From Pseudoalteromonas shioyasakiensis (GTDB lineage Bacteria > Pseudomonadota > Gammaproteobacteria > Enterobacterales > Alteromonadaceae): DNA of 64,000 nucleotides. The position numbers and the translations under genes are program-made. The notes under the pieces were generated by a model. That model saw only the letters and a list, made by a program, of their open reading frames with translations. It was not told where the DNA came from and did not search any database. Positions 1-64,000 of this stretch are shown here, one piece after another. The DNA is taken from assembly GCA_013391845.1 (NCBI GenBank), contig CP058414.1, forward strand, positions 2,528,501 through 2,592,500, read 5' to 3'. Position 1 is the first letter of the stretch; every line of letters begins with the position of its first letter.

Positions 1-359
1 ACATCCAGATCATCGTTCTCTGTTACGGTAAAATCTTTACCAACGACAACAAATTGCATATCTTTGATTTGTGCTTGGTGAATTAAACCAAACATGGTTT
101 CTGTGATCATGCCTTTAGCAATTGAAAACCAAACTTTTGATACTTTGCCGGTAGCAGCTGCGTCGCTATAGTGACCGTCTTGGTATTGCTCATAAGAGGT
201 ACCAATACCTGTTTTACCAGAGTATGCCCAAAAAGGCTCAACACCCGGTGCACCCGGTGCAGAAACTTGGTCTACCGCTATATTTGCTGATTGTTCTGAA
301 CTACAAGCTGTTAAACCTAATGCTAAAAAGCTTGCTGTAATTAGATTAAATTTTTTCAT
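1..359 (-). CDS. GH15 glucoamylase/glucodextranase-like lipoprotein (5' part only)
   Basis: The reading frame starts at ATG 359 and runs off the left edge, leaving about 119 codons. It opens with a lipoprotein signal (MKKFNLITASFLALGLTAC, lipobox LTAC, Cys19). A mature stretch with APGAPGVEPFWAYSGKTG and VWFSIAKGMITETMFG follows. I recognise this as the N-terminal beta-sandwich of GH15 glucodextranase/glucoamylase proteins, which release glucose from the non-reducing ends of alpha-glucans in the periplasm. It begins 12 bp after the stop of the MFS gene, so it is the last visible gene of the same operon. The catalytic (alpha/alpha)6 barrel lies outside the window, so activity cannot be judged. 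Confidence 0.8.
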   Translation of the reverse strand, partial: MKKFNLITASFLALGLTACSSEQSANIAVDQVSAPGAPGVEPFWAYSGKTGIGTSYEQYQDGHYSDAAATGKVSKVWFSIAKGMITETMFGLIHQAQIKDMQFVVVGKDFTVTENDDLD

Positions 360-371
360 TGTGTGTCCTTA

Positions 372-1856
372 TTATTGTTGCTTAACGCGCAGTACGGCGA
401 CCGCTGCTAGTACGAATGACACTGCACCTAGCACTAACGCATAAATCGGTTGATTATCAAAAAGGTGGCGTAAAATTAGGCCTAATACGCTTGCCGCTAA
501 AAGCTGCGGGATAACAATAAAGAAGTTAAAGATACCCATGTACACACCCATTTTCTTACTTGGTACTGAGGTACTTAACATTGCGTATGGTAAAGAGAGA
601 ATTGACGCCCAAGCAAAACCAACCCCAATCATTGGCCAGATCAGTAAACTTGGATCTTTAATAACAATAAAGCTGACCAGCCCTAATGCACCTAACACTA
701 GGTTGATAGCATGGGCCATTTTTAGTCCCACTTTTTTAACGACAATCGGAATACACAGTGCTGCAATGGCAGCAAAGCCATTGTAAGCGGCAAATAACAC
801 ACCAACCCAATCCGCACCATTGTTGTATGCAAGTGAGCTTGTATCACTGCTGCCATAGTGGAAACTTGTTACCGCCGAGGTGGTATAAATCCACATTGCA
901 AACAATGAGAACCAGCTAAAAAATTGTACCCAAGCTAATTGCTTCATTGTTTCTGGCATAGTGAATACATCATTCACAACTTGATAAAAGCCACCACTGG
1001 TTGCATTTTTAGCTTTTAGAGCACCGGCTATAAATTGAATAACACCAAAACTAATCAAACCACCAGCAAGCAAATAAAGCTCTTTTTCAAGAGATAGACC
1101 TGTAACAATTCCAAGAACGACAAGGCCAAGAACCGTAAAAATTGCAGCCCCTTTGTTAAAATTCACATCGCTTTGAACATCGCTCGAGTCATTGCTTTGC
1201 TCTTGCTCATGAAAACTTTCTAGCTCTTCTGGGGAATATTCTTTAGTGGTAAACACAGTCCAAAACACTGCAATAATTAAAACTACTGCACCAAAGTAAA
1301 ACGAGAATTTTACAGAATCTGGGATTTGTCCAGCTGGTGCTGTATTGGCAATATCGAACCAGTTAGTCATCATCCAAGGTAATGCCGACGCGACAACCGC
1401 ACCGATACCAATGAAGAAACTTTGCATTGCATAACCAGTTGCACGTTGCTTTTTAGGCAGGTTATCACTAACAAGTGCACGGAATGGCTCCATGGTCACG
1501 TTAATTGACGCATCCATGATCCATAGCATACCCGCTGCAATCCAAAGGCTTGGTGAGTTAGGCATAACGAATAACGATAACGTTGTTAGAATAGCCCCAT
1601 AAAAAAAGAACGGACGACGGCGACCTAACTTATTCCAAGTTTTATCGCTCCAATAACCGATGATCGGTTGTACAATAAGACCTGTAAGAGGCGCTGCAAC
1701 CCAAAGGATTGGAATGTCATCAACATTGGCACCTAAGGTTTGAAATATACGGCTCACATTACCGTTTTGTAATGCAAAGCCAAATTGGATCCCTAAGAAT
1801 CCAAAACACATATTCCATATTTGCCAAAAGCTTAGCGTTGGTTTGTTATTATTCAT
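372..1856 (-). CDS. MFS sugar (maltose/maltodextrin) permease
   Basis: 494 residues with about 12 hydrophobic segments and the MFS loop signature between TM2 and TM3 (GYWSDKTWNKLGRRRPFF). It resembles the SLC45/GPH-like maltose permeases that replace the MalFGK ABC transporter in Alteromonadales. Its likely job is moving maltose, glucose or short maltodextrins released in the periplasm across the inner membrane by cation symport. A charged, low-complexity stretch near residues 210-230 (EELESFHEQEQSNDSSD) is the expected central cytoplasmic loop. The start overlaps the stop of the upstream amylase by 8 bp, indicating translational coupling. Substrate is inferred from neighbours only. Confidence 0.85.
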   Translation of the reverse strand: MNNNKPTLSFWQIWNMCFGFLGIQFGFALQNGNVSRIFQTLGANVDDIPILWVAAPLTGLIVQPIIGYWSDKTWNKLGRRRPFFFYGAILTTLSLFVMPNSPSLWIAAGMLWIMDASINVTMEPFRALVSDNLPKKQRATGYAMQSFFIGIGAVVASALPWMMTNWFDIANTAPAGQIPDSVKFSFYFGAVVLIIAVFWTVFTTKEYSPEELESFHEQEQSNDSSDVQSDVNFNKGAAIFTVLGLVVLGIVTGLSLEKELYLLAGGLISFGVIQFIAGALKAKNATSGGFYQVVNDVFTMPETMKQLAWVQFFSWFSLFAMWIYTTSAVTSFHYGSSDTSSLAYNNGADWVGVLFAAYNGFAAIAALCIPIVVKKVGLKMAHAINLVLGALGLVSFIVIKDPSLLIWPMIGVGFAWASILSLPYAMLSTSVPSKKMGVYMGIFNFFIVIPQLLAASVLGLILRHLFDNQPIYALVLGAVSFVLAAVAVLRVKQQ

Positions 1857-3726
1857 AATCAGCCTTTAGAGTAAATACTGCACTGCTTAAACCATTCATT
1901 TGTAATTGAATTGGCCCATTCGTTGTTGCCTCAGAAATCACAATGTCGGCATGATTTTCTAGGTTATCAGTTAACGTTAAATCACTGTGGTTAAGCTTAG
2001 GTAACAACGCTTGGTTAAGGTTAAGCTCAACATTTTGTGGGTTCTCTGAAAAGTTACTTACTACAAGCACCAGTTGTTGGCCAAGCTTACGCGTAAAAGC
2101 AATGACTTGCTCTGAACCCGTCAATTCAACCGCTTGCATGTCACCACCAACAATGGCAGGAAGCGTGTTTAACGACATTAACTTAGTGTAGTAAGCGCGT
2201 AGATCAGCTTGCTGCTTTGAAAGCGCACCACCATCGAATTTACCATTATTCATCCACGCTTGATGCGCAGGTACACCCATGTAATCGAAGATACTTGTGC
2301 GGGTTGGGTCGCCAAAGCCACCATCTTCAGAGCCATCTTCACCGACAGCTTGACCAAAATAAAGTAATGTTGGCGAACGCGACATTAGTGTAGAAACCAC
2401 CATAGCCGGCTTACCTTTTTCACTGCTGCCAGCGAAATCTGGGCTAGCAATACGTTGCTCATCATGGTTTTCTAAAAAGTGCAGCATGTGCTCTTCAATA
2501 TCAGCCACTTGGCTTTGGATATCGAAAATAGTATCCGCTGATTGCTTGCCTTGCATCACAGCTTTAACTGTGTCGTAAAAACCGACTTTGTCGTAAAGGT
2601 AATCCATCTTACCTTGCTGGATATATGGGCGGTAAAGCGTTGGGTTATAAACCTCAGCCAAAATAAAGGCATCGCTTTTTTGCATCTTGATTGATGAATT
2701 TAAAAAGCTCCAGAACTCAACAGGCACCATCTCTGCCATATCATAACGAAAACCATCGACACCTTTATCTAACCAATAAAGCGCGATATCGCGGAATTTA
2801 TACCAGCTATTTGGTAGCTCTTTATCTTGCCAAAATGCGTAGTGCGCACGGTAATCTTTATCAGCGTAATCAGCAGGTAGCGTCGGGAAATCGTAGCTGC
2901 CATCTGGCTTCACGCCGTAATTAATTTTAACTGTTTCGTACCAATCATTGATGTCAGGTTTAGCTGCACGTGCCCCATTACCCGTCCATTTTGCTGGTGT
3001 TTCAGCAAACTGATTATCTGCTAGAGGATGCGGGTTACCACCTAACACTTGGTAGCTATCGCTGGTAGGAACTTGAAATGACTGCCCTGTTACATAGTAA
3101 AAGTTATTATCGCGAGCATAAGTTTTCGTCGTGTCATCTTCAGCACCAAAATCTTTAACACCTTCAGGCTTTGCGACCGACTCATAGTTACGCGCTACAT
3201 GGTTTGGCACAATATCAATAACAACTTTCATACCGTGCTCATGAGTACGATTGATTAGCTCTTCGAACTCTTCTAAGCGGCGCTCAGGGTTAATTGCTAA
3301 ATCAGGATTAACATCGTAATAGTCTTTCACTGCATAAGGTGAGCCTGCACGGCCTTTTACAACATCAGGGTCATCTTGTGACAAACCGTATTCGGTATAG
3401 TCAGTTACTAAAGCATGACGCGGTACACCTGTGTACCAAACATGTGTTGTACCTAGCTCTTTAATGCCTTGTAATGCAGCATCATTAAAATCAGCGAATT
3501 TACCTACTCCATTTTCTTCTAATGTACCCCACGGTTTATTGGTGGTATTTGTATTACCAAATAATCGAGTGAATACTTGATAAACCACAGGCTTAGAGAT
3601 AGATGCTTGGCTCGATTCTGATTGCTGCTTTTGCGTGTTCTGCTGTACTGGCGCATCGTTACCACAGGCAGTTAAACCTAAAACCGAAGCCACTACTAAC
3701 GCAGTTAGTTTGTATGTTGTCATCAT
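1849..3726 (-). CDS. GH13 alpha-amylase-family lipoprotein
   Basis: 625 residues with a lipobox (VASVLGLTAC, Cys about 21), so it is probably anchored to the outer membrane or periplasmic face. The GH13 conserved regions are intact: VVIDIVPNH (region I), GVDGFRYDMAEM with the nucleophile Asp (II), FILAEVYNP with the acid/base Glu (III) and FLENHDEQRI with the stabilising Asp (IV). It should hydrolyse internal alpha-1,4 bonds of starch or maltodextrin. Two ATGs are adjacent at 3726 and 3723; spacing to the GAAG motif slightly favours the second. A MalR-type palindrome sits about 63 bp upstream (3789-3802), so this gene, the permease and the glucoamylase probably form a regulated sub-operon. 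Confidence 0.9.
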   Translation of the reverse strand: MMTTYKLTALVVASVLGLTACGNDAPVQQNTQKQQSESSQASISKPVVYQVFTRLFGNTNTTNKPWGTLEENGVGKFADFNDAALQGIKELGTTHVWYTGVPRHALVTDYTEYGLSQDDPDVVKGRAGSPYAVKDYYDVNPDLAINPERRLEEFEELINRTHEHGMKVVIDIVPNHVARNYESVAKPEGVKDFGAEDDTTKTYARDNNFYYVTGQSFQVPTSDSYQVLGGNPHPLADNQFAETPAKWTGNGARAAKPDINDWYETVKINYGVKPDGSYDFPTLPADYADKDYRAHYAFWQDKELPNSWYKFRDIALYWLDKGVDGFRYDMAEMVPVEFWSFLNSSIKMQKSDAFILAEVYNPTLYRPYIQQGKMDYLYDKVGFYDTVKAVMQGKQSADTIFDIQSQVADIEEHMLHFLENHDEQRIASPDFAGSSEKGKPAMVVSTLMSRSPTLLYFGQAVGEDGSEDGGFGDPTRTSIFDYMGVPAHQAWMNNGKFDGGALSKQQADLRAYYTKLMSLNTLPAIVGGDMQAVELTGSEQVIAFTRKLGQQLVLVVSNFSENPQNVELNLNQALLPKLNHSDLTLTDNLENHADIVISEATTNGPIQLQMNGLSSAVFTLKADYE

Positions 3727-3788
3727 TACTTCATTTTTCTGTAAATATCAGTTAATACTAATGTTAAGGGCTGCATACGGACAGTAAA

Positions 3789-3802
3789 TGCATACGTATT
3801 CA
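3789..3802. promoter_or_regulatory. Putative MalR (LacI-family) operator
   Basis: TGCATACGTATTCA is a near-perfect 14-bp palindrome centred on ACGT. The same core, CATACGTAT, recurs at 10195-10208 and 10621-10634, each time in front of a maltodextrin gene. LacI-family operators typically have this even-symmetry central CG, and related motifs are assigned to MalR in Alteromonadales. It lies between the cyclomaltodextrinase stop and the start of the GH13 lipoprotein gene. The regulator gene is not in the window. Confidence 0.75.
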
Positions 3803-3817
3803 GCCTATTAGTTGCAA

Positions 3818-5668
3818 TTATTCAAGCTCGATTAAGCGTGCTTGCATAGCTTTTAAGCGGATTGGCTCTGCAAGTTCAACGCGTTTTTTGCTGATTAAAT
3901 CGCGTCCTTTATTATTGCCTTTCAGCACTTCTTGCATGTAGCTTAAATCCCAATCAATAGCTTGTTGGTTTTTGTTAAGAACGACCAATACAGTTTGGCC
4001 ATTATGCTCTCTCACATAGCTGTAAACGCCTTGCTTTGGTGAAAAATGCATTAAACGACCTTCACTTAGCGCTGGTTTTTCTAGGCGCAGCTTAAGCAGT
4101 TTTTTAATGGTACTTAACATCTCTTGCTGATCAGTTGAAAGGCCTTTGCCTGTGAATGCATTTGTTTTTTGACCCGTAAACCCACCAGGGAAGTCAATGC
4201 GAATATCACCGTGGTCATTACTTGGCGTGTTATCAAGCAAAAGCTCTGTACCGTAATAGATTTGTGGAATACCGCGAGTTGTTAACAGCAGCGTCATGGC
4301 TAATTTAGTTTTTGCGAGGTCTTGACCAAGCTCAGTGTAAACACGGCTCATGTCATGGTTATCAGCAAACACTAAAATGTTATCTGTATCAGCATATAAA
4401 AAGTCATTCGCCAGCGATTGATATACTTTTATCCAACCTGTATTCCAGCTTTCTTCTTCGTTAAGTGCTTGGATTAATGCTTCTTGTAATGAAAAGTCCA
4501 TCACACTTGGTAAATCAGAGGTATATCCATCTTGATTGACTTTGCCGCGCTGCCAATAAGATGCAATTGCCGGGTTGGTTGTCCACTCTTCGCCAACAAT
4601 ATTAAAGTTTGGATACTCGGTCATAATCGCTTTAGTCCAATCGGCTAAAAACGCTTTATCTGAGTATGAATAGGTATCAACACGAATGCCGCTTAAGTTG
4701 GCGTATTCAATCCACCAAATGGCATTTTGAATCAAATAAGTTGAGAGTAACGGCTGGCGCTGATTTAAATCAGGCATCGACTCAACAAACCACCCATCAT
4801 TAAATTGACGTTTATCGTATTGGCTGGCATGAGGGTCTTGAATTGTTTGTCTGGCGTGGCTTGTGGCATTTTTACCGTTTTCAAACTTGCCATCAAAGTT
4901 AACCCAATCTACTGTTGGCATGTCAGCCATCCACTGATGCGATGAACCAAAGTGGTTAAGTACCATGTCCATCACTAAGCCGATACCATGCTCTTTCGCT
5001 TCTGCTGATAAGGTTTTATAAAGCGCATTACTGCCCATACGCGGATCAACCTTGTAGAAGTCAGTAATAGCATAACCATGATAAGAATAACTTGGCATGT
5101 CATTTTCAAGCACAGGTGTTAACCAAAGTTGCGTTACACCTAAGTCCTCAAGATAATCTAAGCTATTAATAACACCTTGAATATCACCGCCATGACGACC
5201 TCCTTTGAAGCTCGGATTTGCAGCCTCCTGCATACCTGCAACGCTGTCGTTACTTGGGTCACCATTTACAAAGCGATCAGGATTGATTAAATACAGCGTA
5301 TCTTTGTTTGTAAAGCCATCGCGGTTGGCACTTTGCTTATCTCGAGCATTTAATGGGTAAGTAAACGTTGTGCCATCTTCAGCTTTAAAAGTCAGTTTTC
5401 CCGGCTTTGTATTATCGCTGATGTTTAAATCTAAAAAAGCGTAGTTAGGGTTATTTGTTGTTGTCACCCCTTTAAACTCAACGCCCTTGTAAGGCATCAT
5501 TTGCCACGCTTTGTTAGCAATATTGTTATCGTAAAGCATTACTTGCAAAGAATCGTTTTGCATTCCAACCCACCAATTTTCTGGTGAAGCGGTAAGTGCA
5601 AAACTCGCTGTCGAGTTAAAAATAGTAAATGCGGTCGTTAACGCTAAAAATGTCTGTGTTTTTTTCAT
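3818..5668 (-). CDS. Secreted cyclomaltodextrinase/neopullulanase-type GH13 enzyme
   Basis: 616 residues beginning with a Sec signal peptide (cleavage near SFA-LTA, about residue 25). A beta-sandwich N-domain (about 27-110) typical of cyclomaltodextrinases precedes the barrel. Catalytic motifs are present: VMDMVLNHFG (I), SGIRVDTYSYSD with the nucleophile Asp (II), NIVGEEW with the acid/base Glu (III) and VFADNHDMSRV (IV). It probably linearises cyclodextrins or cleaves pullulan and maltodextrins in the periplasm. It starts 2 bp after the halogenase stop codon, so the two genes are co-transcribed. The broad subfamily is clear but the exact bond preference is not. Confidence 0.88.
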   Translation of the reverse strand: MKKTQTFLALTTAFTIFNSTASFALTASPENWWVGMQNDSLQVMLYDNNIANKAWQMMPYKGVEFKGVTTTNNPNYAFLDLNISDNTKPGKLTFKAEDGTTFTYPLNARDKQSANRDGFTNKDTLYLINPDRFVNGDPSNDSVAGMQEAANPSFKGGRHGGDIQGVINSLDYLEDLGVTQLWLTPVLENDMPSYSYHGYAITDFYKVDPRMGSNALYKTLSAEAKEHGIGLVMDMVLNHFGSSHQWMADMPTVDWVNFDGKFENGKNATSHARQTIQDPHASQYDKRQFNDGWFVESMPDLNQRQPLLSTYLIQNAIWWIEYANLSGIRVDTYSYSDKAFLADWTKAIMTEYPNFNIVGEEWTTNPAIASYWQRGKVNQDGYTSDLPSVMDFSLQEALIQALNEEESWNTGWIKVYQSLANDFLYADTDNILVFADNHDMSRVYTELGQDLAKTKLAMTLLLTTRGIPQIYYGTELLLDNTPSNDHGDIRIDFPGGFTGQKTNAFTGKGLSTDQQEMLSTIKKLLKLRLEKPALSEGRLMHFSPKQGVYSYVREHNGQTVLVVLNKNQQAIDWDLSYMQEVLKGNNKGRDLISKKRVELAEPIRLKAMQARLIELE

Positions 5669-5670
5669 AA

Positions 5671-7167
5671 TTAATTTTGTACTTTTTCTAAAAATTGACT
5701 GTGACTCGGTAGCTGCTCTACGGTGTTATTAATCAACGTTTTTAAATTACTAAATAACTCATTTAACTGCTCATCAGATAAGGCATCAGTTAATGGATGA
5801 TGATCGTCTGCAATAAGACCTTGCCCTATCATGACTTGCTGCCAAGCAACTTCAGCAAATAGCTCTTCGTCTTCTCTTACGAGCTTGCCGCTGGATTTAA
5901 ATAGCTCAATTTTATTTTTAAGACTGCTTGGAATATCCATGCCTTTGCAAAAACGCCAAAATGCAGTGTCATCACGTTCAGTTAGCTTGTAATGAAGGAT
6001 AATAAAGTCACGAATTCGCTCAAATTCTGTTTTACTTTGTTTATTAAATTCATCAACTAAGCTTTGCTTAATACCTTGATGAGGAAAAAACTTAATTAAA
6101 CGAATGGCTGCACTTTGAATTAAATGAATACTAGTCGATTCTAAAGGCTCTAAAAAACCACTCGATAAGCCAACCGATACCACATTTTTATGCCACTGCT
6201 TTAAACGACGCCCTGTTTTAAATTTAATAATACGTGGCTCTGTCAATGGCTTAGCTGGTAAGTTGTCCAGAAGCTGTTGTTTAGCTGATTCATCAGATAA
6301 GAAACGAGACGAATATACAAGGCCGTTTCCTACACGATGCTGTAATGGAATTTGCCATTGCCAACCAGAGTCTTTTGCAATTGACCGTGTATAAGGAATT
6401 GCATCCGTAGCGGATTCACTTTGCACTGCAACAGCACTATCACAAGGTAGCCAGTGTGACCAATCTTCAAAACCTGTATTGAGTGTTTGTTCTATCAATA
6501 AGGCACGCAGGCCTGTGCAATCAATAAATAAGTCGCCATCTATTTGCTTGCCATTTTGCATCAGCAAAGAAGAAATATATCCGCTTTGATGGCATTGATT
6601 AATCGATTCAATTTTGCCTTCGATACGTTTTACGCCCCGTGATTGCGCTAATTCTTTTAAGAACTCGCCATATCGTGTGGCATCAAAGTGATAAGCATAA
6701 TGTAAGCCTGCTAATTGGGTATTAGGAATATGACTAAGGTGGGAAAATTTATGTGCTTTTGCAGCTTGGTAATTAAGTGAGAAATCCCAAAAATCAGGCG
6801 CGTTTTGTGTTTGATTTGCTTTTAGCCAAAAATGATAAAACTCACAAAACGGAAAGTCTTTACCTATCTCACCAAAGGCATGCATATAGCTATGGCCTTG
6901 GCTGCGCCAATTTTCAAACTCGATACCTAGTTTAATCGTTGCGCCAGTGGCCTTTATAAATTCTTTTTCAGAAATGCCAAGCGCACCATTTAGATGCAAG
7001 ATAGGTGGAATGCTCGCTTCGCCTACACCAACAGTGCCAATTTCTGCTGATTCAATAAGCGTGATATCAAGCACTTTCCCAAGTACTTTATTAAGTAACG
7101 CAGCGGTTATCCAACCAGCGGTACCACCACCGGCAATCACTACCTTTGTAATTTTTTTTGATTCCAT
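5671..7167 (-). CDS. Flavin-dependent tryptophan halogenase-like protein
   Basis: 498 residues, cytosolic, with the FAD-binding motif [17 protein letters not shown] at residues 10-25. Lys79 falls in [13 protein letters not shown], matching the catalytic lysine of PrnA. The halogenase signature WQWQIP spans residues 269-274, and the [12 protein letters not shown] loop (Glu340/Glu343) corresponds to the catalytic Glu region. All the classic halogenase features are therefore conserved. Family members next to carbohydrate TonB receptors are common in Alteromonadales, Caulobacterales and Xanthomonadales, but their substrate is generally unknown. Here it lies between the receptor and a glucanase gene; a terminator (7216-7247) separates it from the receptor. 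No partner flavin reductase is visible. Family assignment is firm; natural substrate and role are unknown. Confidence 0.88.
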
Positions 7168-7215
7168 AGTACACCAAACGCCAAATTCAATTCATTGAGT
7201 GTAGCTCACTGATAT

Positions 7216-7247
7216 AAAAAAGCCCTTGTAAAACAAATCACAAGGGC
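7216..7247 (-). terminator. Intrinsic terminator after the TonB receptor
   Basis: GCCCTTGT (7222-7229) pairs with ACAAGGGC (7240-7247) around a 10-nt loop. On the minus strand it is followed by six U (7221-7216). It lies between the receptor stop and the halogenase start, so it likely makes the receptor message far more abundant than the downstream enzyme genes. Confidence 0.8.
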
Positions 7248-7272
7248 AATTTTCTATCGCTGTTTTAGCTAA

Positions 7273-10062
7273 TTACAGCTTATAGCTGAAGCCTAACAGG
7301 AATGTACGACCGTAGTCTTGGTAATCACGTACTTGAAGTGAGTTATCACCTTGTAGTGATGTAAACGGCTCTTCAGTGATGTTTTGCACTTGGAAAGTGA
7401 CAGATAAACCGTCAAGGCTCTCTACACCACCTTCGCTGAAGTCATAACCAATTTGAGCATCCCAAATTGTTTCGCCTTTAATATCAACTTGTGTAGTAGC
7501 AAAACCTAAACCGTATACGTCACCTTTAAAGTCGCTACGCTTACGCATGCTGGTACGCGCTTGGAAACCATTACGCTCAAAGTAAACTGTTAAGCTATCG
7601 ATTTGATCAGATAGGCCAGGTAGCTCATAGTCGTTACCATTTTGGTCAGTTAAGTCTTGCTCAACACCTGTATGGCTTGCGATTAGGCCAAAACCGTCTA
7701 AAGATTCGCTGAACATTGTGAACGGTAGTGTTAATGAAAGCTCATAACCCCAAAGGTCACCAGAACCACCATTTACTTTACCAGAACCAGTACCAGTTGA
7801 AGTCGCAGGGATTTCACCAGTAGACGGGTCAGCTACACCACTCATATCAATTTCATAAGTACCATCGAAAATCCACTGAGTGATATCTTTGTAGAATACA
7901 GCTGCAGCGAAATAACCTTCTTCATGGAAGTAATTTTCGTAGCTTAAATCAAAACCAGTTGCTTCTTTAGGCTCAAGCTCTGGGTTACCACCAGATACAC
8001 TCCAGTAGTTACCGTTTTCATCTGGTTGTTGATTATAAGATGCATTAACTGATGAGTTCATTTCGTCTAAGCGAGCACGAGAAATCGTTTTCGCTGCGCC
8101 GAAGCGTACAGTTTGCTCTTCATCAATTGCAAACGATAAATTGATGCTTGGTAAGAAGTGGCTGTAGTCATGGCTTACATCGGTCTCTGATACAACAACT
8201 AAACCATCAACAGTGTTTGCAGCAAAACCCTGTGAAGACTGTTCAGTTTTCACATAACGAACACCAATATTACCTGTTACAGGGATTGAACCCAGCTCAG
8301 CATTGATATCAGCTTGAGCAAAGAATGCTGTTACTTCTTCTTGTACAGTCCAAGATTGTGTTTTGTGCTTTGAATCAGTAAGGCTTTCTTGAAGAAGGTT
8401 ATAATAACCATCATTTACTAAACCATTGGTATCATAAGCAACCATGTTACCCATGCCGATGAAATCAAGACTCGCTGTACCTAAGCGGTATTGCTCCGGG
8501 ATTGATACCATGCCAGGGTTCGATAAAGAGAAGTCTTTTAATGTCATGAAGTAACCTTCCGACAACTTACTCTTTTCACGGTCACGGTATGACATACCAA
8601 ATGACACTCGGCTGATGTAAGCATTATCAAGTACTTTGCTTGCAGCAAGTTTTAATGTGCTTAGTTCATCATTAATTTCTGGCGCATTAATAAAGCCATC
8701 TTGCGCTGTATTTTGATACTCAGTACCTGTTAAACCATACTTGTCATTAAGTGCAGCACTTGCACCCCAAGATAATGGGCCACCAAGTTGAATTAAGTCA
8801 TAATCACTGTAATCAAGGTTATGACTAAATTGCGCGCCAGTGTTACCACCGTCAAACTCATAGCCGATTGTATCAGCAACACCATTCGCGTCACCACGAC
8901 CTGTACCTGAGTAGCTTTCGATACTCCAAATTTGACGTTCAACTTCAGAACGGCTTACGTCAAATTCTACTGACCAATCATCGCTAATGTCATATTTTGC
9001 ATTAAAACCAAACTGAGTGAGCTCAGCATTACGCTCTTCGTAGTCATTACGAACAACAACACGTTGGCCTTCTGTTACTGCACTAGTAATGAAACCAGTG
9101 TCAGCGTCAACAACTGCTGAACTTGGGTCGATTGAACCTTGGCCCCATGCGAATGGAACTTCTATACCACGTAGGATTTTTTCATCTGAGAAATCTACAT
9201 ATAAGGCATCAAATGTCATGTTTAAGCGATCAGTCGGCGCAGCTTCAATTACAAGCATTGCTGTATCACGCTCAAGAGTCGATGAACGTACAAATGGCTT
9301 AGCACCACCTAAAATTGAGTATGTATTGCCATCTTCACCCGTAAACTCAGGATAACCCCACGAGTTCCAACGTTTTTCTTGGTTTGGTGAGCTCATCGTG
9401 TTGTATGCAAATGCAACACCGATTGTGTCATCAGCAAATTGGTCAATGTATGAGAACGTACCGCGGAAACCTTGGTCGTCACCGTCTGGATTTAATTTAT
9501 CAAAACCTGTTTGCTCATATTGACCGTTGAACATGATAACTTGTTCACCTTTACTTAAAGGTTTCACAGTTTGCATGTCGATTACACCAGCAATACCTTC
9601 AGCTTCAATACCTGCACTTGGTGTTTTGTATACCGTTACGCCACTCATAATTTCTGATGGATAAAGGTCAAATTCTACACCACGGTTGTCACCGATTGAT
9701 ACTTGCTCACGACCGTTGAATGTCGTTGCACTTTCGTTTTCACTGAAACCACGAACACTTACACGGCTAGCTCGACCGTCTAGGCGTTGTGCTGTTAAAC
9801 CAGGAAGGCGTGCGATTGATTCTGCAATTGATGAATCAGGTAATTTACCGATATCTTCTGCAGAGATTGACTCAACAACTTCAGGAGTGAAGCGTTTAGT
9901 ATTAATAGATTCTACAACACTGCCACGAAAACCTTTAACTTCGATAACTTCAACGTTATCGTTTTTCGCTTTTTGGTCTTCTTCTGCAGCATACGCTACA
10001 AAGCTATTTAAACCTGCGGCTGTTAAAGCCAGAGTTAATATACTTGGTTTGAACATAGACAT
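7273..10062 (-). CDS. TonB-dependent outer-membrane receptor for maltodextrins
   Basis: 929 residues: signal peptide (cleavage after AYA, about residue 25), a TonB box-like segment (VEVIEVKGFRGS, about 37-48), a plug domain (about 55-170, with VVESISAEDIGKLPDSSIAESIARLPG), then a 22-strand barrel ending in an aromatic C-terminal strand (RTFLLGFSYKL). This is the standard Alteromonadales carbohydrate receptor arrangement. Its job would be energised uptake of maltodextrins into the periplasm, where the neighbouring GH13/GH15 enzymes act. ATG 10062 is preferred over ATG 10056 because the GGGAAAA motif is better spaced. A MalR-type palindrome lies about 135 bp upstream. Substrate is inferred from context. 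Confidence 0.92.
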   Translation of the reverse strand: MSMFKPSILTLALTAAGLNSFVAYAAEEDQKAKNDNVEVIEVKGFRGSVVESINTKRFTPEVVESISAEDIGKLPDSSIAESIARLPGLTAQRLDGRASRVSVRGFSENESATTFNGREQVSIGDNRGVEFDLYPSEIMSGVTVYKTPSAGIEAEGIAGVIDMQTVKPLSKGEQVIMFNGQYEQTGFDKLNPDGDDQGFRGTFSYIDQFADDTIGVAFAYNTMSSPNQEKRWNSWGYPEFTGEDGNTYSILGGAKPFVRSSTLERDTAMLVIEAAPTDRLNMTFDALYVDFSDEKILRGIEVPFAWGQGSIDPSSAVVDADTGFITSAVTEGQRVVVRNDYEERNAELTQFGFNAKYDISDDWSVEFDVSRSEVERQIWSIESYSGTGRGDANGVADTIGYEFDGGNTGAQFSHNLDYSDYDLIQLGGPLSWGASAALNDKYGLTGTEYQNTAQDGFINAPEINDELSTLKLAASKVLDNAYISRVSFGMSYRDREKSKLSEGYFMTLKDFSLSNPGMVSIPEQYRLGTASLDFIGMGNMVAYDTNGLVNDGYYNLLQESLTDSKHKTQSWTVQEEVTAFFAQADINAELGSIPVTGNIGVRYVKTEQSSQGFAANTVDGLVVVSETDVSHDYSHFLPSINLSFAIDEEQTVRFGAAKTISRARLDEMNSSVNASYNQQPDENGNYWSVSGGNPELEPKEATGFDLSYENYFHEEGYFAAAVFYKDITQWIFDGTYEIDMSGVADPSTGEIPATSTGTGSGKVNGGSGDLWGYELSLTLPFTMFSESLDGFGLIASHTGVEQDLTDQNGNDYELPGLSDQIDSLTVYFERNGFQARTSMRKRSDFKGDVYGLGFATTQVDIKGETIWDAQIGYDFSEGGVESLDGLSVTFQVQNITEEPFTSLQGDNSLQVRDYQDYGRTFLLGFSYKL

Positions 10063-10194
10063 GATGTTTTCCCATTACCCAAATTGTAATGCCAACGTGT
10101 TGCAGTTATTCATTAACATAATAGCTGAAATTCGCTGACTGATTTTGTTGTCGAATTGAATATTAACGCTCTGATTATTTTCTTAACAAATTTA

Positions 10195-10208
10195 TGCATA
10201 CGTATTCA
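10195..10208. promoter_or_regulatory. Putative MalR operator upstream of the TonB receptor
   Basis: TGCATACGTATTCA, identical in all 14 bases to the site at 3789-3802. It lies about 135 bp before the receptor start, a position compatible with promoter control by a LacI-type repressor. Confidence 0.75.
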
Positions 10209-10431
10209 GCGTAGCTCACCCTCACAAAAATTAACAACATTTTTACAAAACCAACCTTCAACCCACTGAATTTAAAGTGTTTAATGATTTTTACGTCTTA
10301 GTTAATAGTAATGAAACATTTTTGCTATATTTAAGAACCTAATTTGGTTACAGAAATGGATACTAAGCCATTTATCTCGCTTAAATAGCGACATGACGCA
10401 ATTATATTAGGAACAGACCTGCAACAATGAT

Positions 10432-10448
10432 AATTGGTCTTACCAATT
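10432..10448. promoter_or_regulatory. PdhR/FadR-type GntR-family palindrome
   Basis: AATTGGTCTTACCAATT is a perfect inverted repeat with 7-bp arms and a 3-bp spacer. It matches the ATTGGTnnnACCAAT consensus of PdhR, the pyruvate-responsive GntR regulator of enterobacteria. It lies in the middle of the 683-bp region between the receptor and the alpha-glucosidase gene. Binding is an inference from the motif alone. Confidence 0.5.
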
Positions 10449-10455
10449 GTGATGG

Positions 10456-10472
10456 TGCACCATTCTGGTGTA
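10456..10472. promoter_or_regulatory. NtrC-like palindrome
   Basis: TGCACCATTCTGGTGTA is a 17-bp inverted repeat with one mismatch, of the form TGCACCA-N3-TGGTGCA known from NtrC enhancers such as those of glnA. It begins 8 bp after the PdhR-like palindrome. A further TGCACCA half-site occurs at 10487-10493, inside a TCCAGCT/AGCTGGA hairpin (10474-10500). I see no sigma-54 promoter (GG-N10-GC) nearby, which weakens the NtrC reading. Confidence 0.35.
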
Positions 10473-10620
10473 ATCCAGCTATTTTATGCACCAAGCTGGA
10501 GTTTTCATTTGTTGATAAGAGAAGGAATATCTAATTGGTAAGTTTTATTAATTGATATTCGAGTTGTTTACTTTTAAATCAAGTTAATGAATTTTACTGA
10601 GCACATAGATGAATTTGGCG

Positions 10621-10634
10621 TGCATACGTATGCA
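10621..10634. promoter_or_regulatory. Putative MalR operator upstream of the alpha-glucosidase
   Basis: TGCATACGTATGCA is a perfect 14-bp palindrome, about 112 bp upstream of the GH13 gene start at 10746. It shares the CATACGTAT core with the sites at 3789 and 10195. Confidence 0.78.
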
Positions 10635-10745
10635 GAGTTTTTACAGTATCTCACCCTTCACGTATGCTTTTGACATTCCGGCAACATATTGCATTAACGG
10701 TTGCCTAACAGTTTACATACACTGAGTGTCACGATGGAGAAAAAC

Positions 10746-12371
10746 ATGGCTCAAAAGCAGTGGTATAAAGGTGCGGTTATTTATCAAGTTTACCCGCGCA
10801 GTTTCCAAGACACCAATGGCGATGGCATTGGTGATATCAAAGGTATCATTGATCGCATTGATTACATTAAAAGCCTAGGTGTTGATGCTATTTGGGTTTC
10901 ACCTTTCTTTAAATCGCCAATGAAAGACTTTGGTTATGACATCAGTGACTACCGTGATATCGACCCATTGTTTGGTAACCTTGATGATTTTGATGAACTC
11001 ATTGCACAAGCGCACCAACGTGATATTAAGATCATTATTGATCAGGTATTGAGCCATACCTCTGATCAACATCAATGGTTCCTTGATAGCCGTGAAGATA
11101 AAACTAACGACAAAGCTGATTGGTATGTATGGGCTGATGCAAAGCCTGATGGCACACAACCAAATAACTGGTTATCAATTTTTGGTGGCCCTGCATGGCA
11201 ATGGGAACCGCGTCGTGGTCAATATTACTTACATAACTTCTTTGCTGAGCAGCCAGATTTAAACTTCCATAACCCTGAAGTTCGTAAAGCAGTATTAGAT
11301 AATGTTGAGTTTTGGCTTAAGAAAGGCGTTGATGGTTTCCGCTTAGATGCAATCAACTTTTGCTATCACGATGCTCAATTACGTGATAATCCAGCTAAGC
11401 CACCAGAGAAGCGTCAAGGCCGAGGCTTTAGCGAAGACAACCCATATGCGTTCCAGTATCACTACTACAATAATACGCAACCTGAGAACCTTAGTTTTAT
11501 GCAGGACATCCGCGCCCTACTAAACAAGTACCCAGGCACAGTTGCTCTAGGTGAGATTTCATCAGAAGACTCACTAGCAACCATGGCTGAGTACACATCA
11601 GGTGGTGACAAACTTCATATGGGTTATAGCTTTGAGCTACTGACAAACGACTATAGCGCGGAATATATTCGTAATACAGTTAGCACTTTAGAGCAGCGCA
11701 TGACTGAAGGTTGGCCATGTTGGGCATTTAGCAACCACGACGTTGAACGTGTTGCTAGCCGTTGGAGTCAAGGTGAAAAAATTGAGCCTCAGCAATGTAA
11801 GATGCTAACAGCCCTACTTGCTTCATTACGTGGCAGCGTATGTATGTACCAAGGTGAAGAGCTTGGTTTAGGTGAAGCTGAAGTTGCATTTGAAGACTTA
11901 CAAGACCCATATGGCATCACATTCTGGCCAAACTTTAAAGGCCGTGACGGTTGTCGTACACCGATGCCTTGGGATGCAACGGATGCAGAGCAAGCTGGCT
12001 TCTCATCAGTAAAACCTTGGTTACCTGTGGGCGATGCGCACAAATCAGTTGCAGTAAATACGCAAGATCAAGATAAAGATTCGATTTTGAATGCCTACCG
12101 TGAATTTATGGCATGGCGTAAAGATAAAAACGTTCTCTTAGAAGGCGATATTGAATTTATAGATACGCAAGAGCCTGTGCTTGCTTTTTATCGAACGCTT
12201 AACGACACTAAAATGCTTTGTGCATTTAACTTGGCTGCGCAAAGTAGTGAACTGACAATCTCTGACTCTGTGTCTTCACAGCATACTGAGATCTCTCATC
12301 ACACAGCTGAATTAAACAATAATACAGTCACTCTGCCCGGGTTCGGTTGCTTTTACGCAACCCTGAATTAA
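10746..12371 (+). CDS. Cytoplasmic GH13 alpha-glucosidase (oligo-1,6-glucosidase type)
   Basis: 541 residues from ATG 10746, chosen because GGAG lies at 10735-10738; an in-frame upstream ATG at 10734 coincides with the ribosome-binding site. There is no signal peptide, so the enzyme is cytoplasmic. The sequence opens with WYKGAVIYQVYPRSFQD, typical of the GH13_23/31 alpha-glucosidases. Catalytic motifs are IIIDQVLSHTSDQH (I), GVDGFRLDAINF (II), VALGEISSED (III) and AFSNHDVERV (IV). It should split imported maltose, isomaltose or short dextrins to glucose. It diverges from the TonB receptor, has its own MalR palindrome and ends in an intrinsic terminator. Confidence 0.92.
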   Translation: MAQKQWYKGAVIYQVYPRSFQDTNGDGIGDIKGIIDRIDYIKSLGVDAIWVSPFFKSPMKDFGYDISDYRDIDPLFGNLDDFDELIAQAHQRDIKIIIDQVLSHTSDQHQWFLDSREDKTNDKADWYVWADAKPDGTQPNNWLSIFGGPAWQWEPRRGQYYLHNFFAEQPDLNFHNPEVRKAVLDNVEFWLKKGVDGFRLDAINFCYHDAQLRDNPAKPPEKRQGRGFSEDNPYAFQYHYYNNTQPENLSFMQDIRALLNKYPGTVALGEISSEDSLATMAEYTSGGDKLHMGYSFELLTNDYSAEYIRNTVSTLEQRMTEGWPCWAFSNHDVERVASRWSQGEKIEPQQCKMLTALLASLRGSVCMYQGEELGLGEAEVAFEDLQDPYGITFWPNFKGRDGCRTPMPWDATDAEQAGFSSVKPWLPVGDAHKSVAVNTQDQDKDSILNAYREFMAWRKDKNVLLEGDIEFIDTQEPVLAFYRTLNDTKMLCAFNLAAQSSELTISDSVSSQHTEISHHTAELNNNTVTLPGFGCFYATLN

Positions 12372-12391
12372 GAATCAGTTGTTAAAAACCA

Positions 12392-12416
12392 AGCCCTGCT
12401 ATTGCAGGGCTTTTTT
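12392..12416 (+). terminator. Intrinsic terminator of the alpha-glucosidase gene
   Basis: AGCCCTGC (12392-12399) pairs with GCAGGGCT (12404-12411) over a 4-nt loop and runs into a T tract ending at 12416. Confidence 0.9.
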
Positions 12417-12430
12417 ATGGAAGATTGCTA

Positions 12431-12979
12431 TTAATGGTTCATGGTTTTACTATTTATGTAATCCGTTAGCGCAAATAACACCCCCGACACCACAAAAGTA
12501 ACATGAATTAACACCTTCCAGAGTAACTCATCTGTGGAATGATTGTTTGAGCTGATAAACACTTTTAAAAGCTCGACAGCCGAAATAGCAACAATTGCAC
12601 TGATCAATTTCATCTTAAGACCCGAGAAACCAACCTTACCCATCCAAACAGGTCGATCTTCGTGATTTTCTATATTTAACTTTGAAACAAAGTTTTCGTA
12701 ACCACTGAAAATGATAATAAGCAAAAGCCCTGCTAGTAGCGCAGTGTCAACTAAGGTCAAAATGCCCACCAAAAGCTCTTGGTTTGACGCAGTGAACGTA
12801 TTTAAGGCCATACTGTATAAGTATTTAAAGAACTTTAGCAGCAGTAATACCACAGCGACTAATAAGCCAATAAAGAATGGCGCTAATAACCAACGCGAGC
12901 GAAAAATAAAACTCTCAACAACGTGTTCTAGCTTGCTTGGTACTTTCTTTATTTTTGGATGAGTCACTTGTTCAGACAT
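12431..12979 (-). CDS. YqhA/UPF0114-family inner-membrane protein
   Basis: 182 residues with about four hydrophobic segments (around 32-55, 68-90, 115-137 and 148-172). The N-terminal motif LEHVVESFIFRSRWLLAPF is characteristic of the UPF0114 (YqhA) family, whose function is unknown. The gene stands alone: it converges on the alpha-glucosidase gene with a 59-bp gap, and nothing on its strand lies directly upstream. The family call is from recalled similarity; I infer no function. Confidence 0.75.
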   Translation of the reverse strand: MSEQVTHPKIKKVPSKLEHVVESFIFRSRWLLAPFFIGLLVAVVLLLLKFFKYLYSMALNTFTASNQELLVGILTLVDTALLAGLLLIIIFSGYENFVSKLNIENHEDRPVWMGKVGFSGLKMKLISAIVAISAVELLKVFISSNNHSTDELLWKVLIHVTFVVSGVLFALTDYINSKTMNH

Positions 12980-13219
12980 AACTTAATTCACTTTTCTTTT
13001 TAAAATTAGCGCGATAATACGTGTATTAGCTTCACCATTGCTAGCCTTAGAGGTAAAAATAGTGGTTATTTTTTGCTTATCTTTACGATAAAAAAATTTC
13101 GTTATCTTTTTTTGAAATTTAGTTTATAAATTCACTCAAGCAAAGTGAGATACACATTGCGCACCATTACTGTGCAATTGAGCCGGTAATAATTACTTTT
13201 GTTGATTAGGAATAATTAA

Positions 13220-13462
13220 ATGAAAAAAGCATTGCTAGCACTAATTTTGGCACCTGTTTTAAGCGTGTCAGCAACGAATGCAATCGCTAATGAAGCACCA
13301 GAAGCATCAGCTGAAATGATCAAAGAATACACCGAAATGTGTTTAAACTGGGCAAAAGATGATGACATCAGCAACGAAGAATTAAAGCCATACGTATTAA
13401 AGTGTGTGAACGATGAGCTTGAAGCTGAAGGCTATAAAAAAGTAAAAGACGTACAAATCTAA
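13220..13462 (+). CDS. Small secreted protein of unknown function
   Basis: 80 residues with a clear Sec signal peptide (MKKALLALILAPVLSVSATNAIA, cleavage about 23/24). A short acidic mature domain of about 57 residues follows, containing two cysteines (CLNWAKDDD and VLKC) that could form a disulfide in the periplasm. A good ribosome-binding site (TTAGGA) precedes ATG 13220, and a strong terminator follows 24 bp after the stop, so it is a single-gene unit. I do not recognise a family. Confidence 0.75.
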   Translation: MKKALLALILAPVLSVSATNAIANEAPEASAEMIKEYTEMCLNWAKDDDISNEELKPYVLKCVNDELEAEGYKKVKDVQI

Positions 13463-13485
13463 TTTTACGCCAGCTTAGAATATGG

Positions 13486-13524
13486 AAAACCGGAATGACA
13501 CAAAGATGTGCGCTCCGGTTTTTT
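13486..13524. terminator. Bidirectional intrinsic terminator
   Basis: AAAACCGGA (13486-13494) pairs with TCCGGTTTT (13514-13522), followed by further T. It sits between the convergent small secreted protein gene and the YrhK-like gene and should serve both. Confidence 0.85.
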
Positions 13525-13528
13525 GTTA

Positions 13529-13714
13529 TTAATTGCTGTAATAATCAGCGAATGCACTTAATAAAAATAATGACGAACCTATCATGAATAACACCACCCC
13601 CAATGTGGCATATTCTATAAATGCAGGTAAAAATAAGGTACTACCAAAGAAAAAGGCGCATGCTGATAATATATTTACCAACGCATTAACCCTAGGTGCG
13701 AGTGTAAACTTCAT
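13529..13714 (-). CDS. Small two-helix membrane protein (YrhK-like)
   Basis: 61 residues with two hydrophobic helices (about 11-31 and 35-55) separated by a short loop (PAFIEYATL). The pattern resembles the YrhK domain, a short membrane domain of unknown function. Its start lies 9 bp after the stop of the AhpD-like gene, so the two are probably co-transcribed leftward and share the terminator at 13486-13524. Confidence 0.6.
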   Translation of the reverse strand: MKFTLAPRVNALVNILSACAFFFGSTLFLPAFIEYATLGVVLFMIGSSLFLLSAFADYYSN

Positions 13715-13723
13715 AATTATTCT

Positions 13724-14179
13724 CTACTCCGTTAACTCAGGGATAAAGTGAAACGCTTTAACGATACGGTTCCAACTATTAATCTCTAACACAATTGCCG
13801 TCAGTGCCACGACATCTTTTTCAGTAAATATTAAAGACACTTGGTTGTACACATTGTCTTCAACATGCTTATCAATGACATTTGTTAATGCTTCTGCCCA
13901 GGCTAATGCTGAAACTTCTTCCTCTGAGAACACTGGAACTTCACGCCAAGCAGCCAATACATCTAATCGTTGCTGATGCTCTCCATGGCGTCTTAACTCT
14001 GCTGAGTGCATATGCTGACAAAATCCACAGCCATTTATTTGCGACACTCTGAGTCTTACTAGATCTACAATCCTACTAGTTATTTTTGAATCTTCTGGTA
14101 GTGTGCTCAGTCCAGTTAAATGTTCAACAAGTCCTGGGTTAAGTGAATATACCTGCTGTTGGGATAAACGAGTTTGCAT
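13724..14179 (-). CDS. Carboxymuconolactone decarboxylase/AhpD-like protein
   Basis: 151 residues. The AhpD-core motif is visible around residues 44-62: RLRVSQINGCGFCQHMHSAE, with the redox CxxC pair and downstream His. This family acts as alkylhydroperoxidase-like thiol peroxidases or related small-molecule enzymes; many members, like this one, keep the motif without a known substrate. It is the first gene of a two-gene unit with the YrhK-like protein. The family is well supported, the specific role is not. Confidence 0.85.
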   Translation of the reverse strand: MQTRLSQQQVYSLNPGLVEHLTGLSTLPEDSKITSRIVDLVRLRVSQINGCGFCQHMHSAELRRHGEHQQRLDVLAAWREVPVFSEEEVSALAWAEALTNVIDKHVEDNVYNQVSLIFTEKDVVALTAIVLEINSWNRIVKAFHFIPELTE

Positions 14180-14273
14180 TATAAATCTCCTATCTTAATA
14201 ATGGAGACAGAATAGCAACTGATTAAAAGCAAAGATTGGTAAAAAACGACATTAGCAAATGTCATAAAAGCAC

Positions 14274-14305
14274 AAAAAAAAGGATTGCAACTGCAATCCC
14301 TTTTT
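14274..14305 (-). terminator. Intrinsic terminator of topA
   Basis: GGATTGC (14282-14288) pairs with GCAATCC (14293-14299) around AACT. An A tract at 14274-14281 forms the U tract on the minus strand just after the topA stop at 14327. T residues on the other side make it potentially bidirectional. Confidence 0.85.
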
Positions 14306-14326
14306 ATGATCTAAATAGATGTAAAC

Positions 14327-16984
14327 TTACTTTTTAGTCGCCGCTTTTTTCTTAGGCGCTTTCTTTTTACTCTCTTCTACCCATTTTCCATTTTGGTAGT
14401 GAGCAGTCCAGCCTGTGGCTTTGCCATCTACTTCACTCATTACATACTGCTCTTTATTTTTACGGCTGTAACGTACAATTGAAGGATTGCCATCAGGGTC
14501 TTGTGCCGGCGCATCGGCAAGATAGTAAAACTTTTCAGAAATGCGGTCTCTGAAGCGTTTTAACTCTTCAACTTTAGGCGCACGCGTTTCACGTGATTTA
14601 GGGAAGGTATTTGCAGCTAAGAAAATACCCGATGCACCATCACGCAGTACAAAATAAGCTTCTGATTTTTCACACTCTAGCTCAGGTAAATGAACTGGAT
14701 CTTCCTTCGGCGGTGCAGCTTCACCATTTTTAAGTAACTTACGAGTATTTTTACACTCTTCATTACTACAGCCAAAGTACTTACCAAAACGACCTGATTT
14801 TAACTGCATATCTGAACCACATTTATCACATTCAATAATGGGGCCGTCGTAACCTTTAATTTTAAAGGTACCTTGTTCAACGATATATCCTTTACACGCA
14901 GGGTTGTTACCACATACATGTAATTTGCGTGTTTCATCGATTAAGTATGAATCCATTGCCGTTTCACAGATTGGACAACGCTTCATTTGCATCAGTGATT
15001 CTGTTTCGACGTCTTCAACATCTGCAGCAATTGCTTCATCGCCTGGCACCAAGTTCATAGTTGTTGTGCAACGCTCTTTTGGTGGCAGGTTGTAACCCGT
15101 ACAGCCTAAGAACACACCGGTTGATGCAGTTCGGATACCCATCTTGCGACCACAGGTTGGACAATCGATGTCGGTTTCAACCATTTGATTTTGGCGCATA
15201 CCGCCGTGCTCTTCATCACCTGAGGCAACTTCAAGCTGGGTTGAAAAATCCGCATAAAACTTATCTAGTACTTGTGTCCAGACACGTTCACCTTCTGCGA
15301 TATCATCCAGACGACCTTCCATCTTAGCGGTAAAATCAAAGTTCATTAGATCTTCGAAGTTTTCAACTAACCGGTCCGTAACAATCTCACCCATTTTTTC
15401 AGCGAAGAAACGACGGTTCTCAACACGCACATAACCACGGTCTTGAATTGTTGAGATGATAGATGCATACGTTGAAGGACGACCGATACCACGCTTTTCT
15501 AATTCTTTAACTAAGCTTGCTTCACTAAAGCGTGCTGGTGGCTTTGTAAAATGTTGTTTAGGGTCTAACTCTACTAGCGTGAGTACATCACCTTCTTTAA
15601 CTGCAGGCAGTGACTGATCTTCTTCGTTTTTCTTACGAACAGCTGGCTGAACTTTTGTCCAACCGTCAAAGCGAAGCACACGGCCTTTTGCTTTTAATTG
15701 ATAATCACCCGCGCCAACCGTTAAAGTTGTTAAATCGTATTCTGCAGGGACCATTTGGCAAGCAACAAACTGACGCCAAATTAGTTCATATAACTTTTTA
15801 GCATCGGCCTCAACACCATCTAAATGACCAGATAACACAGTGACACTCGAAGGACGAATCGCTTCGTGAGCCTCTTGTGCATTGCCTTTAGAACTATAGC
15901 TGATAGGTGCTTTAGGTAAATACTTTTCACCAAATTGCTCAGTCACGTAATCACGACACATTTCAACGGCATCTTTCGATAAGTTAGTTGAGTCGGTACG
16001 CATGTAAGTAATGTGGCCAGCTTCATACAAGCGTTGAGCCAACATCATCGTCTTCTTAACACCATAACCTAGGCGCGTACTTGCTGCCTGTTGCATGGTT
16101 GAAGTAATAAATGGTGCACTCGGTTTACTCTTGCTTGGCTTTTCTTCAACACTAATGACCTTGTAGTCAGCTTTTTCAAGTTGACTAACGGCAGACATCG
16201 CCTGCTCTTCATTAACTGGCTTAAAAGGCTTGTCAGCGTGTTTGGTAACTTCTAACCTTAAAGCTGCTTCAGTATTTTTTACATCAGCGTGGACATCCCA
16301 AAACTCTTCAGGAATGAATGCTTTAATCTCACGTTCGCGTTCAACGAGTAGACGCACCGCGACAGATTGAACACGACCAGCTGATAAGCCACGAGCAACT
16401 TTTGCCCATAATAGCGGCGACACCATAAAACCTACAACACGGTCAAGGAAACGACGTGCTTGCTGCGCATACACCATATCAGTGTTTAGTTCGCCCGGTG
16501 TTTCGAATGCCTGTTGAATAGCATTTTTCGTAATTTCGTTAAAAACAACTCGCTTATATTTTTCAGGCTCGCCACCAATAATCTGTTCGAGGTGCCATGC
16601 AATGGCTTCCCCTTCTCTATCCAAATCGGTTGCGAGATAGATTTTATCTGCATTTTCAGCAAGTTTTTTTAATTCTTGAACAACTTTCTCTTTGCCTGGC
16701 AAGACTTCGTAATGTGGCTCCCAGCCTTTTTCAGGATCAATACCCATGCGGGCAACAAGATTTTTATAATCGCGTTGCTTTTTGTAGGCAGCTTTTTCTT
16801 CTGGTGACATTTTTCGAACTTCAGCAGGCGTTTTCGTCGCTGCAGTTTTCGTTTTGCCTGAACCTGAAGTTGGTAGATCACGCACATGCCCAACACTGGA
16901 CTTTACGATGAAATCGTTACCTAAGTATTTATTAATTGTTTTTGCCTTTGCTGGAGACTCTACAATTACAAGTGATTTGCCCAT
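14327..16984 (-). CDS. topA: DNA topoisomerase I
   Basis: 885 residues, close to the 865 of the Escherichia coli enzyme. It relaxes negatively supercoiled DNA. The Toprim domain is at the N-terminus ([19 protein letters not shown], then [14 protein letters not shown] at 118-131 with the metal-binding acidic residues). The catalytic tyrosine is Tyr327 in [14 protein letters not shown]. The C-terminal part carries Cys4 zinc modules (CPTCGRKM..., CPICETAM..., CDKCGSDM...), then a basic tail ([13 protein letters not shown]). The gene stands alone with its own terminator and a 308-bp upstream gap. Confidence 0.98.
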
Positions 16985-17292
16985 AGCTGCCTATTTCTGA
17001 CCGAATATTTTAAAAGTTTTTTGCCCTTATAAATGTATATCCATCACATTAAACAAATAAGTATGATTTTTTAACATTGGAGCACGAATATTTATAGGTA
17101 TATCTACAAACACCAATTGTTACAAGCTTTTAATCGAAACTTTTCTTCATTGACTGAATAATTAAACAATTTTTGTTGCTAATTTAGTCAATGTGGCGTT
17201 TTGCGGTAATTTCAAGGGGAATATATAGAACAGCAACAAAAATGCCAACCTTCTGGTTGGCATTTTTTTAAATTTAAACAAATAACTACTTA
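16985..17292. other. Intergenic region: topA promoter side and a terminator
   Basis: AT-rich stretch upstream of topA. Apart from the hairpin at 17237-17270 I see no gene, RNA or convincing repeat here. Confidence 0.5.
17237..17270. terminator. Intrinsic terminator of the Ig-repeat lipoprotein gene
   Basis: AATGCCAACC (17241-17250) pairs with GGTTGGCATT (17255-17264) over a 4-nt loop. It is flanked by A residues on the left and T residues on the right, so it can act on either strand; the minus-strand gene ends at 17293. Confidence 0.88.
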
Positions 17293-20200
17293 TTAGCCAT
17301 CATCAGTAATTGCAATTCGAGCAGTTGAAATGTTGCCTTTTCCAGTTGTAAATTCAACAGTTAAAAAGCCTTCAGTTTTACCATTTCTTTCTGACTCTCG
17401 ACTTATTGATAAAACTTCTCCAAACGCTGCTGTCGCAGCTGAATTTCGAAGCTCAAAGCCATCAGTGCCGCTGTATTCTCCATTATCTGCAGTTACTGAA
17501 ACACTGGTCCCTGCAGGCATTGGATTATTAAAAATATCAGAGTAATAAACTGCAAAAGTTAATGCGGCTAATTCAGTACCAGAATCAGCAGTTGTAATGT
17601 TTATATTTCTCACATCACAATAATTAGTATCAGCTGTTTCCTCTAAATCGAGAACAAACGCACCTTTTACATCAGCTGCAGGAAAACGTCGGATTGGATT
17701 ACATTCCTCAATATCCCTAGCAAGTTGCATTGCATTATCTGTGAAAACTGTAGGATCATCTTCAGTTGTTTCAGCAAGAGCATCAGCAAATCGGCTACGC
17801 AGCTCATTTTTTGTAACTACAAATCGACTGTACGCAGTACTACCAGACATAATAATTTCAAAAGAATCTCGAATATCAACTAATTCTTTAGTACATAGGC
17901 TTTCAAAAGTATCACCATCTGTTGGCGTTGTTGCCTCTGACTTACATACTAAACCATTATATTTTCCATCCGCTAGTGTATGCATGCCATTAAGGTCAAT
18001 ATCCCAGCTTTCTTCGAAGAGTCCGGCATTCGTATTTTCTGGACTACACGGATCATCAGTAGCACCTTCTTGACAATTTTCAGCAGCCTTTGTCACTGAT
18101 GCAGTAACTGGGTCGTAAATTGCTGCTAAACCATCATAAAAACCATTTTCATTATGATCGATAAATGCTTCTGTCAGGTCATAGCCACTGTAATATTCGT
18201 TGGTGTCAAAACGGCCGTTACCATTAATGTCGATGAATGACTCTTGACCTTTTGCTGTGACAAGTACTGTGGCACGGCCTCCTAGCGGTACGCCATTTTC
18301 ATTGAATGCAGCGTTTAAAATACCTGCCATACAAGGCGCTGCGGCTCCAAAGTAAAGGTCACAGTTAATTGCATCAGTTTTTGGATTAATGCTGTTGATT
18401 CTGTTACCCCACTTAGCTTCTGTAAATGGTTTTGGATTTTGTGAACGCCACTGGGCAACACATTGTCCATCAACTGTATTACACTCAAGCTGAGGGTTAA
18501 ACTCTGTGCCATCAATTGTTCCTATAGCACCACCTTCTGTTGTTAAATATACAGATGTGCCATCAGGTACAGGATTATTAAAATGATCTGCAAGATAAAC
18601 GTTAATTTCCTCAAGAACACCGTTATAATTTAATGCTTCGACATTAAAGTTTGTTGGGGCAGCCGTAAAACTATTACCATCAGGTAAACCTGAACTAATT
18701 GAAACAAGATCAGATACGGTTGTTATTTGCTCATCTAATGAAACTAAAGAAAGCTGACCTGTTGGACATGAAACATTGTTATCTCGCTCAGATTCATCAA
18801 GAAGGCATTCATCATAAAGCTCTTTCCAACAAGTTACATTATCGTTTTGGTTTTCAGGAATCAGTTCATCTGGTATATAGCACGCTTGTACGCGAACAGC
18901 TTGAGGTACAAAGCCTGAATTAACTTGAATTCTTGCTAAGCCCTCTGAATCTGTAGAAACACTTGCATGCGAATAACCTGTCGCATCTGTTACTTCAGAA
19001 AGTGAAATGCCACCATTAGTCGAGCTCAAACGAAAATCTAATCGCTTTTGTTTTGCCGTATTACCAATTTCGTCAGTTAACTTAAATGTAAGTTGACTAA
19101 TTTCTTTGCGAGATACACCACCAGTCCCTTTTAGTGCAATTACATTCTCGGTAGCTTCAACAAACTCAATCGAACTTACAGCTGCGGCCGATACTGGCAC
19201 ATTCACTGAAACAACTTTTGGTGTTCCCCCGGTAAGGACTGTTGCTGTGACCGTATCACCTTGTGTTGTGTTACAGCCGTTACTTCTATATGTTGCAGTT
19301 GCAATACCGCTAATACTCGTTGCGGTGTCATCCATAACAGCGAGGTCAGATTCAACGCAACCAGATGTAAACTCAACATCTAATGGCGTTACAAACAGCT
19401 CACCGTCAGCATCATAAATACTAACTGTAATAACCGTTGTTGCACCCGCTGCAAGTGGCACAAATTCGTCATCAATTACATTACCGGCGTCATCTACCTT
19501 GTTATATAAGCCATTTGAAATTTCTACACTTAACTCAGCAGTTGCAATTTCGAATGCTTTCGATGCAGTCACCGATTTAGCAGATACAGATACTTCACCT
19601 GCACCACTATTTGCGCCAGGTTGTAGTTTTAAAATTGCAAAACCAAAGTTGTCAGTAAGCGCTTTTCCTGATTCTGGTAATAAAGCGCCAAGATCAGTCG
19701 AAAGCTCAGCGATAATACCGTCGATACCATCACCCGAACTTGTATCAGTCACTTTTACCATAACGTCGATGAGTTCGTCAGATGAAAACTGATTTACGAC
19801 GCTACACCCTGAAGCTAGGTAAGTTGTTTCAAGTGATGTTGTATTACGATTAGCCTCCCAGTTAGTTGCGCACCCTTGTAACAGCTTGATATCAAGTTCC
19901 GCTTCGGCACTTTCAACAGGGGCATCATCACCATTTGAAATAAAGCCTGCAATTTTAGTGATTGTGTTACCGCTTTCATCCGTGTATGTAGCAACTACTT
20001 GACCAGCCCCTTTAAAATCACCACTACTTAACGTTACTGAAGCTTCACCATTTGCATCAGTTAATGCAGTGCCTAATACAGGAGTGATTTTGCCTGTATA
20101 ATTTGTTGTAAAAGAAATTAGCTGCCCCTGTAAAGGCTGTTCTTCTTCTAATAAGGTTGCAGTAACTGTCCCTTTATTATCTTTGCTAACAGGGTTTCCT

Positions 20201-20730
20201 ACTGTAAATGGCGAGCCTGTGCTGTCTAAAATTGACACATCAAGAGTAATACTGCCACTAACACTTGAGTCATCTGTTTCAGAGCCATCTGATGTAAAGC
20301 CAAAGGTATCACTGAATGTTTCATCACCAACAACATAAGTAGCAGTAATAATCCCTGCACCCGCAGTATCACCCGCAGTTAGTGTAATTGACGCGACACC
20401 ACCAGCATTAGTCAGAGCAGTTCCAGAAACAGGATCAAGCAAGCCAATGTCACCATCTAAACTAAAGCTTATAACTTCACTTGAAACCGCATCACCATTA
20501 CTGGTCAGAGAAGCTAATATAGTTAATGGTGTATCAGATGTTACTGAGCTCGATTCTTGATCTGTGTCCTTTACGAAACCTTGAACAGCAACGACAAAAC
20601 TTGGGTTATCGGTTGTACCATCATCCCCACCACCAAGTGAACCACTATCATTCTCTAATGACCCACCGCCGCCACAGGCAACTAACAATGAGCTGAAAAC
20701 TATAATACTTAGCCATCGCAATAAAGGCAT
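17293..20730 (-). CDS. Large Ig-like (invasin/Big_1-type) repeat lipoprotein
   Basis: 1145 residues with a lipobox (FSSLLVACGGGGS, Cys about 19) and a Gly/Asp-rich linker. Several bacterial Ig-like domains follow, recognisable from recurring phrases such as SGTALTNAGGVASITLTAGD, LGTALTDANGEASVTLSSGD and SGKALTDNFGFAILKLQPG. These are typical of invasin/intimin and Big_1 repeats. Around residues 825-870, DINGNGRFDTNEYYSGYD and FIDHNENGFYDG look like paired EF-hand/dockerin-type calcium loops. It is most likely a surface lipoprotein built as a rigid rod for adhesion or envelope spacing. It is monocistronic with its own terminator; its ligand is unknown. Confidence 0.82.
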   Translation of the reverse strand: MPLLRWLSIIVFSSLLVACGGGGSLENDSGSLGGGDDGTTDNPSFVVAVQGFVKDTDQESSSVTSDTPLTILASLTSNGDAVSSEVISFSLDGDIGLLDPVSGTALTNAGGVASITLTAGDTAGAGIITATYVVGDETFSDTFGFTSDGSETDDSSVSGSITLDVSILDSTGSPFTVGNPVSKDNKGTVTATLLEEEQPLQGQLISFTTNYTGKITPVLGTALTDANGEASVTLSSGDFKGAGQVVATYTDESGNTITKIAGFISNGDDAPVESAEAELDIKLLQGCATNWEANRNTTSLETTYLASGCSVVNQFSSDELIDVMVKVTDTSSGDGIDGIIAELSTDLGALLPESGKALTDNFGFAILKLQPGANSGAGEVSVSAKSVTASKAFEIATAELSVEISNGLYNKVDDAGNVIDDEFVPLAAGATTVITVSIYDADGELFVTPLDVEFTSGCVESDLAVMDDTATSISGIATATYRSNGCNTTQGDTVTATVLTGGTPKVVSVNVPVSAAAVSSIEFVEATENVIALKGTGGVSRKEISQLTFKLTDEIGNTAKQKRLDFRLSSTNGGISLSEVTDATGYSHASVSTDSEGLARIQVNSGFVPQAVRVQACYIPDELIPENQNDNVTCWKELYDECLLDESERDNNVSCPTGQLSLVSLDEQITTVSDLVSISSGLPDGNSFTAAPTNFNVEALNYNGVLEEINVYLADHFNNPVPDGTSVYLTTEGGAIGTIDGTEFNPQLECNTVDGQCVAQWRSQNPKPFTEAKWGNRINSINPKTDAINCDLYFGAAAPCMAGILNAAFNENGVPLGGRATVLVTAKGQESFIDINGNGRFDTNEYYSGYDLTEAFIDHNENGFYDGLAAIYDPVTASVTKAAENCQEGATDDPCSPENTNAGLFEESWDIDLNGMHTLADGKYNGLVCKSEATTPTDGDTFESLCTKELVDIRDSFEIIMSGSTAYSRFVVTKNELRSRFADALAETTEDDPTVFTDNAMQLARDIEECNPIRRFPAADVKGAFVLDLEETADTNYCDVRNINITTADSGTELAALTFAVYYSDIFNNPMPAGTSVSVTADNGEYSGTDGFELRNSAATAAFGEVLSISRESERNGKTEGFLTVEFTTGKGNISTARIAITDDG

Positions 20731-20922
20731 TGACCTCTCCCTAGTTAGCTATTTTAAAATTATTTATATATTTACCTAATATTAACCTAAAAATTAAACG
20801 AAGATCATAATTTTTTTCCTTTAAAGGCAACGAAATTCTTTAACTATTTATCGAATTTTTCTGTATAAAAATCTTCATGCTGGTAGTCTATGGCAAAATT
20901 TATAAAAAAATAGACTGGGTGT

Positions 20923-22254
20923 ATGTCAAAAGTACGATCTTTAAGCCTTACATCTCGTATCATGGTAGGTATGGTACTGGGTGTAATCGTTGGTTTTATC
21001 TTTCAAGCCATTTTAGCGGGTGAAGACGATTTCCTTATTCCACTAGGGTTATTCTCTTTACCAATTAAAGCATTTTTCGTTGATGGAATTTTCCATGTTG
21101 GTGGTCAAATATTTATCGCAAGCTTGAAAATGCTTGTGGTACCACTGGTTTTTGTATCATTAGTCTGTGGTACTTGCAGCTTAAGCGACCCCAAGAAATT
21201 AGGACGTTTAGGTGGTAAATCAATTTTGCTTTATTTAGCGACTACTGCAATCGCTATTACCGTTGCTATTACCTTAGCGTTATTGGTAAATCCAGGAGAA
21301 GGTATCAATCTACCTTCAGATGCTAATTACAGTGCAAAAGAAGCGCCAACTCTCGCACAAGTTATCATTAGTATGTTCCCGACAAACCCTATTGATGCAA
21401 TGGCAAGCGGTAATATGCTACAGGTTATTGTTTTTGCATTATTATTTGGCGTAGCGATGGCGCTTAGTGGTAAAGCGGGTCAACGAGTAGCAAATGTATT
21501 TGAAGACTTAAATACCGTTATTCTAAAGCTAGTTACTTTGCTTATGAATATTGCACCCTATGGTGTTTTCTTTTTAATGGCAAAACTATTTACTACTATA
21601 GATTTAAAACTAATAAAGAGCCTTGCATTGTACTTTGGTGTAGTTGTTTTTGCCCTACTCTTCCACGGTATTGTTAACTACAGTGTGTTGTTAAAAATGT
21701 TTACAGGTCTTAACCCTATTACGTTTTTAAAGAAAATGAAAAATGCCTGCCTATTTGCATTTAGCACATCAAGCTCAAGTGCAACCATGCCTATTACCCT
21801 AGAAACTGCTAGCAAAAAATTAGGCGCACATAATTCAGTTGCCTCATTTACCGTGCCTTTAGGTGCAACCATTAACATGGACGGCACAGCAATTATGCAA
21901 GGTGTTGCTACCGTGTTCATTGCACAAGTATTTTCTGTTGATTTAACAATTTCAGATTACTTAATGGTTATTTTAACCGCAACACTTGCATCTGTAGGTA
22001 CTGCTGGTGTGCCTGGTGTTGGTCTTATTATGTTAGCGATGGTGTTAAACCAAGTAGGCTTACCTGTAGAAGGTATTGCTATCATTATTGGTGTAGACCG
22101 TTTACTTGATATGACACGTACTGCTGTCAACGTTACTGGTGACTGTATGGTGACTTGTGTAGTTGCGAAATCTGAAGGGGAATTTGATGAAGACGTATTT
22201 AACGACCCAAATGCCGCTAAAGATTTAGAAGACTATCATAAATCGATTAAGTAA
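20923..22254 (+). CDS. Dicarboxylate/amino acid:cation symporter (DAACS family)
   Basis: 443 residues with the GltP/DctA fold. A serine-rich re-entrant loop is visible (FAFSTSSSSATMPITLE), followed by the NMDGTAIMQGVATVFIAQVF segment that carries the NMDGT sodium-binding motif. It should import glutamate, aspartate or C4-dicarboxylates with Na+ or H+. The C-terminal FDEDVFNDPNAAKDLEDYH tail is cytoplasmic. Transcribed alone, it is divergent from the Ig-repeat gene and ends at a strong terminator. Substrate cannot be fixed from sequence. Confidence 0.93.
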   Translation: MSKVRSLSLTSRIMVGMVLGVIVGFIFQAILAGEDDFLIPLGLFSLPIKAFFVDGIFHVGGQIFIASLKMLVVPLVFVSLVCGTCSLSDPKKLGRLGGKSILLYLATTAIAITVAITLALLVNPGEGINLPSDANYSAKEAPTLAQVIISMFPTNPIDAMASGNMLQVIVFALLFGVAMALSGKAGQRVANVFEDLNTVILKLVTLLMNIAPYGVFFLMAKLFTTIDLKLIKSLALYFGVVVFALLFHGIVNYSVLLKMFTGLNPITFLKKMKNACLFAFSTSSSSATMPITLETASKKLGAHNSVASFTVPLGATINMDGTAIMQGVATVFIAQVFSVDLTISDYLMVILTATLASVGTAGVPGVGLIMLAMVLNQVGLPVEGIAIIIGVDRLLDMTRTAVNVTGDCMVTCVVAKSEGEFDEDVFNDPNAAKDLEDYHKSIK

Positions 22255-22281
22255 TTATTTACTGGCTATTTATAAGTAAAA

Positions 22282-22308
22282 AACCCGCTTGAACAGCGGG
22301 TTTTTTAT
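22282..22308 (+). terminator. Intrinsic terminator of the symporter gene
   Basis: AACCCGCT (22282-22289) pairs with AGCGGGTT (22295-22302) with T residues following. An A run upstream lets it work on the convergent sohB side as well. Confidence 0.9.
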
Positions 22309-22331
22309 TTTAATTTTATATTTAGCACAAC

Positions 22332-23348
22332 CTAAGGGTTTAAGCCTTTTAAGCGAGACATTAAACTCACACCCGCTTTACTTACACCCGAACTTAAACC
22401 AATAGCTAATTTGTCACTTAAATTTTTCTTAATACGGTATTTCACTTTAAAGATTTGGCGCTCTTTAGCTTGGCTCAATAAAATGTCATCACTGGTATCA
22501 ATCTTGTCAACTAAGCCTTTATCAAACGCTTGAGTTGCAAACCAGTGCTCACCTGTAGCAACAGTATCAATATCAAGAGATGGACGCTGCTTACTAACAA
22601 AGGTTTTAAATAAACCGTGAGTTTGTTCAATTTCTTCTTTGAATTTTTCACGACCTTTATCGGTATTTTCACCAAAGATAGTTAAAGTACGTTTGTACTC
22701 ACCCGCTGTGATTTGCTCAAAATCCACATCATTCTTTTTCAAGATTTTATTAAAGTTAGGAATTTGCGCAATAACACCGATTGAGCCTACAATTGCAAAT
22801 GGTGCTGCGACAATCTCATTGGCAACACACGCCATCATATACCCTCCACTGGCTGCTACTTTATCTATGGCAACAGTTAAATGAATTTCGGCATTACGTA
22901 AGCGCTGTAACTGTGATGCTGCAAGACCATAACCGTGAACCACACCACCACCACTTTCTAGACGAATAAGCACGCGATCTTTTTCTTTATCAGCAATAGT
23001 TAAAATAGCCGTAATTTCTTCTCTTAGGCTTTCTACTTCATGAGCATCAACACTGCCGTTAAAATCTATGACATATAAGCGCGCTTTTGGCTCGTCGCTT
23101 TGCTGTTTTTTTGCCTCGAGTTTTTGCTGCTTGTGGTGTGCTTTAAGCTCTTTCTTTGAAAGGGTGTTTTCAATAAAACTTTGCTTTAAATCGTCAAGTT
23201 GTTCACTTAAGTCATCAATTGTTATCTCACCTTTTTTAGCTTTGGGTTTCACTGCAGCGCCCATAATAATGGCAACAATCACTGCAATTGCGATGACAAA
23301 TGTTAGGGTCTTGGCAAAAAATAACCCATATTCGTATAAAAATTCCAA
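22332..23348 (-). CDS. sohB: SohB, inner-membrane S49 peptidase
   Basis: 338 residues, the size of SohB. An N-terminal TM helix (about 14-33) precedes a charged linker rich in K/Q, then the S49 (SppA-type) domain. The nucleophile Ser sits in DKVAASGGYMMACVANE, with a downstream catalytic Lys expected in EYKRTLTIFG. SohB is a signal-peptide-peptidase homologue that acts at the membrane. The start is an unusual TTG at 23348, chosen because a GGAGAG ribosome-binding site precedes it and the resulting N-terminus (MEFLYEYGLFFAK) aligns with E. coli SohB as I recall it. Confidence 0.93.
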   Translation of the reverse strand: MEFLYEYGLFFAKTLTFVIAIAVIVAIIMGAAVKPKAKKGEITIDDLSEQLDDLKQSFIENTLSKKELKAHHKQQKLEAKKQQSDEPKARLYVIDFNGSVDAHEVESLREEITAILTIADKEKDRVLIRLESGGGVVHGYGLAASQLQRLRNAEIHLTVAIDKVAASGGYMMACVANEIVAAPFAIVGSIGVIAQIPNFNKILKKNDVDFEQITAGEYKRTLTIFGENTDKGREKFKEEIEQTHGLFKTFVSKQRPSLDIDTVATGEHWFATQAFDKGLVDKIDTSDDILLSQAKERQIFKVKYRIKKNLSDKLAIGLSSGVSKAGVSLMSRLKGLNP

Positions 23349-23400
23349 TCAAACTCTCCATTTATTAATGATTCGCCACAATTTACCACGCTTTAAAGCA

Positions 23401-23427
23401 AAAAAAAGCCACATGAAGTGGCTTTTT
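23401..23427 (-). terminator. Intrinsic terminator of the lipase gene
   Basis: AAGCCAC (23406-23412) pairs with GTGGCTT (23418-23424). The A tract at 23401-23407 supplies the U tract on the minus strand, 40-60 bp beyond the lipase stop. Confidence 0.82.
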
Positions 23428-23463
23428 ACTTAATTGGTTATTACTTAATTAACAAGGTTTCGT

Positions 23464-25896
23464 TTATTCAGTGACAACATCTGAGTTTGTAACCTGAAGA
23501 TACTGACCACGGCTTGCTAAGAAAGTCGCGATTTGCAATTGCATTTCAGCCGTTGCTGCAGCACTTTCTTCGGCCGTTGCGCCTGAGTCAGGTGTAGCAA
23601 CAGGTGTTAAGACTGAGCTGTGGTGACCTTTGGTAAATTTAACAACATAGCTCATTGCGTCCGCTGTTGGGCCTTGTGTTTGTGCAACTGTTGTTAAACC
23701 CATTAGATTAGCAAGAGGTAAACTACCTGCAATTGGATTACTCGCTACCATTGGTGGAATAACCATATCAGCATTATTGTTCGCACCATCACCGACAACT
23801 ACACTCATGTAAACTGGTGTGCCAAGAGCTGCAACTGATGCTGCATAGTTAGAAGGGTCGCCACTATCAAGCGCTGTTTGAGCTGCAAATGCAAACTGAG
23901 TTACCACACTTTGAATGTTAGCTAATTTTTCGGTTTCACCAGCTACTGTTAACGAACCTATGTACTCTTTATAAGCACATGTAACATAAGCTGTTTGATT
24001 TGAAGCAAGTGAACCACAGTTAGATAATGCTTCATTTTGAGTATAAGCGCCAAACTCTGCTGACTCTGCAGTACCAGCCGCAAGTAATACAGAACCTTGT
24101 ACAAAAGGACCAAATGTATTTGATTCAATCAAGAAGTTTGCAATACCACCGCCACCACTGGCAAGAGCTACACTTTTAACGTTAAACATTGGGTCAACTT
24201 GAGCTGCTAAAGGTGCATTAGTCACAGCAACAAAAGCTGGTGCAACAACAGAGCCTAATGAATGTCCTAAGAATGATACATCTTGCGCATTTAAATCAGC
24301 AGCACCAGTAAAGTTCAAGCCTAAACGCAAACCAAGCAAATCAGCTACAGACTGACGTAAACTATCACGAGCTACCAATAAAGACTGTAAATTCATGTAA
24401 CTTAGTACAGAACCTGTAGAGGCATTAAAATCGTCAGTACCGTCGCCATCTACATCTACACCACGCTCACCATGCATTGGGTGATCGATTGCAGCCGTTG
24501 CAAAACCTTGCATTGTTAATTGCGCTGTAATTGCTAGCATATCTTCTTTTTTAGAGGTAATGCCGTGCTGAAGGATAACAACAGGCCAGCCTGTCTCAGG
24601 CATGCTCAATGCGTCTAAGCCAAGCTGAGCTCGCACTGCATTAATAACAGGTAAAATTGGTTTAGTAATTTGCACTGGCACATTAGCAATGCTTTGTGTT
24701 TTTGGAATTGTGTTGTACTTAGTTAAGTGTTTTGTTTGATCTAAGCCTAAATCACGTAACTTGCCTCCACTTAACGCCATACAAAGGCCATCAGTTTCGC
24801 TAATAGGATCGGTTGGGAATGAATCACCCGCTGCAGCTGCATAGCCTAAAACAGCAACACCACTGTCACAAAGCCCTTGCCAATAAGTCGCAGATAAATC
24901 ATCAACCGTTTTACCTGTAGGAGTTGCTAAATACATAGGTAACATCACGCTACCTTTTTGATATTGCACCCCACCAAAAACGGGTGAAACACCTGTAATA
25001 CCTTGCGATGCAAATACTTGCTCGACTGTAATAACTGGTTGCTCAGGAATTTGAACCATAGGTGTCGGCAAGGCTGGTTGCGAAAGACTCGCTGCTAGGA
25101 GTTGCTTAACTGTACCAAGCACTTGACCTGCTGACTGCATTGTCATCGCTGCTGAATAGATAATTTCATCTTTTGTGATTGCACCACCTGATGTCACTGC
25201 ATCTTCATAGCTATTGATAACCGCTTGAAGTGACTTCTGTGAATCAGTGATAAGTGCTGTCTCTTCGCTCACTAACGCGTAAGTTGAAGAAGGCTCAATT
25301 GAACGTCCTTCAGAGTCCATTAATGACGTTGTTAAAACGTTAATATAGGTACTACCAGCTTTGAACGGTTTAAGTGGGATCACAGCCACAGCATCGCCAG
25401 AACCTTGAGTAATAAAGTCAACACCAAAGGTTAATTCAGACACCAATTTACAGGCAATACCCGCAGGCACTTGCGAACAAGTTTCATCTGTTTGGCTTGC
25501 GCCCATGATTACTTCAAATATACGTACTGCACCAGGAGAAGCAGCAGATGCCGTATCAAGTGAGATACCCGCAGGAAAAGTTAAATCGATTTTAAACGGA
25601 GTTTGTGTTGACCAACCATCAAGTGCGCCAAGTGCAAGTTGTGGATCAGCATACGCTGCACGTTCAACACTAACATTGTTGTCATCTAATTCACCTGGCA
25701 TGTTTAAAGTGCCATCAAGAGTACCACTCATTAATAAATCATTTGGTACTGAGATCACACTATTTGCTGGGTCAAATTTTACTGTCGCGGTTGGGAGAAC
25801 AGGTGGATTATCATTTTTTACATCTTCTAATGTTTCCCCTCCACCACAGCCAGTAATGGCTGACGCAATGGCTAGTGAAAGTAGCAGTTTTTTCAT
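23464..25896 (-). CDS. Pla-1/cef (VolA-type) extracellular lipase lipoprotein
   Basis: 810 residues, with lipobox SAITGCGGGE (Cys about 17). The central alpha/beta-hydrolase domain shows VVILQHGITSKKEDM (oxyanion-hole HG), AIDHPMHGERGVDVDGDGTD and the nucleophile elbow VSFLGHSLGSVVAP. A His near the C-terminus (FTKGHHSSVL) could complete the triad. This organisation matches the Vibrio/Alteromonadales family of surface-exposed lipases/phospholipases related to VolA. It likely releases fatty acids from host or environmental phospholipids. Monocistronic with its own terminator; exact lipid substrate is not determinable. Confidence 0.9.
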   Translation of the reverse strand: MKKLLLSLAIASAITGCGGGETLEDVKNDNPPVLPTATVKFDPANSVISVPNDLLMSGTLDGTLNMPGELDDNNVSVERAAYADPQLALGALDGWSTQTPFKIDLTFPAGISLDTASAASPGAVRIFEVIMGASQTDETCSQVPAGIACKLVSELTFGVDFITQGSGDAVAVIPLKPFKAGSTYINVLTTSLMDSEGRSIEPSSTYALVSEETALITDSQKSLQAVINSYEDAVTSGGAITKDEIIYSAAMTMQSAGQVLGTVKQLLAASLSQPALPTPMVQIPEQPVITVEQVFASQGITGVSPVFGGVQYQKGSVMLPMYLATPTGKTVDDLSATYWQGLCDSGVAVLGYAAAAGDSFPTDPISETDGLCMALSGGKLRDLGLDQTKHLTKYNTIPKTQSIANVPVQITKPILPVINAVRAQLGLDALSMPETGWPVVILQHGITSKKEDMLAITAQLTMQGFATAAIDHPMHGERGVDVDGDGTDDFNASTGSVLSYMNLQSLLVARDSLRQSVADLLGLRLGLNFTGAADLNAQDVSFLGHSLGSVVAPAFVAVTNAPLAAQVDPMFNVKSVALASGGGGIANFLIESNTFGPFVQGSVLLAAGTAESAEFGAYTQNEALSNCGSLASNQTAYVTCAYKEYIGSLTVAGETEKLANIQSVVTQFAFAAQTALDSGDPSNYAASVAALGTPVYMSVVVGDGANNNADMVIPPMVASNPIAGSLPLANLMGLTTVAQTQGPTADAMSYVVKFTKGHHSSVLTPVATPDSGATAEESAAATAEMQLQIATFLASRGQYLQVTNSDVVTE

Positions 25897-26124
25897 AATT
25901 TCGCTCCGCGCAAATCTTATTGTTATTGTGTGTTCAAGGTAAAAAGTAGTTATTCTACTACCATTATTCTAAGTTAATTTAATGTAATTGGAATATTAAT
26001 AAGACATTAGACCAGTTAAAGTTAACGTAAAGTTTCGATTTTCGCCACCTTAATTTGCAATAAATTCGATAACTTGGCTTTTTGCTATGGTAAAATGGCG
26101 AAAAATCTAATCAATGGTACGTTT

Positions 26125-26868
26125 ATGCATACTTATAAAGCCGCAGAGAATGCGCTAAAAGACAAAGTAATTTTAATAACAGGTGCCGGTGATGGCATTG
26201 GCCGTGTTGCCGCATTAACTTATGCTAAGCATGGTGCCACTGTTATTTTACTCGGGAAAACAACAAATAAACTAGAATGTGTATATGATGAGATCGTAAA
26301 TGCAGGATATCCACAACCTGCTATCGTACCGATGGATTTAAAAGGTGCGACTAAACAAAACTACCGAGACTTAGCGGCAACCATTGAAATGCAGTTCGGT
26401 AAGTTAGATGGCTTATTAAATAACGCAGGTATTTTAGGATCATTAGGTCCGCTTGAGCACTTCTGCGTTTCAACCTTCGAAAATATTATGAAGGTTAACG
26501 TAACTGCGCAAGCTATGATCACTAAATTTATGTTCCCACTGCTTCGCAAATCACCAAGTGCATCTGTTATTTTTACTTCGTCAGGTGTAGGCCGCCAAGG
26601 CCGTGAACATTGGGGTGCTTATGCTATATCAAAATTTGCTGTTGAAGGTATGATGCAAACTTGGGCTTGTGAAGTAGGTAAAACCAATATTCGTGTTAAC
26701 TGTATTAATCCAGGTGCTACCCGTACATCAATGCGTGCTTCTGCTTACCCTGGTGAAGATAGAGATAAATTAGCAACACCTGAAGATTTAATGCCAACTT
26801 ACCTATACTTGATGAGCGATGACTCAAAAGAGGTTAACGGTAAATCTTTAGATGCCCAACAAAAGTAA
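26125..26868 (+). CDS. yciK: YciK-family short-chain dehydrogenase/reductase
   Basis: 247 residues from ATG 26125, chosen because the resulting MHTYKAAENALKDKVILITG matches the family N-terminus; the frame is open upstream to 26074. SDR features are intact: the cofactor motif TGAGDGIGR, LLNNAGILG and catalytic Ser...Tyr-x-x-x-Lys (SSGVGRQGREHWGAYAISK), followed by NPGATRTSM. YciK is a conserved gammaproteobacterial NAD(P)-dependent oxidoreductase of unknown physiological substrate. Single gene with its own terminator. Confidence 0.9.
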   Translation: MHTYKAAENALKDKVILITGAGDGIGRVAALTYAKHGATVILLGKTTNKLECVYDEIVNAGYPQPAIVPMDLKGATKQNYRDLAATIEMQFGKLDGLLNNAGILGSLGPLEHFCVSTFENIMKVNVTAQAMITKFMFPLLRKSPSASVIFTSSGVGRQGREHWGAYAISKFAVEGMMQTWACEVGKTNIRVNCINPGATRTSMRASAYPGEDRDKLATPEDLMPTYLYLMSDDSKEVNGKSLDAQQK

Positions 26869-26886
26869 GCTAATAACTAAACATAA

Positions 26887-26913
26887 AAAAAGCAGCATTT
26901 CGCTGCTTTTTTA
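26887..26913 (+). terminator. Intrinsic terminator of yciK
   Basis: AAAAGCAGC and GCTGCTTTT form a hairpin around ATTTC immediately downstream of yciK, followed by T residues. Confidence 0.85.
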
Positions 26914-27011
26914 TATTTAGGCAAGACAGAACCCATATAGTGTGATCGTTCCAAAAAAATAGGCGATAACGCAGTATCAATGTCAAACGCGCTCTGCCGT
27001 CAGGGGTCTTC

Positions 27012-27036
27012 CTAAAGGCGATTAAATCGCCCCTAG
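27012..27036. repeat. Short palindromic repeat downstream of pssA
   Basis: CTAAAGGCGATTAAATCGCCCCTAG contains GGCGAT (27017-27022) and ATCGCC (27026-27031) with CTA/TAG outer flanks. It resembles dispersed extragenic palindromes; no U tract, so it is not a standard terminator. Only one copy occurs here. Confidence 0.4.
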
Positions 27037-27072
27037 AGAGAACAAATTTTAATCTACAAAGGTCAACACGCC

Positions 27073-28398
27073 CTAAATAAAACGCTTGATAATAAAATCA
27101 ACTTTTACACGTTTTGCCTGACCTAATAGTTTTTTAACCGGTGCTGGGTAATCATCCATCGTTTCTAAATCTTGCGGACCTGTTAAGCGGCGGCAATGTG
27201 TCAAAATAGCTTGTTTTTCATTCTCTATTTGCTTAAGGATATGCTGTTTAGGGTCGTCGATTAAAATACCATTTTCAATATCTAAGCCCCATGCACGTGG
27301 GTTTAAATTATGCCCACTAAGCAAGTGTAAACGTTTATCAGAACAAATTCCTTTTAAGTGGAAAGAGTTACTTTCATGCTTCCAAAGATAGACATTCAAA
27401 TTGCCGTTACTGATATGTCGTTTCTGAGACTTTAAAAACTTATATAAAATCGTTTCGTATAAATATGGTAATGCACCAATTTTACTAAACGGCTCACTTG
27501 GTGGCAGATAAAAATCATTCGCGGTTTTATCTCCTACGACAATAGTCACTTGCTTGCCTTGTTTTAATAAACGTCGTAATGACCGCATTAAAGGTGCAGG
27601 AAAGTTAAAGTAAGGGGTATAGAGGACAAGCTCTTGTTCTGTGGTATCAAATAACGATTTGATTAAACGATTCAGCTTATTGCTACGGCGCCCTAAACCT
27701 AAGAACAATCGGACACCAAGCTCACCAGCACTTGCTTCTGCGGCGCTTGCGTAACTTGCCGATTTAAGGTCGCGCATCAATTGCTTCTGCGCGACTTTAA
27801 TATCGTTAAATTTTACGAGTGGGCGCATATCAATGCGTGGTACCGCAACAGAACTTAAAAGATGAGTTTCAATAAATTCGATGACCGAATTGCATAATCC
27901 AGCTTGATGAACTAAAAAATAGCGATCTAAACGATAACGCTCATCTTGCTGAAGGTACACATTATTTAAGCTTGCACCGCTGTATAATAATGTATCGTCA
28001 ATTACAAAGCCTTTTAAATGCAGAACCCCGAAAAGCTCTTTTGCCTTTACAGGTACACCATAAACTTCCACATTTGACTGATACTGCTCTTGAAAATCAC
28101 AATACATGCTGGCATTGCCATCAGATTTAGCTGCTCCAATCAAACCACGTTGGGCACGATGGAAATCAACCAACACTTTTACTTCTAAATCAGGATTAGT
28201 AAGTGATGCCTGATGTAACGCAGTTAATATTTCGCGCCCCGCTTCATCGTCTTGAAGATACAATGCGGTAATATAAATCCTGTTTTTTGCTGAACCAATT
28301 AAACGCAATAGTTCAGTGCGATACTCTTTTGCATTGGTTAAGACTTGTACGTCTTGTGTAGTCAGCCCAAAAGCGGGCTTTTCCTGCCAAAATACCAT
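27073..28398 (-). CDS. pssA: CDP-diacylglycerol-serine O-phosphatidyltransferase (PLD-type)
   Basis: 441 residues, near the 451 of E. coli PssA. Two HKD motifs are present: LHLKGFVIDDTLLYSGASLN (about 136-155) and FHLKGICSDKRLHLLSGHNL (about 347-366). It makes phosphatidylserine from CDP-diacylglycerol and serine, the committed step to phosphatidylethanolamine, and works as a peripheral membrane protein. The basic C-terminus (KVDFIIKRFI) fits membrane binding. Stands alone, divergent from trxB. Confidence 0.93.
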   Translation of the reverse strand: MVFWQEKPAFGLTTQDVQVLTNAKEYRTELLRLIGSAKNRIYITALYLQDDEAGREILTALHQASLTNPDLEVKVLVDFHRAQRGLIGAAKSDGNASMYCDFQEQYQSNVEVYGVPVKAKELFGVLHLKGFVIDDTLLYSGASLNNVYLQQDERYRLDRYFLVHQAGLCNSVIEFIETHLLSSVAVPRIDMRPLVKFNDIKVAQKQLMRDLKSASYASAAEASAGELGVRLFLGLGRRSNKLNRLIKSLFDTTEQELVLYTPYFNFPAPLMRSLRRLLKQGKQVTIVVGDKTANDFYLPPSEPFSKIGALPYLYETILYKFLKSQKRHISNGNLNVYLWKHESNSFHLKGICSDKRLHLLSGHNLNPRAWGLDIENGILIDDPKQHILKQIENEKQAILTHCRRLTGPQDLETMDDYPAPVKKLLGQAKRVKVDFIIKRFI

Positions 28399-28641
28399 AA
28401 TTGCCTGTTCGTTTAGTTAGCTCATAGCACGAGCTAATATCAAAATTAGCTAAAACATATCAAAAAATTATTGCTTGGTCATGAATTACCGTACTTTGAA
28501 GGCATAACAATTGGCAATTAGACCATTTTGTGAGCAAAAAGAGCTATTTAAATTATAATAAGTAAGGATTATTTGACAGCTTAGCGATTTGACTAAAAAA
28601 ATAATCAGGGCTTTTGTTTACATCCGCCTTGTTTTTCTTAG

Positions 28642-29637
<996 letters not shown>

Positions 29638-29664
29638 ATTAGTTGATCTAAAACACTAATTACT

Positions 29665-29693
29665 GGGGCTGTTGCAAAAACAGCCCCTTTTTT
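29665..29693 (+). terminator. Intrinsic terminator of trxB
   Basis: GGGGCTG (29665-29671) pairs with CAGCCCC (29681-29687), followed by a run of six T. Confidence 0.9.
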
Positions 29694-29743
29694 ATAACTA
29701 AAATTTTGTTAAAATTAGAACAAATAACAACGATAACGCTGAT

Positions 29744-30460
29744 ATGATCAAGCAACTTTACCAACTCTCGCCCGAGACAGTTGATTTTCCAGATCCAGAA
29801 TTAGCCCTTGATGAGCCTGATGGCCTGTTGGCGATTGGGGGTGACCTATCAGTCGAGCGTATCCAAAGAGCCTACAATACAGGTGTTTTCCCTTGGTTTA
29901 GTGATTATGAACCCATTATGTGGTGGTCGCCTAGTATGCGCGGTATCCTTGAGCTCGATGAATTTCATGTTAGCCGCAGTTTAAAAAAGTATTTAAAGCG
30001 TTTTCCTGTGCGTGTCACTGTTAATCACGCATTTGCGCACGTTATCAATGCTTGTCGTGAACAGCGTATCGATGCAGAAGGAACTTGGATCACTGAGCAA
30101 ATGATGCATGCCTATATCGAAGCACACCATCAAGGTATCGCTCATAGCCTTGAAATTTGGCATGAAGATAAAATAGTTGCTGGCCTGTATGGCATCATGC
30201 AAAACGGTATATTTTGTGGTGAATCAATGTTTCATGAAGTCAGTAATGGTTCGAAACTGGCAATGTGGGCATTAGTTAATTGGCTTAAGAAACACCAAGC
30301 TCATTTTATTGATTGCCAATTAGAAAACCCTTATTTAATCACTTTAGGTGCAAAAGTTATCCCACGCAGGGAATTTTTAACTAGACTTAAATTAGCGCAC
30401 AGTTTTGTGCCTAAAAGACATATGTGGCAACCACAAGAGTTGATTAATATTTATGACTGA
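29744..30460 (+). CDS. aat: Leucyl/phenylalanyl-tRNA-protein transferase
   Basis: 238 residues. Family motifs include FPDPELALDEPDGLLAIGGD near the N-terminus, TGVFPWFSDYEPIMWWSP and GLYGIMQNGIFCGESMFHE. Aat attaches Leu or Phe from aminoacyl-tRNA to proteins with N-terminal Lys or Arg, creating primary N-degrons. The stop overlaps the bpt start by 8 bp, so the two transferases are translationally coupled; the downstream ClpS/ClpA genes supply recognition and degradation. Confidence 0.97.
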   Translation: MIKQLYQLSPETVDFPDPELALDEPDGLLAIGGDLSVERIQRAYNTGVFPWFSDYEPIMWWSPSMRGILELDEFHVSRSLKKYLKRFPVRVTVNHAFAHVINACREQRIDAEGTWITEQMMHAYIEAHHQGIAHSLEIWHEDKIVAGLYGIMQNGIFCGESMFHEVSNGSKLAMWALVNWLKKHQAHFIDCQLENPYLITLGAKVIPRREFLTRLKLAHSFVPKRHMWQPQELINIYD

Positions 30461-31157
30461 GCACTTACCCGCTAGGCTTGGTTTAAGCCAGCAATTTGAT
30501 TGCAGCTATTTACCAGACCGTCAGGAGCAACTACTTGTTATTCTTGACCCAAGTTGTTATTGCCCTGATAAATTTGAGCAATTATTAGCATTGGGATTTA
30601 GGCGCAGTGGTGACCAAATATACCGTCCTCATTGCCCTGTTTGTAATGCTTGCAACTCAGTACGCGTATTAGCCCAGCAATTTACTCCATCTAAATCACA
30701 AAAACGTAAACTAAACAAAGCAAAAAAAATATTTACTGTAAGCTACAGTGATTATGAACGGGCTGAGTACTACCCGTTATATTGCAAGTATATCACGCAA
30801 AGACACCAAGATGGTTCTATGTTTCCACCTGATCAAAATCAGTACGAAAGCTTTTTGTTTTGCCAATGGCTACCTGTAATTTTTATAGAGTTACGGGATG
30901 ATGATAAGTTAGTTGGCGTTGCTGTGACCGACTGTATGAGCAACTCAGTCTCTGCGATTTATACATTTTTTGATCCTGATTATGAGCAGTACAGTATTGG
31001 TAGCATCATGATCATGGAGCAAATTAAATTTGCAAAACAACAAGCAAAACAATTCGTCTATTTGGGTTACCAAATCGACGAATGCAATAAAATGAAATAT
31101 AAAACCCAATTTTTGCCTGCACAAAAGCACATTGGCGATCAGTGGTTGGCGATTTAA
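30453..31157 (+). CDS. bpt: Aspartate/glutamate leucyltransferase (ATE1-like)
   Basis: 234 residues of the Bpt/ATE family: CSYLPDRQEQLLVI, a Cys-rich CPVCNACNSVR segment, YTFFDPDYEQYSIG and YLGYQIDECNKMKYK, all typical. Bpt transfers Leu to N-terminal Asp or Glu, feeding them into ClpS-dependent degradation. It overlaps aat by 8 bp and precedes infA by about 90 bp, a conserved order in gammaproteobacteria. Confidence 0.95.
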   Translation: MTEHLPARLGLSQQFDCSYLPDRQEQLLVILDPSCYCPDKFEQLLALGFRRSGDQIYRPHCPVCNACNSVRVLAQQFTPSKSQKRKLNKAKKIFTVSYSDYERAEYYPLYCKYITQRHQDGSMFPPDQNQYESFLFCQWLPVIFIELRDDDKLVGVAVTDCMSNSVSAIYTFFDPDYEQYSIGSIMIMEQIKFAKQQAKQFVYLGYQIDECNKMKYKTQFLPAQKHIGDQWLAI

Positions 31158-31229
31158 TTTACAAAAATGAGCCCTGTAGCTTTACTTATTGCAGTATTTT
31201 CGGCAAAATCTGCAGCGTTTAACTATTAA

Positions 31230-31466
<237 letters not shown>

Positions 31467-31542
31467 GTTAGTGCGTTAACGAGAGATTTAGCTTTTTGCT
31501 GCTTTGAATGAGCAGGTGTGTTTATTACAAAGAGCTAAAAGC

Positions 31543-31593
31543 GTTTGTTAAATGGTGTTAAAACTAACTTAGTTTTAATTCCATTTAATAAAC
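31543..31593. repeat. 51-bp near-perfect inverted repeat
   Basis: Arms 31543-31567 and 31569-31593 are complementary at 22 of 25 positions (mismatches at 547/589, 556/580 and 557/579), centred on C568. It is AT-rich and directly abuts the infA/clpA terminator hairpin at 31594-31621. It could be a long RNA hairpin, a protein-binding site or a remnant of a small mobile element. Confidence 0.6.
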
Positions 31594-31621
31594 AAAAAGC
31601 CCAGCATTAGCTGGGCTTTTT
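31594..31621. terminator. Bidirectional intrinsic terminator between infA and clpA
   Basis: AAAAAGCCCAGC (31594-31605) pairs with GCTGGGCTTTTT (31610-31621) around ATTA. Symmetric A and T tracts suit both convergent genes. Confidence 0.92.
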
Positions 31622-31642
31622 GTTTGTACTTAACTTATTAGG

Positions 31643-33907
31643 CTAAGCAGTTTCTAGGTTGGTCTCAAAATCAAAATGAATTTTTTTATCTTTGACCGAT
31701 ACCTTAACCGAACCACCATCAGCTAGCTCACCAAACAAAATTGCATTTGCTAGAGGCTTTTTAAGCTCATCTTGAATAACACGGGCCATTGGACGCGCGC
31801 CCATAGCTTTATCATAGCCTTTGTCAGCCAACCACTCTCTTGCTTTTGAAGTTAGCTCAAGATTAACTGATTTCTTATCAAGTTGTGCTTGCAATTCGAC
31901 AATAAACTTATCAACCACTTGCAAAATAACTTCTTTTTCAAGGTGATTAAACCAAATAATGTTATCTAAACGGTTTCTAAATTCAGGTGAAAACACTTTA
32001 TTGATTTCAGTCATTGCATCGTGAGAGTGATCTTGCTCAGTGAAACCAATCGACTTACGGACTGTTTCCTGAACACCTGCATTGGTTGTCATCACTACAA
32101 CCACATTTCTGAAATCGGCTTTACGGCCATTATTGTCTGTCAGTGTTCCATGATCCATTACTTGCAACAGAATATTATAAATATCTGAGTGCGCTTTTTC
32201 TATCTCATCCAATAGTACAACTGCATGTGGGTTTTTGATCACAGCTTCAGTAAGTAAACCACCTTGTTCAAAACCAACATAACCTGGAGGTGCGCCGATT
32301 AGTCGACTTACCGCATGCCTTTCAACATATTCAGACATATCAAAGCGAATAAACTCAACACCCATACACTTAGCAAGCTGTTTAGTAACTTCTGTTTTAC
32401 CAACCCCTGTTGGGCCAGCGAACAAGAATGAACCAACCGGTTTATCTTCGTTTGCAAGACCAGAACGCGATAAACGTATTGCCGAAGTGAGCGCATCGAT
32501 TGACTGATCTTGACCAAACACCAGCATCTTCAGGTTGCGGTCAAGGTTTTTCAGTGTTTCTTTATCACTTGAAGAAACGCTTTGTTGTGGAATACGAGCC
32601 ATTTTTGACACAATTAGTTCAATATCAGCCACACCAATGGTTTTCTTACGCTTCGATACAGGCTGTAGACGCTGATTAGCTCCTGCTTCATCGATGACAT
32701 CAATTGCCTTATCAGGTAGGTGACGTTCATTAATGTATTTAGCACTCAGTTCTGCTGCGGCTTTTAAAGCTTTTTGTGTATAACGAATACCGTGATGTTC
32801 TTCATAACGCTCTTTTAAGCCGTTAAGAATTTTAGTGGTATCAGCAACACTTGGTTCAAGCACATCAATTTTTTGGAATCGACGAACTAAAGCACGGTCT
32901 TTTTCAAAGATGTTCTTAAACTCGTTGTAAGTTGTCGACCCCATGCAGCGTAGCTTACCACTTGAAAGTAGTGGCTTGATTAAGTTTGATGCATCCATTA
33001 CGCCACCCGATGCCGCACCGGCACCAATAATGGTATGAATTTCATCAATGAATAAAATTGAACCTGGTTTAGCTTGTAACTCTTTTAATAGTGATTTAAA
33101 GCGTTTTTCAAAATCACCACGATATTTGGTCCCCGCTAATAATGCACCCATGTCCAGTGAGTAAACTACTGCATCAGCAATCACTTCAGGTACTTCCTTG
33201 TTCACAATACGATAAGCAAGGCCTTCAGCAATCGCTGTTTTACCCACCCCAGCTTCACCAACCAATAGTGGATTATTTTTCTTACGGCGACATAAAACTT
33301 GCACCGTACGTTCAACTTCGTTGTCACGACCCACTAAAGGATCAATATTGCCATCAATAGCTTGCTGATTCAGGTTAGTGGTAAAGTTTTCAAGCTTAGT
33401 CGGTTCTTCACCTTGTACTTCTTGTACTTCATCATGAATATCATCATGGTCTTCACCACCGATATCATCATCTGCTTTAGAAATACCATGTGAAATAAAG
33501 TTAACAATATCTAAACGATTAATGTCTGATTTTTTGAGTAAATAAACTGCTTGGCTTTCCTGCTCGGAAAAAATTGCAACCAGCACGTTAACACCAGTTA
33601 CTTCGTTTTTCCCTGATGATTGCACGTGAAATACAGCGCGTTGTAATACACGCTGAAAACCTAACGTCGGTTGTGTTTCTCTGTCTTCTTCAAGATCAGG
33701 AATCACCGGTGTTGTTTCATCAATAAAATCTGATAACTCAACTTTTAATGCGCTCATATCAACGCCACAGGCGTTTAACGCTTCTCCAGCAGAAGGGTTA
33801 TCGAGCAGTGCAAGTAAAAGATGCTCGACGGTCATAAATTCATGACGACGTGTTCTCGCTTCGCGAAACGCCGCATTCAAGGTTAGTTCTAAGTCTTTGT
33901 TTAGCAT
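31643..33907 (-). CDS. clpA: ClpA, ATPase subunit of ClpAP protease
   Basis: 754 residues from ATG 33907 ([18 protein letters not shown] matches the E. coli N-terminus; AAGGGG precedes it). Domains: N-domain (1-150), D1 AAA+ with Walker A GEAGVGKT and Walker [12 protein letters not shown]2 AAA+ with Walker A GPTGVGKT and Walker [13 protein letters not shown] ClpP-binding loop is expected around KSIGFTEQ. It unfolds substrates for ClpP. clpS lies 69 bp upstream on the same strand. Confidence 0.98.
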
Positions 33908-33976
33908 TGGCAACCCCTTACTGAGATAATATTTATATACCGTTGTGACGGGCTAATTGATCACCCACCTTGGTAT

Positions 33977-34294
33977 TTATTCCTGCTCACAACTACAAAG
34001 CAGTGGATGCTCGTTGTCTCGTGCGTAACGATTGACTTGTTCAACTTTGGTATGAGCTACATCAGCGCTGTACACACCGCATATCGCTTTACCATTATGA
34101 TGAACTTGAAGCATCACATCTGTTGCTCTATCGCTATCCATATTAAAAAACGTCATTAGTACTTCTATCACAAAGTCCATAGGCGTGTAATCGTCATTAT
34201 TTAAAATGACTTTATATTTTCGCGGTGGTTGCAATTTTTGCTTTTCACTATCGCGAACTGTTTCAATAACACCAGAATCTTTCATGCCACTCAT
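33977..34294 (-). CDS. clpS: ClpS adaptor, N-degron recognin
   Basis: 105 residues. The core motif [23 protein letters not shown] holds the Asn-Asp pair that binds the alpha-amino group of N-degrons, and [20 protein letters not shown] forms the second part of the pocket. ClpS delivers proteins with N-terminal Leu, Phe, Trp or Tyr to ClpAP. Co-oriented with clpA and divergent from cspD, as in E. coli. Confidence 0.97.
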
Positions 34295-34494
34295 AATTAA
34301 ATATAGTCTTGTCTTTAGAACTCAAGCAAACTTGAATAAAAAAATAAATAAATTGTTAAAAAATAGTCTAAAACACTTGACTGACTGGCTAAATAAACTA
34401 CAGTCAAATATAGATTGATTAATCATTAGTCAGTCTAGCAAATTACACGGTTTAGAATAACTAAATTAGTCAACTTATAGAAGGATGTAGAAGT

Positions 34495-34710
34495 ATGGCT
34501 TGTGGAAAAGTCAAATGGTTCAATAATGCCAAAGGTTTTGGCTTCATCGTAGAAGACGGCAGCGAGACTGATATATTCGCTCATTACTCAACGATTGTAA
34601 TGGACGGTTATAAAACACTTAAAGCTGGTCAAGATGTAACATTCGAATTGCAACAAGGTCCAAAAGGGTTACACGCAACGAATATTGCGCCTAACGATGA
34701 AATCTCCTAG
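34495..34710 (+). CDS. cspD: CspD-type cold-shock-domain protein
   Basis: 71 residues with both RNA-binding motifs intact: GKVKWFNNAKGFGFI (RNP1) and DIFAHYSTI (RNP2). Its place, divergent from clpS, supports the cspD identity rather than a cold-inducible cspA paralogue. In E. coli CspD inhibits replication in stationary phase; that function is extrapolated. GGATG lies upstream of ATG 34495. Confidence 0.9.
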   Translation: MACGKVKWFNNAKGFGFIVEDGSETDIFAHYSTIVMDGYKTLKAGQDVTFELQQGPKGLHATNIAPNDEIS

Positions 34711-37372
<2,662 letters not shown>

Positions 37373-37410
37373 TTATTTAAATTTTATTTATCTAGTAAAC
37401 TAGCTATAAG

Positions 37411-37458
37411 AGAGTTATCTCAAAGCGCTTATTCGCGAAAGAGATAACTCTTTTTTTT
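37411..37458 (+). terminator. Intrinsic terminator of icd
   Basis: AGAGTTATCTC (37411-37421) pairs with GAGATAACTCT (37441-37451), followed by eight T. The 19-nt loop contains a weaker GCG/CGC inner pair. Confidence 0.88.
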
Positions 37459-37491
37459 GCTCTCGTGACTAACGAACCTGTTAGGTTTTCA

Positions 37492-39774
37492 CTAATTTGA
37501 TTGCTTTTCAGAGCGGTCATTCTCATTAAAACACCACTTGAATAAAACTGTTTTCACACATTGGTAGTCTATTGGTTTAGCAATAAAATCACTCATTCCC
37601 GCTGCAAAACATCGCTGCTTATCCGCCTCAAGCACATTGGCTGTTAATGCAATAATGGGCGTATCTTCATAAGCGGGGATTTTTCTAATCAATACGGTAG
37701 CTTGAGGGCCATCAAGTACAGGCATCTGCATATCCATAAAAATAATATCAAAGTTGTTTTGCTGACTATTTTCCTTACATAGCGCTACGGCCTGCTCACC
37801 ATCCCCTGCTATTTTTATAGTTCTTATCCCGAACTCATTCAACATGGCTTCGATAACGACCTGGTTAATATCATTGTCTTCGACTACAAGTACATTAAGT
37901 GATGAAAAGTCTGCCTGTTCCTCTTCGGTTTCTTGTTTATTTGCGGCTTCAAACTCAGACTGCTCAAAAACCTGTGTTGTTTTTAACTCAAAATAAAAGT
38001 GAGAGCCCTGCCCTAAATCACTTTCTACATGCAAAGGAGCATCCATCAAATTTAGTAATTTACTTGATATAGCCAATCCAAGGCCTGTGCCACCGAAGCG
38101 CCGTGTAATTGACGTATCAGCTTGCGAAAACGCTTCAAAAAGCTTGCTGAGATTTTCTTTCGCGATGCCAATTCCCGTATCAACCACAGAGAATTTGATC
38201 TTTAGATTGTCGCTCTGACCTCGATTAATTCTTATATCAAGCGAAACACTTCCTTTTTCGGTAAATTTAATCGCATTCCCTAATAGATTTATTAGCACTT
38301 GTTTTAAACGGGTTTCATCGGCAAAGAAAATACAATCTTGCTGTGCTTCGGCAATAGAGATATTGAAGTTAATATGTTTATTTTGAGCTTGCTCTTTAAA
38401 TAAGTGCATAAGCTCATCTAGCATAGAGTTTAAATGCACTGGTATCGATTCTAGCTCAATCTTAGAAGCTTCAATCTTACTAATATCTAAAATATCATTG
38501 ATGATCACTAATAAACCAGACCCTGAGGATTGAATGATATTTAGCATCTTCACTTGCTCAGGTGTTAACGTGGTGCGCCTCAATTGACGTGCCATCCCGA
38601 GAATACCATTCATAGGAGTGCGAATTTCATGACTCATGTTCGCAAGGAATTCTGATTTTACTTTCGTTGTATGCTCTGCTGTTGTTTTTGCCTCTGTAAG
38701 GTCTTGGCTCAATATACGGAATCTATCAGCGGCAGTTGCAAGCACACCAATTTCGTCTTTACGATTTAAATCATAAATAGGAGCAGATAAGTCACCTCCT
38801 AAAAAGTGTTGAAAGCTAATCGTTAAACGCTTTATTGAGTGAGTTATTTGTAGGTGGAAAAATGCAGCTAGCCCGATGATATAAATCAGTATACCTATAG
38901 AAAGAAAACGAAGTGTTTGATCTGCCTTTATTACTATATCTTGCGCTTCTCTTTTTATTTTTTGTAATCGAGTCAATGATTGCTCGCGCAACTTATCTGC
39001 GAGCGTACTGAATTCAATTGCATCTCCAGCCATAACAACATTTACTAAACTCAAGTAATTTCTATTAGCTTGTACTCCCTTGGAAAATACTTCTTGATAC
39101 GCTGTAGCCAGTTCACTACTTTTAATATATTTAGTATTTGATAGTCTATTATTTGATAAGATAGTAAGCGCTTTATTAACCGCTGCTCTTTTTGAGAAAT
39201 CTTTTTTCGCAAGAAACAATGAGGCATCTCGATGTAACTCATGCCAAACGTTCAGCTGCTCTGAGATAGCTAACTTTTCTTCGCTTGAAGCAGTGTTTAA
39301 TTTAAGGGTGTTTAGATAATTAATGGCTTGGAAATAAATATTAGGAAGTTTGTCGTCGGTAAGCTCTTTTTTTATCTCATAACGTTTAGCAAGCACACTC
39401 AAATTATCGCCATACCTGGTTATAAGCTGTGTCATCGAGTCTAGGTAAACTTGGTTTTCAAGTTCGTCACTTTTTAAATCGACACTCTCTAAGCGTACTT
39501 TTATACTTTTAAAGTTTTCTATTATTTTACTGAATACTGTTTTGCTTCCTGAAACCCCATAAACCGAGATATCTCGCTGAATTTCAACAATATCCTTGTT
39601 GATGCGCAAAATCCCAACTGCATAGTTACTAATACGGCTTATATCGTTAATAGAAGCTTCAATGCTTTGTAGTCGTTTACTCAGAACAATGTAACTCGCT
39701 CCCATTGCAAGTAAAACTAGCGTCAACGCTAATAACACCTTGGCCGCTAATGACCGAGAAATAAATGTCAGCAA
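37492..39774 (-). CDS. Membrane hybrid sensor histidine kinase with receiver domain
   Basis: 760 residues. TM1 (about 11-31), a helical periplasmic sensor of about 255 residues (32-288), TM2 (about 289-308), HAMP, HisKA with phospho-acceptor His382 in ANMSHEIRTPMNG, HATPase (N box LLGNAIKF, G boxes VVDTGIGIA and GGTGLGLAIS), then a receiver domain with Asp681 in IIFMDMQMPVLDG. No output domain, so phosphotransfer to another protein is expected. The start is TTG 39774, preceded by AAGGAAG. It begins 9 bp after the solute-binding protein gene, suggesting that protein is its ligand sensor. Confidence 0.92.
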   Translation of the reverse strand: MLTFISRSLAAKVLLALTLVLLAMGASYIVLSKRLQSIEASINDISRISNYAVGILRINKDIVEIQRDISVYGVSGSKTVFSKIIENFKSIKVRLESVDLKSDELENQVYLDSMTQLITRYGDNLSVLAKRYEIKKELTDDKLPNIYFQAINYLNTLKLNTASSEEKLAISEQLNVWHELHRDASLFLAKKDFSKRAAVNKALTILSNNRLSNTKYIKSSELATAYQEVFSKGVQANRNYLSLVNVVMAGDAIEFSTLADKLREQSLTRLQKIKREAQDIVIKADQTLRFLSIGILIYIIGLAAFFHLQITHSIKRLTISFQHFLGGDLSAPIYDLNRKDEIGVLATAADRFRILSQDLTEAKTTAEHTTKVKSEFLANMSHEIRTPMNGILGMARQLRRTTLTPEQVKMLNIIQSSGSGLLVIINDILDISKIEASKIELESIPVHLNSMLDELMHLFKEQAQNKHINFNISIAEAQQDCIFFADETRLKQVLINLLGNAIKFTEKGSVSLDIRINRGQSDNLKIKFSVVDTGIGIAKENLSKLFEAFSQADTSITRRFGGTGLGLAISSKLLNLMDAPLHVESDLGQGSHFYFELKTTQVFEQSEFEAANKQETEEEQADFSSLNVLVVEDNDINQVVIEAMLNEFGIRTIKIAGDGEQAVALCKENSQQNNFDIIFMDMQMPVLDGPQATVLIRKIPAYEDTPIIALTANVLEADKQRCFAAGMSDFIAKPIDYQCVKTVLFKWCFNENDRSEKQSN

Positions 39775-39783
39775 AGTACTTCC

Positions 39784-41052
39784 TTATGAATTTAGTAATT
39801 CATACCATTTATCTAAACTGTAATCATAATTAGGCATAACCGTATTCCATACTGCTATGTTCGAAAAGCGCTTAATGTAGCTACCTCCATCACGTACCTG
39901 ACCAGCTTGAACCGAAATTTTTCCGTCTGTTCCTCGTAAATCAGTGGATGCTTCTTGCCCTTCGTACCAATATTGCCATTCAGGCTTTGACATCAGTGGC
40001 TTGCTGCGCTCAGGGTTAGAAATGTAATACCCTTGCCTTGCGATAAACGCTCCCGGATAGCCCGACAGCCACCAATTCATGTACTCATAGGCAGCATCTT
40101 TAACATACCCTTGGGTATTGGCAGATAAACACATTACCCCATGCCATGCACGATAGCCTTCTTTGGGGGAAGCATAAACAACTGGAATACCTTGGCCTTT
40201 ACATGCACTAACACCTGGCGAAAACATGCTTTGAATAGTGACTCGTTTCATTTTCATGAAGTCGACAGATTGCGGCACCGAAGTCCAAAATCCAGCAAAG
40301 TGACCTTCTCGTTTCTTATGTTGCAAGATAGCGAACAACTGATCAATCTCACTAATGCTCATATTACCCATATCTTTAAACGTCATCAGGCCTTGCGCTT
40401 GGGCAGCCAATGCCGCATCAAAAATACCAATAGTTGGTGCATTTACTAGCGCTACTTTGCCTTTATTCTTTTCGTCGAGTAACCAAGACCATGACTCTGT
40501 TTCGTATGGGGTACCCTTTTCTATGAACTGTGTGTTGTAACCAAAGGAATCAACGTTATGCACATAAGGCATGAAACTAATTGCATTAGTTGGTGTAGTT
40601 GAAAGCGTGCCATCTGCTTGTACATAAAGCAGTTTATTAGGTGAATCACCAGCACCTAATTTAGCGTCAGGAGCAATTTTTCCTGTTTTAGAAAGAGGGT
40701 TAATTTCATGCCAATACCTTAACCGCTCAGTTTCTATAGGTTGAATAGCGCCAGCTTGCCATAAAATGTTAATTGAATCTGACCATTGCTCGTATAAATC
40801 AAAGCTACTTGGATCTGCAGCCGCTTTTTGCAACACAGCTGCACTGCCCATTGGCGTAAACTCAATATTAATACCCAGCTCAAGCATGGCTTTTTGCCTA
40901 AGTTCTTCTTGTAACGTAACATGGGTGCCCATCACTCTAATAGTAGGAGTGCTTTTAGCGAATACATAGGGGACTTTGAAAGCAAGTGTTGATGCAACAG
41001 CACCAACCCCTAACGTTTTAAGAAAATCTCGGCGGTTATCAGAGTGGTCCAT
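39784..41052 (-). CDS. Tat-exported extracellular solute-binding protein (family 1-like)
   Basis: 422 residues with a twin-arginine signal (NRRDFLKTLGVGAVASTLAF, cleavage near VFA-KS, about residue 33). The mature protein resembles spermidine/putrescine-like or family 1 solute-binding proteins (IRVMGTHVTLQEELRQKAMLE; VKDAAYEYMNWWLSGYPG). No ABC permease or ATPase gene is nearby. Instead, a membrane histidine kinase follows 9 bp later and is very likely co-transcribed. I infer that it is a periplasmic ligand sensor rather than a transport component; the ligand is unknown. Confidence 0.85.
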   Translation of the reverse strand: MDHSDNRRDFLKTLGVGAVASTLAFKVPYVFAKSTPTIRVMGTHVTLQEELRQKAMLELGINIEFTPMGSAAVLQKAAADPSSFDLYEQWSDSINILWQAGAIQPIETERLRYWHEINPLSKTGKIAPDAKLGAGDSPNKLLYVQADGTLSTTPTNAISFMPYVHNVDSFGYNTQFIEKGTPYETESWSWLLDEKNKGKVALVNAPTIGIFDAALAAQAQGLMTFKDMGNMSISEIDQLFAILQHKKREGHFAGFWTSVPQSVDFMKMKRVTIQSMFSPGVSACKGQGIPVVYASPKEGYRAWHGVMCLSANTQGYVKDAAYEYMNWWLSGYPGAFIARQGYYISNPERSKPLMSKPEWQYWYEGQEASTDLRGTDGKISVQAGQVRDGGSYIKRFSNIAVWNTVMPNYDYSLDKWYELLNS

Positions 41053-41166
41053 TTAGCATTCCCAATATGTTAAACCCGTTAAAAGTATAGGTTAAATTTG
41101 GAAATTACCTAAAGTAAGTATAAGAAAATACTCAATGCGGTTGAATCATAAGCCAACCACAGTTAG

Positions 41167-43185
41167 CTAGATTAAAAAATGTTCTTTTGCACTCGCAATT
41201 GCTTGTTCAATGGCCGTGTTTTTAACTGGCTTAGAAACAAATAAATCCATTCCTGCTTCTTTACAGGCAGCTTTATCATCCGCAGAGGTATTTGCAGTCA
41301 AAGCAATGATAAAAGTTTTATCTATCGGGCATATTTTTTCATTTCTCAAAACCCGTGTTGCTTCAATACCGTCCATTTCAGGCATAACACAATCCATAAA
41401 AATCAAGTTGTAGTTATTTTGTTTGCACTTATTTACCGCATCAATTCCATCGCAAGCATAATCAGCAGTCAAGCCCAACTTCTCTAAATGAGCTTTCAAC
41501 ACGAAGCGATTAATTTGGTTGTCATCAACAACTAATATCGATAAAGGCAAGGTTGAAAAGTCGATATCACTGGCATGTAGCGTATCATGTGATTGTGGCT
41601 GCCCAAGCTTTAGAGGTAATTGAATATCAAAGCAACTACCTTTTAGATATTCGCTGCTGACCTTTATCGTGCCACCCATGTAGTCAATGAGCTCTTTTAC
41701 AATAGCAAGACCTAGGCCTGTTCCGCCTTTATTACGATCTTTATCTTGCTCTTGGGTAAAAGGCGAAAACAGTGATTTCATAAAGGTTTCAGTCATACCA
41801 ATGCCTGTATCGCTGACTCGCATATTTAAGATCACATCGCCATTTTGCGGTTTAGCCGATACGTTTAGTTTAATAGTACCTTGCTCAGTAAACTTTAATG
41901 CATTGCTAAGTAAGTTAGACAAAATTTGAGTGATACGAGTATTATCGCAATAAGTCCAACATTCATCACTAATATCAATATCGACCTCAAAATTAAGATT
42001 CTTTTCTTGATATAAAGGTAAATATAACGACGCTAAATCAACAAAAATTGTTTTTAATAAAAAGTGACTAGGCTCTAATTTGAGTTCACCATGATTTATC
42101 TTAGAAAAGTCGAGTACTTCGTTAATGATGTTTAACAAAATATCAGCACTTCGCAGTGCAACTTTGAGTTTTTCTTCACGTTTTTGCTCTGACTTTTCAT
42201 ATAGAAGTGTCGTAAGCATGCCTACAATACCATTGAGCGGCGTGCGCAATTCATGACTAATTTTGGCCAGCAAGATGCTGCGCTCTTCAAGTGTTCGCAG
42301 TGCATCAGCTTTTTGCTTTTTGAGCTCTTCGCGCAGCAATACTTCTTTAGTAATATCCTGAAATGTCCCGATTAATCGAACGCACTGGTTGTTCTCAAAT
42401 TCTGCTTCACCATAGGTTGACACCCAAACAATATTACCTTTAGCCGTAACCAATTCAATTTCAAGATTCCAATCCTTTCCTAGCTCAACCGCTTCTTTAA
42501 CAACTTGTTGTATTGCATTACGACTTTCGCCTTCTTTATAAAACTTAATAGCAGTTTCGAGGTTAGGTGCATAATCAGCAGGAACCTCATGGATGGCTTT
42601 AGTTTGTTTACTCCAGTACAGCTTATTTTCTAGCAGGTCGAACTCCCAAGAACCTATACGAGCAACTTCTTCAACTTGCGCTAACATATAGTTCTTTTTT
42701 AATAACCGTTCAGACGATGCATTACGTGCCAGTTCATTGCCTAGCCACTGAGCAAATAGCTCAACATAATCATGTGATTCTTCATTGAACGGTTTTGATG
42801 CATTAGGTGCTGAGAAATTAACGGTACCAAATACTTTTTTGCCAACAAAAATAGGGGCGCCAATGTATGATTCTAGTTGAAAATTGACATAACAAGGGTG
42901 CTCTGCAATAGGGCTTTTTGAAGCGTGATGAAATGAGAGCGCCTTATTGGCTTCAAGGGTATGAGCACAATAAGTTCCCGAGACATCAAATTGCGTACCA
43001 ACAGCAATCGCATTATCAGGAGTAAGAGCATGAATGACCGTATAAACCTGACCATCTACCCGACTCACAATAGCAAACTCAAGATTAAAAACGTCTAAAC
43101 CAAACTTTAACAGCTTGGTTACTTTGTTTGAAAAATCAATTTCTTGGTTGGATACTATATCGTGAAATTGGCGCAGAAAGTTCAC
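41167..43185 (-). CDS. Cytoplasmic GAF-PAS hybrid histidine kinase
   Basis: 672 residues and no membrane segments. Order: GAF domain (about 20-155, TYCAHTLEANKALSFHHA), PAS/PAC domain (about 165-290), HisKA with His at about 311 (ISHELRTPLNGIVGM), HATPase (LLSNALKFTEQG, VSDTGIGM, GGTGLGLAIV) and a receiver with Asp in NLIFMDCVMPEMDG. The start is GTG 43185 rather than GTG 43191, because AAGGAG overlaps the latter. No output domain, so it probably feeds a phosphorelay. It lies 114 bp upstream of the solute-binding protein gene on the same strand and may share transcription. Confidence 0.9.
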   Translation of the reverse strand: MNFLRQFHDIVSNQEIDFSNKVTKLLKFGLDVFNLEFAIVSRVDGQVYTVIHALTPDNAIAVGTQFDVSGTYCAHTLEANKALSFHHASKSPIAEHPCYVNFQLESYIGAPIFVGKKVFGTVNFSAPNASKPFNEESHDYVELFAQWLGNELARNASSERLLKKNYMLAQVEEVARIGSWEFDLLENKLYWSKQTKAIHEVPADYAPNLETAIKFYKEGESRNAIQQVVKEAVELGKDWNLEIELVTAKGNIVWVSTYGEAEFENNQCVRLIGTFQDITKEVLLREELKKQKADALRTLEERSILLAKISHELRTPLNGIVGMLTTLLYEKSEQKREEKLKVALRSADILLNIINEVLDFSKINHGELKLEPSHFLLKTIFVDLASLYLPLYQEKNLNFEVDIDISDECWTYCDNTRITQILSNLLSNALKFTEQGTIKLNVSAKPQNGDVILNMRVSDTGIGMTETFMKSLFSPFTQEQDKDRNKGGTGLGLAIVKELIDYMGGTIKVSSEYLKGSCFDIQLPLKLGQPQSHDTLHASDIDFSTLPLSILVVDDNQINRFVLKAHLEKLGLTADYACDGIDAVNKCKQNNYNLIFMDCVMPEMDGIEATRVLRNEKICPIDKTFIIALTANTSADDKAACKEAGMDLFVSKPVKNTAIEQAIASAKEHFLI

Positions 43186-43398
43186 AGTCACTCCTTGTTA
43201 CTTAAAACTACATATTGTCAAAACAGCATATCAATAATTTATTGAGTGTTCACTTAAAAAGAGGTAAACAGCCTAAACTTGCCAAATACGTTATAAAATA
43301 TCATTAAAATGACTATTTTTATTGATAAACTGGCAAAACTCTATGCTTAGTCAATACTTTATTATTAAAGTTAGTAATTGTAGGCACTTACCATTTCA

Positions 43399-44697
43399 AT
43401 GTCACTTAGAGCCAAATTCACCCTTTTACTGTCAACTGTTTTATTAGTGATAGTAGCTAATACCTTTATCATCTATTTATTAGATAAAGAGGGTCAGGCT
43501 AAGCTTGAAACAGTGATCCGCACTCATGATGTACTTGATGAGTCAGAAAAGCTTTACAAGCAACTCATAAACGCTGAAACAGGTCAACGAGGCTATTTAT
43601 TAACACAAGACATCAGTTATTTAACGCCCTATTACTCTGCTCTTGATCAAGTAAAAGAACATTTTCTAAACATCAATAAGCTCACCATAAACAACCCAGA
43701 GCAAAAGAATACACTTGCATTAATTGATGAACTAATAAGTAAAAAGCTAGCTGAGTTGGCATTAACTGTTGAACTTGTTTTGCAGGGCACACCCTCTGCG
43801 CTTGAGAGAGCAAAAGTCGTTGTGTTAACTAATAAAGGTAAGCAGTTTATGGATCAAATCCGCACGCAGATTGAACTATTTCAAGATACGGCACGAGCAA
43901 AACTAGAACAACAAGATGCTGAATACCAAGAATCCAAAATTTTTATTACGCGTTTCGTCACTATGCAAATTCCACTAGCCATTATCTTATTATTGTTTTG
44001 CGCCTTTTATATAAATTCTAAGCTTTTAAAACCCCTAAAACTATTAATACACATTACCAAACAGGTTGAAAAAGGCGAAAAGCCGAAAGCTTTAACAATT
44101 GATATCCACGATGAAATAGGCTACTTGATAAAACGCTTTGTACGCATGAGTGACATTGTTTATGAACGAACGAGAAAATTAAACTTTCAGGCAAGTCACG
44201 ATCACCTAACAGGAGTTTTAAACCGTACAGAATTAAAACCAGCATTAAAGCATGCTATCAACCTTTGCTCCGAAAAAAATAAGCTTGCGGTTATATTCAT
44301 TGATATAGATAAGTTTAAACAACTTAATGATGAATATGGTCATCTAATCGGTGATCAAATACTAATAGAAACCGCAAAACGCATTACTTCATCTGTTAGA
44401 GCCGATGATGATGTATATCGCTATGGAGGAGATGAATTTGTTATTGTTACGCATAATATAGCCAAAAGCAGATTTATTGATGCAATGATTGATCATCTAT
44501 TGGAGTGCTTCAATCATCCTTTTATGCTGGAACAACACACAATAAATATTTCTATTAGTATTGGGGTAGCCTTAGCCCCAGATCATAGTACAGAGTATAA
44601 GCAACTACTCGAACTCGCTGACCTGGCGATGTACAAATCTAAAAGACACCCTAAAAAGAGTTATCACATTTATCAAGAAGGTGAAAAAAAAGAGTAA
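43399..44697 (+). CDS. CHASE3-HAMP diguanylate cyclase
   Basis: 432 residues. TM1 (about 9-27), a CHASE3 periplasmic sensor (about 38-170, AETGQRGYLLTQDISYLTPY), TM2 (about 183-203), HAMP, then a GGDEF domain with intact active site (YRYGGDEFVIV) and substrate-binding IFIDIDKFKQLNDEYGH. RADD precedes GGDEF by five residues, the inhibitory RxxD site, so product feedback is expected. It makes c-di-GMP in response to an envelope signal. Divergent from the GAF-PAS kinase, with which it may share control. Confidence 0.93.
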   Translation: MSLRAKFTLLLSTVLLVIVANTFIIYLLDKEGQAKLETVIRTHDVLDESEKLYKQLINAETGQRGYLLTQDISYLTPYYSALDQVKEHFLNINKLTINNPEQKNTLALIDELISKKLAELALTVELVLQGTPSALERAKVVVLTNKGKQFMDQIRTQIELFQDTARAKLEQQDAEYQESKIFITRFVTMQIPLAIILLLFCAFYINSKLLKPLKLLIHITKQVEKGEKPKALTIDIHDEIGYLIKRFVRMSDIVYERTRKLNFQASHDHLTGVLNRTELKPALKHAINLCSEKNKLAVIFIDIDKFKQLNDEYGHLIGDQILIETAKRITSSVRADDDVYRYGGDEFVIVTHNIAKSRFIDAMIDHLLECFNHPFMLEQHTINISISIGVALAPDHSTEYKQLLELADLAMYKSKRHPKKSYHIYQEGEKKE

Positions 44698-44785
44698 TCT
44701 AAATTACTGCTTTATCCGTATAAATTTGCAAAAACACTCATCAGAATGTATAAAAAATACACAGCACTTTCATTAAGGTAGCACT

Positions 44786-45679
44786 ATGCATATTTTTTTA
44801 ACCGGTGGAACAGGCCTTATTGGTAGACATTTGTGCCCTTTCTTATTAAACCACCATAAAGTCACTGTACTTACTCGCAACCCAATTCAAGCAGCCGTAA
44901 TCCTGACTCATCAAGTGCATACTGTGAAGTCACTAGATGAAGTTAATTTTGAAGAAATTGATGCCATCATCAACTTAGCTGGTGAACCTATCGTTAATAA
45001 ACGTTGGAGCGAGTCTCAAAAGCAAACTTTACTTAATAGTCGAATTAATCTTACTTTACAGATCTCTAAAGCAATTAGCCGATGTGAATCTCCACCCCAT
45101 ACATTTATTTCAGGCAGTGCTATTGGTTTTTATGGACGACAAGATAATCAGCCGATTGATGAGAGCTTCAATGATATTTACCCTGAATTTAGTCACGTTC
45201 TTTGTCGAGACTGGGAGCATGCAGCTACGAAAGCACATTCTGATAAAACCCGGGTGTGCTTACTTCGTACTGGTATCGTGTTAGCTAAGCAAGGTGGTGC
45301 ACTTGGTAAAATGCTTCCTGCCTTTAAGTTTGGCTTAGGTGGGCCATTAGGCCATGGAAAGCAAGGAATGTCATGGATTCATATTGATGACATGATCCAA
45401 CTAATCCTTTTTGTTCTCTCACATCAAAATATCCATGGGCCAATAAACGCGACTGCACCTAACCCTGTTGATAATAATGAATTTAGCCAGACATTAGCTA
45501 ATGTCATTTCGCGTCCGGCTATGTTGCGTATGCCTAGTTGGGTGTTAAAAATGATGATGGGTGAAATGTCTGATCTACTGCTTTACGGTCAATTTGTGCT
45601 CCCTAATAAGCTACTAAGCCATAATTATCGATTCCACTACCCGACATTAAAACCAGCATTAGAAAGTCTAAAAATATAA
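44786..45679 (+). CDS. TIGR01777-family NAD-dependent epimerase/dehydratase-like protein
   Basis: 297 residues of the SDR39U1/YfcH group: IFLTGGTGLIGRHLCPFL (NAD motif), INLAGEPIVNKRWSESQKQ (family signature) and SGSAIGFYGRQ. The conserved C-terminal segment for lowering of the Rossmann fold, with RPAMLRMPSWVLK, is present. Function of the family is unresolved (cell-division-associated in E. coli YfcH annotations is not established). Likely monocistronic between the two cyclase genes. Confidence 0.9.
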   Translation: MHIFLTGGTGLIGRHLCPFLLNHHKVTVLTRNPIQAAVILTHQVHTVKSLDEVNFEEIDAIINLAGEPIVNKRWSESQKQTLLNSRINLTLQISKAISRCESPPHTFISGSAIGFYGRQDNQPIDESFNDIYPEFSHVLCRDWEHAATKAHSDKTRVCLLRTGIVLAKQGGALGKMLPAFKFGLGGPLGHGKQGMSWIHIDDMIQLILFVLSHQNIHGPINATAPNPVDNNEFSQTLANVISRPAMLRMPSWVLKMMMGEMSDLLLYGQFVLPNKLLSHNYRFHYPTLKPALESLKI

Positions 45680-45760
45680 TTACTATGTCTAGGTTGATTA
45701 GAGGTAACTAATACATAATAATTAACTTGATATTAGTCGAGTGATTATTCAGGGAAAATC

Positions 45761-46903
45761 ATGATGCAATTACCCACCATAATCAGCATTTCAATTTTAT
45801 TGAATGTGATTATTGGGGCTTTCTTACTGTCTTTATACTTTCTAAGGCAACAATCAAGCTATTTATACTGGGGAAGCTCGTGTCTAATTTTTGTATGCGC
45901 ACAAATTACAGCCTCTCTACGAGCTATTATTGACTTTCCTTTAATTACGCACTATCTGGCCGATTTACTAATTATTGCAGCACCATTATCAGCAATATTA
46001 GGAATTCATGCTTATTGCCAGTCTGACAAAAAATACCAAAGTGCATGTGCATTCGTGCTAGTTTCATCTTCTGCCATATTACTTCCTCTTTATAATCTGC
46101 CAATAAGTCAGTTGCTCACAACGGCCATCATTGCCGTATGCTTTGGTTATGCTGCTTACGCGCTTAAAGAGCTACATGTGAAGCGCATTATGCATTTAGC
46201 ATTACTCAAGGTATGCTTTGTAATTCATTCTTTAATCATGGCTATACAGTTTTTGCTGCTACTTTCTGATTATCTAGGTTTGTTAAACATAGACTTAAAC
46301 CAAATAATAGCTGTTATTCTGATAAGTCATATCATTATCACTACCCTAACAGCCATGATTTGGCCACTAATAATGTTTCTAGAATCTGAGCAAACATTGA
46401 GTGACCTTGCTAATCGCGATCCATTAACTGATTTATTAAACCGCCGGTCATTTATAACTATTAGTAACAATTATTTAGAAAAAGCAAATAGCAGCCTTAC
46501 AGAACTCTGTGCTTTGATGATTGATATCGACTTCTTTAAAAGAGTAAATGACCTACATGGTCACGAAACAGGTGATGAAGCACTCAAATGGGTTGCGAAC
46601 AAGATTAAAAGCCAGCTTCGTGAACACGACTTAGTTGCTAGAATAGGTGGTGAAGAGTTTGCAGTAATACTACCCAATACCAGTCAAGTTAAGGGTGAAA
46701 CTCTATCTGAAAGAATTCGCTTAGCCATCCACAACGATAGCTTTCACCATAACAACCAAGAAATTAATCTGTCTATTAGCATTGGTATAATCACCCACAA
46801 GTCGGGTACTAATAATGTAAATGAACTACTTGCAAAGGCCGATAAAGGTTTATACAAAGCTAAATTAAATGGCCGAAACCAAGTTGTGACAATGGCATTT
46901 TAA
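45761..46903 (+). CDS. Multi-TM diguanylate cyclase
   Basis: 380 residues. The N-terminal half has six to seven hydrophobic helices (about 5-215) that I cannot assign to a named sensor. The C-terminal GGDEF domain is intact as IGGEEFAVIL, with LMIDIDFFKRVNDLHGHETGD for substrate and metal binding. REHD lies five residues before GGEEF, matching the RxxD inhibitory site. The signal is unknown, probably a membrane or lipophilic cue. The stop overlaps the convergent LysR gene by 4 bp. Confidence 0.92.
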   Translation: MMQLPTIISISILLNVIIGAFLLSLYFLRQQSSYLYWGSSCLIFVCAQITASLRAIIDFPLITHYLADLLIIAAPLSAILGIHAYCQSDKKYQSACAFVLVSSSAILLPLYNLPISQLLTTAIIAVCFGYAAYALKELHVKRIMHLALLKVCFVIHSLIMAIQFLLLLSDYLGLLNIDLNQIIAVILISHIIITTLTAMIWPLIMFLESEQTLSDLANRDPLTDLLNRRSFITISNNYLEKANSSLTELCALMIDIDFFKRVNDLHGHETGDEALKWVANKIKSQLREHDLVARIGGEEFAVILPNTSQVKGETLSERIRLAIHNDSFHHNNQEINLSISIGIITHKSGTNNVNELLAKADKGLYKAKLNGRNQVVTMAF

Positions 46904-47874
46904 TGGTGCCTTTTTTCTAGCTGAACATTAATGCTCCCATTTAGCTGACTCAGCTCATTATTTACCCACTCTTTGTCTAAGCATTGCTCTAAATTTAACT
47001 CGGCAAATTTTAAAAAATTTCGCGCAGCATGCGACAAATGGCGATCGGTTCGCACCACAAAATACCAATGACTCGCTAAGTTCACATCTTGCACATTTAG
47101 CATACAAAAGCTGCTATCGTGTGGTGGTAAGACATGACGAGACACGACTCCCAGACCCATGCCAGAGCCGACAGCAACACGAATAGCTTCATTACTTGCC
47201 ATTTGCACTGTATTACTTAATACAACCCCCCGACTTTGTAGCTCGCTTTCAAACAGCATTCGCGTGGCAGAGCCCTGCTCTCGAAGTAAAAATCGTTCTG
47301 ATATTAAATCGTGCAATGTAACGTAGTTTTTACTTACAAGCGGGTGATTAGTTGGCGCAATAAATACCAATGGATTTTGTAAAAACCGGCCAGCCTTGGC
47401 GTGCTCTAATGATGGGGGATGACTAAATACATAGATATCATCTTCGCCTCTTTCAAATCGAGCAAGCACCTCAGCACGATTACCAATTTCAAGCGGCAGC
47501 TCAACATGAGGGTGTAAGTTACTATAAGGACCTAATAATTTCGGCAAAATATATTGTGCAGTATTCACAATTGCAATTTTACAGCGACCGCGCTCACCAC
47601 CTCTGAGCTCAGCTAAGTAATCTTGATAATCATCAAAATGGCCAAACACCTGCTGACAAGTTTGAAATAACGCGAAGCCAGCTTCAGTAACATGAAGACG
47701 CTGCTGGTTAACCATCACTAAAGGTTCATTAACGGTTTCTTGTAGGCGCTTAATTTGTTGCGATACAGTCGGTTGAGTTAAATGTAATTGCCTTGCTGTC
47801 TCACTAATTGAGCGTGTTTTTACTACGCACATAAACACTTCAAGTAAACGAAAAGAAATATGTCTCAAGTCCAT
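46900..47874 (-). CDS. LysR-family transcriptional regulator
   Basis: 324 residues from ATG 47874; the earlier TTG at 47880 is less likely. The N-terminal winged helix reads FRLLEVFMCVVKTRSISETARQLHLTQPTVSQQIKRL in two adjacent parts (about 7-43). A substrate-binding domain follows, with similarity to CbbR/CysB-like regulators. It is divergent from the SbtA-type transporter gene with a 109-bp gap, the standard arrangement for a LysR protein and its target. Its inducer may be bicarbonate or a metabolite linked to it; that is inference. Confidence 0.92.
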   Translation of the reverse strand: MDLRHISFRLLEVFMCVVKTRSISETARQLHLTQPTVSQQIKRLQETVNEPLVMVNQQRLHVTEAGFALFQTCQQVFGHFDDYQDYLAELRGGERGRCKIAIVNTAQYILPKLLGPYSNLHPHVELPLEIGNRAEVLARFERGEDDIYVFSHPPSLEHAKAGRFLQNPLVFIAPTNHPLVSKNYVTLHDLISERFLLREQGSATRMLFESELQSRGVVLSNTVQMASNEAIRVAVGSGMGLGVVSRHVLPPHDSSFCMLNVQDVNLASHWYFVVRTDRHLSHAARNFLKFAELNLEQCLDKEWVNNELSQLNGSINVQLEKRHH

Positions 47875-47983
47875 TAACAAACACCTATAGATAATTACCT
47901 ATAGAATATTATCATTTATTTAATTATTTACTATGTGAATTTTTAATTAGAATAGCGTCGCTTTTAACCTAGAGGAGAACAAA

Positions 47984-48925
47984 GTGCCTGATATTGTTGT
48001 AATGTTTTTTGTTTTAGGACTCACAGCTGGATTACTTCGCTCTGACCTAAAGATCCCGCAAGCGACCTATGAAACCCTTAGCCTATTGTTAATGCTCACC
48101 ATTGGTTTAAAAGGTGGTATGGTGCTGCATGGCAATTTGCATTGGCAACTTTTACCTGAAATGGGTGCCGTTTTACTACTTGGCGGTTTGATCCCACTAA
48201 TGCTTTACCCTGTTTTAAACAAACTGCTTAATTTATCTGTTGCTAATAGTGCAAGTATCGCAGCACATTATGGTTCAGTAAGTGCAGGTACATTTGCGGT
48301 CGCTTTAGCTTATGCCGAATCTAACTCGTTAAATGTTGGTGCGGAAGTCACTCTTTATTTAGTAATGCTTGAATTACCAGCGATCATCGTTGGCTTATTA
48401 CTATACCGTCGCCTTGGGAATGGCTCTGGGCAAAACCTCTCGCTCAAAGCGCTTTGGCATGAAACACTGACGAACAAAAGCGTGATACTCCTTGTTGGTG
48501 GTGTAATTATCGGCATGATGTACGGTACACAGCAAGGTAGCCAAGTAACAAGCCTTTTAACAAACAGTTTTAAAGTTGTTCTGGCATTATTCCTACTGGA
48601 AATGGGTTTAATGGCTGCGCAAACACTGCGCCCTATTCCATGGCATCACTGGCGTTTAGCATTATTCGCACTTATAACACCTAACCTATTAGGAGCCATT
48701 GGCGTCTGTGTTGGTACAGCTCTACAACTGGAATTAGGCTCTGTAGTGATATTGGCAAGCCTTGTTGCAAGCGCTTCTTATATTGCAGCTCCTGCGGCTA
48801 TTAAAGCAGCTATTCCAGATGCAGACATAGGTTTAGCCATGTTATGTTCCTTAGGGATCACCTTTCCTTTCAATGTATTACTTGGAATTGGTATGTATCA
48901 TCAAATAGCATTATTCATGAGTTAA
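47984..48925 (+). CDS. SbtA-type (DUF897) sodium-dependent bicarbonate transporter family protein
   Basis: 313 residues with about ten TM helices in two inverted halves. Recognisable phrases: LRSDLKIPQATYETLSLLLM, IGLKGG, SAHYGSVSAGTFAVALA (as AAHYGSVSAGTF) and ASASYIAAPAAIKAAIPDA. These match the cyanobacterial SbtA family. Start is GTG 47984 with AGAGGAG at 47971-47977. In heterotrophs the substrate is unproven; anaplerotic bicarbonate uptake is plausible. Controlled probably by the divergent LysR gene. Confidence 0.88.
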   Translation: MPDIVVMFFVLGLTAGLLRSDLKIPQATYETLSLLLMLTIGLKGGMVLHGNLHWQLLPEMGAVLLLGGLIPLMLYPVLNKLLNLSVANSASIAAHYGSVSAGTFAVALAYAESNSLNVGAEVTLYLVMLELPAIIVGLLLYRRLGNGSGQNLSLKALWHETLTNKSVILLVGGVIIGMMYGTQQGSQVTSLLTNSFKVVLALFLLEMGLMAAQTLRPIPWHHWRLALFALITPNLLGAIGVCVGTALQLELGSVVILASLVASASYIAAPAAIKAAIPDADIGLAMLCSLGITFPFNVLLGIGMYHQIALFMS

Positions 48926-49008
48926 AAATTTAACTCACTATCACTTTATGCATGAGATTTTTTTAAAAGTCGTTTAATATAAATAAAAAAGCAGTGCAAG
49001 GACATGCT

Positions 49009-49428
49009 ATGTTCAATCAAACGCTCAGCGCCGAGCAACAGCATGTAAGTGATATTTTTATGCGCTTATGTAAGCTTTGTGAGGTGCAAAACAATGCTGA
49101 GTTAGAGCAACATTTATCGTTAACGCCTGGTTTTTGTGTGCAAAGTATCGAACTTGCTTCAGTGCCTTATCAATTGATTGATAAAATGGCTAAAGCTACG
49201 CAAGTTAGCTTTGATTCATTACTTAATGGTTACGAACATAAAACGCTCGCGCTCGATGGACCACTATTAGAAGCAGTTAGTAGCGGTATTATCAAGAGCA
49301 TAAAAAAGCTATCTATAGCTGGGTTAATTAAGGGTGATAATCAAACTCAAGAAGCACTTAGTCAACTTGCAGAAATTCAGCTTGAACAAATAGAAAAAGA
49401 GCTAAAAATACAAAGCCAGGTTAAATAA
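49009..49428 (+). CDS. Small protein with possible CI-repressor-like HTH
   Basis: 139 residues from ATG 49009 (AAGGAC at 48998-49003). The segment LCKLCEVQNNAELEQHLSLTPGFCVQSI (two overlapping parts, about 16-45) resembles the CI-repressor-type HTH seen in phage regulators. The C-terminal third is helical and rich in Gln/Leu/Glu. I do not recognise a full-length family. It follows the transporter gene by 83 bp and may be co-transcribed. Its stop codon lies inside the terminator stem. Confidence 0.55.
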   Translation: MFNQTLSAEQQHVSDIFMRLCKLCEVQNNAELEQHLSLTPGFCVQSIELASVPYQLIDKMAKATQVSFDSLLNGYEHKTLALDGPLLEAVSSGIIKSIKKLSIAGLIKGDNQTQEALSQLAEIQLEQIEKELKIQSQVK

Positions 49429-49439
49429 CCTGGCTTTTT
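49412..49439. terminator. Bidirectional terminator overlapping a stop codon
   Basis: AAAGCCAGGTT (49412-49422) pairs with AACCTGGCTTT (49427-49437) around AAAT. The 5' arm encodes the last codons of the upstream gene and its TAA is at 49426-49428. The convergent minus-strand gene ends at 49442, so both sides can use it. Confidence 0.9.
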
Positions 49440-49441
49440 AA

Positions 49442-49822
49442 TTAATTCTTACCTTTGTACATTTTGTCGTAAATGTCGGAAATGTTGTTTTTCTCATCAT
49501 AGTATCGCTGTAACTCTCCAAGCGATAACTCCTTTAGGCTTTCACTATCAAAACCCATTGGCTCTACCAATTTAAAATGAGCTGCTGTTGGAGAATTTTC
49601 AATTAAAGCCGCAACCTCATTTTTTAATTCTTCAGCTTTATTAAATAGTTTAATTGCTTTGCTAATATCTGTTTCGTGCTCGGCTTGCAACGTGCACCAA
49701 ACCACCTCAACAGACTTTGACCTGATTTGATCTTCAAAGATATTCTTGCGCGCAATCAACCATGTACTTGCAATCAGCAAGATGGCTAAAACAGCAATGG
49801 CTATATAAATTAGTTCAAGCAT
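49442..49822 (-). CDS. Small single-pass membrane protein of unknown function
   Basis: 126 residues. One N-terminal TM helix (about 3-23), then a cytoplasmic or periplasmic helical domain rich in Glu/Lys. ATG 49822 has GAGGGA upstream. It overlaps the preceding membrane-protein gene by 8 bp, so the two are translationally coupled and probably act together. No family recognised. Confidence 0.65.
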   Translation of the reverse strand: MLELIYIAIAVLAILLIASTWLIARKNIFEDQIRSKSVEVVWCTLQAEHETDISKAIKLFNKAEELKNEVAALIENSPTAAHFKLVEPMGFDSESLKELSLGELQRYYDEKNNISDIYDKMYKGKN

Positions 49823-50399
49823 TACGATCCCTCGGTAAACTAAATGTTACTATACACCCAAACTTGGTCCGTAATACATCAGGAAAAAGCATTATAAATG
49901 ATAGTACAAGGCTGATATACAACACAATAAAGCTGTAAACATAATGTATCTGGGCAAATTCTTGCTGCAAATCCAGAACAACAAATTTCACCCAAATTAA
50001 AGAGTGGAATGCACTCAAGATCATGAACAGCTTAACTACAGCGAAAAAAAGTTTGGAAAAAACAAAACTAAAAACTAGGTGGGCCTTGTACATCAAAAAG
50101 AGAGTAACGAGGTTTATAATGGTAACAACAAGATAAATATTTTGTGCACTTGCTGCCGAACTATGATTGCTGACGTATGCTAATACATATTCCATTAGCA
50201 AAGCCGTAATCAAATAATTTGCACAAACAAAAGAAATGGTTACGAAATTACTAAAAAGCTCTTTATTAGCTAAGGCTTTTCTCAGTGAGTTTATCAGAGC
50301 GATAATAAAAGCTGTTGCAATTACAGCTTGAGAGGAAAAAGCTGTTGTGTATGGTTGAATTACCATCCACTTTTCATACAGGTTTTCAAAAAATTCCAC
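49815..50399 (-). CDS. Multi-pass membrane protein of unknown function
   Basis: 194 residues with about five hydrophobic segments (around 20-38, 47-68, 85-103, 105-127 and 150-172). The listed start is GTG 50399; ATG 50366 (MVIQPYTT) is an alternative, as neither has a strong ribosome-binding site. Coupled to the single-pass protein downstream. Upstream on the same strand are a terminator (50443-50466) and the repeat peptide gene, so expression may partly be read-through. I do not recognise a family. Confidence 0.65.
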   Translation of the reverse strand: MEFFENLYEKWMVIQPYTTAFSSQAVIATAFIIALINSLRKALANKELFSNFVTISFVCANYLITALLMEYVLAYVSNHSSAASAQNIYLVVTIINLVTLFLMYKAHLVFSFVFSKLFFAVVKLFMILSAFHSLIWVKFVVLDLQQEFAQIHYVYSFIVLYISLVLSFIMLFPDVLRTKFGCIVTFSLPRDRNA

Positions 50400-50442
50400 T
50401 TGGTCTAACCGTTTTTTAGATTCTATGCTAAACCCTAAAAGG

Positions 50443-50466
50443 AAAAAAAACCAGCTTAAAGCTGGC
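50443..50466 (-). terminator. Intrinsic terminator after the repeat-peptide gene
   Basis: CCAGC (50451-50455) pairs with GCTGG (50461-50465) around TTAAA. An A tract at 50443-50450 is the U tract on the minus strand. It follows the TAA at 50481-50483 and separates the peptide from the membrane-protein pair. Confidence 0.8.
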
Positions 50467-50480
50467 TTCTTTAGATTAAA

Positions 50481-50657
50481 TTAATTTTCTTTTTTCTTTG
50501 GATTCAAGATGATGATACCACCAGTATTATTTATAGTTTTCTTTTTTGGGTTTAGGATAATGATGCCACCAGTATTTTTAATTTGCTCAACTGAGTTGGT
50601 TGAAGCTGGTGCTGCGTCGAATGCTAAAGTAGATAGTAATAAAGCTGATAAAGTCAT
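50481..50657 (-). CDS. Putative secreted 58-residue repeat peptide (NTGGIIILNPKKK x2)
   Basis: ATG 50657 is preceded by AAGGAA at good spacing. The first roughly 17 residues are hydrophobic (MTLSALLLSTLAFDAAPA), compatible with a signal sequence although it lacks N-terminal positive charges. The mature part contains NTGGIIILNPKKK twice (residues 28-40 and 44-56), joined by TIN and ending in EN. Six of the 13 codons differ between the copies (GGC/GGT, ATT/ATC, CTA/TTG, AAC/AAT and two Lys), and all seven base changes are silent. That argues strongly for protein-level selection. It has its own terminator. No family recognised; a secreted signal or antimicrobial precursor is possible but unproven. 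Confidence 0.72.
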   Translation of the reverse strand: MTLSALLLSTLAFDAAPASTNSVEQIKNTGGIIILNPKKKTINNTGGIIILNPKKKEN

Positions 50658-51074
50658 TTTTTTGTTCCTTCATTGTTAAAGATAGTTTTCGCTAGCAAAT
50701 ACCGAGCCACTAAAATACAAATAAGGTAAAAACTAACGACTAGGCTCTATATAAGCATAAAATTAGGCTTTTAGGCCATTTTTTATACTAACCATGTATT
50801 TAAAACATACACTGAACAGCCTCGACACCTTTAGCCCTATAATCTAACAAGCCTCTATGCCATAATTCTGTTAATTCAAAAAATAAGTCAAAGCGGCCCG
50901 ACGCTTAGCAAGGTTTAATGCATGGCATATCCAGAACAACAGCAACCAACAATTTACTGGCACGACTATACGTAAAAACCAGTAACACGCTGATTTATAC
51001 GATTTTTAAATTTTGTTAAGAATAAATTTATACACGCAAATATACACACCGGCAATTTCTTACCACTAAGCTTT
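50658..51074. other. Intergenic region at the probable prophage left boundary
   Basis: 417 bp between the repeat peptide and the spike gene. It should contain the peptide promoter and perhaps the left attachment site. I see no tRNA remnant, integrase or clear direct repeat. Without the right end of the element, the junction cannot be located. Confidence 0.45.
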
Positions 51075-52025
51075 TTACTCCACTATCGGCTCTAATTTAC
51101 CTTTTAAGGTGCTTGCTTTCGTTTTATGGCTAGTGAATTCAACTTTTGTGATTGGTGGCCCTGCACCTGCGCTAGTATGACCGTGGTTTTCTAGGCTTTG
51201 GTTTATGTCTTTTACTAAGCCTATTAAATCAAGTAGCACTTGAGCCACATTGACTGAGCTATCCCCTAGCCACACTGTTTTACCCTCGACCTTGGCAAGT
51301 TCGCTTGCCTTGGCGTGTAGGTTCTTTAATGTTTTTAAGTTCATGCTTTCAGTGGCTTCAATATCCACCTGTTTCTTACTGCCAAGTAATAAACCCTCAA
51401 GTGCAACAATTAAGGCCTTTTCACCTACCACCGTTTTTAGTGCGCCCATCACTTCATTAATTTGGTTTCCATCTACCTTTGTAATGTCGTGGGTGTCTAT
51501 AGTGCAGGTTCGTTGATGGTATTTCTCGTCGCGGTTGCGCGATTCTATTTTACTGCTATCGCTTGTTTGCGTTATGTCACCATCTGTGGACAAATGCCAA
51601 TGGCCATCACGCCCCTGTATCTTACTGCGACTGTTTTGCTGTAGCGCAACGTCTGTGCGTTTGTGTTCTGGCACTAAGGATTGCCATGGCAACAAGCTTG
51701 TGATCACGGGGTGGCTATTTAAACCATCGATATATTGTATTAAACAATGCATACCAGGTGCAGGTTCGTTTAATAACCCATGATCCGGCGCTTGGCCTGT
51801 ACCAAGTGTAACTTGTTCAAATACGGGCACCGCTAATGGCTCACCTGTTTTAGGGTTCAACAATTGAACATCAGCGGCTTTGAGTGGTTTAAACGCGCTG
51901 CTTATCATTGCGGCATTAGGTAAATCATAAACACGTTCAATACGTGCAAGCTGTGGTAAATGCTTGCGTTGCCCAAGTTCAGGGAAGTATCGAAGTACTA
52001 AGCGCTTTATAGCGTTTTTGACCAT
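51075..52025 (-). CDS. Phage baseplate spike protein (gpV-like)
   Basis: 316 residues. An OB-like N-domain (about 25-125, LARIERVYDLPNAAMISS) precedes a beta-helical middle. The C-terminal segment ending in HGHTSAGAGPP closely resembles the HTH(x)GG repeats of gpV-type membrane-piercing spikes. It should form the trimeric needle tip at the end of the tail tube. It overlaps the hub gene by 19 bp. It is the last gene of the operon. Confidence 0.85.
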   Translation of the reverse strand: MVKNAIKRLVLRYFPELGQRKHLPQLARIERVYDLPNAAMISSAFKPLKAADVQLLNPKTGEPLAVPVFEQVTLGTGQAPDHGLLNEPAPGMHCLIQYIDGLNSHPVITSLLPWQSLVPEHKRTDVALQQNSRSKIQGRDGHWHLSTDGDITQTSDSSKIESRNRDEKYHQRTCTIDTHDITKVDGNQINEVMGALKTVVGEKALIVALEGLLLGSKKQVDIEATESMNLKTLKNLHAKASELAKVEGKTVWLGDSSVNVAQVLLDLIGLVKDINQSLENHGHTSAGAGPPITKVEFTSHKTKASTLKGKLEPIVE

Positions 52026-52699
52026 CTGATCACCTGCTTATCTGCTGTTAAAGCCACTTCTGTAATAAACCGACCATTCAACTTTATGCCCGGGCGCAAC
52101 TTTGGCACGGCCATCAATGCGCCCGTGTTTGATGCTGTTACGTTTATCGGGTGCTCTTCAAACTCGTTTATTTCGGTTTCTGCCCAGCGTGAGTCGTGCC
52201 AGCTGCCAGCATATACTTTGCCGTCTGGGCGTTGTTGAAATATAAAGTTAGGAATACTAAATACCTGCTCACATTGGCGCAGTGCTTCAATGCCCGATCC
52301 TTGATGATAGAACGCAGGCACGGGGGTGTTAGAGTAGTCTGCATCTGGGTAAATAAACTCAAGCCCTACCTTGCTTAGCTCGTCACATACATTTGCAAAC
52401 GTTGCGTGACGAATAGCAAAATGGTGCACAAACGATAGCGCACCGATTAATTCACGACATGTCAAAAACCACCGCCCATTACTTTGATGTTTTGCTTCTA
52501 TGACACCTAAAAAGTATGGCTGCATGGCGTCTTTTTCATAACCAATATGCAGCTCAACTAAGCCATGTGGCTCTTTCTCTGTTACCACAACAAAGCTTGC
52601 ACGGCCTGTACTGAATAAGTCCAGTTGAATGCTGTCACTCACAATGTTCGTAACTTGAAGGCCACCAATTGTAAGCACTCTAATTAGCCTATGACTCAT
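52007..52699 (-). CDS. Late-control D/baseplate hub-like protein
   Basis: 230 residues. The pattern of a short beta-rich start (MSHRLIRVLTIGGLQV), a central FVHHFAIRHATFANVCDEL helix and FHQ/YHQ-type ESVxxFL-like segment (FYHQGSGIEALRQCEQV) is shared with P2 gpD and T4 gp27-like hub proteins. It would connect the tail tube to the spike encoded next. Shorter than P2 gpD (about 387), so perhaps only the hub core. Overlaps both neighbours. Confidence 0.75.
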   Translation of the reverse strand: MSHRLIRVLTIGGLQVTNIVSDSIQLDLFSTGRASFVVVTEKEPHGLVELHIGYEKDAMQPYFLGVIEAKHQSNGRWFLTCRELIGALSFVHHFAIRHATFANVCDELSKVGLEFIYPDADYSNTPVPAFYHQGSGIEALRQCEQVFSIPNFIFQQRPDGKVYAGSWHDSRWAETEINEFEEHPINVTASNTGALMAVPKLRPGIKLNGRFITEVALTADKQVIRWSKTL

Positions 52700-53178
52700 G
52701 GCCCTTCACTTTTCTCAAATGCGGTTTGTACTGTGGTGTGCCCGTCAACAGCCTGTGTTTGGCTATTCTCTTTTGCTTTACCATCTATTTGTTGCTGGCT
52801 ACGCTCTGCGGTTGATAGCACTTCAAGCAATTTAAATGTCACTTGCCAGGCTTTTACTTCCTCAAGCTCGGTTGCTTTTACTTCCCCATTGAACTTAGCT
52901 TTACGGATTTTATAAGCCTGTGTGATATCACTGTTAATTGTAAATACAGTTCGCGCCCCATTTTCATCAATTGACTTAGCCTGGCCTACCAACTCTGCAA
53001 GCTCACTTGCATCGACGAACGGGATTTTAGTATTGACGGTGATCACACCTGGCTTGACACCTTTATCACCTGATAGCGCAAACGAACCAAACCCGCTTAG
53101 GTCATCACTTGGCAGTTTAATGCCACAATTTATACGTATTTCGTAACCTGGGACTTGCCAGCCATTTAATGTGATCAT
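52696..53178 (-). CDS. Probable baseplate component
   Basis: 160 residues, beta-rich N-terminal half (MITLNGWQVPGYEIRINCG; SGFGSFALSGDKGVKPGVI), then a Gln/Lys-rich helical tail (STAERSQQQIDGKAKENSQTQ). It resembles phage proteins annotated as baseplate complex proteins in Vibrio/Alteromonadales tails, but I cannot name a precise family. It overlaps the hub gene by 4 bp and precedes it, which supports a structural baseplate role. Confidence 0.55.
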   Translation of the reverse strand: MITLNGWQVPGYEIRINCGIKLPSDDLSGFGSFALSGDKGVKPGVITVNTKIPFVDASELAELVGQAKSIDENGARTVFTINSDITQAYKIRKAKFNGEVKATELEEVKAWQVTFKLLEVLSTAERSQQQIDGKAKENSQTQAVDGHTTVQTAFEKSEGP

Positions 53179-53873
53179 GAAAATAGCTCTTTTATTGGTG
53201 TGATTTGTTCAGTACTACCAACAAACGCACAATAAGCCCAGTGCTTGTCATTGTTACCTAACAGTTCAATTTGCTGTCCCAATGCTCGTGCACTTTGTGC
53301 ATTACTGTGTGTGATTGATATATGGGGGCCAGCTTTGAACCTAGATAAACTTAACCGTGAATTTCTTGCAGACTTTAACTGCGCCGCCTCGTTTAATGCG
53401 GTATCTATATCGCTAATCAGTTGCACACCTTCATCACTCACCAACTGCAAGCTTTGATCTACGAATGCATGTGATAGTGCGGTAATACCGCAGCAATCTT
53501 GCAAACCTTGCCACTCGATAGATTGCTCTGTTGTTGGCAGTTTCATCTTATCAGTATCAAGTGTTGTTAAGCTTTTGGCATGTTGCTCCGCATGCAAAAA
53601 AATAGGTAGTGGGCACAACTGATTAAACGCTGTTAACTGATTTATAAAGTCATCAATATGTGCCGAACTGCAACTTAAAATAACGGCATTAAATGTGTTT
53701 GGTCGTGTTTGTCTTGTCATGTCTTTAACTGCTGTAGCTAACGACTGACTACCTGAGGCAGCGGTGATCAAACTTGGCGTTTGGTAGCAATTTAAGCCAA
53801 TGGTATACACATTTAGACAGGCAGCATTTAACGCTTCTCTGCTTGGCGTTTTAAATGATGAAGGGATCTGCAT
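53175..53873 (-). CDS. Tail-module protein of unknown function
   Basis: 232 residues starting at ATG 53873, which overlaps the TGA of the DUF1353 gene (TGATG). The earlier GTG 53876 is less likely. The protein has alpha/beta character (NAVILSCSSAHIDDFINQL; PHISITHSNAQSARALGQQ) but no motif I recognise. Its fixed place between the DUF1353 gene and the baseplate component suggests tail assembly or structure. Confidence 0.55.
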   Translation of the reverse strand: MQIPSSFKTPSREALNAACLNVYTIGLNCYQTPSLITAASGSQSLATAVKDMTRQTRPNTFNAVILSCSSAHIDDFINQLTAFNQLCPLPIFLHAEQHAKSLTTLDTDKMKLPTTEQSIEWQGLQDCCGITALSHAFVDQSLQLVSDEGVQLISDIDTALNEAAQLKSARNSRLSLSRFKAGPHISITHSNAQSARALGQQIELLGNNDKHWAYCAFVGSTEQITPIKELFS

Positions 53874-54205
53874 CACGCGCCCTTAAACAAACGCTTACAT
53901 TGACTGTATGCAGAAACAAAAAACCACATAGGATAAGCTTTCCAACACGGAACACCATAAAGCAGTAATAGTTGCAGAAACTCTGCATGAGGGTGTTGCC
54001 TACCCGTTTTCAAAGCAAAGTCATGCCAGATTGCAGCCTCTAACCCTTGACCAAATGGGTTGTGAAACCAACGAACGTACCAAGGAATCGAAAAACCGTC
54101 TGTTTCAAACCCTTTGTGCACATCACCAAAGATTGTATTTAATGGCTCTAGTAACTTAGCTTTACCCTGTTTAATAAAGTGGAGCTTCACACTATACATA
54201 TGCAT
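53873..54205 (-). CDS. DUF1353-family phage protein
   Basis: 110 residues. The family signature is clear: KGFETDGFSIPWYVRWFHNP, then AIWHDFALKTGRQHPHAEFL and LLLYGVPCWKAYPMWFFV. DUF1353 proteins are found in tailed phages and tailocins and have a conserved HD pair, but no established activity. ATG 54205 is used, with GGAG close upstream; ATG 54199 has more usual spacing. The start overlaps the preceding gene by 14 bp. Confidence 0.8.
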   Translation of the reverse strand: MHMYSVKLHFIKQGKAKLLEPLNTIFGDVHKGFETDGFSIPWYVRWFHNPFGQGLEAAIWHDFALKTGRQHPHAEFLQLLLLYGVPCWKAYPMWFFVSAYSQCKRLFKGA

Positions 54206-54737
54206 CAAACTCCACTTTATCGAATGCTAACCGAAATGGTGCTTCGATAATTTCCAACCCTGCATTTAAGCGTTGTGCTGTAATTTGATAATTACCTGAT
54301 TGCTCAAACTGAGCATCCATCGTTATTAAGCCGTTTACAATGCTCGCCTTGACACGTATGTCATCAACCACTGTAGATCCGTTAATAACACGCTCTACCA
54401 CAAGCATCATTTCACTATCTGGTAATTGCGCGCTTGCTACTAGCGTAAATTGTGTGTTTTGTTTAACCCACCAGATACCACCATTCCCAAGCGAAACACC
54501 TTCCCCCGTGATAGTAGGTGAAGATAGTTCAATAACGGGCTTTGCATCGTTTTCACTACCCAAATGATTGCTGATAAATTCATCTGACTCTGGGCTTTCT
54601 AAACGTTTATTGCCACTGTAATGACACAGCCAGAAATCTTTGCCTTTGTACGTTACTTTTTCCATATCTGAGAAAAGCTTAAAGTCGTCAGGATAAGAAG
54701 AAGTACCGCACACATCAAAGTAATCAATTAAAATCAT
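54192..54737 (-). CDS. Probable tail-fibre-associated or chaperone protein
   Basis: 181 residues from ATG 54737, preferred because GAGG lies 6 bp upstream; the TAA of the Asp-box protein ends 1 bp before it. The N-terminus (MILIDYFDVCGTSSYPDDFK) and a central beta-sandwich-like region (FTLVASAQLPDSEMMLVVER) are visible. It lies just after the receptor-binding protein, where fibre-assembly proteins often lie. No family recognised. Confidence 0.5.
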   Translation of the reverse strand: MILIDYFDVCGTSSYPDDFKLFSDMEKVTYKGKDFWLCHYSGNKRLESPESDEFISNHLGSENDAKPVIELSSPTITGEGVSLGNGGIWWVKQNTQFTLVASAQLPDSEMMLVVERVINGSTVVDDIRVKASIVNGLITMDAQFEQSGNYQITAQRLNAGLEIIEAPFRLAFDKVEFDAYV

Positions 54738-54738
54738 T

Positions 54739-55929
54739 TTAAACCTCGTCCGCAATAATACGCTCTGAACTCAAATTGGCGGTTGGAAGCACGCATAGAG
54801 CGCCATAACTGGCCTTATACAAAGTATTCCCATCAATGTAGTAAAGCAATGAACCATCGACTCTTTTAGGGCTAATGGCGTATCTATCTATACTGTGCGG
54901 CAAATCATTTTTAACCCAGCTCTCTCCTAAATCCGTAGAAGTGTAAAAACCATAAACAGTCGATGTTATTTTGCCGTAAATATAAATCGCCCCTCGGTCA
55001 ATTATGATATTCATTAACCCTGTAATATCGGCTGGGATTTTCAATTCAGCCCAAGTTGCGCCACCATCAAGACTTAGTTTCTTATGTGAAATTTTATTCC
55101 ATTGATAGGCAACAAGCTGATTGTTGTCGTATGGGTCTACATCAACCATTGTGAAGCCAGTGCCAAACGACTCCTTTCGAGTCCAGCTAGCACCTAAATC
55201 TGTAGATTCAACAATATACGCATTGTCACCATAAGCTTTTCTTGATTGCATCCACAGTTTACTAAAATCCTCTGTTCCAGAAATAAAGTACCCATCATAG
55301 GGCGCATATAGCTCATTTGGTCTATTACTAACAACCCAACTTCCCCCGTAGTTAGTTGACGCACAAAACCACGCCCCTGAAGCATCTTCAACTGAGATTG
55401 CTGTATTCTTTCCATCTCTTGACATAAACACATTTGAATTGCCAAAACCAGGCGAGTACGTCACGAGTGAAATGGTTTGTTTTAGCGTAAAACTTGCCCC
55501 GTAATCACTCGAAAAATAGATATAAGCTTTACAGGTAGCCGAACCCGCAGAACTCAACCCTGAGGCATAAGAAACATACTTACCATCAGCACTACACGCC
55601 ACCTGCCCAGACGCATTACCACTACCACCATTTATTAAGGCGTAACTATCCGATGAACGAGTGTATTTATATAGACCAGAGGCATAAGCAAGATAACAAT
55701 GCTCGCCATCATCTGAACTTACCGTTGCGGTAGCAGACGATGTGGTTATAGCTTCAATTAGAGATATTTGCTCTTTCTTTCCCAATGCAGCTGTCAGTTT
55801 TGGATATTTAACTTCATCTAACAACTGACCGTTCAGCTCAAGTAACGCATTGCCTGCACTGGTTTTCTTGTTGTAAGAAAGAATCACATCACCAATAGCT
55901 AGTTCGTTCTTTTTTGAAATACTGTCCAC
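54739..55929 (-). CDS. Asp-box (BNR) repeat receptor-binding tail protein
   Basis: 396 residues. Five Asp-box motifs of the form S-x-D-x-G-x-(S/T)-(W/F) occur about 55-60 residues apart: SSDYGASF, STNYGGSW, STDLGASW, SLDGGATW and STDLGESW. They imply a sialidase-like beta-propeller. The N-terminus (NGQLLDEVKYPKLTAALG) resembles tail-collar attachment segments. Without the full set of catalytic Arg residues being identifiable, glycan binding is more likely than cleavage. GTG 55929 starts 4 bp after the fibre gene, so the protein probably sits at the fibre tip. Confidence 0.72.
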   Translation of the reverse strand: MDSISKKNELAIGDVILSYNKKTSAGNALLELNGQLLDEVKYPKLTAALGKKEQISLIEAITTSSATATVSSDDGEHCYLAYASGLYKYTRSSDSYALINGGSGNASGQVACSADGKYVSYASGLSSAGSATCKAYIYFSSDYGASFTLKQTISLVTYSPGFGNSNVFMSRDGKNTAISVEDASGAWFCASTNYGGSWVVSNRPNELYAPYDGYFISGTEDFSKLWMQSRKAYGDNAYIVESTDLGASWTRKESFGTGFTMVDVDPYDNNQLVAYQWNKISHKKLSLDGGATWAELKIPADITGLMNIIIDRGAIYIYGKITSTVYGFYTSTDLGESWVKNDLPHSIDRYAISPKRVDGSLLYYIDGNTLYKASYGALCVLPTANLSSERIIADEV

Positions 55930-55932
55930 CGC

Positions 55933-58071
55933 TTAAAACTCCCATACGTTATCTGTTTTGTTGAAAACAAAAACACGTTCGCTTTTGTCATCTGCAACAA
56001 TTGTCACTTGCGTATCAACTTCACCATCTAAGAGCCGTTTAAATTTTATCGGTGAACCATTTTCAACCATAATGCTAGGTTCGCCATTGCTTGCACGAAT
56101 AGAAAACCAATCTTGATCTTGTAATGCACTACCACCTACCCGCGCAGTTGGCGCTGTATGCTCGCCTGCATTTAATGAGTGCCGACGATAAAGAGTTATA
56201 TCTTGGCTTCGTGTAAAAGGTCTTTCATTAAGCAAATCATCTAAACGATCACCTACTTGGTTGGCTGCATTAATACCTGCAGTCCCCCTATCATAGGCCG
56301 TCTTAGCTGCTGCTGAGGTTGCTGCCGTTGTAGTACTCGTTGACGTTACACTGCTACTTAATGGCCGCTGTGTATCTGTAAACTTTGCATTGACTGGCAC
56401 ATCCGTTAATACACGGCTATTCGAAACCTTGCCATTTAGCGCATTTTGTAAACCAGCAATGCTGCTTATGCTCAGAGATTCAAGTGTTGATTTGTTGAGT
56501 TTGATGTAATCAACAATCTCTTGTATTTCGTTAAGTGTTGTATCGTCTGAGGTAAGTAGCGCATTGATATTGTCGATAAGGCCTTTCAATACACGTCCTT
56601 GATTCGCACTCAAAGATTTATCAGACGCAGTGCTTGTTAAACTGTTTACGACATCACGCCAGGTGTTTGTATCGGTAAATACAGCGCCTGCAGGAACATT
56701 GGTTTTTACTTTTTCATTTAAGCTATTTTGTACCGCATTAGCTGCATTGATCCCTGCTGTGCCCCTGTCATATGCGGTTTTAGCTGCGGCTGAAGTAGCA
56801 GCCGTAGTGGTACTCGATGATGAAATACTGCTTGATAAAGGTCGCTGTGTATCGGTAAACACCGCTCCTGAGGGTACATTCGTTTTTACTTTATCATTCA
56901 GGCTATCTTGCACTGCATTAGCAGCATTAATACCGGCAGAGCCTCTATCATATGCTGTCTTAGCTGCTGCTGAGGTCGCCGCTGTCGTTGAACTTGTAGA
57001 CGACACACTGTTACTTAATGGACGTTGCGTGTCTGTAAATTTTGCATTAGCAGGCACATCAGTTAACACACGACTATTTGCCACCTTACCGTCAAGAGCA
57101 TTTTGTAAACCAGCAATATTACTTATGCTCAGTGATTCAAGCGTTGACTTGTTTTGTTTGATGTAATCAACAATCTCTTGTATGTCATTTAGCGTTGCAT
57201 CATCAGACATTAACAACGTATTGATGTTATCAATAAGCCCTTTCAATACACGGCCTTGGTTCGCACTCAAGGATTTATCAGACGCCGTGCTTGTTAAATT
57301 GTTGACGACATCACGCCAGGTGTTTGTATCAGTGAATACAGCGCCCGCAGGAACATCCGTTTTAACCTTTTCATTTAAGCTATTTTGCACTGTATTTGCT
57401 GCATTGATCCCAGCGGTGCCCCTATCGTAGGCCGTTCTAACTGCAGCAGATGTTGCTGCCGTAGTAGTACTCGATGAGGAAACACTGCTTGATAAAGGTC
57501 GTTGCGTATCAGTAAATACCGCGCCTTCAGGTACATTCGTTAGTACCTGCTCTTTTTTTACATATGCATTGTCATGATGATGCGCATCAAAATCGGCACG
57601 ACTCACAAGCTCAGTGTCTTGAACTTGCCATGGCAAAACAGCCAACGTAATGTTGAGTTGTTCAGCAATGTTTTGGCTTCGCCACACAATACTTTTAACG
57701 CTGTAGTTCCCAGTCACTGCACCGTTGGTTTTTATTTTTGTTTGCGTCTCGGTTGTTACAACCGCAATCAATACCTGTTCATTGTTTGCTTTCGTTGCCA
57801 CCACTCCATACCAGTTATACTCAAAATCACCGGTGTCGTAGCCAAGCACTGCACTCATAACAATGGCATTACCATCTACTTTAGACACCGCTTTAACTGG
57901 CTGAGTATGAGCAAGGGTTTGGGGTATCGTTACGTTCGGATCAATTGGGACACTTGCATCTTGATCTGCAATATTTGCAAACACAAAATGCGTGATGTTT
58001 TGCACTTCATCACCAGCAAATACCGCATTGCGATAGTCTATCCCTGCATTAGTAATTTGTAATTGACTCAC
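55933..58071 (-). CDS. Tail fibre protein (gpH-like) with long internal repeats
   Basis: 712 residues, GTG start at 58071 (GAGG upstream, 4-bp overlap with the I-like gene). Residues 1-165 form the tail-collar/DUF3751 attachment domain (MSQLQITNAGIDYRNAVFAG). Residues about 178-640 are built of repeats: a 219-residue unit appears twice, and the submotif TTTAATSAAAKTAYDRGTAG recurs four times. The C-terminal 70 residues form a separate domain for contact with the next protein. It should be a long trimeric fibre for host recognition. Confidence 0.85.
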   Translation of the reverse strand: MSQLQITNAGIDYRNAVFAGDEVQNITHFVFANIADQDASVPIDPNVTIPQTLAHTQPVKAVSKVDGNAIVMSAVLGYDTGDFEYNWYGVVATKANNEQVLIAVVTTETQTKIKTNGAVTGNYSVKSIVWRSQNIAEQLNITLAVLPWQVQDTELVSRADFDAHHHDNAYVKKEQVLTNVPEGAVFTDTQRPLSSSVSSSSTTTAATSAAVRTAYDRGTAGINAANTVQNSLNEKVKTDVPAGAVFTDTNTWRDVVNNLTSTASDKSLSANQGRVLKGLIDNINTLLMSDDATLNDIQEIVDYIKQNKSTLESLSISNIAGLQNALDGKVANSRVLTDVPANAKFTDTQRPLSNSVSSTSSTTAATSAAAKTAYDRGSAGINAANAVQDSLNDKVKTNVPSGAVFTDTQRPLSSSISSSSTTTAATSAAAKTAYDRGTAGINAANAVQNSLNEKVKTNVPAGAVFTDTNTWRDVVNSLTSTASDKSLSANQGRVLKGLIDNINALLTSDDTTLNEIQEIVDYIKLNKSTLESLSISSIAGLQNALNGKVSNSRVLTDVPVNAKFTDTQRPLSSSVTSTSTTTAATSAAAKTAYDRGTAGINAANQVGDRLDDLLNERPFTRSQDITLYRRHSLNAGEHTAPTARVGGSALQDQDWFSIRASNGEPSIMVENGSPIKFKRLLDGEVDTQVTIVADDKSERVFVFNKTDNVWEF
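56220..57540. repeat. Tandem in-frame repeat of about 657 bp in the fibre gene
   Basis: The phrase ACATCACGCCAGGTGTTTGT occurs at 56651 and 57308, 657 bp apart (219 codons). Long flanking stretches are nearly identical. The repeat is coding on the minus strand and could recombine to lengthen or shorten the fibre by whole units. Confidence 0.85.
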
Positions 58072-58589
58072 CCTGTTACCTCTTTTTCAAACTCAATTAG
58101 GGCAATACCCTGCCCTGTATTAACAGCCGCCATTGCACTTAAAAAATACCGCCGACACGTTCTGCCGTATTGTTTGATTAACTCCGTGACTAATTGCTCT
58201 TTACCACTGAATTCGCTCTCTAACATGGCAATTTCTATCATGTCCCAATCAAAGCCAGGGACACGCTCACTGACGCTGACAAACCCAAAACCTAAACGTC
58301 TAAAGATTTGTTCCATCCCCGTGTTTGAACCGGCATCTGTTGCATTGGCAAATGCATGCCTAACACGCTTTCCATATAGTTCGACTGACTCACCAGGTAA
58401 GCGCTTTATGTCTCTTTCCCAAGCGAGTAAATCAAGGATGGCTGTTTGTGCATCTTCTCGATGTTGTTGTGATAACCACCAAAACAAATAACTTTCCACT
58501 TCATCCCAATAACGCTGCGCGACATTTGCCAGTGCACTAACATCACGGCCATTCATCCATGTAGGTAGACTCGGTGTTAACTCAGCCAT
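58068..58589 (-). CDS. Tail protein I-like baseplate protein
   Basis: 173 residues from ATG 58589; the open frame extends further upstream but inside the J-like gene. The sequence LPTWMNGRDVSALANVAQRYWDEVESYL... and LLAWERDIKRLPGE match P2 gpI-like proteins that bridge the baseplate to the fibre. It overlaps the J-like gene by 8 bp and the fibre by 4 bp, the typical J-I-H order. Confidence 0.82.
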   Translation of the reverse strand: MAELTPSLPTWMNGRDVSALANVAQRYWDEVESYLFWWLSQQHREDAQTAILDLLAWERDIKRLPGESVELYGKRVRHAFANATDAGSNTGMEQIFRRLGFGFVSVSERVPGFDWDMIEIAMLESEFSGKEQLVTELIKQYGRTCRRYFLSAMAAVNTGQGIALIEFEKEVTG

Positions 58590-59733
58590 TATTAACCGCC
58601 AAGCTATTGATTGTTGGTAACCACAAGCCACATGAAATATCGCTGTTTTGAAAACGAATGGTTTTAAGCTCACTAAACTGGCTGTGTAACTCACTTGCCA
58701 ATTTACTGAAGCTGAAAAGCTCGTTAGGCTTACACTGAGTAACCCCTTTGTAAGCGGCGTTTTCTCGAAAGGCGGCACGAATAAATTGTGTTATGTCCCC
58801 TAGGCGGTCTTTGGTATTGGGGTGTTGTTGATAGTTGGCCGTGATATCAATTGGCTGTGTGCTTATTGCAAACACTTTCATATCATCACCACTGCCATGG
58901 TTACCCGCTGCGATGTGGTTATTAATTTGATCAAGTAGTGCTTGGCTAATTTGTCCAACATCTAAGAACACATAAGCATTTGCACTACCTGGGCCCCGTG
59001 GCGCGGTTTTATCAAATACGATGTTGTCAGACTTGATAGCAGCAAAGCTTGAAATAATTGAGCGATATACAGCATCAACGTGATAATCACCCAGCGAACC
59101 AAATGCATCACGGATACGCTGGCGATAGTTTTCATCCGATTCAATATCTTGCCCTGCGGTTGTTAACCAATCAGCGCTGTTTGTTGCACTGAGTCCTTCA
59201 ATATCACTGAGAACCCGTACATAGTAGCCCGCAGCTAAATTGTAATTTTGTCCAGGCTGCTCAGCCTCAACCATCACATCATGTTGAATCTCACCAACAG
59301 AAAATGGCTGATCAAATAACGTTCGCACACGGTATACTTGACCATTAATAGGTAAACTTTCGACAACTGTACCTGCGGGTAAAACAAGAGAGGTATCTGA
59401 ATCGACACGCGAAATCGTGATCCTGCCTTGGGCTACAACTGCATCAAGCTTATCCGTTTTACGCGCTTTACCATGTTGCTCTAACCACTCATTTTGTGCC
59501 AAGAGTACAAATGAATTTGGCATCACTTGCGTAATTAAGGCATTAATCAATTGCTCAGTAGGTTCAACCATGATCGATTTTTGCAAACGAAAAAATGGAC
59601 TAAACGTACTTGTATTGCTGACCGAAAATTCTCCCTGTTCAACATGCTTTTGCCAAAGAGCCTCAATCTCTTTGCGCTCAACTGGGATACCCGCATTGAT
59701 CAGTTCTTGTTTGAAAATCTCGCTATAATCCAT
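58582..59733 (-). CDS. Baseplate J-like protein
   Basis: 383 residues. The family-typical phrase GRITISRVDSDTSLVLPAGTVVE and a middle segment (SDENYRQRIRDAFGSLGDYH) match P2 gpJ/Mu gp47-like wedge proteins, which form the baseplate ring and trigger contraction. ATG 59733 overlaps the DUF2590 stop. Complete, no oddity seen. Confidence 0.9.
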   Translation of the reverse strand: MDYSEIFKQELINAGIPVERKEIEALWQKHVEQGEFSVSNTSTFSPFFRLQKSIMVEPTEQLINALITQVMPNSFVLLAQNEWLEQHGKARKTDKLDAVVAQGRITISRVDSDTSLVLPAGTVVESLPINGQVYRVRTLFDQPFSVGEIQHDVMVEAEQPGQNYNLAAGYYVRVLSDIEGLSATNSADWLTTAGQDIESDENYRQRIRDAFGSLGDYHVDAVYRSIISSFAAIKSDNIVFDKTAPRGPGSANAYVFLDVGQISQALLDQINNHIAAGNHGSGDDMKVFAISTQPIDITANYQQHPNTKDRLGDITQFIRAAFRENAAYKGVTQCKPNELFSFSKLASELHSQFSELKTIRFQNSDISCGLWLPTINSLAVNNG

Positions 59734-60038
59734 TAAATAGCCCCTTCAGAGGTCTTTGCCGTAATTGCTATTTCTCCGGTTAACTGTTTCACGACTTTAA
59801 TTGTGCCAGCTAACAAGCGTTCATCCTGCTCTACGATAAGTTCAATTTCAGTTAAAATTTTAGCCACGATGTTTTTGTTTCTAAGACCAATTAGCTCTGT
59901 AAGTTTGCCGCTTTCGATAATGCGGTGTTTGACGTCTTGCGCTATCACATCGGTATTCGTCAGCTGGCTGGGCACTGCAAAGCTATCTAGTGAAATATCG
60001 TTATCTAGTATGTTTAAATCGATATTAATAATTGCCAT
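59733..60038 (-). CDS. DUF2590-family phage protein, probable gp25/gpW analogue
   Basis: 101 residues. The segment VIAQDVKHRIIESGKLTELI is the conserved core of DUF2590. It sits directly before the J-like gene, the position of P2 gpW and T4 gp25, and has comparable size. I infer the same baseplate-wedge role. The ATG shares a base with the tape-measure TAA (TAATG). Confidence 0.75.
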   Translation of the reverse strand: MAIINIDLNILDNDISLDSFAVPSQLTNTDVIAQDVKHRIIESGKLTELIGLRNKNIVAKILTEIELIVEQDERLLAGTIKVVKQLTGEIAITAKTSEGAI

Positions 60039-63000
60039 TAGCCAGCAAGCTCCATCAATTGTTCAAAACTTTGTGCGGGATCGTCTGACTTAATTGTCAA
60101 GCTATCAATATGTACACTCTTACGATTGTCACTCTCACTTGAGTTATTGGTGTGATGTGAATTACGCGTTAGGTTTTGTAAAAACGATGACTTTTGAACC
60201 TTCGCTTTATAGGTATTATTTTGCTGTTGCTGCTCATTACTTAATTGTTCAATGTTATATGCACTGTCAGTGGCTGAGTTAGTAACAGCCTGATCCATTT
60301 TACTAGTTGGCAACGCCTGATAAGGTGTAATGACTTGATTAACACTCGCCAGTTTCGCATTTGTGCTATTAAATTCTGGCGAGTTAACTGCGTTAGTAAA
60401 ATTATTAGCTGTGTTTACTACTGACGTTTGTAGTGCTGATTGAGTTGCTAACAGTGTTAATCGTTCACTAGGGCCGACATAGTTATTTGTAGCTGTACTC
60501 GATGCCGATGTGTTCGTTGCATCATTTGCTGCAGCATAGTTACTCATAGCTATGATTGAATTAGCCGCCTGTGTTGCGGTATTGCTTACACTGTTTTCAA
60601 TAGCACCATTAACAGCTGTGTTTGCTGTAACTGAATTCGCCGTTTGAAAAGCTGTATTGCTTGCACTGTTTTCAATGGCACCTTTCACTGCTGTGTTTGC
60701 TGTGACTGAGTTAACAGTTTGTGTAGCTTTATTGCGTGCGCTGTTTTCAATAGCACTATTAACAGCTGTATTTGCTGTAACTGAGTTAGCCGCTTGTGTC
60801 GCTACATTACTTACGCTCTTTTCAATTACGCTATTCGCGGCTGAGTTTGCTGTAACTTGATTAACGGCAAGTGTAGCTACATTGCTTACACTGCTTTCAA
60901 TCGCATTTCTTAATTCTGTGTCACGAATACTCGAAACGGTTTTATTGGTAAGTAAGTTATCAACATCATCACTTACTGAAGCATAGTTAGATGTAACGCT
61001 GTCGGCTGGTAATTGTGCTGCTTTGTTTATAACGGTTTGGCCGTATTCACGACTAAACGCATTATCCGCATTTTGCATCACAAAGTTATTTGGTTTTGAT
61101 TGTGATTGTATAGACTCTAATTGCTCTGCTTTCGCTTTAACAGCGATGTCATCACCAGTGAAGAAGGACACCACCATATTAAGCACACCGTTGTCAGCAA
61201 TACTCTTTAAAAAGCCGGTAATACGTTCAAAAATACCACCGATGGAATTGCTTACCCCACTAAAAAACTGAGTTACAAAACTAAATTTATCGCTAATGTA
61301 GGCTACGAACTGCTCAACAAGTCCCCCTGCACCATCCCACAGGCTTGAGAAAAACCCAATTACACCTTGTGCAATATCTGCAAAGAATCCACTTATTGCA
61401 CTGCTAATACTTGAAACCGTATTCCATAAGAAAGTAAACACTGATCCAATAGCTGAAATTGCGGGGGATAATAGGTCATAAATACCGCTAGCAATGGTTT
61501 TGATTAACCACCACATAAGCTGCAATGGTAACGTTAATAAATCAAACGCTACACGCAACCCTTGGGATATAATTGAGCTTTCAGCCCAATCATTAAATGC
61601 AGCGGTAATATCATCAAAGTAATAAACCAATGCAGCCACAGCCGCAATCAAGGCAATGACACCTGCGACTACCCACGTAATTGGATTAGCCCAAAGTGCC
61701 GCGTTAAATAACCATGTAGCCGCTTGGCCTGCTAGCATCACCGTTTTAAACGCGCCCATAGCAAGTGCCGCGGTTCCCATGCTAGCAATAAGCGCCACAA
61801 AGCCTGCAACGCGTAAAGCAACTAGTGCGCCTTGCCATAACCTTGTAATTAAAAGGTGTGCATTCGTTAGGGCAATACCTGACAACATTGCCATACGATA
61901 CAAGCCCATAACTGCATTAAACGCCCCCATGATCACAATGTAACCAGTGAATGCAACAATGGCCCCAGCAATGATCCCCGTTAACGTGGGGAACGCTTGA
62001 GATAACCATACAACCGTTTGAAGTAATGACGACAACACATCAACAACAGGCTCTATAATGGGTAATACAGCTTGCCCTAAACTGGTCAATGCTGCATTGA
62101 GTGAGCCCCCAAACTTACTCCAAGACGTGCTCATTGCATCAGCCATTTCAACTGCAACACCCATATCAGTAATATTTGCTAGCGCTGAAATATTGCCTTT
62201 TAACTGCTCTGTTTGAGGCATTAGTAACTTAAGCATGGCAACAGCTTCATCACTACCAAATGCATTTTTAAGCGCATCTGATTTTGCAACAGTGTCAATT
62301 TCACCAAAGCGCCCTTTCAAGCGCTCAATGACTTGCACCATGGGCAGTAACTTACCTTGTGAATCTGTTAGCTGAATACCTAACTTTTGCTGTGCACTGC
62401 CAACACCAGTTAAAAATGCTTTGTATTTTGTGCCCGCTTCTGAGCCTGACATGGTAGCCTGTAACTGACCCATCACCGCCATTGATTCATTCATTTCAAT
62501 GCCGTGTGAATTAGCTGCTGCACCTAAGCTTGAGAACGCCCCCGCCATTTCACTACCGGTGGTTTTAAACATACGAACGCTGGCAGCGGTTTGCCCTGTC
62601 AGCATGTTTATCCATTCGCTTTTACCCACTTCCTTTGCAGTATCTTGGTAAATACCGTACATGGTGCCAAAATAATCTGTGGTTGTGGCCGCATCTGACT
62701 TTGTGCCTTTTGCCAAAATAGCTGACGAATTGGTAAATGTTGAAAGTTCTTTACCAGTGAGGCCAGCAATTGCAGATTGAATGTCGTAGGAGCTGCGAAT
62801 AATATCGGCTGAATTACCACCGTAATTACTCACAAAGTTAAGCGCGGTGTTATTCAGTTGTGTGAGGGCTTCGTTGCTCACATTCAACGAACTCACTTCG
62901 CCCATAGCGGCTTGCGCTTCAATAGCAGGATTAAGCGAACCAACCAACATCATGGCACCGCCAGCGGCGCTCATTAATCCACCCGTCATTTGTTCTTTCG

Positions 63001-63121
63001 CGGCGGCGGTTTGTTCACTCAGTTGATTAATTTTAGACATGATCTTATTAACCGGGCCGGTCACCTTATCAATGACCCCGATTGAATACATCAGTTTGTC
63101 TAATTTGCTGAGTGAACTCAT
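60038..63121 (-). CDS. Tail tape-measure protein
   Basis: 1027 residues. Coiled-coil N-terminus, then a TP901-type core (GGNSADIIRSSYDIQSAIAG; TAASVRMFKTTGSEMAGAFS), several hydrophobic segments (about 385-500, e.g. ALVALRVAGFVALIASMGTA) for membrane insertion on DNA delivery, and a repeat-rich C-terminal third. The length would predict a tail of roughly 150 nm by the usual 0.15 nm per residue rule. The start follows the chaperone-extension TAG directly. Confidence 0.93.
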   Translation of the reverse strand: MSSLSKLDKLMYSIGVIDKVTGPVNKIMSKINQLSEQTAAAKEQMTGGLMSAAGGAMMLVGSLNPAIEAQAAMGEVSSLNVSNEALTQLNNTALNFVSNYGGNSADIIRSSYDIQSAIAGLTGKELSTFTNSSAILAKGTKSDAATTTDYFGTMYGIYQDTAKEVGKSEWINMLTGQTAASVRMFKTTGSEMAGAFSSLGAAANSHGIEMNESMAVMGQLQATMSGSEAGTKYKAFLTGVGSAQQKLGIQLTDSQGKLLPMVQVIERLKGRFGEIDTVAKSDALKNAFGSDEAVAMLKLLMPQTEQLKGNISALANITDMGVAVEMADAMSTSWSKFGGSLNAALTSLGQAVLPIIEPVVDVLSSLLQTVVWLSQAFPTLTGIIAGAIVAFTGYIVIMGAFNAVMGLYRMAMLSGIALTNAHLLITRLWQGALVALRVAGFVALIASMGTAALAMGAFKTVMLAGQAATWLFNAALWANPITWVVAGVIALIAAVAALVYYFDDITAAFNDWAESSIISQGLRVAFDLLTLPLQLMWWLIKTIASGIYDLLSPAISAIGSVFTFLWNTVSSISSAISGFFADIAQGVIGFFSSLWDGAGGLVEQFVAYISDKFSFVTQFFSGVSNSIGGIFERITGFLKSIADNGVLNMVVSFFTGDDIAVKAKAEQLESIQSQSKPNNFVMQNADNAFSREYGQTVINKAAQLPADSVTSNYASVSDDVDNLLTNKTVSSIRDTELRNAIESSVSNVATLAVNQVTANSAANSVIEKSVSNVATQAANSVTANTAVNSAIENSARNKATQTVNSVTANTAVKGAIENSASNTAFQTANSVTANTAVNGAIENSVSNTATQAANSIIAMSNYAAANDATNTSASSTATNNYVGPSERLTLLATQSALQTSVVNTANNFTNAVNSPEFNSTNAKLASVNQVITPYQALPTSKMDQAVTNSATDSAYNIEQLSNEQQQQNNTYKAKVQKSSFLQNLTRNSHHTNNSSESDNRKSVHIDSLTIKSDDPAQSFEQLMELAG
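60540..60914. repeat. Five tandem 75-bp repeats in the tape-measure gene
   Basis: Copies begin with GCTGTGTTTGCTGT-like phrases at 60615, 60690, 60765 and 60840, exactly 75 bp apart, plus a more diverged copy. On the minus strand each encodes 25 residues of the type SVTANTAVNGAIENSVSNTA. Gain or loss of whole units would alter tail length without a frameshift. Confidence 0.9.
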
Positions 63122-63579
63122 CTAACCATCACCATTAAGCGCCATACAAATGCCGTTGTTGACGGCGGTGGCTAATAATTCATTTTGTTGAAGCTCTAAA
63201 AATAGGGCCTGCGCTAAGCTTTCATCGGTTACTGGCATCGCGCCAAAATACTTAGCGTGATAAGCCAGTAGCTGATCCGTTCGGTTTTTCTTTATTTGCT
63301 TGGCGCGTTCTTCGATTTTTTTACGGTGAAGTTAAACTCCGGCTGAAAATCTTCTACAACCGTCGCCGCTAAATGCAAAGCCGCACCCGGTTGCTGTAAG
63401 AGGTCTTTCAACTCTTTAACTTGTGACTCATCCACCGTTGACATTAAAAAGTTCGTTGCCGGTTGCACTTTATTGTTTGGCGTAATCGAGTTGATGTATT
63501 TGTTATAAGACTGCGTATCAACACTGAATTTAAACTCAGTCGTTCCCGCATCGATAATAATTGGTTTAGTTAATGCCAT
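63122..63579 (-). CDS. Tail-assembly chaperone, -1 frameshifted long form (E+E'/gpGT type)
   Basis: The 95-residue frame (63292-63579) reads to GTA AAA AAA TCG. A -1 slip on A_AAA_AAA (63322-63316) skips its stop and continues in the next frame for 64 codons to TAG at 63122. The predicted fusion is 152 residues, ending in IEERAKQIKKNRTDQLLAYH... and MALNGDG. The extension lacks its own plausible start and fills the gap before the tape measure exactly. Paired short and long chaperones made by frameshift are conserved in P2 (E/E+E'), lambda (G/GT) and Mu; they wrap the tape measure during tube growth. Confidence 0.88.
63292..63579 (-). CDS. Tail-assembly chaperone, short form (gpE/G type)
   Basis: 95 residues from ATG 63579 (AGAGAG upstream). 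The frame continues upstream but in the YkuD-like gene, which it overlaps by 14 bp. The sequence (MALTKPIIIDAGTTEFKFSV) and the beta-rich core resemble the putative phage tail assembly chaperone family. Its position just before the tape measure supports that. The short form should be the major product. Confidence 0.85.
   Translation of the reverse strand: MALTKPIIIDAGTTEFKFSVDTQSYNKYINSITPNNKVQPATNFLMSTVDESQVKELKDLLQQPGAALHLAATVVEDFQPEFNFTVKKSKNAPSK
63316..63322 (-). promoter_or_regulatory. Programmed -1 ribosomal frameshift site A_AAA_AAA
   Basis: Seven consecutive T on the plus strand read as A AAA AAA in the chaperone frame (codons 87-88, Lys-Lys). The heptamer allows perfect re-pairing of both tRNALys one base back and is among the most efficient bacterial slippery sites. 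Confidence 0.85.
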
Positions 63580-64000
63580 GTTCTTTGCTCTCTTTAATAT
63601 CTGCTTGCTCAAGCAGCGTGTATGTAAAATAAGGGCCGTACTTGGCTGCTGATTGCTCACACAAAGCAATAAACTCAGCAAAGTCATTCGGGCTTGCAAA
63701 CACCTGGCAACCCGCTGACCACTTATCAACTTGGGTTGATGTGGTTTTACTGTTTGCGCGGTGGCAGTTGATGCCAAAATACCCTTGCTGTAGCACTGCT
63801 TGGGGTGTGACGTCCGTGTCTAATTCGGTGTCTTGGTTGTTGTCACGTAAAACAACAACCGGTTTATGTTGGACTAACGCACGGTATTTCCCTTGGTGAT
63901 AACCCAAAGCCCATAAACTTTTATGCTGCCCTGCAATAAGTACCGCTGTACCATCAACGTTCATAGGGTGTTTGCGCCAGTAAAGGCCTGCATCAGTCGT
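63566..64000 (-). CDS. YkuD-like phage cell-wall enzyme (3' part of the gene)
   Basis: The frame is open through the right edge; an internal Met at 63964 could be mistaken for the start. The upstream residues TTDAGLYWRKHP and MNVDGTAVLIAGQHKS match the known longer family. Motif GINCHRANSKTTSTQ followed by VDKWSAGCQVF gives His...SAGC, the arrangement of L,D-transpeptidase/YkuD domains. It probably modifies or cuts peptidoglycan during lysis or tail entry. It is the most upstream visible tail gene. Confidence 0.75.
   Translation of the reverse strand, partial: TTDAGLYWRKHPMNVDGTAVLIAGQHKSLWALGYHQGKYRALVQHKPVVVLRDNNQDTELDTDVTPQAVLQQGYFGINCHRANSKTTSTQVDKWSAGCQVFASPNDFAEFIALCEQSAAKYGPYFTYTLLEQADIKESKEHGIN

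Follow-up and report, generated by a model that had tools for sequence, protein, structure and literature searches.

We report that the 58-residue peptide encoded at 50481-50657 of a 64,000-nucleotide stretch of Pseudoalteromonas shioyasakiensis DNA (hereafter the window) belongs to a conserved four-gene module with the appearance of a hitherto undescribed bacterial system of signal and receptor, or of weapon and immunity. As judged by comparison of loci, the peptide is gene 1 of this module and is followed by a predicted five-helix membrane protein (fam1), an overlapping second gene (fam2) and a convergent gene for a regulator-like protein (fam3). The peptide and fam1 are very likely a cognate recognition pair. 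That the role of this pair is signaling has, in our judgment, an even chance of being right, and we give the same weight to the fuller reading of a polymorphic peptide signal acting with a cognate membrane receptor and regulator. The features of the window to which the analysis refers are these:

50922-50969, plus strand: start of the exonuclease I gene (sbcB), 16 codons separated from the rest by a prophage; NCBIfam name, taken from the L031 copy
50694-50709, minus strand: sigma-54-type promoter TGGCTCGGTATTTGCT (-24 GG / -12 GC), which begins 52 nt ahead of the peptide's ATG
50666-50671, minus strand: ribosome-binding site AAGGAA, read from the sequence
50481-50657, minus strand: peptide precursor gene, 58 aa; conserved leader (about residues 1-18) and two repeats
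50538-50576, minus strand: repeat 1, NTGGIIILNPKKK
50490-50528, minus strand: repeat 2, NTGGIIILNPKKK, with six silent codon differences from repeat 1
50444-50472, minus strand: private terminator (CCAGC...GCTGG, T-run)
49940-50600, minus strand: swapped cassette, approximate extent from sliding DNA identity, leader end to near the fam1 3' end
49815-50399, minus strand: gene 2 (fam1), 194 aa, predicted to span the membrane with five helices; candidate cognate partner of the peptide (receptor or immunity protein)
49442-49822, minus strand: gene 3 (fam2), 126 aa, with a single hydrophobic helix at the N terminus and an SLG(E)L motif conserved in the tail; helix and tail assigned by eye
48994-49428, plus strand: gene 4 (fam3), convergent CI-like HTH protein

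Composition, setting and expression signals of the module

The peptide gene on the minus strand is a real gene. A protein search with the window peptide returned 39 matches at E <=10, 38 of them below 1e-4, and the matches with an organism shown come from Pseudoalteromonas, except one labeled Pseudomonadota; frame-preserving homologs, on which an earlier note on this peptide had made its case depend, do exist. At all 13 loci first compared (the window and L031-L042), the peptide is followed by fam1 (about 194 aa), fam2 (about 126 aa) and a convergent fam3, and only these four genes are common to all 13. A scan of 108 genomes of the genus, one per species, found 18 peptide genes, 18 full-length fam1, 18 fam2 and 18 strong fam3 genes in the same 16 genomes, with two modules each in G057 and G059 (a peptide match in G132 was dropped); these loci are related, and the counts do not represent independent events. 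The predicted linkage of the peptide to both membrane proteins thus holds in 18/18 modules, and none of the 108 genomes carries a full-length main-clade fam1 without an adjoining peptide. Variable repeat number and linkage had been foreseen by the earlier note; the co-variation of the repeats, the cassette swap, the sigma-54-type promoter and the membership of fam3 had not.

The two membrane-protein genes are coupled, as had been proposed, by an 8 bp overlap (49815-50399 and 49442-49822). An AlphaFold2 model of fam1 has five long helices (mean pLDDT 81.8), and its structural matches were generic, with no informative fold among them; no Pfam family exceeded its cut-off (best E 0.032, in other family members), and no sequence relative was found in the PDB at E <=1. 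Charges suggest that fam1 has its N terminus outside and its C terminus inside. The most variable ten-residue blocks, the last four residues aside, are 11-20 and 71-80, both predicted to lie outside, and TM3 and the C terminus are variable too. The fam2 family keeps S-L-G-(E)-L in its tail and has no Pfam match above cut-off (best E 0.017). The CI-repressor HTH domain PF07022 was recognized in 4/13 fam3 members (best 3.5e-9), the window protein alone having no Pfam match, and the fam3 profile matches PDB entry 2fjr, 'Repressor protein CI', at E 5e-4. The true start of the window fam3 is more likely the ATG at 49009, giving 139 aa. In L031, L033, L034, L036, L037 and L041 the open frame extends back into the transporter gene, and the start is likely an internal ATG (MFNQTLS...), as at 49009. 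A dyad with exact arms, AACTTAC-ATTTT-GTAAGTT or nearly so, lies upstream of fam3 in L035, L038, L039, L042, L057 and L064, with an imperfect version, seen by eye, in L060, L061, L063 and L066, and most mobile copies also have an GTCGGTTACTATA-like element there; an operator, a bidirectional terminator or a promoter are possible identities for these elements.

Two distant modules, both reached by the fam1 profile, extend the family. The L090 peptide (65 aa) begins with MK in a signal-like manner and has four repeats (NTGGGVII, GSGGGVIL, GSGGIVIT, NSGGGVII); it is followed by fam1 and then by a fam2-like protein with the SLGEL motif that is fused to an AraC-type HTH domain (35.1 bits against a Pfam cut-off of 33.6); no fam3-like open reading frame was seen downstream within the bases covered. 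In L091 the peptide has 46 aa, again a signal-like start (MK) and a single repeat, and it precedes fam1, fam2 and a CI-type fam3 (PF07022, 31.7 bits against a cut-off of 22). The variable repeat number that had been anticipated is therefore found, at one, two or four copies across the family.

Chromosomal and mobile settings were both encountered. An exonuclease I gene lies nearby at 8/13 loci, plus the window, and a bicarbonate-transporter-like gene (Sbt_1) adjoins the module at nine loci, where the contig reaches that far. An integrase lies beside the module in L035 and L042. In L038, L039 and most viral contigs the module is flanked by a serine-recombinase/invertase-like gene on one side and a ParA-like gene on the other, and the neighbors in L066 include repressor, anti-repressor and PmgS-like genes, which points to phage-plasmids; the mobile carriers are probably elements of this kind. 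In the integrase-flanked L059 and L065, the module is followed by two more conserved genes, whose small products (182-194 and 114 aa) look membrane-like by eye; these genes are absent from the other contexts compared.

The prophage boundary placed beside the window copy was also confirmed: a baseplate gene ends at 51075 and a remnant of the start of sbcB lies at 50922-50969. The remainder of the exonuclease I gene, from residue 8 onward, is a 510-aa open frame at G000:C1:2617832-2619253, about 38.4 kb away; a prophage of about 38 kb interrupts this gene at its 5' end. Its proximity to the module looks incidental, because at 8/13 loci that side is occupied by the exonuclease I gene, and the window's phage genes are seen at none of the eight. 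On the viral contig L058, related baseplate genes end beside a peptide of the same family, so the insertion site may be used repeatedly.

For the analysis of individual genes, 24 modules were extracted from the loci by motif and retained if they differed in the gene or in the next 600 bases; several of their features were read by eye. The sigma-54 promoter consensus is TGGCAC-N5-TTGCW. The pattern TGGC-N7-TTGC occurs upstream of the ATG in 21/24 modules, L061, L063 and L066 have TGGCACGAACCCTGCT (CTGC) just upstream, by eye, and the motif is present in both distant modules, bringing sigma-54-type motifs to 26/26 modules, three of them by eye. The window's own genome has 28 occurrences of TGGCNCNNNNNTTGCW and 8 of the reversed control pattern, and it has one match to PF04552 (sigma-54) and 17 to PF00158 (activator), 13 of them strong. 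Inspection by eye of the 130 nt upstream revealed no motif common to chromosomal and mobile copies that could be an upstream activator site. At about 50760-50790 in the window, a terminator-like hairpin lies upstream of the putative promoter, its stem sequence varying among chromosomal copies, and in these copies it is followed by a conserved TTTTATGCTTATATAG-like stretch; neither was seen in mobile copies (all by eye).

The ribosome-binding site and the private terminator that had been described from the window hold up. AAGGAA is present at 50666-50671, and AAGG[AG] is found within 20 nt of the ATG in 24/24 modules. The terminator lies at 50444-50472, and CCAGC/GCTGG with a T-run follows the stop codon in 21 of the 23 modules with downstream DNA, L007 and L008 having other stems; at the same position the distant L091 has a hairpin of different sequence and L090 none that could be seen by eye. 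Given its own terminator, the peptide gene probably has a private transcript, with fam1-fam2 reached by read-through.

Silent divergence and co-variation of the two repeats

The peptide reads MTLSALLLSTLAFDAAPASTNSVEQIK-NTGGIIILNPKKK-TIN-NTGGIIILNPKKK-EN (58 aa, translation of 50481-50657), and the repeat unit of the family is [L/I]x[N/G][S/T]GGI[I/V]I with a basic tail. In an alignment of 38 rows (A1: the window and P0002-P0038, with the near-identical P0001 and the weak P0039 excluded) both repeat cores are kept in 35; the second repeat of P0034 is broken and the sequence stops there, and P0037 and P0038, both on short contigs, have one repeat each, which may reflect assembly collapse. Recounting reproduced the oddity first described in the window: its two 13-residue repeats are identical in protein and differ at 6 of 13 codons through 7 base changes, all synonymous. 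When seven random changes were simulated, none of 200,000 trials that weighted all base changes equally preserved the 13-mer protein; with a transition bias the fraction that did so was about 3.5e-5.

This silent-only divergence is general among the related genes as compared here. Over a 12-codon core in 23 genes (L058 was omitted, its repeats being those of L034), repeats within one gene have a pS of 0.68 and a pN of 0.029, whereas repeats of different genes have a pS of 0.70-0.75 and a pN of 0.205-0.227. Silent sites within a gene are thus near saturation, and the within-gene contrast of pS and pN supports the strong selection on the peptide that had been proposed.

The repeats also vary together. 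Among the 16 unique pairs in the 24 modules, repeat 1 and repeat 2 agree at 11.44 of 12 residues within a protein versus 8.21 across proteins, a match reached by 0 of 20,000 shuffles. Positions 1 and 2 (N/G and S/T) match in 16/16 pairs, against expectations of 12.3 and 8.7. In a stricter, collapsed set of 19 genes, 219/228 residues are alike between the repeats, again with 0/20,000 shuffles as extreme. Sharing of the same codon within genes is in slight excess (0.50 vs 0.42 expected; 464/20,000 shuffles, 19-gene set), and in L066 (8001-8168) the repeat cores differ by 1 base of 36; both point to occasional copying between repeats. We read L066 as an allele with a recent repeat-to-repeat copying event and gene conversion as a contributor at times. 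Since silent divergence within genes is close to that between genes, conversion is rare and long-term identity needs selection: on this comparison, it is the protein on which selection keeps the repeats identical, and alleles change both repeats at once.

Exchange of the repeat region together with fam1

DNA identity along pairs of modules falls where the repeats and fam1 lie. In four chromosomal pairs (L034/L041, L034/L037, L031/L041 and L031/L037) identity drops to about 40-77% across the repeats and fam1 only (less at gaps), and the flanks are mostly above 90%; the dip starts at the end of the leader and recovers near the end of fam1. The pair L036/L037 is reversed, with a cassette at 90-100% and a backbone at 70-98%. 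Pairs with the window have the same dip in flanks of only 67-100%, so the exchange borders of the window itself are less sharp.

Repeat distance follows fam1 distance (Mantel r 0.38, p 0.0004, 23 modules; r 0.60, p 0.0004, nine chromosomal modules) and not fam2 distance (r 0.03 in both sets). Over the 23 modules fam1 correlates with fam2 at r 0.44 and with the leader at r 0.56, as shared descent would give; over the nine chromosomal modules the values are 0.18 (p 0.24) and 0.77. N-type repeats occur with one fam1 clade in 5/5 modules and G-type repeats with other clades in 18/18. The mapping of peptide type to fam1 is not strict, as two comparisons illustrate: between the window and L033 the repeats are 92% and the fam1 proteins 44% identical, and L042 shares its 12-residue repeats with the window, its fam1 being 69% identical to that of the window.

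Remnants of earlier alleles mark the junction. Between their own fam1 and fam2, 10/23 modules carry a 3'-end remnant of a window-type (W-type) fam1, e.g., ...LFPDVLRTKFGCIVTFSLPRDRNA, and in the genus scan W-type 3' fragments lie at 10/18 modules. Such a remnant is the scar of a replacement. Taken together, these comparisons indicate that the repeat region and fam1 are a swappable cassette on an otherwise constant module.

Signaling and its alternatives

In the reading we prefer, the gene would specify, in precursor form, a small recognition peptide that is exported and holds two copies of its message. A sigma-54-dependent promoter and the gene's own terminator would allow the peptide to exceed the products of the genes behind it, the leader would bring it to or across the inner membrane, and its repeat unit, once processed, would be recognized by the adjoining five-helix fam1. 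From fam1 the signal would pass to the one-helix fam2 with its SLGEL tail and on to a DNA-binding regulator, namely a separate CI-like fam3 in most modules and an AraC-type domain fused to fam2 in the distant one. The exchanged repeat and fam1 alleles would form one specificity cassette on a constant chassis (promoter, leader, fam2, fam3), so that peptide types would differ among strains and phage-plasmids, much as they do in the pheromone systems of Gram-positive bacteria. We propose that a shared partner, which each repeat has to fit, keeps the two identical; a substitution in either would eventually be followed by its counterpart in the other, with silent sites free to diverge. Neither a kinase nor a protease nor an exporter was recognized in the module. 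The signal-like N terminus claimed for the peptide stands in part: a hydrophobic core and an AxA-like end are present, but none of the 38 aligned rows or 24 modules has K/R within the first 12 residues. Export is plausible, if uncertain given that leaders of the window clade are without a positive n-region.

The main rival to signaling is a peptide toxin with its immunity protein, a reading we regard as unlikely. The exported peptide would harm neighbors that have no matching fam1, the immunity protein, and phage-plasmids and chromosomes would keep different alleles as weapons. Polymorphic toxin-immunity pairs likewise show cassette exchange and left-behind 3' ends, which the W-type fam1 remnants resemble, and a small basic peptide adjoining a polytopic membrane protein and carried on mobile elements fits this picture as well. 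Orphan immunity genes are common in toxin-immunity systems, however, and the orphan full-length main-clade fam1 that they would lead one to expect is absent from the 108 genomes. No dedicated exporter was recognized by Pfam among the four genes at 13/13 loci, and the exact two-copy architecture of the peptide is untypical of bacteriocins. The resemblance to bacteriocins or microcins with immunity, a small basic peptide with a leader beside a membrane protein and exchange of alleles, is further weakened by the GG motif, which lies inside the repeat and not at the end of the leader. A regulator accompanies 18/18 genus modules and is fused to the conserved membrane partner in L090, and it is this tie of a DNA-binding regulator to fam2 in two ways, as fam3 or as an AraC fusion, that leads us to prefer signaling. 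As between the secreted signal and the bacteriocin-like precursor that the earlier note had both suggested, the regulator and the AraC fusion tilt the balance toward the former. Nothing in these sequence comparisons spoke for the amyloid-like peptide that the earlier note had listed as a third possibility.

A distinctly unlikely possibility is that the peptide is a structural or regulatory subunit that stays in the producer's inner membrane within a fam1-fam2 complex, so that co-variation reflects subunit fit. The strict 1:1:1:1 linkage of the genes would agree with this, and the positive-inside rule would favor a basic tail that stays inside, as the hydrophobic segment has no K/R ahead of it. 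Against it, a membrane span would normally be longer than the hydrophobic segment, which has about 11 residues, both distant relatives have signal-like MK starts, and the allelic diversity with its sharp exchange borders exceeds what subunit fit seems to need.

Even less probable is a phage moron or a defense or superinfection-exclusion module under sigma-54 stress control, with the peptide as effector. In its favor are the presence of the module on probable phage-plasmids with ParA-like and repressor genes and beside an integrase, and the CI-like regulator. Yet 0/4 window proteins match PADLOC at E <=0.1, none has a PHROGs match better than E 0.04 (a fam3 relative in L066 matches a repressor family at 1.6e-4), and a common chromosomal home is beside the exonuclease I gene. 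The fam3 HTH domain is like that of phage CI repressors (PF07022; PDB 2fjr), but fam3 is convergent within a chromosomal or mobile module, and the chromosomal copies lie apart from a phage immunity locus. Concerted evolution by itself, in which gene conversion explains repeat identity and matching copies are unnecessary, was already disfavored and can be set aside as extremely improbable, since, L066 and the slight codon excess notwithstanding, silent divergence within a gene nearly equals that between genes.

The signaling reading has parallels among known peptide pheromones. Agr-type pheromone loci have a hypervariable signal and an adjoining receptor part inside a more conserved locus, and the receptors of the RRNPPA family are cytosolic proteins of Bacillota. 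For the ComQXPA locus of Bacillus, PMC6334282 describes comQ, comX and the 5' end of comP as hypervariable within a conserved locus. The module resembles both ComQXPA and Agr in having a hypervariable peptide-fam1 cassette in conserved flanks, fam1 being the presumed receptor. Unlike them, it is Gram-negative, its candidate receptor is a whole five-helix protein with no recognized catalytic domain, and no histidine kinase, prenyl transferase or AgrB-like protease was recognized in it. With Rap-Phr and other RRNPPA systems it shares several copies of a repeated unit in a putative propeptide, horizontal transfer and carriage by phages. Some Phr pheromones have identical repeats according to PMC5199041, and for the set treated in PMC11343458 only pseudo-repeats, which are non-identical, are reported. 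In the module the two copies are kept identical or nearly so in the alleles compared, and its adjoining genes encode membrane-type proteins without a Pfam match above cut-off in place of a cytosolic tetratricopeptide-type receptor. The module would work like ComQXPA and Rap-Phr and is filed with neither, because it does not have their defining receptor features.

A leader and a GSG-containing motif also recall the heterocyst inhibitors PatX and PatS, whose motif is RGSGR. The module peptides are without RGSGR and have different neighbors, and the NCBIfam PatX model (NF047413) matched 6/38 peptides insignificantly (best E 0.022) and the window peptide not at all.

Most known cases of quorum sensing by secreted peptides are Gram-positive. 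In the present case the evolution of the sequences, taken by itself, points to a Gram-negative pair of peptide and partner that recognize each other and exchange alleles, in a setting of marine bacteria and probable phage-plasmids. The repeats are an unusual natural experiment, in which silent sites tell age and amino-acid identity tells that both copies must match. More tentatively, and with some doubt, we suggest that the module could be a new Gram-negative peptide pheromone system, comprising a sigma-54-controlled multi-copy propeptide, a five-helix non-kinase receptor, an adaptor and a CI- or AraC-type regulator, whose signal-receptor types move between chromosomes and phage-plasmids and would let lineages of hosts and of phage-plasmids each sense their own kind. 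If this pheromone reading is true, the module would be a Gram-negative counterpart, in function and not by descent, to Rap-Phr and arbitrium communication.
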